Positions 1 to 42,444 of a DNA stretch of 42,444 nt are shown piece after piece. The notes beneath the pieces were generated by a model. That model was given only the letters and a program-made list of their open reading frames with translations, did not search any database and was not told the DNA's origin. Position 1 is the stretch's first letter, and each line of letters begins with the position of its first letter. Position numbers and translations under genes: made by a program. Origin of the DNA: Dethiobacter sp. (GTDB taxonomy: Bacteria > Bacillota > Dethiobacteria > Dethiobacterales > Dethiobacteraceae); contig JAGXTN010000045.1 in NCBI GenBank assembly GCA_018333455.1, forward strand, positions 1 through 42,444, written 5' to 3'.

Positions 1-1
1 T

Positions 2-124
2 TGTAAGGGGCGTGCCCCTTACTCTTGCGGGGTGCTCAGAGCCCGCAGGCTCGCCGAAGGGGCGGCAGCCCCTAGCGGATAAAAAAGACGCGTCAGTTGA
101 TAGAAAACGCGAAGCGTCTTTTTT
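2..124 (-). repeat. Multi-hairpin repeat, copy A (window edge)
   Basis: This is one of three long copies of an intergenic repeat; the others are at 38521-38630 and 42321-42441. Read on the minus strand it has a T-rich-stem hairpin (81-124) followed by a GC-rich module of about 75 bases. The module has three more short palindromes: AGGGGC/GCCCCT, GAGCC/GGCTC and TAAGGGGC/GCCCCTTA. Copy A is inverted relative to copy C at the other end of the window, and the two match almost base for base over the GC-rich module. The hairpin stem differs in sequence from the other copies but keeps its shape. No transposase is adjacent. A REP/MITE-like or structured-RNA element is possible; its nature is unknown. 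Confidence 0.85.
81..124 (-). terminator. Intrinsic terminator of addB-addA-cobT
   Basis: An 11-bp perfect stem (81-91 with 114-124) is followed by a U-run when read on the minus strand. Its upstream arm overlaps the TAA stop codon of cobT, so the gene runs directly into its terminator. The same hairpin is the first element of repeat copy A. Confidence 0.8.
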
Positions 125-1181
125 ATTCGATTGCTTTTGCGACACCGGCATCTGCAAAACTGGCCATTTCTGCACAAATTTTTATCGCGGCATCTACCAT
201 GGTCATTGCTAAGGCTGAGCCTGTTCCCTCACCTAAGCGCATATTCATCTTTAAAAATGGCGAAAGACCTAAAATTTGCAACGTGACGGCATGTCCCGGC
301 TCTTCAGATAGATGGGAAGCAAGCATGTACTGGTTTGCATTTGGATGAAGTTTGCCGGCAATTAGCGCGGCAGCGCCGGAGATGAATCCATCCACCAAAA
401 CCGGGATGTTGTGAGCGGCAGCAGCCAACATTACACCGGCCATTCCAGCTATTTCGTAGCCGCCAAGCTTTGAGAGCACATCAAGGGCATCTGTACTTTC
501 AGGATCGTTTAAACTGATCGCATCCCGAATCACGCGTACTTTATTTTGCAGTTTGCCGTCGTCTAGTCCGGTGCCGCGTCCACAGACTGCCGCAATATCT
601 CCGCCGCTATAAACTGCGGTAATGGCAGCACTGGAAGTAGTATTGCCAATCCCCATTTCGCCGGTACCAAAAATCCCAGTTCCGTTAGCGATACATTCTT
701 CTGCCACATTAATCCCGCATTCCAGGGCAGCTACTGTCTGCCTTCTTGTCATTGCCGGCCCTTTAGCCAAATTGTTTGTGCCATAGGCAATTTTTCTAAT
801 TTGTAGGCAGGGGTGGCTAGGCAAGTCTACGGCCACGCCTACGTCCACCACCACTAGTTCCGCATTGGCATGCCGGGCCAGTACATTCATGGCAGCTCCA
901 CCTGAAAGAAAATTCATGACCATCTGCGGAGTCACTTCTTGCGGGTATGCTGAAACACCTTCCGCTACTACACCATGGTCACCGGCCATTAAAACCACAG
1001 TTTTCTTCGGCAATAGCGGCTTTATCTCCCCAGTAATAGTCGCCAGTTTTTGCGCAATTTCTTCAAGCACTCCTAAACTTCCCGGTGGTTTCGTAAGATT
1101 GTCAAGATGTTGCTTGCATCGCAGACCTGCTTCCTGATCCACCGGTTTGATCTTGCTAAGTATTTCGATCAGCTTTTCCAT
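123..1181 (-). CDS. cobT: Nicotinate-nucleotide--dimethylbenzimidazole phosphoribosyltransferase (CobT)
   Basis: CobT transfers phosphoribose from nicotinate mononucleotide to 5,6-dimethylbenzimidazole or another lower-ligand base. This makes the alpha-ribotide used in nucleotide-loop assembly of cobalamin in the cytoplasm. The 352-residue length is normal for the family. The N-terminal LTKPPGSLG motif and the C-terminal GEGTGSA motif, whose Glu (about residue 318) corresponds to the catalytic base Glu317 of Salmonella CobT, are both present. The ATG start has a clear AAGGAGG 7 bases upstream. It follows addA by 34 bases on the same strand, so it is probably the last gene of an addB-addA-cobT transcript. 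No other cobalamin gene is present in the window. Confidence in identity is high. Confidence 0.96.
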   Translation of the reverse strand: MEKLIEILSKIKPVDQEAGLRCKQHLDNLTKPPGSLGVLEEIAQKLATITGEIKPLLPKKTVVLMAGDHGVVAEGVSAYPQEVTPQMVMNFLSGGAAMNVLARHANAELVVVDVGVAVDLPSHPCLQIRKIAYGTNNLAKGPAMTRRQTVAALECGINVAEECIANGTGIFGTGEMGIGNTTSSAAITAVYSGGDIAAVCGRGTGLDDGKLQNKVRVIRDAISLNDPESTDALDVLSKLGGYEIAGMAGVMLAAAAHNIPVLVDGFISGAAALIAGKLHPNANQYMLASHLSEEPGHAVTLQILGLSPFLKMNMRLGEGTGSALAMTMVDAAIKICAEMASFADAGVAKAIE

Positions 1182-1215
1182 AACGCTTCCTCCTTGCTTT
1201 AATGAAAAATTGCTT

Positions 1216-4200
1216 CTACAGCCGGACTGGCAGAGTCTCTCCCGACGTTATTAGATACAGATATGCGGCAAGTACCGGAGCAGCCAAAATGGTTTCTACC
1301 GCCCTAGCGTAATAACCAAGTTGTTCTTTGTAGTGTGCTGTCAGTTCCTCTGCTCCTCCCTGCGGAATTCTATCAGTTTTAAAATCAACCAGCACATACC
1401 CTTCCTTAGTTTTGACCAACAGGTCGATAATACCCTGAATAAGTACCGTTTCGTCTAAATTAGCACAAGCAAGCTCTTTGGCAGGCAAAATCAGCGTAAA
1501 GGGCCATTCTCTATAGGTTTGATTAGCATGAGCTAAGACCATCTGCCCTGCCACCCCTGCGAAAAATGGAGCAATTTTAGCAGGGTTTAGGAAGCTAGCT
1601 TCATCCTCACTAAAAATTCCTGATTTTACAAAAAGGGCAATTTGTTCGGCGATTTCCTGCTCACCCAAGGGTGGCAATAGTTTTAAATGCTGAAATAAGC
1701 GATGATAGAGAATTCCTATCTCCAAATTAGATAATCGTTTTTGTTTTTGCAGAAAGGCGGGCCGATCCCATGCTTGCGGCGCAGAAAAGAGCTTTTCCCC
1801 CTCCTGTTCATTTTCAGTTGGTAAGTAGTTTTTTACTTCACTGATCGATAGTTTAGCAGCTAAATTGTTTGGAGTGTGCGGATAGCGGTAGGAGAGTTGA
1901 GCATGAATCTTGCTTTGCTCCTCTTTCGAACAAGCAAATTTTAGCGGACGCAGAGCAAGAATATCTGCCATATTTCTTGCGGCAGACTCGTCTGGTTGCG
2001 GCAAGCTGGGGAGCTGTTTATCTTTACCGTTCCAGATCGAAATACTAAAGCGGGAATCTTCCCCGGCTAACCATGGAAACTGTATTTGCGCTCCCTCCAT
2101 GTCAGAGTGACGGATAAGAGCCCGACCCAGCCAATCCAGATAGGATTTTGCCCGAACCAGCTCGGAAGCCGGTAACGATTTCTCTTGGCAGGTAAGGAGC
2201 TGCCGCCATGTTTCCTGTTCATCAGACAGATTCCTTGCCGAACCAATCAGCAGCAATTTTTCTCGGGCACGTGTTAAGGCAACATAGAGGATGCGCATTT
2301 CTTCCGCCCTAACTTCTGCTTCACTGGCAAGTTTTAATGCTAGATAAGGCAAGGACGGGTAGCGAACCATGGCCTGAGTATCGGTAACCAGCGGAGCTAT
2401 ACCAAGATCCTTGTGGATCAAAATATCTGTCCGCTGATCAAGAAAGTTGAACTGTTTCCCGAGATCGCATAAAAAAACGATGGGAAATTCCAGCCCCTTA
2501 GATTTATGGATGCTCATGATTCGCACCACATTTTCATTTTCAGCCAGTGCCCTGGCCGCCCCTAGGTCTTCGCCGGAGCGGCGCAGTTGTGCGATAAATT
2601 CCAGGAAACGAAACAAGCCTTGTCGAGAAAATCGGTCGAACTGTCGGGCACGAGAAAAGAGGGCATGGAGGTTTGCCTGACGTTGTGCTCCGTTTGGAAG
2701 TCCGGACACATAGTCTGCGTAACCGCTTTCCCGGTAGATTGTAGCAATAAGTGTTGTCAATTTCTCCTGCCTTGCTTTGCTTCGCCAGCGCTCCAATTGG
2801 GAGAGAAAATGTTGCAGTTTTTCTGAAAGGAGAGGGATGGCTGCTTTTGCTGTTATAGTTACGGCATCATAGAAATCAGATTTTTTACCGCCAGTGATGC
2901 GTACTAGCGCTAGTTCTTCCAGAGAGAGGCCGACAAATGGTGAGCGCAGAACTGCTGCCAGCGGAATGTCCTGGCAGGGATTATCAAGTACTTTTAAAAG
3001 GGATAACATGGTCTCCACTTCGGTGGCGGCAAAATAACCGGTTGAGAGATCGGCATAAGCCGGGATGCCAAATTTGCCGAGAATATCGATCAAGCGGTTT
3101 GCTCTATTAGTAGTAGCCCGCAAAAGAATGACCATATCCCCATAGGAGGCCGGTCTGTATGCGCCGCTCTCTTTGTCGCAGATCTGCAGCGCCCCTTCCG
3201 GACTATCCAGCATTTCCCTAATCCTTTGTGCCACAACCAGCGCTTCCCGCTCTAATGCATCCAGGTCGTTCCCTTCTTCTCCCTGGTCTGCTGAGGTATT
3301 GTCAAGCGCTTGATCTCGCGGCAGGAGATGGACTTCCACAACTACCTGGCTAACTGAACCTTGTTTATGTTCAGGATAATCTGCTCCGTAAACGAGTTCG
3401 GCATCTCTGTCGTACTCAATTTCTGCTGCCGCTTCAATCATGAGCTGGCGGAAAAGAAAATTGACAGCAGAAACTACCCCGGCTCGACAGCGAAAGTTTT
3501 TACAAAGCAGAATCTTCCGCTCGACTCCTCCCTCTCCGGTAGGATAGCTGGCGTAACGCTTGAGGAAGAGGGCAGGCTCCCCCAAGCGAAAGCGGTAAAT
3601 ACTTTGCTTTACGTCTCCCACCATGAAAAGATTGGGAGACGGTTCTCCCTGTCTTGAAACCAAGGCAAGAATGGCATCTTGCACCGGATTGATATCTTGG
3701 TATTCATCTACCAGCACATAGCTAAAGTGCTCGCGTAATTCCAGAGCTGCATCGGATGGGACAGCTTCAGCGCCGTTAGCTCGCCACAAAATTTGCAGAC
3801 AGAAATGTTCCAAGTCATTAAAATCAACCAGCCCTAGCTGTCTTTTTCTTCTAGCATACATTTCAGCAAAGCGTTTAGTTAGCTCGGCCAACGCCGTTAC
3901 CAGCGGAGCGAGTTCTCGTATTTCACTAAGATAGACTGAGGAAGTGCGGGTAAAATAAGCTTCAGCAGCGTCGTGGATTATTCCTTTAGCTTTGTCACGC
4001 AGTTTCTTTGCTCGTTCTTTTTCCTCCTCACATACACCCCTGGCGGCTGGAAACCTGTTAAAGGTAGTTCCCAGCCAAGCTTCACGCAGTTCTTCCCAGG
4101 AGAAGCTTTTAGCAAGCGCCATCAGTCGTTTTACTTGCTCCAGTTCCGCAAGCAAAGTCTTTTCATAGATAATTGGCCCTTCAGGCAGATGGCAGACAGA

Positions 4201-4908
4201 GACCGCTCTCGCTAGTAATCTTTCTGCATGCTCCAGCTCACGCAGCAGATGCAGAAAGATTGCGGGTAGCCAAGGCGCAAGCGCTTCTGCTGTCGGTTTT
4301 TGCTCAGGTATCTCAAAAGCTGAGACGGCTTTTTTTAACCACTGGGTCGGATCAGGATTACTCCAGGCAAAGCTATAGAGCCGCAGAATTTGCCGACCCA
4401 GCCCGTCATCACCTTTTTTCCCACCATAACTAGATACCAGTTCTAAAATGGCTGAACTATCGCCAGCCAGAGCCTCTTCCAACAGTTCAGTTAGGACATC
4501 TTGACGAAGCATGAAGGCTTCCGTTTCGTCAGCAACACGGAAGGCGGGATCAATCTCTAACATGTAAAAATAGCGGCGAATCACGCCAAGGCAGAAAGAA
4601 TGAAGTGTGGAGATAGGTGCTCCGTTCACCAGCGCAAGCTGTCGGCTCAGCTCTAAGCGGCCTGAATTACGAATTTCTTTCTCCAATGCTGCGCTAATTC
4701 GCTCACGCATTTCCGCCGCCGCCGCTTCCGTAAATGTCACAACTAACAAACGATCTATATCGACGGGAACTTTTTGATCACAAACAATGCGGATAATCCG
4801 CTCCACTAACACCGCCGTTTTACCGGCTCCAGCGGCGGCGGCCACTAACAAGTTCGCACCGGTTGCGGTAATCGCTTCTAGCTGTTCTTCTGTCCAAGCT
4901 TTATTCAC
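1216..4908 (-). CDS. addA: ATP-dependent helicase/nuclease subunit A (AddA)
   Basis: AddA is the UvrD-like helicase and nuclease subunit of the AddAB complex, which resects double-strand breaks up to Chi-like sites for RecA loading. The 1230 residues match the usual length of about 1230. Visible features are an N-terminal Q-motif region followed by the Walker A GAGAGKT (residues about 26-32), the VDEYQD Walker B box and UvrD-type motifs such as VALTRAREK. The C-terminal RecB-family nuclease motif has GIIDLL (Asp about 1162), VDFKTD (Asp about 1175, Lys about 1177) and QLGYY. The GTG start overlaps the addB stop by four bases (GTGA, 4905-4908) with AAAGGAGG 8 bases upstream, so the two subunits are translationally coupled. 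Nothing appears broken. Confidence 0.97.
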   Translation of the reverse strand: MNKAWTEEQLEAITATGANLLVAAAAGAGKTAVLVERIIRIVCDQKVPVDIDRLLVVTFTEAAAAEMRERISAALEKEIRNSGRLELSRQLALVNGAPISTLHSFCLGVIRRYFYMLEIDPAFRVADETEAFMLRQDVLTELLEEALAGDSSAILELVSSYGGKKGDDGLGRQILRLYSFAWSNPDPTQWLKKAVSAFEIPEQKPTAEALAPWLPAIFLHLLRELEHAERLLARAVSVCHLPEGPIIYEKTLLAELEQVKRLMALAKSFSWEELREAWLGTTFNRFPAARGVCEEEKERAKKLRDKAKGIIHDAAEAYFTRTSSVYLSEIRELAPLVTALAELTKRFAEMYARRKRQLGLVDFNDLEHFCLQILWRANGAEAVPSDAALELREHFSYVLVDEYQDINPVQDAILALVSRQGEPSPNLFMVGDVKQSIYRFRLGEPALFLKRYASYPTGEGGVERKILLCKNFRCRAGVVSAVNFLFRQLMIEAAAEIEYDRDAELVYGADYPEHKQGSVSQVVVEVHLLPRDQALDNTSADQGEEGNDLDALEREALVVAQRIREMLDSPEGALQICDKESGAYRPASYGDMVILLRATTNRANRLIDILGKFGIPAYADLSTGYFAATEVETMLSLLKVLDNPCQDIPLAAVLRSPFVGLSLEELALVRITGGKKSDFYDAVTITAKAAIPLLSEKLQHFLSQLERWRSKARQEKLTTLIATIYRESGYADYVSGLPNGAQRQANLHALFSRARQFDRFSRQGLFRFLEFIAQLRRSGEDLGAARALAENENVVRIMSIHKSKGLEFPIVFLCDLGKQFNFLDQRTDILIHKDLGIAPLVTDTQAMVRYPSLPYLALKLASEAEVRAEEMRILYVALTRAREKLLLIGSARNLSDEQETWRQLLTCQEKSLPASELVRAKSYLDWLGRALIRHSDMEGAQIQFPWLAGEDSRFSISIWNGKDKQLPSLPQPDESAARNMADILALRPLKFACSKEEQSKIHAQLSYRYPHTPNNLAAKLSISEVKNYLPTENEQEGEKLFSAPQAWDRPAFLQKQKRLSNLEIGILYHRLFQHLKLLPPLGEQEIAEQIALFVKSGIFSEDEASFLNPAKIAPFFAGVAGQMVLAHANQTYREWPFTLILPAKELACANLDETVLIQGIIDLLVKTKEGYVLVDFKTDRIPQGGAEELTAHYKEQLGYYARAVETILAAPVLAAYLYLITSGETLPVRL

Positions 4909-7900
4909 AGGAGATCCCTCCTTTCTTGCTGTTGCATCATTAAGGATAAAACATCTTCATGTCCCATACTCTCCAGCTGTCGATAGCTGCTGCCTGCAAC
5001 AGTAAGATCAAAGCGGCAGAACGCTAAATATGGACAGAAGGAACAGGCCCGCTGACCGTTTTGTTTGCGGTATGGCCGAGCGGCAGCGTCGCCGGCAAGG
5101 ATTTTTCCAGCTAATTCAAGCAGTTTGCCGCGAAGCCATGTTAATAGTTCGCTCATCTGTATTGCGTCTGCCACGCGAGATGTTTTAGTAAAGGTTCCAT
5201 CATTTTTAAGTTTTGCTCGGCGCAAAAAATCTGTGCCACCCAGCAGTTCCAGTACCTTAGCATCAGCTAACGCCAGGCCGTCCAACAGTCCTGCATCTTT
5301 CCTTGACTGATTAGGGGGTGGAGGGTTGGGCACTCGCTCCATGGATTGCTGAATGCCAAAATAAAATACGCCTGCTACCGTAACGGGTAATTTTGTAAAT
5401 TGAGCTGCCTGCTCCAGCAGAACTGCCTGATAAACAAGCAGCTGTAAAGCTAAGCCCTCCCAGACGTCGCTTAGCTTTAAATCCTGTGGATTTGTTTTGT
5501 AGTCAATAACACTCAGATATGCGCGGCCTGCACTTTCAGCCAAGTCCACCCGGTCAATTTGGCCGTAGAGCCAGAGTTCTGTAGCTCCGGCAGTAAGACG
5601 CCATGGTAACAAACGATTGCGGCCAAACGAAAGCTCCAGCGCCACCGGCAAGAGAGTGCTGCTACGCGCATGTTCTGTTAAAGCCACAGCCGCCTGACCC
5701 AAAGTGTCTTTTAGCTTTTCCGCCAAATAGCGCATCCGGGACGTAGACATGAGAATTTCACTGCGCAGGCGTGGAGCCAGTTTTTCCACTATCTGCTTCA
5801 TTCTCTCCTTGACCTCTGCATCGCCAAGGGTAGGCCAAGCTTTCTGGTCTTTAATTATCCCTCCCACAAACTGGCTTAAGGCAATATGATAGAATATCCC
5901 TACATCCGGCGCTTCCAACCGGTATTCGGTCCTTTCCTCCAGCAGAAGAGCGTGGCGTGCAAAGTGCGCAAAGGGGCAGCGCGCAAAAAGTTCCAGTCGG
6001 GAAACGCTGCTCTTTAGCGGGTTTCCGTATAATGCTGCTAGGATGGGGGGGGCTAGAGCAGCGACAATATTAGTTTCCGAGAGTGCGCGCCAAAGCCTTT
6101 CCATAGCGGCGATAATCTGCGGCTGCTGTAGTGATTCGTTGTAAACGGTGGCCCAAAAAGTTGACATCTGACCGTGATTGATGCTGCGGTTGGCCTGCAA
6201 TAAAATGATTGCCGCTGTTTTTTGCGGTTCCGTCAGCAGCGTTAAGTCATCAGCACTATCGGGCAAATTAAGCATAAAGTAAGTTTCGTTTTCAGGAAAA
6301 ATCTGTTGCAGCCGCTTAAAGAGGATGGAAGGCCTTTTCCCCCTCCCCTCTTCGTCCGCCAACGGGTAGCTGGCCCAGAGATAGTCAGAACTACGGGTTA
6401 GGGCAATATATGATAAGTATTGTTCGTGAAACAATTTTTGTCGTCGTGTTGCTGCCATTTCCATTCCGGTCGTTGCCAATAAATCGCGTTCCTCATCGCC
6501 AAATATTCCTTCCTCTTGTAGTCTGGCAGGAAAATCGCCTTCACTTAGCCCCAGCACATAAGCCGCCTTAATTTGCGGTAGTCGTGAACGCTCTACGCTG
6601 CCCACAATTACCTGGTCAAGTCCGGCCGGAGTTAAGCCCAGTGTCAGGCTTTCCAGTCCTGTAAAAATGAGCTGTGTAAATTCCTGCAGGGACATTGTTT
6701 GCCCGGCCCAAATACTGACCGCCTGACTAAGTAGTTCCACAACCCCATGCCAAACCTGACGATGTTGTGCCGCTAGATTTATTTGACCGTCAGCTGTTTG
6801 CGTCTTTGCCCATGCCTGCAGACGGGACTGAGCAGCAGTAGTTTCAAGCAGCTCCCAGACGGCTTGGCAATAGACAGTCACTTCCTGTATTCCTGGTTCT
6901 GCCACTGCCTTATAAAACGGCTCAAAGTAATGAGCAAATTGCTCTTTAGCCTTGTTTAAGGCAGCAAGGTCAACCATTTTTTCAAATCGTTCGTCGTGTT
7001 CATCGTCTAGTGCCAAGCACAGGCGGAAAGTCCATGGCTTCTTATCCAGCCAACGCCGCCCCCGAACTCCGTGGGCACGAACATAGTTCTCAAGTCTGTC
7101 CACTTCGAGTCTTTCCAGCGGGAACAGATCCGTTTTTAACAATTGAATAACGGGCGTAGCGCTTAGATTGCTTAATGCCGCTTCCAGCGCAGAACGCAGA
7201 AATTCCACCAGCGGATGGTGAGCTGCAAAATGCCGCGCATCTAGATAACAAGGTATATTATATTCGCGGAATACTGACGCCACCAAGTCATGGTAAGCGG
7301 AGAAATCACGTAAAATTACGCCGATATCGGCGTAACGCCAGCCATTTTCCTTGACAATCCGGTAAATATCCCGAGCCATGGCTTCCACTTCCGCGCGGGT
7401 GCCGGCAGCCGTTACTAATTTTATCTTTGCTGTAGCCTGCGTATAGGGCTCAAGCGGAAAGCAATTAAACTGAGCTTCAAGGTGCGCCAGAGGCGGGCAC
7501 TGAGCATAGCGTGTCTTTTGTCCTTGGGATGGCAAGATTAAGGGTGGCAAGATAGTGATGCCCGCTTGACTGGCGAGCTGCTGCAGCCTCCGCCGGCTAT
7601 CTAAGGTTGGATGATACAGCTCGTCTTCTGCCGGCTCAGCCACAGTGAGGGAAGCGTCAAGGCAGAGCGCAAGCTCTAGCTGCGAGGCAGCCTTGCCAAG
7701 CGCGCCCAACACCGCATATTCCTGCAGTGTGAAGCCAGCAAACCCGTCAACCCAGACTCTGGTGCCGGCAGGCAACCCGCCGGTTTCTATTGTGGTAGCC
7801 AAGAGCTGGAGCATCTTTTCAGGGTCGGTAAAGCGTCCGTAGGTATAAGCCTCGTAGGCGCCGGCTATTTCGGCCAAGTCAAGTAGCTTGCCTTGCAAAA

Positions 7901-8348
7901 CTGTTGAGTGCTTCGTTGACTCTGCACGTCTTCGTAGGTTTTCCGGCGTGACTTTATAATTACTTAGTTCGCGCAATTGTGCCGACAATTGCAGGCAAAA
8001 ACGCGGTTGTTTAGCTGCCTTGCCAAGCACGATCATTTCAGACGAATGCTCTTGCAGCAGTCGTCGCAAGACCATTTGCTTCCCTTGCTCACTAATTAGA
8101 GCCAAGGGTTTTCTCCCATCCTGCAGCAAGCGATACGCTAGTCGTTGAAAGGAGAGCACCTGCGCCCTGAACGTTCCGCCGCCACAAAGGGTAGCCAGTT
8201 CACGTTCCATTTGAAACGTGGCTTGCTCCGGCACCAGGAAGATGAGTGGCGGACCGAGCGGTTCCAGCTTGCTTAATTCTGCCATAGCCCGCAGACAGGC
8301 AGTAGTTTTGCCGCTACCTGCTCTACCTAAGATAAAACGAATTGCCAT
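4905..8348 (-). CDS. addB: ATP-dependent helicase/deoxyribonuclease subunit B (AddB)
   Basis: AddB is the second subunit of AddAB. It carries an inactivated helicase fold that scans for Chi and a RecB-type nuclease domain tied by a 4Fe-4S cluster. An in-frame ORF reaches 8504, but the start chosen is ATG 8348 (MAIRFILGRAGSGKT). It has a GAGGGGG ribosome site and places the Walker A at residues about 8-15, as in the family. This gives 1147 residues. The cluster cysteines are visible: one in LFARCPF, then a C-x2-C-x5-C set near residues 1102, 1105 and 1111, with the same spacing as in Bacillus AddB. The nuclease motif is VIDYKTN. It is first in the addB-addA-cobT run and divergent from the LeuB-like gene. 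Confidence 0.96.
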   Translation of the reverse strand: MAIRFILGRAGSGKTTACLRAMAELSKLEPLGPPLIFLVPEQATFQMERELATLCGGGTFRAQVLSFQRLAYRLLQDGRKPLALISEQGKQMVLRRLLQEHSSEMIVLGKAAKQPRFCLQLSAQLRELSNYKVTPENLRRRAESTKHSTVLQGKLLDLAEIAGAYEAYTYGRFTDPEKMLQLLATTIETGGLPAGTRVWVDGFAGFTLQEYAVLGALGKAASQLELALCLDASLTVAEPAEDELYHPTLDSRRRLQQLASQAGITILPPLILPSQGQKTRYAQCPPLAHLEAQFNCFPLEPYTQATAKIKLVTAAGTRAEVEAMARDIYRIVKENGWRYADIGVILRDFSAYHDLVASVFREYNIPCYLDARHFAAHHPLVEFLRSALEAALSNLSATPVIQLLKTDLFPLERLEVDRLENYVRAHGVRGRRWLDKKPWTFRLCLALDDEHDERFEKMVDLAALNKAKEQFAHYFEPFYKAVAEPGIQEVTVYCQAVWELLETTAAQSRLQAWAKTQTADGQINLAAQHRQVWHGVVELLSQAVSIWAGQTMSLQEFTQLIFTGLESLTLGLTPAGLDQVIVGSVERSRLPQIKAAYVLGLSEGDFPARLQEEGIFGDEERDLLATTGMEMAATRRQKLFHEQYLSYIALTRSSDYLWASYPLADEEGRGKRPSILFKRLQQIFPENETYFMLNLPDSADDLTLLTEPQKTAAIILLQANRSINHGQMSTFWATVYNESLQQPQIIAAMERLWRALSETNIVAALAPPILAALYGNPLKSSVSRLELFARCPFAHFARHALLLEERTEYRLEAPDVGIFYHIALSQFVGGIIKDQKAWPTLGDAEVKERMKQIVEKLAPRLRSEILMSTSRMRYLAEKLKDTLGQAAVALTEHARSSTLLPVALELSFGRNRLLPWRLTAGATELWLYGQIDRVDLAESAGRAYLSVIDYKTNPQDLKLSDVWEGLALQLLVYQAVLLEQAAQFTKLPVTVAGVFYFGIQQSMERVPNPPPPNQSRKDAGLLDGLALADAKVLELLGGTDFLRRAKLKNDGTFTKTSRVADAIQMSELLTWLRGKLLELAGKILAGDAAARPYRKQNGQRACSFCPYLAFCRFDLTVAGSSYRQLESMGHEDVLSLMMQQQERRDLL

Positions 8349-8508
8349 TTTAGCCACCCCCTCACGCAGCAGAGATGTTCCTCTACGCACCAAATAACTT
8401 GACCTATTCGCGTTAATCCTGCCAATTCCTTTTCGCTCTTCCCTTTTCACTTGTTTTGTATTACAATAAATAGCGTATATTTTTGTGGTTAATAAAGGAG
8501 GCACCCAG

Positions 8509-9561
8509 ATGTATAAAATTGCTGTTCTTCCCGGAGATGGGACAGGTCCTGAAGTAGTGCGAGAAGGTTTGAAAGTTCTCGACGCCGTCAGTGAAGCTAA
8601 CGGTTTTAAACTGGAGTATACCCATTATGACTTGGGTGGCGAACGTTATCTGCGCACAGGTGAAATTCTTCCGGATAGTGTGGTAGAGGAGTTAAGAACA
8701 TTTGATGCCATTTATCTGGGAGCTATTGGCCATCCCGACGTTAAGCCCGGTATACTTGAAAAGGGATTACTTTTACGACTGCGTTTTGAGCTGGATCAGT
8801 ACATAAATCTACGTCCAGTGAAACTTTATCCGGGTGTGGAAACGCCGATTAAAGGCAAAGGTCCTAAAGAAATAGATTTTGTAGTCGTCCGGGAAAATAC
8901 GGAGGGTCAATACGCTGGGGCAGGCGGTTTTCTCCGCAAGGGTACAGCAGATGAAATTGCCGTACAGGAATCTATTTCCACTCGCAAAGGAGTGGAGCGT
9001 TGCGTCCGTTATGCATTTCAATACGCACAGAAGCGGAACAAAGACAAAAAAGTTACTCTCTGCGGCAAAACTAACGTACTCACATATGTTTTTGACCTCT
9101 GGGAGCGGGCTTTCCATGAAGTTGGTCAAAAGGAATTCCCGGAAATCACACGGGATTATGCTCATGTCGATGCCACAGTGATGTGGATGGTGAAAAATCC
9201 CGAATGGTTTGATGTAATTGTCACGGAAAATATGTTTGGCGACATCATTACTGATTTGGGAGCCATGATTCAGGGTGGGATGGGAATAGCTGCCGGGGGC
9301 AACATTAACCCTGAAGGCGTTTCCATGTTTGAGCCAATCGGCGGCTCCGCCCCTAAATACACCGGGTTGAGTGTGGTAAATCCTTTGGCTGCCATTGGTG
9401 CTGCCGCCATGTTGCTAGAAAATATCCAAGAAACTGATGCCGCCGCCCAGGTAGAGAACTCGGTGATGAAAATTTGCCAGTTCCATCTCAAAAGCCTAGC
9501 TGCCGGTAAGATGGGTTATAACACCCAAGAAGTCGGCGATTTAGTAGTTAAAAACCTCTAA
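8509..9561 (+). CDS. leuB: 3-isopropylmalate dehydrogenase-like decarboxylating dehydrogenase
   Basis: This belongs to the isocitrate/isopropylmalate dehydrogenase family: NAD(P)-dependent oxidative decarboxylation of a 2-hydroxy acid using Mg2+ or Mn2+. The 350-residue protein opens with the family motif [10 protein letters not shown]. It has a substrate-helix arginine pattern ([10 protein letters not shown] followed by [10 protein letters not shown]) like the LeuB of mycobacteria and related IPMDHs, a KTNVL motif, the metal-binding DIITDLGA motif and a GSAPKYTG nucleotide loop. The start is ATG 8509, with AAAGGAGG 7 bases upstream; an in-frame start at 8485 lacks a ribosome site. No leuA, leuC or leuD is nearby. 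Homoisocitrate, tartrate or another malate-type substrate therefore cannot be excluded, and the symbol is provisional. Confidence 0.8.
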
Positions 9562-9585
9562 CCAAAGCTGTGCTTATCAGCTAAG

Positions 9586-9626
9586 AAACAGTAGGAACCG
9601 ATCTAATGGATCGGTTCCTACTGTTT
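9586..9626. terminator. Bidirectional intrinsic terminator
   Basis: A perfect 18-bp stem (9586-9603 with 9609-9626) with a 5-nt loop and a T-run after it lies between the convergent LeuB-like gene and the TPR-like gene. The stop codon of the minus-strand gene (9618) lies inside the hairpin. Confidence 0.88.
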
Positions 9627-10559
9627 TTGCTGCTCCAGCTTCAGAAGTTGCTCCAAAGCAGCTAAGAGTTCTCTTTCTCGTAGTGCCAAGCGCATTTTTT
9701 CTTCCCGCTCCAAAAGGGCGACCAGCTGCAGACGAAGCGCTACTTCCAACCGTTTGCTAATTTTCTCATCCCTTAAGCAACTACGGTAGACTTGTATCGC
9801 GGTAGAATGATAGCCAAGTTTTTCTAAAGCCAAACCCATAAGATAATAGGACGGACTTATTAAGTGCTGGTTAGTTTTAAGCCGCTTCAGCACGTCGATA
9901 GCTTCCTCATAGCGTTGTTGTTTCAACAGTAATTCGCCGCGAGAAAAACGGAAAATATCTAAATCAGCATACTGGGAATGCTCAAGTAAACGCGAAGCGT
10001 CTTCAAGTTTTCCGTGGTTCTGAAAAATTTCCGCCGCCAACAATTCCAGCCCTTGAAAGTCGTTCACCAGACGGATCTGTCGGCCATCGCAGCCTGAGAA
10101 GACAGCACAAAACGCCACACCAGCCTCTTTGCTCAAACGGGTATACTCCCTTCTAAGCAATATCGTCTGCTCTATAGCTTGCAACTGTTCTTGTTGGTCA
10201 TGGCAACAAAGCGCCAAAGCAAAAAATGCGTCAGCCTGCGTCTCATCTCTGACTGTAATTTTACGGAATAATTCGGCAGCCCACTCTGTTCTCTCGTCAA
10301 GCAGCAGGCGGGAGCCTGCAAGAAAGCGTCGCTTGCTTTTATCTAATACCCGTCTGGCAAATAAATCCCTGAGCAACGTTTCTTTTCGTTGACGGTTTTC
10401 TTCTGCGCAACTCTCAAAGCCGGTCTCTAGCGGCAGTTCAGCCGGAATTATTTTCCCCGTAATCTGCTTTAGCCGGTTACGGGGCAACGGTAAAACAAGT
10501 ATCTTTGCAAACTTAAAAATTTTCTCCTCACTTATTTCCCAGAACAAGCGCAAGCCCAA
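9618..10559 (-). CDS. TPR-like repeat protein of unknown function
   Basis: No specific family is recognised for this 313-residue soluble protein. The C-terminal two thirds (about residues 80-300) are amphipathic helical pairs with tetratricopeptide-like spacing, for example RGELLLKQQRYEEAIDVLKRL and YYLMGLALEKLGYHSTAIQVYRS. This suggests a protein-interaction scaffold. There is no signal peptide or membrane segment, and the extreme C-terminus is a Glu/Leu/Gln-rich helix. The TTG start at 10559 is preceded by GGAGGG with 8-base spacing. The gene is a single unit, divergent from the protease-like gene and ending inside a shared terminator. Any functional role would be a guess. Confidence 0.65.
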   Translation of the reverse strand: MGLRLFWEISEEKIFKFAKILVLPLPRNRLKQITGKIIPAELPLETGFESCAEENRQRKETLLRDLFARRVLDKSKRRFLAGSRLLLDERTEWAAELFRKITVRDETQADAFFALALCCHDQQEQLQAIEQTILLRREYTRLSKEAGVAFCAVFSGCDGRQIRLVNDFQGLELLAAEIFQNHGKLEDASRLLEHSQYADLDIFRFSRGELLLKQQRYEEAIDVLKRLKTNQHLISPSYYLMGLALEKLGYHSTAIQVYRSCLRDEKISKRLEVALRLQLVALLEREEKMRLALRERELLAALEQLLKLEQQKQ

Positions 10560-10729
10560 GCAATGTCCCTCCTGTTAGCAATCTCTCGCCTGGATTCCTC
10601 TTCAATTTCTCTGGCAGTTATTTTCTGCTTGGATAGCTATTATTCCTTTTGATAGTAAAAATTTTTGCACCTCTTCTAGCTCTCGGCATACGATAAAAAA
10701 CACGGAAGTACGCTTGACGGGGTGAAGTG

Positions 10730-11710
10730 ATGGAAAAAAACATTTATCAGTTAGATGCAGCTCTAGCTAGGCCGCTCGCACCAACTACGGTGAGAAGCGA
10801 AGTTTTAGAGATAGGCGCGATCAGCGGCTTAGCTAATGCTGAACTGGCACTTTGGGTAAAAAAAAGCGGCCGTTCCACCGGCTACACAACCGGCCGTGTA
10901 GCTGTGATTGGTGCCACAGTAAATATTGGCTTCTCCTTTGGCCGTTCTGCTCAATTCACTCAGCAGATTATCACTTCAAAAATGGGAGAAGCAGGCGATA
11001 GCGGTTCTTTGCTGTTGGACGGAGCAAACCGTGCCGTTGGGTTACTTTTTGCGGGTAGTGCTAAAGCAACCATTTTTCACCCGATTGCAGATGTATTGCA
11101 GGCACTGAATATCCGGCTAACGACTCATGCAGACACGCTCCTCCCCCAGGAAAACGGTGAATTCAGATCATTATTTGAACTTTGCCAGTTCAGAGGGAAA
11201 GAACTGCTTCAGTTACCAAATGTAGTAGGCGTAGGAATCGGTAAAAAAATTAAGGCTGATCATGACACAGGGAAATTATGCATAACCGTGCTTGTCGCCC
11301 GTAAATTGGCGGCTACTCTCTTACGGGAAGAGGAAATAGTCCCTGCCATGGTTGGAGCCATTCCCACCGATGTAGTGGAATCCGGCAGATTAACTGCCGA
11401 TTTCCAGGGCGTCTGTACTAACCAGCGCCTAGACAGAAGAGTAAAAATGAGGCCGGCACAACCGGGAATAAGCATCGGACACTATTTTGCATCAACTGGT
11501 ACGTTCGGCGCCGTAGCTTATGATAATCAGAGCGGCGAAAAAGTGATTCTTTCCAACAATCATGTCCTAGCCAATGCTACCAATGGTTCAGATAGTCTGG
11601 CTAGGGTTGGAGATCCGATTTTGCAGCCGGGCAAACAAGATGGCGGTCAGCAGCCTGGCGACGTGATCGGCACTCTGTTGCGTGTTGCTCCGCTGCACTT
11701 TTTAAAATAA
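10730..11710 (+). CDS. Trypsin-like (Nal1-type) serine protease homologue with permuted halves
   Basis: The protein resembles the trypsin-like peptidases of clostridial genomes in which a His-box half (ILSNNHVLA) precedes a half with the catalytic Asp and GDSGS. Here the order is reversed. Residues 1-130 hold the normally C-terminal half: LDAALA with the probable catalytic Asp9, KKSGRSTGYTTG, and GDSGS with Ser91. Residues about 145-326 hold the normally N-terminal half: NVVGVGIGKK, IPTDVVESGR and ILSNNHVLA with His278. The product ends at APLHFLK, close to the point where a normal member would continue into a NIYQLDAALARP-like segment. All three triad residues are present, in order Asp-Ser-His. 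ATG 10730 has GGGGTGA 7 bases upstream. It may be a true circular permutant, the remnant of a tandem duplication, or a non-functional fusion. Confidence 0.7.
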   Translation: MEKNIYQLDAALARPLAPTTVRSEVLEIGAISGLANAELALWVKKSGRSTGYTTGRVAVIGATVNIGFSFGRSAQFTQQIITSKMGEAGDSGSLLLDGANRAVGLLFAGSAKATIFHPIADVLQALNIRLTTHADTLLPQENGEFRSLFELCQFRGKELLQLPNVVGVGIGKKIKADHDTGKLCITVLVARKLAATLLREEEIVPAMVGAIPTDVVESGRLTADFQGVCTNQRLDRRVKMRPAQPGISIGHYFASTGTFGAVAYDNQSGEKVILSNNHVLANATNGSDSLARVGDPILQPGKQDGGQQPGDVIGTLLRVAPLHFLK

Positions 11711-11803
11711 TCGGCATGATAAAAACACCAACCCCACCAGTTACTGGCAATAGAGACGTAGCCACTTTGAGATGTTAAACCGTGGCTTAAATTATCGCCT
11801 GAT

Positions 11804-12568
11804 TCAATTTTTTCCGGCTTGCCTGGCAATCAGCGAGGCAAAAACACCGGCGCCAAAACCGTTGTCTATATTGACGACCGCGAGACCGGGAGAGCATGTC
11901 TGTAACATGGTCATCAGCCCTGCCACACCGTCTTTGCCCATGCCATAGCCTACTGAGGTCGGCACACCGACGACAGGCACGCTGACATGGCTGGAAACGA
12001 CAATCGGCAGCACCGCATCCATTCCGGCCACTACCACCATGGCGGATACACCCTGTGCCAACATTTCTGTCAGCGGTCCGTATAGCCGATGGATGCCGGC
12101 AACTCCTACATCGTAAGCTTTGCTTACCTCACAGCCCATAACACGTGCAGTGACAACAACTTCCTCCGCCACACCGATATCAGCCGTCCCGGCAGCCAGG
12201 ATGCCTATCCGGCCGGATTGCGTAAAAACATATCCCTGTCGCTTGAGTAGACAAGTTCTGGCTTTGCGGTTGACTTCGAGCTCATACCCTTCCGGCAGCA
12301 ACTTTTCGAGCGCTGCAAGGTCGCTCTCTTTTGCCCTGGTAATCAGAGCATAGCCGCTTGCTTCCGCCATGGCCAAAGACAGCCGGCAGACATCTTCAGT
12401 CTCTTTGTCTTGCGCCAGAATTGCCTCCGGCGCTCCCGTCCTTCTGGCGCGGTTAACATCAAGCTTAGCCAGATTGCCTATTTCTAAGATTTGCAGCACA
12501 TTGAGCTTCTGTTTGGCTGTGTCAAGATCGATCTCGCCCCGCAGCAGAGCCTGTAAAATTTCTTCCAT
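11804..12568 (-). CDS. larB: Nickel-pincer cofactor biosynthesis protein LarB
   Basis: LarB carboxylates nicotinic acid adenine dinucleotide and hydrolyses its phosphoanhydride. This is the first step toward the nickel-pincer nucleotide cofactor of lactate racemase-type enzymes. The 254-residue length is normal. The C-terminal PurE-like domain shows AAGTADIGVAEE, YDVGVAGIHR, VVAGMDAVLPIVV and VPTSVGYG, and the end reads VNIDNGFGAG, all typical of LarB. The ATG start has AAGGAG 6 bases upstream. It lies 24 bases after larA on the same strand and appears to be the last gene of the TRAP-fadR-larA-larB operon. The later pathway enzymes LarE and LarC are not in the window and would have to be elsewhere. 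Confidence 0.94.
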   Translation of the reverse strand: MEEILQALLRGEIDLDTAKQKLNVLQILEIGNLAKLDVNRARRTGAPEAILAQDKETEDVCRLSLAMAEASGYALITRAKESDLAALEKLLPEGYELEVNRKARTCLLKRQGYVFTQSGRIGILAAGTADIGVAEEVVVTARVMGCEVSKAYDVGVAGIHRLYGPLTEMLAQGVSAMVVVAGMDAVLPIVVSSHVSVPVVGVPTSVGYGMGKDGVAGLMTMLQTCSPGLAVVNIDNGFGAGVFASLIARQAGKN

Positions 12569-12592
12569 CGATTTCTCCTTTTATGTGGATGC

Positions 12593-13876
12593 TTAGTTTT
12601 TTAGGATGGGAAAAGTGGCAGCACCGGCAGGCATAATATAGGCGCCAAAGTCGTCTGGCAGCCATTTCCGGGCTAGCTGCATCGCTTCCTCCAGTGTTTT
12701 GGCCGGAGTCATCCCCATTTCCCGGACTTGTTCCTCCGGCAGACTGCTCACCACAATTAGCTTATTTTCCTGTGCCCAGAGCAACTGGGTATAGCCCATA
12801 AAGCTAGCAATTTCGTAGTTTTGACGAAGCTCTTGCTCCCGCGCCATATTATCTGCAAAGCCTGCGCAGATTGTATAAAACTTGTCATTGCCGATTCCTT
12901 CGCAGCATTCGGAAAGCAGAATACCTACACCGCCTTTTTTCAGTGCCCTAACCATGTTGTGAGCCGTTTTGTATGTCTGGTAGAAATTAATATCTTTTGG
13001 ATAGCCGCCACAGGAGGCAACGACTAAATCGGCCTGCTTGGAAATCGGCACACCAAAATATTCGTCTACTAAGGCAGCGCCTGCCTCATGGGCAGCAACC
13101 AATTCACCGGCAACCGCCAGCGCCACTTTGTGTTCTTCGTTGATGATAGAGTTGACGATCAGATCAACTCCCACCATGCGAGCTGCTTCAATCATATCTG
13201 CCGACAATGGGTTGCCAGCTAGCTTCCCTGCCCGGACTTCCGAATTCAGCCCGGGGCCTGCTGGATTTAATGAAAGGCGGTGGTTAGCCATAATCCCTTC
13301 AAAGCTGGCTGTTCCGGGCATAATCGCTTTCTTGCCCCCACCGTAACCAGCCAAAAAATGGTGCACAATGCCGCTTGTTAAAACTACTCTGTCTGCTGCA
13401 GCCACGTGGCGGTTAATACGCACCGGCGTGCCACTGGATGTACAGCCAAAATCGACCAAGTCGGAGGCACGACAGTCATGTTCCACCATGTGTACGCGGC
13501 GAAAAACCTCTTCTCCAACCAGCTTGGCGTGTTCGTCACGGCTTTGGGTACGATGCGCCCCGGTAGCTGAAACAATCGTAATATTTTTATCGGGAATTCC
13601 CGCTGCGTTTAACTCCTCAAGAATCGGCGGCACTAACACATGATAACGCGCCCACAGTCTAGTCATGTCACCAACAACGACGCAAGCCGTCTCTCCCGCT
13701 CGGGCAATCTCACGCAGGCGCTGCGAGCCAATCGGGTTCTCAAGAGCATTTCTGACGACAGCCGCTTCGCTTTCCGAAGAGATGAGTTTTTGGGGACGTA
13801 GCACCGCCAAAACCCTTTCCTGCTCAAGGTTAAGAGCTAAGGTACTTTTTCCAAACGCGAGTGTAAACTCTTGCAT
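12593..13876 (-). CDS. larA: LarA-family nickel-pincer racemase/epimerase
   Basis: LarA enzymes racemise or epimerise 2-hydroxy acids by hydride transfer to a covalently bound nickel-pincer nucleotide. Key motifs are visible (numbering from TTG 13888): DMTR (74-77), GAHR (His112), HHFLAGYGGGKK and NH (His203). The spacing of His177, Lys187 and His203 equals that of His174, Lys184 and His200 in Lactobacillus LarA, where Lys184 carries the cofactor. The start is set at ATG 13876, because a TTG at 13888 sits directly against the AAAGGAG. Many LarA homologues act on substrates other than lactate. Here the neighbouring TRAP transporter and FadR regulator suggest an imported 2-hydroxy acid, but the substrate cannot be read from the sequence. 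Confidence 0.9.
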   Translation of the reverse strand: MQEFTLAFGKSTLALNLEQERVLAVLRPQKLISSESEAAVVRNALENPIGSQRLREIARAGETACVVVGDMTRLWARYHVLVPPILEELNAAGIPDKNITIVSATGAHRTQSRDEHAKLVGEEVFRRVHMVEHDCRASDLVDFGCTSSGTPVRINRHVAAADRVVLTSGIVHHFLAGYGGGKKAIMPGTASFEGIMANHRLSLNPAGPGLNSEVRAGKLAGNPLSADMIEAARMVGVDLIVNSIINEEHKVALAVAGELVAAHEAGAALVDEYFGVPISKQADLVVASCGGYPKDINFYQTYKTAHNMVRALKKGGVGILLSECCEGIGNDKFYTICAGFADNMAREQELRQNYEIASFMGYTQLLWAQENKLIVVSSLPEEQVREMGMTPAKTLEEAMQLARKWLPDDFGAYIMPAGAATFPILKN

Positions 13877-13893
13877 AGCTTGGGACAACTCCT

Positions 13894-14640
13894 TTATTCG
13901 GCTTTACGGTTCAAGTCTGATGAGAATTCTGCGCGCTCTGCCTCGTACGCCATAGTTTTTTCGATGACAAAGCGCAGATGCTCCTTCATCGCAGCGCGCG
14001 CCTGCTCCGGATTCTTACAGGAAATGGCTTGAAAGATTTTTCTGTGTTGTGCCAGTAGTTTCTCCTTGTTGCCGAAAGTCTGAAAAAGTTGCAGCCTGCT
14101 ATGGCGCAAAGTTTCCACAATCAGTCCTGAGATAGTATCCATCATACGCAGCAGCACTTTGTTCCCTGTAGCCTCAGCAACAGCCAGATGAAACTGTGCG
14201 TCGGGGACTTCACCCAAGCTGTTGTTGGCTACATCAGACTCCATCTGCTCCAGGCAAACACTGATTTTTGCCAGATCTTCCAAGCCTGCACGATTAGCAG
14301 CCATGGCGGCGCTCTCTGCCTCCAGAATCATCCTGACTTCCATCATTTGCAGATTGCTATCTCCATAAAGCAGATAAACTAGCGCAAGCGGATTAAAAGC
14401 AGACTCCTGCGGTGCAAGACGGATAAATGTACCCTCTCCCGGCTTGCTCTCTAGAATCCCGAGCATATCAAGGGCACTAAACGCCTCACGAATAGAAGCA
14501 CGGCTGACCTGCAACTTGTCAGCCAGTTCCCGTTCAGAAAACAGGCGATCGCCAGGCTTTAGCGCCCCCTGAGCCAGCAAATCTTTAATTTGACAGAGGA
14601 TTTCTTCGTATACTCTCTTTTGTCTAATCGGTCTAAACAT
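13894..14640 (-). CDS. FadR-subfamily GntR transcriptional regulator
   Basis: The protein has an N-terminal winged helix (about residues 5-70, with LFSERELADKLQVSRASIREA) and a C-terminal all-helical FCD ligand-binding domain (about 85-230). The FCD domain holds the metal-ligand pattern of Asp/His residues (DAQFHLAVAEATGN and a later AMKEHLRFV). Such regulators bind palindromes of the TGGTnnGACCA type and respond to organic acids. ATG 14640 has GGGAGG 5 bases upstream; an in-frame TTG at 14655 overlaps that ribosome site. It sits between dctM and larA on the same strand. A matching palindrome upstream of dctP (17911-17921) indicates that it controls its own operon. Confidence 0.9.
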   Translation of the reverse strand: MFRPIRQKRVYEEILCQIKDLLAQGALKPGDRLFSERELADKLQVSRASIREAFSALDMLGILESKPGEGTFIRLAPQESAFNPLALVYLLYGDSNLQMMEVRMILEAESAAMAANRAGLEDLAKISVCLEQMESDVANNSLGEVPDAQFHLAVAEATGNKVLLRMMDTISGLIVETLRHSRLQLFQTFGNKEKLLAQHRKIFQAISCKNPEQARAAMKEHLRFVIEKTMAYEAERAEFSSDLNRKAE

Positions 14641-14722
14641 CCGTTCCTCCCACAATCCTCAGCCGCTAAGCTAAATTTTTCTCCTACTCACACTCTTAAT
14701 ATATCACAGCAGCGAAGATAAA

Positions 14723-16045
14723 TCATCTTCCCATCATGCTGGGCAGCCACAGGATAAGCTGCGGGAAAATGGCTAGCAGTGCAACGCCTATTACCTGCAG
14801 CACGATAAACGGTATTACGCCGCGATAAATATCAACCGTCTGAACTTCTGGCGGTGCAATCCCTTTCAAGTAGAAAATGGAGTAAGCAAAGGGCGGTGTC
14901 AGGAAAGAAGTTTGCATAATCACGATTACCATCATCGCAAACCAGATAGGATTCAAGCCTAATTCAGCGGCAATCGGCGTAAAAAGCGGCACAACAATCA
15001 TCAGAATGCCAATCCAGTCAATAAACGCGCCCATAATAAAAACGATTAAAAACATGGCGAGGGTAATACCCCAATCAGGAAATGGCAGACCAAGCACCAG
15101 GTTGGTGATCATCGTGCCCCCACCTAAGTGAATAAAGACGGTCGTAAAAAAACTGGCGCCGATCATTACAAGGTAAACCATGCAACTGATAACAACAGAG
15201 CGCTCGGCAATTTCCTTTAAATTAGCAAAATTTAACTGACCGTAAGCGGCGGCAAGCAAGAGAGAGGCAAAAGCGCCAATCCCTGCTGCTTCCGTCGGTG
15301 CAGCCAGACCGAAAAAGATGCTGCCCAGAACAGCAAGAATCAGAACGCTGACCGGCACAACCGAAGTCAGGAACATGCGCAATTTCTTCTGCAAGGTAAA
15401 CTCCGCCAGCGCTCCGGCCGGCATGGCAGGTCCCAGTTGTGGCTTAAAATAGCAGAGAACAGTGATGTAGATAGCGTACAGAGCAGAGAGCACAAAACCG
15501 GGAATAAAGGCAGCCATCAGCAGTTCCCCTGCCGAGAGGCCCGCCAGTGGAGCATAAACCAGAATTAACACACTAGGCGGGATTAAAATCCCGAGGGTAC
15601 CGCCGGCGCAGATCGCACCGGTAGCCAGTGATTTGTCATATTTGTATCTCAACATCGATGGCAGTGCGAGCAGACCCATGCTTACTACGGCGGCGCCGAC
15701 TACCCCGGTAGCGGCTGCAAAAATAGTGCAGGTGATTACAGCGGCCAAGGCCAATCCGCCGCGCAGACGACCGGTCAGTACATAAATGGCGTCATAAAGA
15801 CGGCCTGCGAGACCGGATTTCTCAATGGCTACTCCCATAAACACGAATAATGGGATAGCAATCAGCACGTAATCGGCTGTTATCCCAAAAATACGCAGCA
15901 TAAAGATGTTAACTACTTGAGGCCCGATAAAAAGCAGACCAAAAATTGCGGCAATACCGCCAAGCACGAAAGCAACCGGATAACCCAGAATAATGAGCAC
16001 GATGAGAGAAATCAGCATGGAATAAACTACAGCTTCGGGAATCAT
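14723..16045 (-). CDS. dctM: TRAP transporter large permease (DctM type)
   Basis: This is the large membrane subunit of a tripartite ATP-independent periplasmic transporter, which imports organic acids or related solutes using a sodium gradient. The 440-residue protein is almost entirely hydrophobic, with about a dozen predicted membrane segments. Conserved DctM features include GYPVAFVLGG near the start, GTLGILIPPSV and FFGLAAPTEAAGIGA. The ATG start has GGAGG 8 bases upstream and overlaps the dctQ stop by four bases (16042-16045), as is usual for dctQM. A hydroxy acid substrate is likely given fadR, larA and larB downstream, but permease sequence alone does not define it. Confidence 0.95.
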   Translation of the reverse strand: MIPEAVVYSMLISLIVLIILGYPVAFVLGGIAAIFGLLFIGPQVVNIFMLRIFGITADYVLIAIPLFVFMGVAIEKSGLAGRLYDAIYVLTGRLRGGLALAAVITCTIFAAATGVVGAAVVSMGLLALPSMLRYKYDKSLATGAICAGGTLGILIPPSVLILVYAPLAGLSAGELLMAAFIPGFVLSALYAIYITVLCYFKPQLGPAMPAGALAEFTLQKKLRMFLTSVVPVSVLILAVLGSIFFGLAAPTEAAGIGAFASLLLAAAYGQLNFANLKEIAERSVVISCMVYLVMIGASFFTTVFIHLGGGTMITNLVLGLPFPDWGITLAMFLIVFIMGAFIDWIGILMIVVPLFTPIAAELGLNPIWFAMMVIVIMQTSFLTPPFAYSIFYLKGIAPPEVQTVDIYRGVIPFIVLQVIGVALLAIFPQLILWLPSMMGR

Positions 16046-16560
16046 GGGCGCTCACCTCCGGTAATGGCAACATAAATGTCACGGATAAACTCAACCGTTC
16101 CCTGCAGCAGTAACATTATCACACCGATAGTTACCCAAGTTTTATAAGGGTAAATAATTGGCAGCCAAGATCCGACCCAACTTCTTTCCCGCATCCCCCA
16201 GGAAAACTGCACATGTTCGATCATTACTCCGCTCATTAGCAGCCATAAAGGGAAAAAAAGCAGCAAAGCGAAAACAATGTCTATCCGTGCTTTGTTTCTA
16301 GATGAAAAGCGGCCGTAGATAATATCAATATTCACATGCCCTTTACCCTTTAGCGTGTAGGCCATGCCCATCATTAACGCCAGGCTGCAGAGAAAATAAC
16401 TGACGTCATAGCTCCAGATGGTCGGGCTTTGAAATATATAGCGTGCCACCACCTCGTAGGCCATGGTCAGCACCAGTAAAAACATGGCCCAAGCAAAAGT
16501 TTTAGCAAGCACCTCGTTCGTCTTGTCAACGGCTCCCAAAATAGTTTTCAGTAGCTGCAA
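16042..16560 (-). CDS. dctQ: TRAP transporter small permease (DctQ type)
   Basis: DctQ is the small four-helix membrane subunit that pairs with DctM. The product is about 172 residues, with membrane segments around AWAMFLLVLTMAYEVVARY, YFLCSLALMMGMAYTL, IVFALLLFFPLWLLMSGVM and WVTIGVIMLLLQG. The reading frame stays open to 16620, but a good AAAGGAG lies 8 bases before TTG 16560, and an upstream start would fall inside a hairpin. TTG 16560 is therefore preferred, giving an N-terminus of MQLLKTILGAVDKTNEV. It is followed by dctM with a four-base overlap and preceded by dctP with a hairpin-containing gap of 94 bases. Confidence 0.9.
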   Translation of the reverse strand: MQLLKTILGAVDKTNEVLAKTFAWAMFLLVLTMAYEVVARYIFQSPTIWSYDVSYFLCSLALMMGMAYTLKGKGHVNIDIIYGRFSSRNKARIDIVFALLLFFPLWLLMSGVMIEHVQFSWGMRERSWVGSWLPIIYPYKTWVTIGVIMLLLQGTVEFIRDIYVAITGGERP

Positions 16561-16603
16561 ACCTATCACTCCTTTCTGCCGCAAACGGCTGCACAGCCGG
16601 ACA

Positions 16604-16634
16604 AAGCTTGCCAACGCCATTCACTGGCAAGCTT
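16604..16634 (-). promoter_or_regulatory. Stem-loop between dctP and dctQ
   Basis: A perfect 10-bp inverted repeat (16604-16613 with 16625-16634) is followed on the minus strand by a second small palindrome (CGGCTG/CAGCCG) without a U-run. Such a hairpin between dctP and dctQM would stabilise or attenuate the transcript so that the binding protein is made in excess over the permease. That role is inferred from its position. Confidence 0.55.
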
Positions 16635-16654
16635 CGCCCCATTGCTATGTTTGC

Positions 16655-17758
16655 TTATTCTACTCGAATCGGCATCATAAAGTCTTCGTAATCGACAAAC
16701 CTGGTACGGAATTCTTTGATTGATTGCCAAGTATCGGCAAAAACGCCGCCCTGTTCCTTTGCCCGCTGATCAAGCAACGCCCAAGCATCCTCTTTTAGTT
16801 TTCTCTGGGTGGCCTCATCGACTTCTACTAGGGTGACTCCCTCTGCTTGAAAAGCTTCAAGCGCTTTCATGCTCTCACTCAAATCCCTTGACCAACTCCA
16901 AAGCGTTGTCGAACGTGCTGTTGTTTCGATTAATGCCTGCAAATCTGCCGGCAAAGCGTTCCAGGAATCTTTGTTGATGCCGATATAAAACAGCGTGCCT
17001 GGCTGGTGCATACCGGGGCCTGCAAGATATTTGGCAACTTCATTGAACGCCAAAACCTGGTCATTATATGGTGTGCTAAACTCTAGCGCATCAAGCACGC
17101 CGCGTTCGAGAGATGGATATAACTCGGCCGCCGGCAGTGTGGTAACAGCCACATTGTTTTCCCGCAAAATTTCCGCCCACCAGCCGACAGTACGATACTT
17201 AAGTCCTTGCCAGTCTTCGATCTTGCTCAGTGGCCGATTGGACCAAGCCAGTATTTCGGGGTGAGTGATGCCTAGCGGGAGGACCTTAATATTGTAGCCT
17301 GCCTCATCGTACATTCTTTGCCATAGTTCGAGACCGCCGCCTTCATAAATCCAGACCAAGTGCATAAAAGGTTCCAGCGTCATTGGCACTGACGAGAAGA
17401 ACGGCGCAGCAGGCATTTTGCCAATCCAGTAACCGCCGAAAGTATGGTAACCGTCAATCGTCCTCGTGTTAGTGGCGTCTAGCACTTCAGGTGCGCCTAC
17501 CAGCGCGCCGGCAGGGTGAACTTCAATCTGCAGACGGCCGCCGCTTGCTTTTGCAACATCCTCTGCCCATCTGACCGGCATCTGGTGTAGCATGATTGCG
17601 CTCGGCCAAGTGGTGGCCACTCTGAGCGTGAATGTTTGCTGAGGCGCGGCCTGTCCGCCTGCAGGGGCAGCAGGCTGCCTGTTGGCGCAACCGGCAACTG
17701 CCAGCAATACCGTAATAAGGAAGACTGAAACAAAGATTAACTTGTACTTTTTAAACAT
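16655..17758 (-). CDS. dctP: TRAP transporter solute-binding lipoprotein (DctP type)
   Basis: DctP is the extracytoplasmic receptor that delivers solute to DctQM. The product is about 367 residues. It begins with a lipoprotein signal sequence (MFKKYKLIFVSVFLITVLL) and a lipobox LAVAGC, so it is probably anchored to the outer face of the membrane. After a short Ala/Pro/Gly/Gln-rich linker the mature domain begins TFTLRVATTWP. It shows the DctP core patterns, including LKYRTVGWWAEIL and the PAAELYPSLERGVLDALEF ligand loop. The start is ATG 17758, 6 bases after GAGGAGG; an in-frame TTG at 17773 overlaps the ribosome site. It is the first gene of the TRAP-fadR-larA-larB operon. Confidence 0.94.
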   Translation of the reverse strand: MFKKYKLIFVSVFLITVLLAVAGCANRQPAAPAGGQAAPQQTFTLRVATTWPSAIMLHQMPVRWAEDVAKASGGRLQIEVHPAGALVGAPEVLDATNTRTIDGYHTFGGYWIGKMPAAPFFSSVPMTLEPFMHLVWIYEGGGLELWQRMYDEAGYNIKVLPLGITHPEILAWSNRPLSKIEDWQGLKYRTVGWWAEILRENNVAVTTLPAAELYPSLERGVLDALEFSTPYNDQVLAFNEVAKYLAGPGMHQPGTLFYIGINKDSWNALPADLQALIETTARSTTLWSWSRDLSESMKALEAFQAEGVTLVEVDEATQRKLKEDAWALLDQRAKEQGGVFADTWQSIKEFRTRFVDYEDFMMPIRVE

Positions 17759-17786
17759 TTTTTCCCTCCTCAATTTTTTGTCGTCA

Positions 17787-17822
17787 CTAATAAAAGAAGG
17801 CTGCTAAGTTTTCCCTCCGCAA
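17787..17822 (-). other. Possible 11-codon leader ORF upstream of dctP
   Basis: A near-perfect ribosome binding site (GGAGGTGATT, 17823-17832 on the minus strand) lies 60-70 bases before dctP. It is followed by TTG and an open frame of 11 codons (MRRENLAAFFY) ending in TAG. It could be a leader peptide or a chance Shine-Dalgarno. Only the strong ribosome site supports it. Confidence 0.25.
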
Positions 17823-17910
17823 ATCACCTCCGCCTAGTTTCCTAGCAATTTTCCGGCTGCAAGATACTTCGCTCATTTAAGGCAAGCCTCTCTCGGATAT
17901 TTTGGCGAAT

Positions 17911-17921
17911 TGGTCTGACCA
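17911..17921. promoter_or_regulatory. FadR/LldR-type operator upstream of dctP
   Basis: TGGTCTGACCA is a perfect palindrome around a central T. It matches the TGGTnnGACCA-type consensus of FadR, PdhR and LldR regulators. It lies about 150 bases upstream of dctP and just downstream of an AT-rich -10-like stretch, a position suited to repression. A FadR-family gene is in the same operon, so autoregulation is the simplest reading. Confidence 0.75.
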
Positions 17922-18041
17922 TCAGTTTTACTGAAGATATATATTAGCGATAGTTAAGAAAATTCCTGCTGCCGCCAAAAGATAAAATAAAAACCATTCC
18001 GAATCTTCTGCCGAAGCGGGACAGTGCTCAGTTTTTGAAAT

Positions 18042-18062
18042 AAAAAATCCCGCCGGGGCGGG
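18042..18062 (-). terminator. Intrinsic terminator of the MNT/HEPN pair
   Basis: On the minus strand a short GC stem (CCCGCC/GGCGGG, 18049-18062) is followed by six U residues. It lies 38 bases after the stop of the HEPN gene. Confidence 0.75.
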
Positions 18063-18099
18063 CTAATATCTTAAATTTTTGGATTTGCTGTCCGAAGTG

Positions 18100-18534
18100 T
18101 TAATGCTTATCTTTAACAAGCTGCTCAAGCTTAACTTTATATAGCTCCAGCGTCTGAGCGCTATTACAGAGCACTTCGTAAATTTCGCGCAAATCAATTT
18201 GATGATGGGAATGGAGAAGTTCCTGACGGTAGATGGCAAGCTGCGCCATGGCGTCAGCCAGCTTAGCTTCCAGTACCCCATGTTCCCGCAAAATCAGAAA
18301 TGTTTCTTCATAGCTGCCAGGTTTGGGCAAATAGGCCCGCACAATCAGATGATGAGCAGTGCGAATTGCTGCTTGAATCGTAATTAGCATGGCGTAAAGC
18401 ACCATGTTGCGTGTGTCCCTGCTGTCCAGCAGTTGGCGCAGCGAAACGGTTTCCAGATAACGCTGCCAGTCTTTCAATGCTTCGCCGAGACGGTCAATGT
18501 CTCTAGTCAATTCTCCCTCGCCACGATAGCGCAT
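18100..18534 (-). CDS. HepT-like HEPN-domain protein (putative toxin)
   Basis: The protein of about 144 residues resembles the HepT/DUF86 family of minimal HEPN proteins, which act as RNases and pair with MNT nucleotidyltransferases in type VII toxin-antitoxin systems. The active-site motif is usually R-x4-6-H-x-Y. Here RQELLHSH gives Arg105 and His110, but the Tyr position is His112 (numbering from TTG 18540). It overlaps the MNT gene in a TAATG junction. The start is either ATG 18534, coupled to the upstream stop, or TTG 18540, which has better spacing from GGAGG. A role as toxin is inferred from family and pairing; the Tyr change leaves catalytic activity uncertain. Confidence 0.72.
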   Translation of the reverse strand: MRYRGEGELTRDIDRLGEALKDWQRYLETVSLRQLLDSRDTRNMVLYAMLITIQAAIRTAHHLIVRAYLPKPGSYEETFLILREHGVLEAKLADAMAQLAIYRQELLHSHHQIDLREIYEVLCNSAQTLELYKVKLEQLVKDKH

Positions 18535-18932
18535 TACCAATTGGCACCTCCTTGTGAATCAAACCAGGCTAATGTTTCTTTGTAGTCGAGAAATTCATCT
18601 AGAACACGGATTTCAAACTCAATTTTCTCTTTTTCTTCTCTGGCAAAAAAAAGACAACCGTTTTTTATGACAGTATAACGGAATTCTATCGACGCGTCGT
18701 TCAGAATTTTCAGATCTACATCACAGCCGAGTTTCAGCGCTTCACCAAAGCGGTAGCCAATCGTAAGAAAAGCTTCTTGACTTTCAACATTGTCGAGTAA
18801 AATTGCAATATCCACATCACGGAAATGTTCACGGCATAGATAGGAACCAAACAGATACCCTAGCCTAATTTGCGGGTATTTTTCCAGAAGTGGTGATAGC
18901 GCCTGGATATGAACCTGCCTGTAATCAAGCAC
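18534..18932 (-). CDS. MNT-type minimal nucleotidyltransferase (putative MntA-like antitoxin)
   Basis: This is a small nucleotidyltransferase of the MNT/DNA polymerase beta superfamily. In type VII systems MntA inactivates HepT by transferring AMP to its active-site tyrosine. The signature is LFGSYLCREHFRDVDIAILL: a GS dipeptide followed after eight residues by DVD, a shorter loop than the common ten, with a further acidic pair in CDVDLKIL. The reading frame is open to 18980. The start chosen is GTG 18932 (MLDYRQVHIQAL), just after a GGAGGCAGGAG ribosome region, giving 132 residues. Its stop overlaps the start of the HEPN gene, the usual antitoxin-first order. Confidence 0.78.
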   Translation of the reverse strand: MLDYRQVHIQALSPLLEKYPQIRLGYLFGSYLCREHFRDVDIAILLDNVESQEAFLTIGYRFGEALKLGCDVDLKILNDASIEFRYTVIKNGCLFFAREEKEKIEFEIRVLDEFLDYKETLAWFDSQGGANW

Positions 18933-19074
18933 AACTCTCCTGCCTCCCTGCCATTTGCCGGTAACCGATGGCTGCCGCAAAGAAATAATTACGTTAGCTA
19001 CGTTTTCTATTTCGCTACATCTTATTGCATTCCTGCCGTCGGAAAGTCAATATTGTCTGTCCCGTCAGGCACTG

Positions 19075-19103
19075 TTGACAGCAGACTGTGCCTGCGCTAT
19101 GAT
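19075..19103 (+). promoter_or_regulatory. Sigma-A-type promoter of the YchF-like gene
   Basis: TTGACA (19075-19080), a 17-base spacer, and TATGAT (19098-19103). The transcript would start about 18 bases before ATG 19128, which supports that start over the longer open frame from 18909. Confidence 0.8.
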
Positions 19104-19127
19104 GTGTATCGTGAGGTGGAAAAGAAG

Positions 19128-20183
19128 ATGAAAATAGGCATTATTGGACCAGCCCTATCTGGCAAAACTATCCTTTTTCAGCTGTTGACCGGGGTTGCCT
19201 CTACAATAGGCAGCAGAGGGGCCATCCCCCAGGGAGCAGCCCGGGTTCCTGATGACCGGATAGAAGAACTAGTAAGGATTTTTAAGCCAAAGAAAACGAC
19301 ATACGCCACCGTTGAATGCGCCGATTTCCCCTCCCTAGGCAGTGGCTGCGAACTTACAGGGGAGATGGCTAGCCGTTTAAAGGCATGTGATGCTCTAGCC
19401 ATTGTTGTACGGGCGCATGGCGACCAGTCCGTACCCTGGCCAAAATCACCTGTGCCGCCGGATGCAGCCTTTTCCGGGTTTTTGCATGAGATGATTTTAA
19501 GCGATCTTTGCCAGGTAGAAACTATTCTTGCCCGCAACAAAGACAAAAAGCGTACAGCAGACGAAGAACGAGTTCTAAAGAGATGTCAGGAACTGTTGGA
19601 AGAGACAAAGCCTATCTCCGCCGGTTCTTGGGGGGCGGACGATGAGCCTGTTTTAAAAAACTATGCTTTCCTTTCCTCTCGCCCAGTATTGGTGGCGATC
19701 AATCTTGATGAGGAACAACTACAAAATCAAGCATATGAAGGACGAGCTAGCCTGCAGGCACTTTCCAAGGAAAACGGTTACCCGCTGGTGGAGTTTTGCG
19801 GCAGCTTGGAAGTGGAAATCAGCCGGATGAACAAGCCGGAACAGGAAGTTTTTCTTGCTGAGTACGGTTTGGCTCAATCAGGCATCGCCCGTTTCGCCGC
19901 TGCTGCTTACCGACTGCTCGAACTGGTTTCTTTTTTTACGGTAGGCGAAGACGAAGTGCGCGCTTGGACTATCAAGGCTGAGACAGCGGCTAAAAAAGCA
20001 GCCGGCAAAATACACTCCGATATTGAACGCGGTTTCATTCGTGCCGAGGTAATTAATTATGCTGATTTTCTGGAGTTGGGCGGTTCGCTGAAAATCGCCC
20101 GCGACCAAGGCAAACTGCGCCTGGAAGGCAAGGAATATTTAGTTAAAGACGGAGACATTATTAATTTTCGTTTCAATGTATAA
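19128..20183 (+). CDS. YchF/DUF933-like P-loop NTPase with TGS domain
   Basis: This 351-residue protein resembles a divergent paralogue of the YchF (OLA1) ATPase, normally about 363 residues. The P-loop is GPALSGKT (about residues 7-14). The G4 equivalent is INLDEE, matching the NxxE pattern that gives YchF its ATP preference instead of the GTPase NKxD. The usual G3 box (DIAGL in YchF) is replaced by a region around CADFPSLG, so hydrolysis may be altered. The C-terminus has a TGS-like domain (about 270-351) with the DFLELGG and VKDGDIINFRFNV segments. The start is ATG 19128 behind a canonical promoter. It is a single gene and may act on ribosomes or in stress, as YchF does, but that is only analogy. 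Confidence 0.78.
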   Translation: MKIGIIGPALSGKTILFQLLTGVASTIGSRGAIPQGAARVPDDRIEELVRIFKPKKTTYATVECADFPSLGSGCELTGEMASRLKACDALAIVVRAHGDQSVPWPKSPVPPDAAFSGFLHEMILSDLCQVETILARNKDKKRTADEERVLKRCQELLEETKPISAGSWGADDEPVLKNYAFLSSRPVLVAINLDEEQLQNQAYEGRASLQALSKENGYPLVEFCGSLEVEISRMNKPEQEVFLAEYGLAQSGIARFAAAAYRLLELVSFFTVGEDEVRAWTIKAETAAKKAAGKIHSDIERGFIRAEVINYADFLELGGSLKIARDQGKLRLEGKEYLVKDGDIINFRFNV

Positions 20184-20190
20184 TAGAGTA

Positions 20191-20240
20191 TAATAGAAAG
20201 CTGGCTGCTGTTCTTGCCGACAGTAGCCAGCTTTCTATTA
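20191..20240. terminator. Bidirectional intrinsic terminator
   Basis: A 16-bp stem (20191-20206 with 20225-20240), extended by a few more pairs toward the loop and rich in A on one side and T on the other. It lies between the convergent YchF-like and FlhB-C-like genes and would terminate both. Confidence 0.85.
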
Positions 20241-20501
20241 TTTCTGTTTCCTATCTGCGTTAATGATTTCCACCAAAATCTGAGCTACTGCAAGATACAA
20301 TTCTTCCGGAATTTCGTCACCGGGTTCGATAAGGCTTAGTGCCTCGGCCAACACACGATCTTCTCTGATGGACACGCCGTTTTTTTGAGCAATTTCCAGA
20401 ATTTTTTCAGCCAGATACCCTGCGCCGGAAGCCACCACCCGGGGCGCCTGGTCCTGTTCCTGATGGTAACGCAGAGCAACCGCCTTTTTCCTCTTCATCA
20501 T
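20238..20501 (-). CDS. FlhB C-terminal domain-like protein (YlqH type)
   Basis: This 87-residue soluble protein matches the cytoplasmic C-terminal domain of the type III export protein FlhB, found as a free-standing gene (YlqH-like) in many Firmicutes. Visible family features are KAVALRYHQEQD near the start, PRVVASGAGYLAEKI, and IPEELYLAVAQILVEI near the end. The NPTH autocleavage site of full FlhB is absent, as in stand-alone forms. ATG 20501 has AAGGAG 5 bases upstream. It follows the FliK-like gene by 9 bases, so the two form an operon, equivalent to ylqG-ylqH of Bacillus. No flagellar genes are in the window; its role is unknown. Confidence 0.82.
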   Translation of the reverse strand: MMKRKKAVALRYHQEQDQAPRVVASGAGYLAEKILEIAQKNGVSIREDRVLAEALSLIEPGDEIPEELYLAVAQILVEIINADRKQK

Positions 20502-20510
20502 CGCGACTCC

Positions 20511-21134
20511 TTACCGCACGCGGTCTAGACAGCTGCCTGTGCTGCCCGGGTTACTATTTTCTCCTTGCCTCAACACCCGGATGCCCCGCAGCACCGGACC
20601 AGACGGCAGAGTTGGAGGGAAGAGCTTAACGAGGTGAGCAAGACTGGTTGCTGCAGCTTCATGCTCCACAAGAATATTGCATTCAGTACGGCCTTGCATG
20701 TTTCCAGCCAAAATCGTTACCGGCCCTAGGTTTTCAGTATAGAGCGTGAAACGCCATTGCTGCTCACCTCCGGCGCATCTTGCTATCCCCTCTTCCTCTG
20801 CCGACGTCAGCAAATATTGAGTGCGGCGCGTTTCCTCCCGGTGCCAAAACATATAAAATGAATTGACCGGCAGAGTTCCCGGTTCGGCTGCAGGCAGGCG
20901 ATGCAAAATCTTACAGTGGAGCTTGCCGTCACTGGTGAAAAGCTGCTCTAAATGCAGTCTTTCACCTGGGCTGACGGCTGTTTCCAATTTAGCCGAAATT
21001 TTTTTGCCGCCCGATTCCAGGAGCGCGCTATCTCCAAGGCGTTGTAGTACGAGCGCCCAAAAGCGACGCCCATCAGCAAGAGGAGACGCCTTGCTACCCA
21101 TTAGTTTAAGCAGTGCTGCGACAGAATTTAGCAT
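20511..21134 (-). CDS. FliK/YlqG-like protein of unknown function
   Basis: The product of about 207 residues is weakly similar to the C-terminal domain of flagellar hook-length control proteins. The stretch around FTLYTENLGPVTILAGNMQGRTE, followed by a helical region and VLRGIRVLRQ, fits the FliK Flg_hook pattern. The N-terminal half is not recognised. The start is set at ATG 21134, 5 bases after GGAGG; an in-frame TTG at 21170 has no ribosome site. It is paired with an FlhB-C-like gene downstream, which supports a YlqG-like identity. No signal peptide or membrane helix is seen. The identification is tentative and rests partly on that neighbour. Confidence 0.55.
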   Translation of the reverse strand: MLNSVAALLKLMGSKASPLADGRRFWALVLQRLGDSALLESGGKKISAKLETAVSPGERLHLEQLFTSDGKLHCKILHRLPAAEPGTLPVNSFYMFWHREETRRTQYLLTSAEEEGIARCAGGEQQWRFTLYTENLGPVTILAGNMQGRTECNILVEHEAAATSLAHLVKLFPPTLPSGPVLRGIRVLRQGENSNPGSTGSCLDRVR

Positions 21135-21219
21135 CATTTCCTCCGGCAGAATTTCAGCTACTATCTGCAATTTATTCGCCCAGTATGACTAAATTCCTGC
21201 CGTACAGTTTAACTGCCCA

Positions 21220-21768
21220 CTAAATACTAACCATCGTAGGGAAAGCATTATTCATGGAACCCAGCAGATAAATTATTATTACGCCGACGGCAATCGCGGC
21301 GCCGTAGGGGATTGTCAGTTGCTCCTCTTCTGAATCTTGCCGGCTGTTTGGCTGAGCCTTCGCCCGCATAATAATTGCGCACAAGCTTGCGCAGTAAATA
21401 CAATGCATCCGCCGCAACAGGCTCTTGTCTTTGACCATCACAATAAAAGCGTATACTCCGCCCACCAAAGCAGCGGCCAACATTACCTGAACCACCAAGC
21501 TGCTGCCAATAAAGGCTCCCACCGTACCCAACATTTTTACATCCCCCGCTCCAATACCCCCGAGAATAAATGGAATAAACAAGAGTAAAATCCCGGTGAA
21601 AAAACCGGAGAGGGTCTGCAGAAGTCCGGATTTTAACCCTAACTCCTGTAGATTAAGTACTAGTGCAGCCATCAGGCCAATTATAACGACAATATTATAG
21701 ATTTTTCTCTCCGCCAAGTCTGTTATCAGGCAGATTGTTATAAAAATGAACATTGCCCAAGTAATCAC
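21220..21768 (-). CDS. cpaA: Prepilin peptidase CpaA/TadV (A24 family)
   Basis: This is a membrane aspartic peptidase that cleaves the leader from Flp-type prepilins and pseudopilins. The 182-residue protein lacks the N-terminal methylase domain of type IV PilD enzymes, as CpaA/TadV proteins do. The two catalytic aspartates are visible: Asp17 in ITDLAERKIYN and the Asp of GAGDVKM (about residue 76). About five to six membrane segments are predicted. There is an unusual hydrophilic insertion (about 115-150) with HCIYCASLC, carrying several cysteines, and a charged stretch before the final helix. The GTG start lies one base after the DUF192 stop. It is the last gene of the Tad locus. Confidence 0.92.
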   Translation of the reverse strand: MITWAMFIFITICLITDLAERKIYNIVVIIGLMAALVLNLQELGLKSGLLQTLSGFFTGILLLFIPFILGGIGAGDVKMLGTVGAFIGSSLVVQVMLAAALVGGVYAFIVMVKDKSLLRRMHCIYCASLCAIIMRAKAQPNSRQDSEEEQLTIPYGAAIAVGVIIIYLLGSMNNAFPTMVSI

Positions 21769-21769
21769 T

Positions 21770-22129
21770 TTAACCCCGCCTTTCTCTTTCAGAAAAGATT
21801 AGCATATCTCCTACTTTAACGCCACTGCGGGCAACGCGGCCAGCCGCCAGTTCCAATACATGTTTAGCTCCACGTACCGTCGCCCAACTTCGGCACGGTG
21901 CCAGGTTTTCATAAATTCTCAAGACTTTAATCTCGCTGTCTAGAAAAAGCAGATCAAGAGGGTAAAACATAAAAAAGGTATGTACGGAATTACAAGGTGT
22001 TAGGAGCAGTGCGTCATACTCATGCGGGAACTGCCTTTTTAACATCATGCCAAAAAATCTAGCCGCGAAGGTATCGGCATACCTAACCTGATTTGCCAGG
22101 ATTACTCCGTTAGACAATTTACACAACAT
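21770..22129 (-). CDS. DUF192 family protein
   Basis: This 119-residue single-domain protein of the DUF192 family is a small beta-rich fold of unknown biochemical function. Family signatures are visible: ADTFAARFFGMMLK, LLLTPCNSVHTFFMFYPLDLLFLD and VLELAAGRVARSGVKVGD. It has no signal peptide, whereas many DUF192 proteins are exported. It sits between tadC and cpaA with almost no spacing (1 base on each side), so it is co-translated with the Tad pilus genes. Members are repeatedly found in such loci in Firmicutes and Actinobacteria. A part in pilus assembly is possible but unproved. Confidence 0.88.
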   Translation of the reverse strand: MLCKLSNGVILANQVRYADTFAARFFGMMLKRQFPHEYDALLLTPCNSVHTFFMFYPLDLLFLDSEIKVLRIYENLAPCRSWATVRGAKHVLELAAGRVARSGVKVGDMLIFSERERRG

Positions 22130-22130
22130 C

Positions 22131-23051
22131 TCACATCACCGCAAAGTTTTCCAGAATCTGAATCAAAGCGGGTCCTAATAAAACAATAAAAATAGCAGGA
22201 AAAATGAAGAGGATTAAAGGGATCAGCATCTTTACAGGTGCTTTCATCGCCTGTTCTTCCACCCTTTGCCGGCGTTTACGCCGCATTTGCTCCGCCTGGT
22301 GCTTCAGAGTACTGCTGATATTAATTCCCAGCTGATCTGCTTGAACTATGGCGCCTGTAAATGTCTTAATATCTGCCACCCCGCTGCGATCTCCAAAGTC
22401 TCGCAGCGCATCCCTTCTGGATTTTCCCATCTTTATTTCATGTAAAACTCGTTTAAACTCATCTGCCACAGGCCCAGTGCTTTTCTCAACCACTTTTGCC
22501 AGGGAACCGTCAAAGCCTAAGCCTGCTCCCACACTCACTGTAAGCAGATCCAATACGTCGGGAAATGTTTTTTCTAGCTGTGCGCATCTAGTCCTGGCGT
22601 TCCGTTTTAGTTGAATTTCAGGAAAACGCCAACCGATGATTAGTGCCAGGACAGTGATGACTGCAAGTTGGGAAGAGCTGACTCCGCTACTCACAAGATA
22701 GATAAATGTCGGCAGGCCGAGAGCAAATAATGCCTTCAGCCCTAGGTAATCACGAGCCGAAAGACCTCCATGACCGCCAGACTGCTGTAATTCATTTTCC
22801 AGTCTCTGCAATACTTCTCCTGGCAGTAACCGCGTGGCTATAGACGCCACTACTACCAGCAGCGGACGAAAAAATCGTTCACTTAATGGACGGCTTAATT
22901 CAACCTGTCTTATGCAAACAGTTTCTTCAGGTGACATCACCTGTTTCAACCGACCATGTACGTCAATTTTTGCAGCTTGTTTATTTTTTTGCCAGCCACT
23001 GATCAATGTGGCCAGAGACAAAAATACCAATGCTGAAATAGCTATCTGCAT
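22131..23051 (-). CDS. tadC: Tad pilus assembly membrane protein TadC
   Basis: TadC is a GspF-type (T2SSF) inner-membrane platform protein of the Flp pilus machine that works as a pair with TadB. The 306-residue protein has an N-terminal helix (SALVFLSLATLISG), a mid pair of helices around ALFALGLPTFIYLV and LAVITVLALIIG, and a C-terminal pair ending PLILFIFPAIFIVLLGPALIQI. The cytoplasmic T2SSF domain contains DLLTVSVGAGLGFDGSL and ADQLGINISSTLKHQAEQMR. ATG 23051 has a GGGGGAG about 10 bases upstream. It lies 15 bases after tadB. Confidence 0.93.
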   Translation of the reverse strand: MQIAISALVFLSLATLISGWQKNKQAAKIDVHGRLKQVMSPEETVCIRQVELSRPLSERFFRPLLVVVASIATRLLPGEVLQRLENELQQSGGHGGLSARDYLGLKALFALGLPTFIYLVSSGVSSSQLAVITVLALIIGWRFPEIQLKRNARTRCAQLEKTFPDVLDLLTVSVGAGLGFDGSLAKVVEKSTGPVADEFKRVLHEIKMGKSRRDALRDFGDRSGVADIKTFTGAIVQADQLGINISSTLKHQAEQMRRKRRQRVEEQAMKAPVKMLIPLILFIFPAIFIVLLGPALIQILENFAVM

Positions 23052-23066
23052 AATGGCTGTCTCCCC

Positions 23067-24029
23067 CTATACCTCAATATTAACAATTTTCTTAATGGCA
23101 AAAATGCCAATCAATTCTGAGACGATCGCACTTCCAGTCAAAATCAAGCCTAGAGGATGGCTGAAAAATAATGCCATGTATGATGGGTTAATTACGGAAA
23201 TTCCTCCCGCGAGAAAGATAGGCAACAATGCCACAATAACGCCGGAAATGCGCCCTTGTGCCGTCAGTGTCTTTAATTCCCCTCTAATACGTACACGTTC
23301 GTTAATCGTTGTCGAGATATTATCTAAAACTTCTGCTAGGTTTCCGCCTACTTGCCGCTGAATATTTACCGCAGTCACAATGAGTTCCAGGTCATCACTC
23401 TTTAGTCTTTCGGCCAAATTGCTTAGTGCTGCCTCGGTAGTAGTGCCCAAGCGCATTTCCCGCAAGGCTCTGCCAAACTCGATAGAGATGGGCGGCGCCA
23501 TTTCTCTCTGGAGCGAATCCATGGTTTGCAGAAAGGAAAGGCCTGCCCGCAAAGAATTTGTCATAATGGTTAGGGCGTCACCCAGTTGTTCATTAAATTT
23601 TTTCAATCGTTTGTTCTTAATACCTTTAATAATCATCAGTGGAAGGTATGCGCCACCAATAGCTAAAAGCATTGCCAGAATCAGATTGTCCAAAATAAGC
23701 AGAGCAAAGATGGCAGGCAGTGTTGCACAGGTCAGGTTAATCAGGAGCATCTCTTCTGCTTTCAAGGGGAGATCTGCCTGAATTAACTCTACTGAGACTT
23801 TTCTCAAGATATGCTGCGGAGTAAAAAGGCGCAACAACTCTGCCAACCCGGCTAAAGGTTTTCTGCCTATTTTTTCACCTGCTGATTTTTTCTCCGTGCC
23901 GCTATCCCCGGTAACCATGCGCACGCGCCGCGCAATCTCCTCCTTATCTTTATTAGCTAAACCTACTACGAAATTGATAAACAGTAGCGCAGCTAGAAAA
24001 ACAACAAAGGAGATCTGGATTTTTGTCAA
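23067..24029 (-). CDS. tadB: Tad pilus assembly membrane protein TadB
   Basis: TadB is the other GspF-type platform protein of the Flp pilus. It has a single N-terminal helix, a helix pair around residues 90-130, the T2SSF cytoplasmic domain (DALTIMTNSLRAGLSFLQ, ELIVTAVNIQRQVGGNLAEVLD) and C-terminal membrane helices. The frame is open to 24068, overlapping tadA, but the best start is TTG 24029 (MTKIQISFVVFLAALLF), 8 bases after AAGGGAG and 19 bases after the tadA stop. This gives 320 residues. Confidence 0.92.
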   Translation of the reverse strand: MTKIQISFVVFLAALLFINFVVGLANKDKEEIARRVRMVTGDSGTEKKSAGEKIGRKPLAGLAELLRLFTPQHILRKVSVELIQADLPLKAEEMLLINLTCATLPAIFALLILDNLILAMLLAIGGAYLPLMIIKGIKNKRLKKFNEQLGDALTIMTNSLRAGLSFLQTMDSLQREMAPPISIEFGRALREMRLGTTTEAALSNLAERLKSDDLELIVTAVNIQRQVGGNLAEVLDNISTTINERVRIRGELKTLTAQGRISGVIVALLPIFLAGGISVINPSYMALFFSHPLGLILTGSAIVSELIGIFAIKKIVNIEV

Positions 24030-24048
24030 TTTTTCCACTCCCTTCCCA

Positions 24049-25416
24049 CTAAAACCTGGCACTGGCAAACATAATCGACGGTAGCTTTATGCCCGCTAAT
24101 TCAAGTTGATGAACAGATTTTGGGCGGATTCCGGTGGAGCGGAAGTCACCTAAGCATTTGCCATTTTCGCTGACACCTTTCTGCTCATAAATGAAAAGAT
24201 CTTGCAGAACAATAACTTCTCCTTCCATGCCCTGCACTTCTGTAATATGGGTTAGCTTGCGCGAACCGTCACGCAAACGGCTTTGTTGGACGATAAGGTC
24301 AATGGCTGAAGAGATTTGTTCTCGGATGGCGCGGACAGGCAGATCAATCCCTGCCATCAGCACCATAGTTTCTAGGCGGGATAGCATGTCTCTAGGCGAG
24401 TTGGCGTGACCGGTAGTAAGCGAACCGTCATGACCTGTATTCATAGCCTGTAACATATCGAGCGCCTCTCCGCTTCTGACTTCACCAACGACAATCCGCT
24501 CAGGTCGCATGCGCAACGAGTTTTTCACCAAGTCACGTATAGTGACGGCGCCTTTTCCCTCAATATTAGCAGGCCTTGTTTCCAAGGAAACCACATGATC
24601 TTGACGAAGTTGAAGTTCAGCCGCGTCCTCAATCGTGACAATTCGCTCATCATCAGGAATAAACGATGATAAAATGTTTAGTGTAGTTGTTTTGCCTGAA
24701 CCTGTGCCACCGGAAACAACCACGTTTAACCTTGCTTTGACTGCAGCTTCCAGAAAAGCGGCCATTTCTAAGCTTAGTGTGCCAAATTCAAGCAAATCCT
24801 CAATGGTTAGAGGGTCCTTAGAAAATTTTCTGATGGAAATGCACGGACCGCAAAGGGAAATAGGCGGAATAACGGCATTAACACGTGAACCATCTGGCAG
24901 ACGGGCATCCACCATTGGGGAGCTTTCATCTATGCGACGGCCAATTGGAGCCACTATTTTTTCAATGATATGCTGCACATGCGCGTTATCACGAAACACC
25001 ACCTCTGTCAGCACAAGTTTTCCCTTACGTTCAACATAGACCTGGTTTGGGCCGTTCACCAACACTTCAGAGACTAATTCATCATTGAGCAGGGGATGTA
25101 TCGGACCAAATCCTATTGCTTCATCCACAATTTCTTTAATCACTCGCTCTTTATCGCTCTTGGGGAACATCGTTACTTCCTGCTCAATTGCTGTAGTGAC
25201 AAGTTCCTCTAAGCGGAGAGCAAGAGTTCCATCACCCTCGCCCTGAAGCTGCCGCCCCATTTCTTCAATCACCTTTTTATGAATTTTTATTTTGAGTTTG
25301 TTGTGAGGGTCGCTTTTCACTATCAGCTCAGCCTTTTTTTCTACTGCTGCCAGTCCCGGCTTTCTTTCTGCCAGTTCCTGCTGTTTGATTCGTTCTAACC
25401 GTTCTAAAAGCGACAT
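24049..25416 (-). CDS. tadA: Tad pilus assembly ATPase TadA/CpaF
   Basis: TadA is the secretion-superfamily ATPase that powers Flp pilus assembly at the inner face of the membrane. It has 455 residues. An N-terminal helical domain is followed by the ATPase core, with Walker A GGTGSGKT (236-243), an Asp box (IVTIEDAAEL), the Walker B region RPERIVVGEVRSGEALDML and a His box TTGHANSPRDML. The C-terminal stretch after about residue 400 (FIYEQKGVSENGK) is the usual CpaF tail. ATG 25416 has GGGAGG about 11 bases upstream. It lies between cpaE and tadB. Confidence 0.96.
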   Translation of the reverse strand: MSLLERLERIKQQELAERKPGLAAVEKKAELIVKSDPHNKLKIKIHKKVIEEMGRQLQGEGDGTLALRLEELVTTAIEQEVTMFPKSDKERVIKEIVDEAIGFGPIHPLLNDELVSEVLVNGPNQVYVERKGKLVLTEVVFRDNAHVQHIIEKIVAPIGRRIDESSPMVDARLPDGSRVNAVIPPISLCGPCISIRKFSKDPLTIEDLLEFGTLSLEMAAFLEAAVKARLNVVVSGGTGSGKTTTLNILSSFIPDDERIVTIEDAAELQLRQDHVVSLETRPANIEGKGAVTIRDLVKNSLRMRPERIVVGEVRSGEALDMLQAMNTGHDGSLTTGHANSPRDMLSRLETMVLMAGIDLPVRAIREQISSAIDLIVQQSRLRDGSRKLTHITEVQGMEGEVIVLQDLFIYEQKGVSENGKCLGDFRSTGIRPKSVHQLELAGIKLPSIMFASARF

Positions 25417-25433
25417 CTAAATATACGCCTCCC

Positions 25434-26723
25434 TTACAGACTAAAAATCCGTGAAATCATCCCTTTCCCTTGCCTCTCCCCGGCAAACACCCTTCGTCCG
25501 CATAAAATTCGTTCACCCATACGCCGAAAAGACTTGGAAATTTCTGCCGCAGGGTGACTTAGCACCACCGGCACCCCTTTATTAATCGCAGAAGTTGCTG
25601 TTTTTTCATCGCTTGTAATCTGATGCGCCACAGTTATTTCAAGCCCTTTCTCTAAGTCTGCTATTTCCACCCCAAGGTCCTGATCACTGCGATTAAGCAC
25701 TACCCTGATCTTATCCCGGTAATTTAGAGATTCCATGATTTTAAGACTGGTCTTTGCATTTTTAATTGTGCTAATATCCCTCGTTACCACAAGGTGAATC
25801 AAATCTGCCATGTCTAGTGCCAAGAGAGTGACTTCGTCAAACGTCGCAGCCGTGTCGACAATAATATAGTCATAGCTTTCTTTTAAAAGTCTCAAAATCT
25901 GCTCTGTAAGGCTTGGTTTTACATATTCTGCGTCTTGGGGGAACAGCGGCGCCGGTAGAATATCTACGCCTGAAAAATGTCTGATTAAATAACAATCAAT
26001 CCTCATTGGGGTAAGCAAACCATCTTCTTGAGCCAAATCACAGATGTTCTTTCCTTCCGTCAAATTCAACATCACTGCAATATCGCCAAATTGCAAATCA
26101 TAATCAAGCAGAGCTACTCTTTTTTTCCCTTGTTGAGCTATGACCACTGCTAGGTTAGTAGCTATTGTGGTCTTCCCAGCCCCCCCTTTGCCGGAAAATA
26201 GCACAGAAACATGGCCAAGCGCCTTTTCCTCTAACTTAGCCGGCTGGTCAGAGGTGCTGCCGAAAACTACATGTTCTCTTTGAGCGATTTGCTCCCCGGC
26301 TCCCGGCGCCGGCACGCCGTGACAATTTTGTGGCTGTTTAAAACGCAGCTGCTGTTGCTTATACACAGTGCGAATGGTTGCGGCCATTTCCTCACTGCTC
26401 AGCGGCTTCACTAAATAATCTCTGGCGCCGGCCACCATTGCTTTTTTTAAATACTCGGATTCACTCTGAATAGAAATAATCACAACAGCCACATCCGGAA
26501 AGAGCTGACTGGCTTTTTCCGTGGCAGTGATGCCATCTGTCTGCGGCATATTAATATCCATCAAAACCACATCAGGCTGCAATTCTGCCATTTTTTCCAA
26601 CGCTTCTGCGCCGTCAGCAGCTTCGCCCACCACAATCATATCCTCCTCAAAGTATAACAGGCGGGTGATATCTTTTCGTGTCTGAGCAATATCATCCACA
26701 ATTAGCAACTTAATTTTTACCAT
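25434..26723 (-). CDS. cpaE: CpaE-like receiver/MinD-type ATPase fusion
   Basis: The protein has two domains. The N-terminal receiver (residues 1-125) is intact, with acidic pocket Asp10/Asp11, phospho-acceptor Asp56 in VVLMDINMP and Lys106 in YLVKPLS. After a linker (about 130-170) comes a ParA/MinD-family ATPase with deviant Walker A KGGAGKTT (179-186), the DYDLQFGDIA motif and a DTAATFDEV box. In Caulobacter, CpaE localises the pilus machine at the pole, but its receiver is usually degenerate. Here the complete phosphorylation pocket suggests real phosphorelay control of pilus assembly. ATG 26723 has AGGAGGG 8 bases upstream. Confidence 0.93.
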   Translation of the reverse strand: MVKIKLLIVDDIAQTRKDITRLLYFEEDMIVVGEAADGAEALEKMAELQPDVVLMDINMPQTDGITATEKASQLFPDVAVVIISIQSESEYLKKAMVAGARDYLVKPLSSEEMAATIRTVYKQQQLRFKQPQNCHGVPAPGAGEQIAQREHVVFGSTSDQPAKLEEKALGHVSVLFSGKGGAGKTTIATNLAVVIAQQGKKRVALLDYDLQFGDIAVMLNLTEGKNICDLAQEDGLLTPMRIDCYLIRHFSGVDILPAPLFPQDAEYVKPSLTEQILRLLKESYDYIIVDTAATFDEVTLLALDMADLIHLVVTRDISTIKNAKTSLKIMESLNYRDKIRVVLNRSDQDLGVEIADLEKGLEITVAHQITSDEKTATSAINKGVPVVLSHPAAEISKSFRRMGERILCGRRVFAGERQGKGMISRIFSL

Positions 26724-26756
26724 GGCTTATACCCTCCTGTTATCTGCAGCCGAAAT

Positions 26757-27452
26757 TTACTGGAACTGATTAATGCGATGGGGCTGCAACTGGCGACCGC
26801 TATTTTCTGCAACAGAGCGAAGAACCAGTCGCAGACTCCCCCTCTCCGATGCTTGAATGAGCGCTGTTACCCTCTCGGCAGGCACATCAAGCGTCAGAGT
26901 ATCCACAATTAGCACTTCCTCGTTTTCGTTAAAAGTATATTGTCCAGAAGCTAACACTCTGATATTTGCCGCAACCAAAGCGGTGACAGTCTGGCTCCCT
27001 TCGACCGGAGGATCAATGGTGACTATACAATCCACAAAATCGCCTGGCAAAATATAGCCGGCAACGCCAGACACGCTATTTACCGGAATCGTAACGGCGC
27101 GATATCCAACTGACACCTTATATGCTAAACCATGATTATCTTGAGTAAAGACTAACCTGGTGCTAAGCACCTGTTCACCTGATACCATCCTTTCACGGGC
27201 AAAGGCGCCAGCGAGCGCAGCCTTATCTGTCAGCGCTTCATGGTGGAGCGCCACTCTGGGCACGTCAATCTCGATAAACATCGAGCCATCCAGCTTCGTC
27301 CTAGCCGGAATTTCCTGCTTTGCTATCAGCACGGAAACCGTGTCAGCAGCCATTTTGCTTTTCTGTTCGATTTGATTCAAGTAAGCATAGACTGCACCTG
27401 CTGCCGCCACAGCAAAAAGAAATGAGAGTAACAGCAGTTTTTTTCCCTTCAA
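26757..27452 (-). CDS. cpaB: Flp pilus assembly protein CpaB/RcpC
   Basis: CpaB (RcpC) is a membrane-anchored, extracytoplasmic SAF-domain protein of the Tad system. About 231 residues: an N-terminal signal-anchor helix (LLLLSFLFAVAAAGAVYAYL), then the SAF domain with VLIAKQEIPARTKLDGSMF, and a RcpC-type region with RAVTIPVNSVSGVAGYILPGD and VDCIVTI. Two TTG starts are in frame; TTG 27452, 8 bases after GGGGG, is preferred to TTG 27458. In Gram-negatives CpaB works with the secretin CpaC. No secretin is present here, consistent with a monoderm cell in which CpaB might guide the pilus through peptidoglycan. Confidence 0.9.
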   Translation of the reverse strand: MKGKKLLLLSFLFAVAAAGAVYAYLNQIEQKSKMAADTVSVLIAKQEIPARTKLDGSMFIEIDVPRVALHHEALTDKAALAGAFARERMVSGEQVLSTRLVFTQDNHGLAYKVSVGYRAVTIPVNSVSGVAGYILPGDFVDCIVTIDPPVEGSQTVTALVAANIRVLASGQYTFNENEEVLIVDTLTLDVPAERVTALIQASERGSLRLVLRSVAENSGRQLQPHRINQFQ

Positions 27453-27508
27453 TGGCAAGTCCCCCTTAGACTAGACTGATGTTTTTGCAGCCTCTCCCAT
27501 TTTTGGTT

Positions 27509-28486
27509 TTACCGCACAAGCTTACCGGTGCTGATGCCATAGGGGCTTTCTCCCGCTTCCGAGAGCAGACCACCTTTTTGAATGCCGATAAAGATCCCGG
27601 GAATTTCTTTTTCTATTTCCCAGCTGCCGTTCGACCTTCGAGTGCCGTCGAGCCAGAAAGCGGCGAAATCGACCACCTCCACCTGCTTGACTTTATTCTC
27701 GTCGGTTCGAAGCGGCCGATACACCGGAACATAAATGATTCGGGGGCAATCTGGCGGGCAGACGGTAGGGCTACATTGATGATTTAGAGCTGCTGCCCTG
27801 GTAAGGCGATCCTCCATGGCAGATTTTACAGCGGAAAACTTAACACCGGATTTTGTTTCCAGAATGTTTCCCTTGCTAATCAGTTCAGGCCAGCCACGAC
27901 GCAACTGTTCCTCAAGGCCTTGTGCACCTGTTGATTGTGTCGCGAACTCCAGCGCACCCGCGTTTCCCGAACCTAATTCAATTTCGCCGGACTTGTTATC
28001 TTTAGCAAAGAGCAAGTGTCTGCTCCCAATCTTAAAAGCCATGTTTTGGTCAATACCTATAGGCACCAGTTGAGTCATGCTTATCGGCCTAGCCAGCACA
28101 ACATGAGCCTGTTGTTGCATTCCGGCCGCCTGTAATCCGAAGATTTTTCCGAAAAACAAGCGAACGGGAGCTTTGGCGGTGACGGTTACCCCTGAATTGT
28201 TTGGCGCCACTTCCACAGCTACAGCATCGGCAAAAACGCCATTTTTTGCTGCCATTTCCTTAGCTGCTTGCATAACTCTGTCACGACCTGCGCCAAGCTG
28301 TGTCCCTCCGGCCAAAGCTGCTGCATCGGCTGCCACAGCTAGTCTGGCTTGGGTTACGTAGTTTACTCCCAGATCAGCTACTAGTGCCGTGCTCCCCAAG
28401 AGCGCCGTCATGGCCAGTGCTAAAAGCACGAGAGATGTTCCTCGTTCATTTTCAAGGCAAAGTATAAATGTTTGCCAGATTTTCAA
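27509..28486 (-). CDS. TadG-like pilus protein
   Basis: The N-terminus carries the Tad (TadG) pattern: a short cytoplasmic stretch, then ENERGTSLVLLALAMTALLGSTALVADLGV as a class-III-prepilin-like membrane segment, followed by AAADAAALAGGTQL, which is typical of TadG/Flp-minor-pilin proteins. The rest (about 100-325) is an extracytoplasmic domain of no recognised fold with one cluster of cysteines (HQCSPTVCPPDCP). GTG 28495 is in frame, but TTG 28486 has better spacing from GAGGTGG. It follows tadE closely. It is likely a minor pseudopilin or a surface protein of the Flp pilus. Confidence 0.82.
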   Translation of the reverse strand: MKIWQTFILCLENERGTSLVLLALAMTALLGSTALVADLGVNYVTQARLAVAADAAALAGGTQLGAGRDRVMQAAKEMAAKNGVFADAVAVEVAPNNSGVTVTAKAPVRLFFGKIFGLQAAGMQQQAHVVLARPISMTQLVPIGIDQNMAFKIGSRHLLFAKDNKSGEIELGSGNAGALEFATQSTGAQGLEEQLRRGWPELISKGNILETKSGVKFSAVKSAMEDRLTRAAALNHQCSPTVCPPDCPRIIYVPVYRPLRTDENKVKQVEVVDFAAFWLDGTRRSNGSWEIEKEIPGIFIGIQKGGLLSEAGESPYGISTGKLVR

Positions 28487-28496
28487 ACTTGCCACC

Positions 28497-28898
28497 TCAC
28501 TCTACCCGCATTGTGATTTCACCACGCACAATCATGGGATTATCTAAAAGACTTCCGGCAAGCGGTGTAATCAACTGGAGAGGATAACTCACAATAACTC
28601 GCACATCACTTCCCACTTGCCTTCCTTGCTCCGGCAGGATGGAGATACGCAGTTTTCTTGGATTTAGCGGCAGGGATGCTTGATTTACACTGCCGACTAT
28701 TTCCGCATTTGTTGCCCCCACAGCGGCGTGACGGGCTCCGTGTCTGGCCGCGTGGATTACCACAAGATAGGCATTGCTAATTCTTGCAAGTTCCACCATC
28801 CCCAGCAACAAAAGCAGGATGATCGGCAAAACAAGAGCCGATTCCACCAGCGCCTGACCTTTTTGCTCTCTTTTACATCGCAACAGCACTTGTTTCAC
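28497..28898 (-). CDS. tadE: TadE-like pseudopilin
   Basis: This 133-residue protein of the TadE family is a minor pseudopilin processed by the Tad prepilin peptidase. The N-terminal motif is KGQALVESALVLPIILLLLLGMVEL: a short basic leader, Gly before the cleavage site, Glu at the +5 position and a long hydrophobic helix. The family motif AARHGARHAAVG follows. The rest is an extracytoplasmic beta-rich region (RISILPEQGRQVGSDVRVIVSYPL). The start is read as GTG 28898 with a weak AGGTAGG; another GTG or TTG a few codons later is possible. It lies between flp and the tadG-like gene. Confidence 0.9.
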   Translation of the reverse strand: MKQVLLRCKREQKGQALVESALVLPIILLLLLGMVELARISNAYLVVIHAARHGARHAAVGATNAEIVGSVNQASLPLNPRKLRISILPEQGRQVGSDVRVIVSYPLQLITPLAGSLLDNPMIVRGEITMRVE

Positions 28899-28922
28899 CC
28901 TACCTTTTTCGCTTAAAATATA

Positions 28923-28944
28923 GCCCTGCCCTTACGGGCAGGGC
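28923..28944 (-). terminator. Hairpin between flp and tadE (probably leaky terminator)
   Basis: A perfect 9-bp GC stem (GCCCTGCCC/GGGCAGGGC) with a 4-nt loop is followed on the minus strand by TATATTTT. Located after flp and before the rest of the Tad genes, it would lower downstream transcription relative to the major pilin, or stabilise the flp message. Confidence 0.7.
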
Positions 28945-28987
28945 CAACTCTGGGAGGAGCATTTATTTGATTTGCTTAAACTAATAC

Positions 28988-29176
28988 TTAAGTGCCAGGA
29001 GGGGCAGGAGTAGGAGTAAAACCAGCTAGAACCCTTTCGAACACGGTCCTAATTTGTCCGCCTAAACCTGTCAGTGCAGCAATTGCCACGACTGAAACGA
29101 GTGCCAGAATGAGCGCGTACTCCGTCATGCCCTGCCCTGACTCTTCTGTTAACAGCCGCTTAACTACTTCTTTCAT
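28988..29176 (-). CDS. flp: Flp family type IVb pilin
   Basis: Flp is the major structural pilin of the Tad pilus. The 62-residue prepilin has a 14-residue leader ending in Gly, then QGMTEYALILALVSVVAIA. Cleavage after Gly14 puts Glu19 at +5 and Tyr20 at +6, the Flp signature. One long hydrophobic helix and a short C-terminal tail rich in Pro and Thr (FTPTPAPPGT) complete it. ATG 29176 has GGAGG 7 bases upstream. It is first in the Tad locus and is separated from tadE by a hairpin. Confidence 0.95.
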   Translation of the reverse strand: MKEVVKRLLTEESGQGMTEYALILALVSVVAIAALTGLGGQIRTVFERVLAGFTPTPAPPGT

Positions 29177-29326
29177 TTTCTTTCCTCCTCTCCAAATTAG
29201 GATAATCTCAGTTAACTTTTTGCTACTATCAGTCTAGCACTTTCAAGCGAACGTAGAAATCCATCACACGTCTCAAAAATCACAGGACTATTGTCCTAAT
29301 TTTCAATGTTTTTGTAGTTGGGCAGC

Positions 29327-29356
29327 TTGACTAAATTCGGAGCGCCATGTTAGAAT
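29327..29356 (+). promoter_or_regulatory. Sigma-A-type promoter of sbtA-sbtB
   Basis: TTGACT (29327-29332), an 18-base spacer, and TAGAAT (29351-29356). Each hexamer has one mismatch to consensus. Transcription would start near 29363, giving a leader of about 240 bases before the TTG start of sbtA. Confidence 0.65.
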
Positions 29357-29362
29357 CAAAAT

Positions 29363-29490
29363 CATCAACAAGAAAACACTTTGGTGTTAGTGCCAATCTC
29401 TCTAAAATAGAGAAGGGCAGTACATACCGCCAATTTAAGAACATAGCTTGTTTGCCTGGGGTTTAAGCTTGATTAAAAACCGGGATAGCG
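29363..29490 (+). promoter_or_regulatory. Structured leader of sbtA, candidate riboswitch or attenuator
   Basis: Between the promoter and the terminator lie several local stems: TTGG/CCAA (around 29381-29396), TCTCTA/TAGAGA enclosed by TGCC/GGCA (around 29392-29420), and an AGCTT/AAGCT pair that competes with a GGTTT/AAACC pair (around 29448-29481). Mutually exclusive pairings just before an intrinsic terminator are typical of regulated leaders. The sequence does not match a riboswitch class I can recall. The ligand, if any, is unknown. Confidence 0.4.
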
Positions 29491-29538
29491 GCTACAAAAA
29501 CATTTTTCCTCAAGGGAGGTGTGGTTGTAGCTTTTTTT
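29491..29538 (+). terminator. Intrinsic terminator inside the sbtA leader
   Basis: GCTACAA (29491-29497) pairs with TTGTAGC (29525-29531), with inner CCTC/GGAGG-type pairing, and is followed by seven T residues (29532-29538). It lies 63 bases upstream of the sbtA start and downstream of the sbtA promoter, so it would attenuate sbtA rather than end another gene on this strand. Confidence 0.78.
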
Positions 29539-29601
29539 GTTGCTCAAATTGAATAATTTTGTCTCGACTTATGACTAACGCTAATGGAAAGGGTGATTGT
29601 C

Positions 29602-30624
29602 TTGGAAAGTTTAACAAGCTTATTAGGGGGAGTCGTCAGCGAACTGCAATCACCTGCGATGGCGTTTTTGATTGCAGGATTTTTCCTGGCATTTTTTAAA
29701 TCGGAACTTAAACTGCCTGAAGCAATCTACAATTTTACTATTTTTATGCTTTTAATGAGAATCGGTATGGCTGGCGGCTTGGAAATTAAAGAGGCAGGAA
29801 TCGCCGGCCTGGTTGCCATGGCTGTTCCTGCCCTTTTTTGCGCGATAATCGGGATAGCAATTGTGCTCCTTGGTTCCCTTACCCTAGCGAAGCTTCCCGG
29901 GATTAAGAAAGATGATGCCATGGGTACTGCGGGACTGTTCGGAGCAGTAAGCGGCGCCACGCTAATGGCTGGCATGCTGACCTTGGAGCAAACGGGAATC
30001 CCGTTTGAAGGGTGGGTTCCGGCGCTCTATCCTTTCATGGATATTCCCGCACTGATCACAGCAGTGATTGTAGGAAACTTCTATCTTCGCAAAAACTCTC
30101 AGAGTGGTGAAAAGTTTAGTCTGAGAATAGTTAAGTCGATCGCAAGAGAAAGTATCAGTGGTTTTGCCATCTCCGCCATGATTGTAGGTCTGTTTCTTGG
30201 GATATTCACAAATCCCGAACAGGTTTTCGAAGGATTTTACGACCCGCTGTTTAGAGGATTTCTCTCAATCCTAATGCTGATTTTAGGTATGGATGCCGCT
30301 AAACACCTCAAATCACTCGTTTCTGTCGGTCACTGGTATGTTTTATATGCCTTGGTGGGACCTTTTGTGCACGGCTTCATCGGTTTTGGCTTTGGCTATT
30401 TGGCCCATTTGCTCACCGGACTCAGTCCGGGAGGCGTAATTATGTTGGCCATCATTGCTGCATCTAATTCTGATATTTCAGGTCCGCCTACTATTCGCGG
30501 AGGATTGCCCAGTGCTAATCCTGCAGCCTATATCGGCGCATCAACAAGTTTAGGCACACCCGTAGCCCTGGTTTTCTGCATTCCGTTCTTTACGACTCTT
30601 GGCATGGCAGTTTTTGGGTTATAA
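29602..30624 (+). CDS. sbtA: SbtA-like sodium-dependent bicarbonate transporter
   Basis: This is an integral membrane protein of the SbtA (DUF897) family. In cyanobacteria SbtA is a high-affinity Na+/HCO3- symporter. The 340-residue product is nearly all hydrophobic, with about ten membrane segments arranged as an inverted repeat. Family-like features include FKSELKLPEAIYNFTIFMLLMRIGMAGGLEI near the start, LFGAVSGATLMAGML, and IIAASNSDISGPPTIRGGLPSANP near the end. The start is TTG 29602, 8 bases after AAGGG; an in-frame ATG at 29584 lacks a ribosome site. sbtB follows after 115 bases. In an anaerobe the likely purpose is bicarbonate supply for carboxylation, but transport specificity is inferred from family. 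Confidence 0.88.
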   Translation: MESLTSLLGGVVSELQSPAMAFLIAGFFLAFFKSELKLPEAIYNFTIFMLLMRIGMAGGLEIKEAGIAGLVAMAVPALFCAIIGIAIVLLGSLTLAKLPGIKKDDAMGTAGLFGAVSGATLMAGMLTLEQTGIPFEGWVPALYPFMDIPALITAVIVGNFYLRKNSQSGEKFSLRIVKSIARESISGFAISAMIVGLFLGIFTNPEQVFEGFYDPLFRGFLSILMLILGMDAAKHLKSLVSVGHWYVLYALVGPFVHGFIGFGFGYLAHLLTGLSPGGVIMLAIIAASNSDISGPPTIRGGLPSANPAAYIGASTSLGTPVALVFCIPFFTTLGMAVFGL

Positions 30625-30739
30625 GCAGATAATTAGTTTTAGTCAGCCTATTATGGTAGAATCAGATTACAGCACTAAAAACTGCTTTGTATGCCATTGC
30701 CTGGTAGAGCAAAGTTTTTAAGAAAAACGGGAGGGAACC

Positions 30740-31063
30740 ATGATGAAATTCTACAAAGCAAAAAAAGTAGTCATTGTAACGGAAGCCTATATTTTAGATG
30801 ATATTACACAGGCGTTGCAAAAGCTGGGCGTTAGTGGCTATACCATTATGGGTGCCACCGGAAAGGGAGAAAGAGGGTTAAGGCTTGGTAACGGAGTCAG
30901 CAGTTTATATAAAAATGTTAAAATCGAAGTGGTTACAAGTGCGGAAATAGCTGAAAAGATAGTTGATCAAGTAGTAGATAACTTTTTTGTAAATTACGCC
31001 GGGATAATATATTTAGAAGACGTGGAAGTGGTTCAGGCAAAAAAAGTTCAGCTCCCTGAATAA
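30740..31063 (+). CDS. sbtB: SbtB-like PII-family regulatory protein
   Basis: This 107-residue PII-like protein is expected to form a trimer and bind adenine nucleotides. In cyanobacteria SbtB binds SbtA and responds to AMP, ADP, ATP, cAMP or c-di-AMP. The ferredoxin-like fold is visible as KKVVIVTEAYILDDITQALQKLG and VEVVTSAEIAEKIVDQVV-like segments. A T-loop region with GATGKGERGLRLGNG (about residues 38-52) follows beta-2. The C-terminus is short (VEVVQAKKVQLPE) and lacks the CGPxGC redox loop of many cyanobacterial SbtB proteins. ATG 30740 has GGGAGG 5 bases upstream. It is paired with sbtA and followed by a hairpin terminator. Confidence 0.88.
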   Translation: MMKFYKAKKVVIVTEAYILDDITQALQKLGVSGYTIMGATGKGERGLRLGNGVSSLYKNVKIEVVTSAEIAEKIVDQVVDNFFVNYAGIIYLEDVEVVQAKKVQLPE

Positions 31064-31084
31064 ACAGTTAGCTTTCCGGTTGTA

Positions 31085-31131
31085 ATAATTCCCCTGAATT
31101 GTTAGCATCGCTAATGATCCAGGGGAATTAT
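31085..31131. terminator. Hairpin between convergent sbtB and degU-like genes
   Basis: A 12-bp perfect outer stem (31085-31096 with 31120-31131) with additional inner TTAG/CTAA pairing. There is no strong U-run on either side, so termination is probable by position but not certain. The stop codon of the minus-strand regulator (31128) lies in its arm. Confidence 0.65.
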
Positions 31132-31778
31132 AGTTTCACAATCCTGTTTTTCACAGCATAAAGGGCTGCCTGGGTGCGGTCGGTAACTTGAATCTTACGA
31201 AAAATATTACTGATGTGGTTTTTTACTGTTTTTTCGCTGATATATAAAGCTAAGCCGATTTCTTTATTTGTTTTGCCGCGGGCAATCAGCATTAATACGT
31301 CTCCTTCGCGCCTGGAAAGGGGTTCTCTTACGATCTGTTCTCTGGTCAAACGCTGAAATTCACCGCAGATTTTCTCCGAAATTTTTGGATGAAAAACTGT
31401 TTCGCCTCGCTTCACCGCTCGGATAGCCTCAATCAGTTTGTCTGATTCAATGTCTTTTAAAACGTAAGCAGAGACTCCTGCTTTAATTAACTCATAGATA
31501 TATTCCTCTTCGTCATGAATGGTGAGCGCAATAACTTCGGTGGCGGGGTATAATGCCTTAATTTGGCGAGTGGCATCAATGCCATTTAGATTGGGCATAT
31601 TAATGTCCATCAGCACAATATCGGGCACAAGTTCGCCAGTCAATACTACAGCAATTTCCCCGTCAGCAGCTTCCCCGACTACAGCCAAGTCGTCATAAAG
31701 ACCGAGCACCCTCCGGATTCCGTCGCGGATGAGGGCGTGATCATCAGCAATAATCAGCGTAATTTTTTCCAGTGACAT
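31128..31778 (-). CDS. NarL/DegU-family response regulator
   Basis: A two-domain regulator of about 216 residues. The receiver (1-125) has acidic pocket Asp12/Asp13, phospho-acceptor Asp58 in IVLMDINMP and the conserved Lys in YVLKDIES. The C-terminal LuxR-type helix-turn-helix (about 150-212) reads PLSRREGDVLMLIARGKTN and ISEKTVKNHISNIFRKI. The start is ATG 31778, 5 bases after GAGGTG; the open frame continues upstream into the kinase gene. It follows the DegS-like kinase by 4 bases, so the two are cognate partners. Its targets are not evident; the convergent sbtAB and nearby tad operons are candidates only by location. Confidence 0.93.
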   Translation of the reverse strand: MSLEKITLIIADDHALIRDGIRRVLGLYDDLAVVGEAADGEIAVVLTGELVPDIVLMDINMPNLNGIDATRQIKALYPATEVIALTIHDEEEYIYELIKAGVSAYVLKDIESDKLIEAIRAVKRGETVFHPKISEKICGEFQRLTREQIVREPLSRREGDVLMLIARGKTNKEIGLALYISEKTVKNHISNIFRKIQVTDRTQAALYAVKNRIVKL

Positions 31779-31782
31779 TTTT

Positions 31783-32925
31783 TCACCTCTTTTTTGCCGG
31801 GATACTGACATGAATTTCTGTTCCCTTGCCTGAGAGCGAAGCGATGCGAATCTGACCATTTAGCAATTCCACACGCTCGCGCATACCTAGAATGCCAAAA
31901 CAGTCTCTCTCAGAGCCATGAAGTACCGGTTCTGTGTCAAAACCGCAACCGTCATCGGCAATGGAAATATTCACGCGGCCTGCCAGTATTTCCAGTCTAA
32001 TGACACATCGTCTAGCTTTCGCATGTTTTAGACTATTATTTAACGCTTCTTGCACAATCCTGAAAATAGCCACTTCCGGCACGCTAGCTAATCGTTCTTC
32101 CTCACCGCCTAACACCACCAGTTCGATGTTCATCTCTGTCCTCTTCTGCAATTCTTGGATAAAACGACGCAGTGTCGGCACGATTCCCAGATCATCCAGC
32201 ACCATGGGACGTAGATTAAAAATTATTTTACGCACTTCTTGCAGGCTTTCTTTGACCATCTCCTTTAAATCGTGCAATTCTCCCCGAACTTTATCGGGTT
32301 CAATCGTCATCAGTTTCTCGCAAATTTCAGCACGCAACACCACGTTTGCCATGGATTGAGCCGGCCCGTCGTGAATTTCCCGAGCAACTCGCGAACGTTC
32401 TTCTTCCTGAGCTTTAATGATCCGCAGACTTAACTGTTGGCGAAGTTGCAACTCATCTAGTTGCACGCTGACATTTTGAAATCCGCCAGATAAAAGTTGT
32501 AACGCCATATTCACGTGGTCTTGCAACTTTTCCGCCTTAGCTAATGTTTCAGCAGCGCGCCGCAACAAAATTTCCAATTGATCACGCCGCTGTCGATATT
32601 GCAATTCCCGTTCACGCATCTGAGTCAGTTGCAGCTGAATATGCTGTGCTTCCTCATAAGCAGCCTGAATATCCTTCTCAACATAACGGGTAAAGTTCCG
32701 GTTCACCTCCATTAAATGGAATCGCGCCAGCTTATCTTCACGCTCGAGCTTGTCAACCTTGGTAATTACCTCCAAAATCTCTCCCTTTATCTCCACAAGG
32801 CGAGCCAGTAGCTCATCGCGTTGCATCCGTATTCCATCAGCAATTGTCGCTATCTGGTTTTTTCCCTGCTCAACCGCCGTTAACGTCTTTTTGATCACAC
32901 TATCCAACTCTGTCAATGCCTGCAC
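31783..32925 (-). CDS. DegS-like cytoplasmic sensor histidine kinase
   Basis: The protein is about 380 residues with no membrane segments. The N-terminal half (to about 165) is a long coiled coil with a DegS sensory-domain pattern (MREREL, RRAAETLAKAEKLQDHV, LLSGGFQNVSVQL). The HisKA_3 dimerisation box EEERSRVAREIHDGPAQ carries the phospho-accepting His (about residue 185). The HATPase domain has EALNNSLKHAKA, DDGCGFD and GILGMRERVELLNG. GTG 32925 with GAGGCGG 7 bases upstream is preferred to ATG 32949, which lacks a ribosome site. It sits directly upstream of its partner regulator. The DegS-type architecture suggests it senses an intracellular signal. Confidence 0.92.
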   Translation of the reverse strand: MQALTELDSVIKKTLTAVEQGKNQIATIADGIRMQRDELLARLVEIKGEILEVITKVDKLEREDKLARFHLMEVNRNFTRYVEKDIQAAYEEAQHIQLQLTQMRERELQYRQRRDQLEILLRRAAETLAKAEKLQDHVNMALQLLSGGFQNVSVQLDELQLRQQLSLRIIKAQEEERSRVAREIHDGPAQSMANVVLRAEICEKLMTIEPDKVRGELHDLKEMVKESLQEVRKIIFNLRPMVLDDLGIVPTLRRFIQELQKRTEMNIELVVLGGEEERLASVPEVAIFRIVQEALNNSLKHAKARRCVIRLEILAGRVNISIADDGCGFDTEPVLHGSERDCFGILGMRERVELLNGQIRIASLSGKGTEIHVSIPAKKR

Positions 32926-33126
32926 TTTTGCACCGCCTCGAAAGATCATCTCAAAATATAATTCGACTTATTTTTTACCATTCCTGTTTAAATTTGCTTT
33001 CCAACGAGTTAATTCCCAGTGCAACCAGGCAACTTAAAAGTAATATCGACTATAAAGAGAAAAGCTTAATCCTGCCTTTCTCTCCGGCAATAGTATTTTC
33101 TACCATAGCAAAAGGTGTGTGAACCG

Positions 33127-35253
33127 ATGGATGAATTACAAACCCTTTTTCAGCCGGCTTCTATAGCAGTAATTGGTGCCTCAAAAAATGAGACTAAAAT
33201 CGGCTATGCAATTATGAGAAATATTAAGAACAGTGGTTATACAGGCCAGGTCTATCCGGTAAACCCTAGGGAGAAAGAAATTTTGGGCTATAGCAGTTAT
33301 CCTTCTTTGCAAGCGTTGGGCAAAGCTGTGGACGTGGCAGTTATTTCAGTGCCGGCAGACAGCTCACTCAATGTGGCAAGAGAGTGTGGCGCGGCCGGAG
33401 TGAAATTCTTGGTGGTCGTCAGCTCCGGTTTTAAAGAAATAGGTGAAGTCGGTCTAAGGCGTGAAAAAGAATTGCTAAAAATTTGTGCCGACCATCAGAT
33501 GCGTTTGGTAGGTCCAAATGTAGTAGGTATTGTGGACACCAGTACCCCCTTAAACGCTTCATTTGCCCCTGCGTTTCCGCGTAAAGGAAAAATTGCCTTT
33601 ATCTCTCAAAGTGGAGCCATGCTTTTGTCGATCTTTGACTGGAGTCGTAGCGTGGGTCTGGGATTTTCACGTTTTATCTCAATGGGCAACAAAGCAGACT
33701 TGAATGAAGTAGATTTTATCTGGTCGGCAGCCGTAGATCCTAATACGAAAGTGATTCTCTGCTATATAGAAGACGTAGCAGATGGAAAACGATTCTTAGC
33801 TGTGGTTCAGGCAGCAAGCAAGCTCAAACCTATCATTATTCTCAAATCGGGCACGTCAACGGCTGGCGCTCGTGCCGCTGCATCTCATACCGGAGCGCTC
33901 GCCGGTAGCAATCTCGCGTACGAAACGGCATTCCGGCAGAGTGGTGTGATTAGGGCAGAAACCATGTCAGAACTCTTTGACCTTGCAATTTCCTTTGTAA
34001 ATCAGCCCATTCCCGTTGGTGATCAGGTATCCATCGTCACTAATTCCGGCGGCCCGGGAATCATGGCTACTGACAGCGTAGAGCGCAATAACTTGCGTAT
34101 GACCCGTTTTCAGAAAGAAACTATTGCAAAGCTGCGGAAATCCCTGCCGGCTGAAGCCAATATCTATAATCCTGTGGATGTTTTAGGCGATGCCCGGACT
34201 AAGCGCTACAGCGTTGCGCTGGAAGCTGTTTTAGCTGACGAAAATACTGACACTGCCCTAGTATTGCTTTCTCCTGCCGCCGTAACGGAACCGGCGGAGA
34301 CGGCTGAAGCAATCGTGGAACTACAACGCCGTTTCCCTGAAAAACCGGTTTTTGCAGCTTATATGGGGGGAGAAGGTTTGTCGGAAGGTTGCCGAATTCT
34401 TACTGCTGCCGGTATTCCCTGCTTCACCTTCCCTGAGCCGGCCCTAAAAGCAATATCCGGTATGGTTCGGTTTTCAGCCCTCCACAGAAAACTAAACCGG
34501 GAACAAAAACTGCCTCGTGTTATCAAGGTCGATCATCAGGCAGTTAAAGCAATGTTCTATGATGTTTTGCGCGATAGGCGGCTAGTCTTGCTCGGCAATG
34601 AAGCGACTAAGGTGGCAGATGCATATGGTATTCCGGTGGCACATGTTTATCTCGCAAAAACACCAGATGAAGCAGTGGCCATGGCGGAAGTAGTGGGTTA
34701 CCCTGTTGTCTTAAAAGTTGCTTCCCCTAAAATTATGCACAAAACTGATCTAGGCGGTGTGAAAACAGCTCTGGAAAACGCTGCTGCCGTCCGTGGAGCT
34801 TACTTTGCAATTATAGAAAGCGTTAGGCGCCTGCTGCCTGCAACCACTATTTATGGAATCGAAGTTCAGAAAATGATGCCTAAAGGAAATGAACTAATTA
34901 TCGGCATGAGCAGAGATCTGCAGTTTGGACCGCTAATCGCGTTTGGCTTGGGCGGCATCTACGTCAACCTGCTCAAAGACGTTTCATTCCGCCTGGCAGA
35001 AGGCTTAAATCTGGAAGAGATTGAAGAAATGATCGCCGAGACAAAAGCATACTCGTTAATCCGTGGTTATCGCGGCAGCAAGCCGTCAGATATCGGAGCG
35101 CTTGTCCATATCCTGGCTCAGGTAGCTCAACTGTCGCTAGACTTCCCAGAAATTACTGAGATTGACTTAAATCCCGTCATCGCTTACCCTGACAGTGCCC
35201 TAGCTCTGGATGTTAAAATAACGGTTTCTTACCTTGACGAGCAGAAAGGGTGA
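33127..35253 (+). CDS. Acetate--CoA ligase (ADP-forming), fused alpha-beta
   Basis: An NDP-forming acyl-CoA synthetase makes ATP from acyl-CoA, ADP and phosphate, typically yielding acetate or another organic acid in fermentative metabolism. The 708-residue protein has the fused order: CoA-binding domain (residues 1-130, SIAVIGASKNETKIGYAIM), succinyl-CoA-ligase-like domains with the phospho-His loop ASHTGALAG (His254), and a C-terminal ATP-grasp domain (about 490-708) with VVLKVASPKIMHKTDLGGV and MSRDLQFGPLIAFGLGGI. ATG 33127 is 9 bases after AAAGGTG; an in-frame GTG at 33115 sits on that site. The stop overlaps the frame of the downstream DRTGG gene, so the two are probably co-translated. 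Substrate range is not determinable. Confidence 0.93.
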   Translation: MDELQTLFQPASIAVIGASKNETKIGYAIMRNIKNSGYTGQVYPVNPREKEILGYSSYPSLQALGKAVDVAVISVPADSSLNVARECGAAGVKFLVVVSSGFKEIGEVGLRREKELLKICADHQMRLVGPNVVGIVDTSTPLNASFAPAFPRKGKIAFISQSGAMLLSIFDWSRSVGLGFSRFISMGNKADLNEVDFIWSAAVDPNTKVILCYIEDVADGKRFLAVVQAASKLKPIIILKSGTSTAGARAAASHTGALAGSNLAYETAFRQSGVIRAETMSELFDLAISFVNQPIPVGDQVSIVTNSGGPGIMATDSVERNNLRMTRFQKETIAKLRKSLPAEANIYNPVDVLGDARTKRYSVALEAVLADENTDTALVLLSPAAVTEPAETAEAIVELQRRFPEKPVFAAYMGGEGLSEGCRILTAAGIPCFTFPEPALKAISGMVRFSALHRKLNREQKLPRVIKVDHQAVKAMFYDVLRDRRLVLLGNEATKVADAYGIPVAHVYLAKTPDEAVAMAEVVGYPVVLKVASPKIMHKTDLGGVKTALENAAAVRGAYFAIIESVRRLLPATTIYGIEVQKMMPKGNELIIGMSRDLQFGPLIAFGLGGIYVNLLKDVSFRLAEGLNLEEIEEMIAETKAYSLIRGYRGSKPSDIGALVHILAQVAQLSLDFPEITEIDLNPVIAYPDSALALDVKITVSYLDEQKG

Positions 35254-35258
35254 TGATT

Positions 35259-36323
35259 TTGAAAAGTATCTTTATTGGCGGTGAATCCGGCAGCGGCAAA
35301 ACAGTTATCGCGCTGGGCTTAGCGCTAAAGTTACAGCAAGAAGGATTAAAAGTAGGCTATTTTAAGCCGGTTGATTCGGCTAAAGGTCTTCATTGTCAAA
35401 GAGGTGAAGATGTTGCGCTTTTAAAAGAAGTTCTCTCACTAACCCATGAACCTGCCGTCCTCTCCCCGTTTCAGACGGGACCCCACTATTTAAGCGGCGG
35501 ACAGCGGCGTGGCACTGAAGCGCTAAAAGAAAAAATCAAAACTGCCTGGCAGACAGCCAAGGACAATTTTGACACAATATTAATCGAGGGTTCACTTTCT
35601 CCTGATACGGCAGCGAGCATGGGAATTGACGCCATCAGTCTTGTCAAGCTGTTAGACGCTGCCATGCTCTATGTAATCCGTCTAGAAAATGATTATGACT
35701 TGGATAAAACCATCTTTGCCAACAATCATTTCCGCTTAGAAGGTCTTTCTGTTTTAGGAAATATTTTCAACAACATTGATCGTACGCTCATAGATAAGAC
35801 AAAAGGCATCTATCTGTCTATTATGGAAGAGCTGGGAAACCCAGTTTTAGGAATTATTCCCAGAAAAGCGGAAATAGCCTCCCCCACCGTCAAGCAGTTT
35901 CATGATACACTGGGCGGTGAGCTGCTGACAAATGAAGGGATCGGTCTAGAGCGGATTGTGGAAGAAGTGGTGGTGGGTTCCATGACAATAGAGAGTGCTC
36001 TTGGCTACCTGCGACGTGCCCCCAACAAGGCTGTGATAAGCGGAGGCGACCGCTCCGACATCGCTCTAACAGCCTTGGAGACAAGTACCTCAGTATTAAT
36101 TCTCACCGGCGGGCTCTACCCGGATGTAGGCGTTCTGACCCGTGCCACAGAAAAAAATGTACCTGTAATTTTAGTTCATTACGATACATTTACTGCCATC
36201 GAACGGTTGCATGAAATTTCTCATCGCATTCACCCGGGCGATGAACAGGGTGTACGTATCGCGCAGGAAAACATTATAAATTACTGCAACTGGCAAGCCA
36301 TACTACAATATCTGTCTTCCTAA
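35259..36323 (+). CDS. P-loop/DRTGG-domain protein (phosphotransacetylase N-terminal-like)
   Basis: The N-terminal domain is a BioD/CobB-like P-loop NTPase with GGESGSGKT (residues about 7-15) and a KPVD motif. The C-terminal part (about 200-330) is a DRTGG domain, as found at the N-terminus of long phosphotransacetylases (VVGSMTIESALGYLR, AVISGGDRSDIALTALE, LILTGG, PVILV). It lacks the Pta catalytic domain. Pairing with an ADP-forming acyl-CoA synthetase recurs in archaea and anaerobes; a sensory or regulatory role in acetyl-CoA metabolism is possible. Possible starts are GTG 35250, overlapping the upstream stop, and TTG 35259, 8 bases after AAAGGG and preferred. It ends at the start of a repeat-derived hairpin. 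Confidence 0.85.
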   Translation: MKSIFIGGESGSGKTVIALGLALKLQQEGLKVGYFKPVDSAKGLHCQRGEDVALLKEVLSLTHEPAVLSPFQTGPHYLSGGQRRGTEALKEKIKTAWQTAKDNFDTILIEGSLSPDTAASMGIDAISLVKLLDAAMLYVIRLENDYDLDKTIFANNHFRLEGLSVLGNIFNNIDRTLIDKTKGIYLSIMEELGNPVLGIIPRKAEIASPTVKQFHDTLGGELLTNEGIGLERIVEEVVVGSMTIESALGYLRRAPNKAVISGGDRSDIALTALETSTSVLILTGGLYPDVGVLTRATEKNVPVILVHYDTFTAIERLHEISHRIHPGDEQGVRIAQENIINYCNWQAILQYLSS

Positions 36324-36360
36324 GAACGCAGTGGTCTGCTTGCGCATGTATATTGAGAGC

Positions 36361-36391
36361 TCTTTGGATAAAGCGCGAAGCGTTTTTCTTG
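36361..36391 (-). repeat. Truncated copy (D) of the multi-hairpin repeat
   Basis: Thirty-one bases match the first arm and loop of the terminator-like hairpin of copy C (42321-42351) in inverted orientation. The second arm and the whole GC-rich module are missing. A shortened partner arm (AAGAACGC, 36322-36329) just after the stop of the DRTGG gene could still pair with GCG...TTTTTCTT, giving a hairpin followed by T-rich sequence that may terminate that operon. Confidence 0.6.
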
Positions 36392-36403
36392 TTGTGCAGT
36401 AAA

Positions 36404-37255
36404 TTAGCTTAGCTCAATTTCACTTAGCCAGCTCCGAATCAGGCTTATTTCTTCACCATACTGGTGATAATCAGCCACCGGAGTTTCCAGGATCATTGGC
36501 AATGAGCTGATGGCCGGATGTGTAATTAAATTAAGCAAACCTTCTTTACCGAGATAACCTTTACCAATCAGTTCATGCCTGTCTTTGTGCGCCCCAGGGG
36601 GAAACTTGGAATCATTCAAATGGATTGCCCTAACCCGAGAAAGGCTTACTGTCGATTCCAGCTCAGCCGCTAATCTTTCGACCTCCTGTTTATCCAGGAA
36701 ATTATATCCTGCTCCCATCAAATGGCAGGAATCGAGACAAACGCCAAGCTGACTGGGATTTCCTAATGCTTCCATAATCTCCTGGACATCTGCCAACGTG
36801 CCAATTTCTGATCCTTGTCCCGCCATGGTTTCCAGGAGAAGTTCAGTGTCACCGCTAAAAGGCAAAAGCGTTTCTGATAAGCAGGCAATAATCCGCCTGA
36901 TACCAGCCTCACGCCCGGAGCCCGCGTGTGACCCAGGATGCACGACAAGAAACTCTGCGCCGACCGCATTCATCCGGCTCAAATCTTCAGCTACCACCTT
37001 TTTGGCAAAAGCATATGCTTGCTCTGACGGAGCAGCCATATTTACAGTATATGGTAAATGGCCGATAATGGGGGCAAGATCATATTTCTGCTTAATTTGC
37101 CGCCAGCTTGCCACTTCCTGCAAAGATATGGTCCGAGCAGCGCCTCCTCTGGGATTGCGGGTAAAGAACTGAAAAGTATTAGCATCGATCTGACGCGCAA
37201 TTTCTGCTGCCTGGTCAAAACCTTTAGCAACTGATAAATGGGAACCGAGCCGCAT
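36404..37255 (-). CDS. nfo: Deoxyribonuclease IV (AP endonuclease)
   Basis: Endonuclease IV cleaves DNA 5' to abasic sites in base-excision repair using a trinuclear zinc centre. The protein of about 283 residues is full length. Zinc ligands and signatures are visible along the chain: GHLPYTVN, VVHPGSH, LLETMAGQGSEIG, CLDSCHLMGAG, IHLNDSK, KDRHELIGKG and ILETPV. ATG 37255 is 5 bases after GGAGG; the ATG just before it is too close. It is followed by the DRTGG operon in convergent orientation and preceded by the spore protein gene. Endonuclease IV is used in repair during spore germination in Bacillus, so being next to a spore gene is suggestive. Confidence 0.96.
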   Translation of the reverse strand: MRLGSHLSVAKGFDQAAEIARQIDANTFQFFTRNPRGGAARTISLQEVASWRQIKQKYDLAPIIGHLPYTVNMAAPSEQAYAFAKKVVAEDLSRMNAVGAEFLVVHPGSHAGSGREAGIRRIIACLSETLLPFSGDTELLLETMAGQGSEIGTLADVQEIMEALGNPSQLGVCLDSCHLMGAGYNFLDKQEVERLAAELESTVSLSRVRAIHLNDSKFPPGAHKDRHELIGKGYLGKEGLLNLITHPAISSLPMILETPVADYHQYGEEISLIRSWLSEIELS

Positions 37256-37298
37256 CATGTCCTCCAGTTAATCCGTATTTATCTCAGTTATAACATAC

Positions 37299-37511
37299 TT
37301 ACTTTTTGGAGGCAATTGAACTTTCCATATTTTTTAGGCGTTGTGACATGATGCCGCCTACGCGGCCCGTATCTCTGGCCGTCATATCCCCCCAACCGTT
37401 TGCTCTTACTCTCTCGCCAAAGCCTAGCTCTTCGGCAATTTCGAGCTTAATCTTCTCCAGTTCCAACTCCCTTGCGGTCATCTTTTCCACCCTTTTCAAA
37501 TATTTTGGCAC
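37299..37511 (-). CDS. Alpha/beta-type small acid-soluble spore protein
   Basis: SASPs coat and protect forespore DNA and are degraded at germination. The 70-residue product has the two family blocks: ELEKIKLEIAEELGF, containing an LEIAEE site like that cut by the GPR protease, and GDMTARDTGRVGGIMSQRL. The frame is open to 37577, but GTG 37511 is 8 bases after AAGGAGG and gives the expected family length. A sigma-G-type promoter (37536-37565) lies 25 bases upstream of the start, which fits forespore expression. The protein is direct evidence that the organism forms endospores. Confidence 0.93.
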   Translation of the reverse strand: MPKYLKRVEKMTARELELEKIKLEIAEELGFGERVRANGWGDMTARDTGRVGGIMSQRLKNMESSIASKK

Positions 37512-37535
37512 CTCTACCACCTCCTTATCTAAAGG

Positions 37536-37565
37536 TAGTATGAACGCCGCCCGCAAGGATATACA
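37536..37565 (-). promoter_or_regulatory. Sigma-G-type promoter of the SASP gene
   Basis: On the minus strand TGTATA (37560-37565), a 17-base spacer, and CATACTA (37536-37542). The Bacillus sigma-G consensus is close to TGAATA-N17/18-CATACTA, so the -10 is exact and the -35 has one mismatch. Confidence 0.75.
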
Positions 37566-37633
37566 CAGACGAAACACATACAGTTAGCTTCCTACGCAGG
37601 AAATCATTGCTAGCTTTCTTGCGTTGCAGAGGG

Positions 37634-38452
37634 TTAGAGGAATAACAACAGACTAAGCGCCATCAATGCCATCCCGCCCACCAATCCCAGCAGTGATTGA
37701 TGGTGTTCACCGTATTCTCGGGCTGTAGGCAATAGTTGGTCAAAGGAAATATAGACCATAATTCCTGCCACCGAAGCAAAAATTGTACCATAAACAGTGT
37801 CAGTCAGGAAGGCAGCCAGTACGGCATAGCCGATAAGAGCGCCGATTGGTTCAACGATACCCGATAAAAATGCCCAGAAAAATGCTATTTTGCGATTCCC
37901 GGTAGCATAAAAGATGGGTACTGCAACTGCAATTCCCTCAGGGAAATTATGGATGGCTATCGCTATGGCGATGCTGACTCCTAATACCGGATCCCGCAGG
38001 GTAGAAAAGAAGGTGATAAAACCTTCCGGGAAATTATGAATTGCCACGGCTAAGGCAGTGAAAAGACCCATCCGCAGCAGTTTTCGCCTGTGGGCGTCAG
38101 TGTAAGTATCTCCTGTTTCCAGGGGCGCTCCTTCCAGTTCGCTAAGCTCAGGCCCTCTCTCAAAGAGCGAAACAAACTTGTCAATTAGGGCAATGAGCAG
38201 CATCCCGCCAAAGAAAGCTGTCACCGTAAGCCAATTGCCCATTTTTTCCCCTAGGCTTCCGGTTAAAATTTCTCCTGCCTTACCCATAATTTCGATCATC
38301 GAAACATAAATCATTACACCGGCGGAGAAGCCCAATGCTACAGTGAGAAAACGAGTATTAGTACGCTTTAGATACAATGCGGTGGCACCACCTACACTGG
38401 TGGCCAGTCCGGCAAACAGGGTTAATCCTGCTGCCAACATAACATTCTCCAT
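37634..38452 (-). CDS. ZIP-family metal transporter (ZupT-like)
   Basis: This is a membrane transporter of the ZIP family for uptake of zinc or other divalent metals. The 272-residue protein has eight predicted membrane segments. The two metal-binding helices carry AVAIHNFPEG and AIAIHNFPEG, the ZupT/GufA-subfamily signature, followed by GIVEPIGALIGY. A charged cytoplasmic loop between helices 3 and 4 (about 95-125) contains acidic residues and DAHRRK. ATG 38452 is preceded by AAGGGAGG. It is a single gene, minus strand, upstream of repeat copy B. Metal selectivity cannot be read from sequence; iron or manganese are alternatives to zinc. Confidence 0.93.
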   Translation of the reverse strand: MENVMLAAGLTLFAGLATSVGGATALYLKRTNTRFLTVALGFSAGVMIYVSMIEIMGKAGEILTGSLGEKMGNWLTVTAFFGGMLLIALIDKFVSLFERGPELSELEGAPLETGDTYTDAHRRKLLRMGLFTALAVAIHNFPEGFITFFSTLRDPVLGVSIAIAIAIHNFPEGIAVAVPIFYATGNRKIAFFWAFLSGIVEPIGALIGYAVLAAFLTDTVYGTIFASVAGIMVYISFDQLLPTAREYGEHHQSLLGLVGGMALMALSLLLFL

Positions 38453-38520
38453 TTTTTTCCTCCCTTTTAGCAGTATAGCTGCCCTTCAGTATATGTGCTT
38501 AGCGGTAGAGTAGTGAAAAA

Positions 38521-38630
38521 CAAGAAAAACGCTTCGTGCTTTATCTAAAGATGCGTTTTTCTTGTCCGCTAGGGGCTGCCGCCCCTTCGGCGAGCCTGCG
38601 GGCTCTGAGCACCCCGCAAGCGTAAGGGTG
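38521..38630 (+). repeat. Multi-hairpin repeat, copy B
   Basis: Same order as copies A and C: hairpin CAAGAAAAACGC...GCGTTTTTCTTG (38521-38564), then the GC-rich module. It differs from copy C by two substitutions in the hairpin loop region, and its last palindrome has decayed (GTAAGGGTGAATC...). Unlike A and C, no gene end abuts it. Confidence 0.88.
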
Positions 38631-38712
38631 AATCCCCCCTACGACCCCCCATTGCGTAGACCCCCATGCCGCTTGCGGCACCATCAGAAGGATGAAAATG
38701 CGCCTCAGCTGG

Positions 38713-38883
38713 CCCTCACCCTAGCCCTCTCCCGCAGGGAGAGGGTAATAGCCGGAAAGGGTGCTGTAGGGGCGAACCTGCGTGTTCGCCCGGTTGCTCT
38801 CCCGCAGGGAGAGGGGAATTTGATGGGAGAATTGAGCGCTATGCCCACGCTCGTACCATGTAGGGGCGGGTTTCAAACCCGCC
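38713..38883. repeat. Cluster of short palindromic intergenic repeats
   Basis: Four elements stand in a row: CCCTCACCC followed by CCCTCTCCC-GCA-GGGAGAGGG (38713-38746); GGCGAAC/GTTCGCC (38765-38791); a second CTCTCCC-GCA-GGGAGAG (38797-38815); and GGCGGGT/ACCCGCC (38860-38883). Closely similar palindromes occur between genes in many unrelated bacterial phyla. They do not match the A/B/C repeat. Confidence 0.8.
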
Positions 38884-39029
38884 AAGCAGAGGGTAGATGC
38901 TATTTTCAGGGTAGGAAATTATATAATTTCTTACACAAAAAATTAAACTGGCATAAGGTTCAGCCAGCCTAATTGAAAAATAGTGAGGTGAAAATAATGC
39001 ATACCTGCACCTGCAGGCGGATATTACTA

Positions 39030-39119
39030 TCAGCCACCACCGCGACTGAAGCGAATTACAAAAATAGCTATGGCAACAGCAAAACCCAGATAGAGTGCAA
39101 CTGTCCAAAAGTATTGCAT
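39030..39119 (-). CDS. 29-residue single-helix membrane peptide
   Basis: A small ORF encodes MQYFWTVALYLGFAVAIAI, then FVIRFSRGGG. It is one hydrophobic helix followed by a basic, glycine-rich tail, so it is probably a membrane peptide with the C-terminus in the cytoplasm. The ATG is 7 bases after a near-perfect AGGAGGTGG, which is the main support for expression. It is not recognised as a known family, though small sporulation membrane peptides have similar size and layout. The nearest genes are divergent superoxide dismutase and the repeat island. A 46-codon ORF on the opposite strand overlaps it and is considered less likely. Confidence 0.6.
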   Translation of the reverse strand: MQYFWTVALYLGFAVAIAIFVIRFSRGGG

Positions 39120-39256
39120 CACGCCACCTCCTAGCAAAAGCTTACCATGTTCGGCTAAAGTTAACAAGGATTAATAAAAGCTTACGTCTGCACCGACAGC
39201 CTTTTAAATTTGCAATTTAACTGATATGATTGTAAAAATACGTTAGGAGGTAAACT

Positions 39257-39847
39257 ATGGCTGAAATTGTAGCAAGAGAGCTAAAAAAGCACCAACTGGA
39301 AGGGTTCTCCCAGCGCCAGCTGGAGGAACATCATGGCATTCTCTACAAAGGATATGTGAACAAACTAAATGAAATTAGGAAACTAATGCTTACTGTAGAC
39401 CACAGCAAGGCCAATCAAACCTTTAGTGATTTGCGCTCAATGAAAATTGAAGAAACCTTTGCATTAAATGGAATTAAACTTCACGAAGCTTATTTTGATA
39501 ACATGGGCGGCTTTGGAGGCAAAGCAGTCGGTCAAGCTCTGACCCTTATCGAGAGGGACTTCGGCTCCTACGAAGCTTGGGAAAATGATTTTAAAACTAC
39601 CGGACTGGCTGTGCGTGGTTGGGTTGTACTGGGTTATGATTTAGAAAGTGGCACCCTCCATAATTTTGGCAGCGACTCCCATAATCTAGGACCCATCTGG
39701 AGTGCTGTGCCGATTCTCGTGATGGACACATACGAACACGCCTATATGATTGATTACGGCGTTAAGCGCGCGCCCTATATTGATGCATTCATGAATGTGA
39801 TTGATTGGGATGTGGTCAATGAGCGACTTGCAAGGCTGATAAAGTAG
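39257..39847 (+). CDS. Fe/Mn superoxide dismutase family protein (divergent)
   Basis: The 196-residue protein has the Fe/Mn SOD fold. The four metal ligands can be placed: His25 (LEEH), His76 (IKLHEAYF), Asp157 and His161 (MDTYEHAY). Second-sphere residues differ from classical enzymes: the His-His pair four and five residues after the first ligand is Leu29-Tyr30, and the Gln of the usual NQD region is replaced by SDSHN. The hallmark Trp in NHxFFW is Phe. Such divergent members occur in Firmicutes. Superoxide dismutation is likely but metal preference and activity are uncertain. ATG 39257 has GGAGG 6 bases upstream. A strong terminator follows the stop. Confidence 0.85.
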   Translation: MAEIVARELKKHQLEGFSQRQLEEHHGILYKGYVNKLNEIRKLMLTVDHSKANQTFSDLRSMKIEETFALNGIKLHEAYFDNMGGFGGKAVGQALTLIERDFGSYEAWENDFKTTGLAVRGWVVLGYDLESGTLHNFGSDSHNLGPIWSAVPILVMDTYEHAYMIDYGVKRAPYIDAFMNVIDWDVVNERLARLIK

Positions 39848-39882
39848 AGAGTCAGACTCCCTTCAAGGGAGTCTGACTCTCT
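39846..39882. terminator. Bidirectional terminator after the SOD gene
   Basis: A perfect 16-bp stem (39846-39861 with 39867-39882) with a 5-nt loop lies between the convergent SOD and DUF1786 genes. It ends directly before the DUF1786 stop codon. There is no long U-run, but the stem is very stable. Confidence 0.75.
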
Positions 39883-40899
39883 CTAAACTATCTGAGCTGC
39901 GGCTATCAAGCCAAAGCAACCCATTAACATCATATTCCCCTGCGGTGCCGCAAAATAATAATCGCCGGCTGACAAGAGCGCTCGGCGAGGACCTGTGACA
40001 ACAATCAGCTCCGCTCTCACCGGTTTTACAGGCGGAATGCAGCCGTGACCGCCGTCATCCTGCACTTCCTGGTTTGTAAGCGTAGCTCGACACAGTCGCT
40101 CCAGGTATTCCCGAGCCTTCTCCGCCGTCATTTTAGCAGTATGGTGTTCAAAGAGACCTAAAACATGGTCTTGATGGACGAGTGCGGCGAAACTATGCTG
40201 ATTACCAAGATTTAGCACAGCGACAATGCCTTTTTGAGCCGCTTCTTTGACTACGCTATCCGAAAGTGACCCGAGCAGTGCTGCTCCGCAGGTATCCATT
40301 AAGAGCGCGTCCGGCACATCCTGCTTTATTGCCTGCATCCTTGTAAACACCGCAGGAACAGTTCGATAGGCAAGGGCAGGCAACTTCCCGCCATCGGACA
40401 TAAACTTCTCCCACAGCCCGAACCGGAAGACCCTGTTTGATTGGCACGGGGAATACCCGTGGTCCTGAACTGCTACCGCAATTCCCGCTGGTAGAGTATA
40501 CCCCACTTTGGCTAAAATTTGCTCGAGCATCAGCAGATCCAAATCAGCCAGCCGCACTGCTTCCGCCTCTTCGGGCTTGTCTGCAGTTAAAATCACACCC
40601 ATCTCTTGTACTTTCTGCAAATTATCATGAATTGTTAGGGCAGATTCAGTCGTGGCATAAACAGGAAACCCTGCGGCCAAATGCTCTTTGATTGCCTTAG
40701 TAGAAGAGCCGCCCCCCATAGTTCGACCGAAAAGAAAAATAGCTTTACCTTGGGATGTGGCCAAATTTATCTTTCTGCCCACAAGAACAGTGGGTGCCGG
40801 TAACACGAGCTGAAGACAATTTTCCAGTGGCTTACCTTGCTCGTAGAGCAAAATATCTTGTGTGCCGCCGCCCACATCGATAGCTAACAGACTATCCAT
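39883..40899 (-). CDS. DUF1786 family protein (ASKHA-like)
   Basis: This protein of about 338 residues is of the DUF1786 family, sometimes annotated as related to a pyruvate formate-lyase activating enzyme. The start LLAIDVGGGTQDILLY is an actin/sugar-kinase-type phosphate loop. Later LLMDTCGAALLG and VAVLNLGNQHSFAALV look like the second phosphate and adenosine regions, so it may bind ATP. C-terminal GGHGCIPP and VVTGPRRALL are family-like. The start is ATG 40899 with AAGGA upstream; the frame extends to 40935. It overlaps the end of psuG by 8 bases, so both are in one operon. Function is unknown; a kinase for a nucleoside or sugar intermediate would fit the neighbour but is inference. Confidence 0.82.
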   Translation of the reverse strand: MDSLLAIDVGGGTQDILLYEQGKPLENCLQLVLPAPTVLVGRKINLATSQGKAIFLFGRTMGGGSSTKAIKEHLAAGFPVYATTESALTIHDNLQKVQEMGVILTADKPEEAEAVRLADLDLLMLEQILAKVGYTLPAGIAVAVQDHGYSPCQSNRVFRFGLWEKFMSDGGKLPALAYRTVPAVFTRMQAIKQDVPDALLMDTCGAALLGSLSDSVVKEAAQKGIVAVLNLGNQHSFAALVHQDHVLGLFEHHTAKMTAEKAREYLERLCRATLTNQEVQDDGGHGCIPPVKPVRAELIVVTGPRRALLSAGDYYFAAPQGNMMLMGCFGLIAAAQIV

Positions 40900-41815
40900 T
40901 GGCTCGCTTCCTTTCAGCACAGATTGCCAGCGCAATTTCAGCGCCTAGGCGAGCATTCTCTGTCAAGAGAGCGAGATTTGCCTTCAAACTGCGGCCTGAC
41001 GTCACAGCAATCAGCCTGCGCAACATTTGCGGTGTCACATCCTGACCGACAATTCCTGCTGATTTGATTTCTCCTTCAATCTGCACAATGTATGTAATCA
41101 ATTCCTCCCAGGGAATTTCCTGCGCCGCTAGTACTGGGTTATTAATTAATAGGGCCGAATCCAAACCAAGCTCATCCCGGGCCAGCGCAACCTTTGCCAC
41201 TTCTTTGGGGGAGTCAAACCTAAGCGCTAAGCGATATGGCGATGTTGCCGCATAAAAAGCTGGGAAAATATTGGTACCATAACCTGCAACCGTCACACCT
41301 TGTGTTTCCAGGTACTCCAAGGTTAAACCAAGGTCTAAAAACGCCTTGGCACCGGAGGAAATAACAGTAATTGGGGTTCGGCTAAGCACAGTCAAGTCTG
41401 CTGAAATATCAAAAGAACTACAGGCACCGCGGTGGACACCACCAATGCCGCCGGTGGCAAGCACGGCTAAGCCATAGCGGTGTGCTAAGTAGGCTGTGGC
41501 AGAAACCGTGGTTCCTCCGCTTAGCTTGCCAAGCGAAGCAACCGGTAATTCGCGGACACCCATTTTTATCGGAGCTTCTGCTTTTGCGAGCGCAGCCAGT
41601 TCTTCCTCTGTAAGACCTATTACCACTTCGCCTAACAAAACACCAATGGTAGCTGGAATGGCACCAAACTCCCGCACTGCAGCTTCCATGCGAAGAATGG
41701 TTTCCAGATTTAATGGATATGGTAGCCCATGCGTAATGAGGGCTGTTTCCAGAGCTACAAGCGGGTGACCGGCCCGCATGGCAGTCAAAACGTGTGGACC
41801 AATAGTTGTTTTCAC
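40892..41815 (-). CDS. psuG: Pseudouridine-5'-phosphate glycosidase
   Basis: PsuG cleaves pseudouridine 5'-phosphate to uracil and ribose 5-phosphate in a reversible reaction during pseudouridine salvage. The 307-residue protein has the active-site residues of the E. coli enzyme in order: Glu23 (ALETALITHGLPYP), Lys84 (PIKMGVRELP) and Lys157 (SSGAKAFLDLG). Other signatures are KLSGGTTVSATA, ATGGIGGVHRG and GTNIFPAFY. GTG 41815 is 7 bases after GGGAG. A kinase (PsuK) is normally required to make the substrate. None of that family is adjacent; the overlapping DUF1786 gene, with an ATPase-type phosphate loop, stands in its place. Confidence 0.93.
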   Translation of the reverse strand: MKTTIGPHVLTAMRAGHPLVALETALITHGLPYPLNLETILRMEAAVREFGAIPATIGVLLGEVVIGLTEEELAALAKAEAPIKMGVRELPVASLGKLSGGTTVSATAYLAHRYGLAVLATGGIGGVHRGACSSFDISADLTVLSRTPITVISSGAKAFLDLGLTLEYLETQGVTVAGYGTNIFPAFYAATSPYRLALRFDSPKEVAKVALARDELGLDSALLINNPVLAAQEIPWEELITYIVQIEGEIKSAGIVGQDVTPQMLRRLIAVTSGRSLKANLALLTENARLGAEIALAICAERKRANG

Positions 41816-41860
41816 CAGATCACTCCCATCTGTAACTACTAGCTTTGGAGGTGAATTATT

Positions 41861-42295
41861 ATGCTTACAGTTACTTTAAAATGGCAGGAAGGGTTATATT
41901 TTGAGGGTCATTCCGGCTCCGGACATACTGTGCTCCTTGAAGCCGGCGCGGCCGTGGGCGGTCAGGGACGTGGAGTACTTCCCGGAGAAATGTTACTGAT
42001 GGCGCTGGGCGGGTGTACCGCCATGGATATCGTCTCTCTGCTGCAAAAGTTTAAATCGCCGCCACTTTCCCTCTCTGTCGAATTAACCGGGAGCAAGCGC
42101 GCAGAGCATCCTAAAAGTTTCGAAACTATTACCGCCATTTACCGCATTGAAGGTCAAATCTCGGCGGATTTAGCATGGAAAGCGGTGAATGGCTCTTACA
42201 AAAAATACAGTGTGGTGGCAAACTCACTCCGTTCACAAATAATCTATCGCGTTATTTTAAATAATGAAGAACTGCTTCAAGCTCCAGACGCTTAA
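41861..42295 (+). CDS. OsmC family protein (second cysteine missing)
   Basis: The 144-residue protein belongs to the OsmC/YhfA group of thiol peroxidase-like proteins, which reduce organic hydroperoxides with a pair of cysteines. The first is Cys52 in MALGGCTAMDIVSLLQK. The second normally lies in a KYCSV motif; here the aligned residues are KYSVV, with Ser117 in place of Cys. Two-Cys catalysis is therefore not expected, and the protein may work with one Cys or have a binding role. ATG 41861 is 9 bases after GGAGG. It is divergent from psuG (45 bases apart) and is followed by the hairpin of repeat copy C. Confidence 0.88.
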   Translation: MLTVTLKWQEGLYFEGHSGSGHTVLLEAGAAVGGQGRGVLPGEMLLMALGGCTAMDIVSLLQKFKSPPLSLSVELTGSKRAEHPKSFETITAIYRIEGQISADLAWKAVNGSYKKYSVVANSLRSQIIYRVILNNEELLQAPDA

Positions 42296-42320
42296 TTCAA
42301 TACAGCAAACAGCACGATTA

Positions 42321-42441
42321 CAAGAAAAACGCTTCGCGCTTTATCCAAAGATGCGTTTTTCTTGTCCGCTAGGGGCTGCCGCCCCTTCGGCGAGCCTGCG
42401 GGCTCTGAGCACCCCGCAAGAGTAAGGGGCACGCCCCTTAC
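42321..42441 (+). repeat. Multi-hairpin repeat, copy C (window edge)
   Basis: The element begins with a 12-bp stem hairpin (42321-42332 with 42353-42364) that can terminate the osmC transcript. Then come AGGGGC/GCCCCT (42371-42386), GAGCC/GGCTC (42392-42405) and TAAGGGGC/GCCCCTTA (42423-42440). It matches copy A at the other window edge in inverted orientation and copy B in direct orientation. Confidence 0.88.
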
Positions 42442-42444
42442 AAA

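Follow-up and report, generated by a model that had tools for sequence, protein, structure and literature searches.

The gene at positions 10730-11710 of the window encodes what we judge, with a probability of about 0.86, to be a Nal1-type serine protease of the trypsin fold that was circularly permuted in nature, most likely in a single event, and whose gene has stayed in working order. The window, i.e. the whole stretch of DNA analysed here (42,444 nucleotides), is one entire contig of a 2.26 Mb draft assembly (171 contigs) of Dethiobacter sp.

Gene and sequence features

The open reading frame occupies 10730-11707 on the forward strand, ends with a TAA stop codon (11708-11710), and has an alternative GTG start at 10727. 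The features discussed below are as follows; "ordinary" refers to homologues with the His-Asp-Ser order.

10719..10724, +, possible ribosome binding site GGGGTG, 5 nt upstream of the ATG, from sequence reading
10730..11710, +, putative gene for a permuted Nal1-type serine protease, 326 aa and a stop codon; 10 other full-length permuted homologues
10748..11122, +, Asp-to-Ser part, residues 7-131 (the C-terminal half in ordinary members), ordinary-HMM positions 215-338
10754..10756, +, codon of Asp9, putative catalytic Asp, DAALA motif; invariant in 11/11 permutants
11000..11002, +, codon of Ser91, putative nucleophile in GDSGS; invariant in 11/11 permutants
11123..11179, +, linker, residues 132-150, between what were the C- and N-termini; variable in length and sequence, relaxed dN/dS
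11180..11419, +, NAL1_N-like domain, residues 151-230 (the N-terminus in ordinary members), PF25608 E 4.4e-4
11420..11707, +, His part of barrel 1, residues 231-326, stopping where the ordinary His-Asp connector starts
11561..11563, +, codon of His278, SNNHVLAN; invariant in 11/11 permutants

Purine-rich sites equal to or stronger than GGGGTG precede most of the homologous permutant starts. An earlier sequence-only reading of this DNA had proposed to look for intact paralogues in the source genome; the gene is present there as a single copy. We also observed that the adjoining gene on the reverse strand (9618-10559) encodes a TPR protein (Pfam EccA1_N, 1.3e-9), a neighbour conserved in this genus and also in certain other genera of the family.

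The two halves are in swapped order

The sequence-only reading had placed Asp9 in LDAALA (within QLDAALARP), Ser91 in GDSGS and His278 in ILSNNHVLA, with the product ending in APLHFLK, and all of these are found in the ORF as described. The triad order in the 326-residue protein is thus Asp9-Ser91-His278, and the same Asp-Ser-His order occurs in all 11 permutants. The catalytic residues of clan PA, family S1, follow the linear order His, Asp, Ser (PMC3434108), which none of the 11 proteins has, although in all of them the three catalytic residues sit in recognised motifs.

When the permuted protein was compared with an HMM of 41 ordinary homologues, it matched in two blocks totalling 355.7 bits. 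Residues 149-324 aligned with profile positions 5-174, and residues 7-130 with positions 215-338, so that the order of the blocks is swapped. The sole segment absent from the permutant is the His-Asp connector of ~40 residues (about profile 175-214), which agrees with the earlier placement of the cut between His and Asp. In the converse comparison, one ordinary protein (L041), when doubled, gave a single 384-bit match to the permuted-family HMM at positions 8-325, spanning the junction, whereas the undoubled protein gave two matches. The swapped homologous blocks cover nearly the whole protein and the doubled sequence aligns end to end, a pattern that marks a circular permutation with hardly any other loss and supports the permutation reading first made from the sequence.

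Nal1-type homology extended over both halves, as indicated by the ordinary HMM and by phrog_20754 ("protease"), which matched the permuted protein with E 2.5e-69 as two stretches. Residues 30-128 aligned with residues 84-182 of streptogrisin B, in its second barrel (E 2.5e-6), and residues 146-302 with residues 62-228 of rice NAL1 (7y77; E 5.1e-5); with a profile of the permuted family, these matches strengthened to 1.9e-7 and 6.8e-7, respectively. With such matches, the motifs in the two parts are not there by chance. The NAL1_N-like region (151-230), however, comes after the Ser half instead of first. PF25608 (NAL1_N) scored 20.4 bits (E 4.4e-4) on the window protein, under its curated cut-off of 27, and exceeded that cut-off in two relatives (L064 and L070). 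The Pfam search of the window protein gave no match above threshold, and PADLOC gave no match. Profile searches that assume a single order score permutants as two half-matches and can thus miss them, as with Pfam here.

Among the genomes searched, the permuted order is confined to one bacterial family

A full-length permuted protein was found in 11 of 20 genomes of the family, colinear, stop-free and 51-81% identical to the window protein. A twelfth genome held a truncated copy only, and the remaining 8 of 20 had no detectable copy of the permuted protease. We note that the assignment of all 20 genomes to Dethiobacteraceae was inferred from records placing Dethiobacter in that family. A match to the permuted protein was present in 8 of the 12 genera, and the relatives carrying one include the metagenome-assembled genomes Dethiobacter sp. 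CROMO_SB3 and 'Clostridium' sp. CROMO_A_128.

In surveys covering 98 class genomes and 399 phylum genomes, homologues from outside the family matched as two reverse-order segments, and every fetched class or phylum locus holding both halves had the ordinary His-Asp-Ser order. The same was true of 50/50 IMG/VR loci with both halves and of all plasmid loci inspected. In the class of one nearest ordinary relative, the order was also ordinary, as judged by match order. One Gemmatirosa plasmid gave a single-piece colinear match and was considered as a second permutant, but this proved to be a run of tandem ordinary copies. Judged from these sequences, Ser-before-His is the norm only within one bacterial family, Dethiobacteraceae; it is not the usual order of the whole protein family, which would have refuted the sequence-only reading, as the homologues checked outside Dethiobacteraceae were all His-Asp-Ser.

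Conservation, selection and gene neighbourhood

Asp9, Ser91 and His278, together with the motifs GDSGSLL, SNNHVLAN and DAA(L/V)A, are invariant across the 11 permutants. Among close relatives, dN/dS was 0.12-0.15 for the Asp-Ser part, 0.17-0.27 for the NAL1_N-like part and 0.08-0.14 for the His part, and the linker was relaxed (0.23-0.96, compared to 0.08-0.27 in the other parts). The C-termini of the permutants coincide within 0-4 aa. In 10/10 relatives as well as in the window, the permuted gene has the same isocitrate/isopropylmalate-dehydrogenase gene next to it or nearby, and an AddB-like gene, named from sequence reading, is usually close by. By these sequence measures, the permuted gene is maintained under purifying selection in both parts.

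The sequence-only reading had also allowed for a dead fusion or for an assembly join within the ORF. The draft state of the assembly, with its 171 contigs, and a truncated gene in another genome of the genus would suit a misjoin or a dead gene fused from two broken tandem copies. Nevertheless, ten further genomes carry the same order as full-length, stop-free genes with an invariant triad, dN/dS of 0.08-0.27 and kept synteny, and the recurrence of this order at the same locus in other genera already refutes both, leaving them a negligible probability.

In the truncated gene (G002; L069:7092-7370), the bases equivalent to window positions 10938-11790 (~850 bp) are gone and ~70 residues are left, with the neighbouring genes intact. 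The truncation is either a true loss in a single lineage or an assembly fault in G002; a deletion would mean that the permuted protease is dispensable somewhere.

Two other relatives, G012 (L061:7282-8487) and G009 (L068:7092-8285), have an in-frame N-terminal extension of ~77 aa ahead of the permuted protease. The G012 extension is a CarboxypepD_reg domain (PF13620, E 4.2e-10), and that of G009 is a diverged relative of such a domain. Both are fused before Asp9, which shows that the new N-terminus tolerates additions.

Predicted structure and active site

AlphaFold2 was run with 47 rows, comprising three permutants and separately aligned half-fragments of ordinary members, unpaired between the halves. 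It predicted a single, mostly beta fold with pLDDT 89.8 and pTM 0.89; a run with the three permuted sequences only reached pLDDT 26 and was discarded. The modelled chain begins with a strand (11-15) just after Asp9 and ends with a strand at 312-319; the end of the linker (residues 132-150) runs into an N-terminal helix (143-160). The N-terminal strand next to Asp9 would close the first barrel, which is built mostly from the C-terminal part, and this closure would bring Asp9, Ser91 and His278 together. The structural check proposed earlier returned a confident single fold, and the triad would be expected to assemble in it.

By homology of the DxALA motif, we infer that Asp9 is equivalent to Asp102 in chymotrypsin numbering. 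The cut would then fall in the equivalent of the 99-loop, so a substrate cleft with a more open rim than that of ordinary members is predicted. The enzyme would cleave peptide bonds through the charge relay usual for serine proteases, and its function as a serine protease is predicted from the invariant triad, the selection and the model.

It is also conceivable that a conserved, folded permutant has turned into a pseudoprotease serving as a binding or scaffold protein. Chain ends so close to the catalytic Asp could perturb the active site, and the model is less confident around Asp9 (mean of 64 for block 1-10). On the other hand, triad residues are usually lost in pseudoproteases, and here the triad and the GDSGSLL, SNNHVLAN and DAA(L/V)A motifs have stayed invariant in 11 proteins whose identity to the window protein is no more than 51-81%. 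We therefore consider a pseudoprotease quite improbable.

Alternatively, the halves might assemble only between subunits, each active site being made of two chains in an intertwined dimer or in the oligomer known for Nal1-type proteins. Several solved NAL1 entries hold six chains of one sequence, and permuted chains could swap; however, the model, computed for a single chain, is already confident (pTM 0.89). This arrangement is unlikely, although it retains some weight beside the single-chain active site that we prefer.

Foldseek, which keeps chain order, aligned the Ser part of the model with streptogrisin B over ~102 columns (2.0 Å, ~34% identity, TMq 0.27), with NAL1 in fragments only (high rmsd, TMq at most 0.37), and with viral models at a best TMq of 0.40. 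The streptogrisin B and NAL1 matches were half-length only, and no solved or viral model among those listed shares the connectivity of the permutant.

Origin of the permutation

In trees of each half separately and of the concatenated halves (FastTree and fast IQ-TREE), the permutants were monophyletic among the ordinary members; we relied on monophyly alone, as support labels may have been shifted by re-rooting. A single permuted clade in the tree of each half makes one permutation event most likely, and on this phylogenetic basis the permutation most likely arose in the ancestor of those Dethiobacteraceae genera in which it is found. The nearest ordinary members in the trees include L041, L055, L070 and L035 (the His-Asp connector being very short in the last two), and they are not consistently class-mates of the permutants.

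Ordinary members have His-Asp connectors of anything between about 4 and 90 residues, which makes this connector the most tolerant site for opening the chain. We also observed ~5-15 residues in the ordinary proteins L035, L070, L089 and L104, compared to ~40 in most, a mark of a very plastic loop.

In the standard model of permutation by duplication, a gene is duplicated in tandem and then acquires a new start and stop (PMC3320104); this model fits the permutant best. In the likely route, an ordinary gene would have been duplicated in tandem and the copies fused, after which the outer halves would have been lost and the new ends would have opened in the loop between His and Asp. Ordinary genes in tandem do exist. 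In G211 (L127:749-2643), two copies lie head to tail, and the 63 nt between them, from the Ser half of the first copy to the NAL1_N start of the second, are about as long as the permutant linker. The Gemmatirosa kalamazoonensis plasmid NZ_CP007129.1 (L134:3001-5845) carries three ordinary copies head to tail. Moreover, the permutant linker retains the helix that starts ordinary proteins (residues 143-160).

Another route would split an ordinary gene into half-genes and re-fuse them in the opposite order. A relaxed linker between the halves fits both routes, and no fused tandem intermediate was found among the loci examined, which would favour fission and re-fusion. However, separate half-genes were recognised in no genome among the inspected loci, and both the tandem copies, with a spacer close to the linker length, and the retained N-terminal helix speak for duplication. 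We regard fission followed by re-fusion as unlikely, and tandem duplication as the better account. An open frame of 865 aa in G404 was considered as a tandem fusion and rejected, since it arises artificially from masked bases lying between adjacent genes.

Relation to known proteases and permutants

Nal1-type proteases (phrog_20754; rice NAL1, PDB 7y77, 8hau, 8pmg) share with the permutant the NAL1_N-like domain and the SNNHVLAN, DAALA and GDSGSLL motifs, and the better-matching ordinary members of the phylum are roughly 40-54% identical to it per half. The permutant differs from them in that its halves are swapped, the His-Asp connector is opened and largely lost, and a short linker connects the former termini. 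Streptogrisin B and other chymotrypsin-fold enzymes (clan PA, family S1) have a similar second barrel with the GDSG nucleophile, but their order is His-Asp-Ser and not Asp-Ser-His, and no structural match in chain order extends over the full length.

Few groups of enzymes have been studied as much as clan PA, and the His-Asp-Ser order serves as a mark of its classification. Natural permutants are well known among papain-like enzymes (NlpC/P60-related, LRAT, PPPDE, LupA; PMC10318531), where permutation also reorders the catalytic residues; these have the unrelated papain-like fold and a cysteine nucleophile. Saposin/swaposin and DNA methyltransferases are natural permutants explained by the standard duplication model, and are not trypsin-fold proteases (PMC3320104). 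A paper comparing clan PA structures makes no mention of permutation in its main text (PMC6524800), and a survey of circular permutations in nature names, in its main text, proteinase inhibitors and no trypsin-fold proteases (PMC2395249).

The open-access literature searched yielded no description of a trypsin/chymotrypsin-fold protease that is circularly permuted in nature, and within that literature a natural permutant of this fold is new. We think it probable, with moderate confidence, that this is the first natural permutant of the chymotrypsin/trypsin fold that is active, has the order Asp-Ser-His, is cut in barrel 1 before the catalytic Asp and is fixed in a bacterial family. If so, a natural permutant cut in the first barrel would mean that continuity of that barrel is unnecessary for the evolution of the trypsin fold. 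The new free ends would lie beside the active site, and two relatives carry a further segment fused exactly there. With ordinary and permuted members ~50% identical per half, and with tandem copies at hand, the steps of permutation by duplication become directly testable. We must also note that ordinary Nal1-type proteases were frequent on IMG/VR contigs classed as viral (L072-L126), a classification that we took as given.
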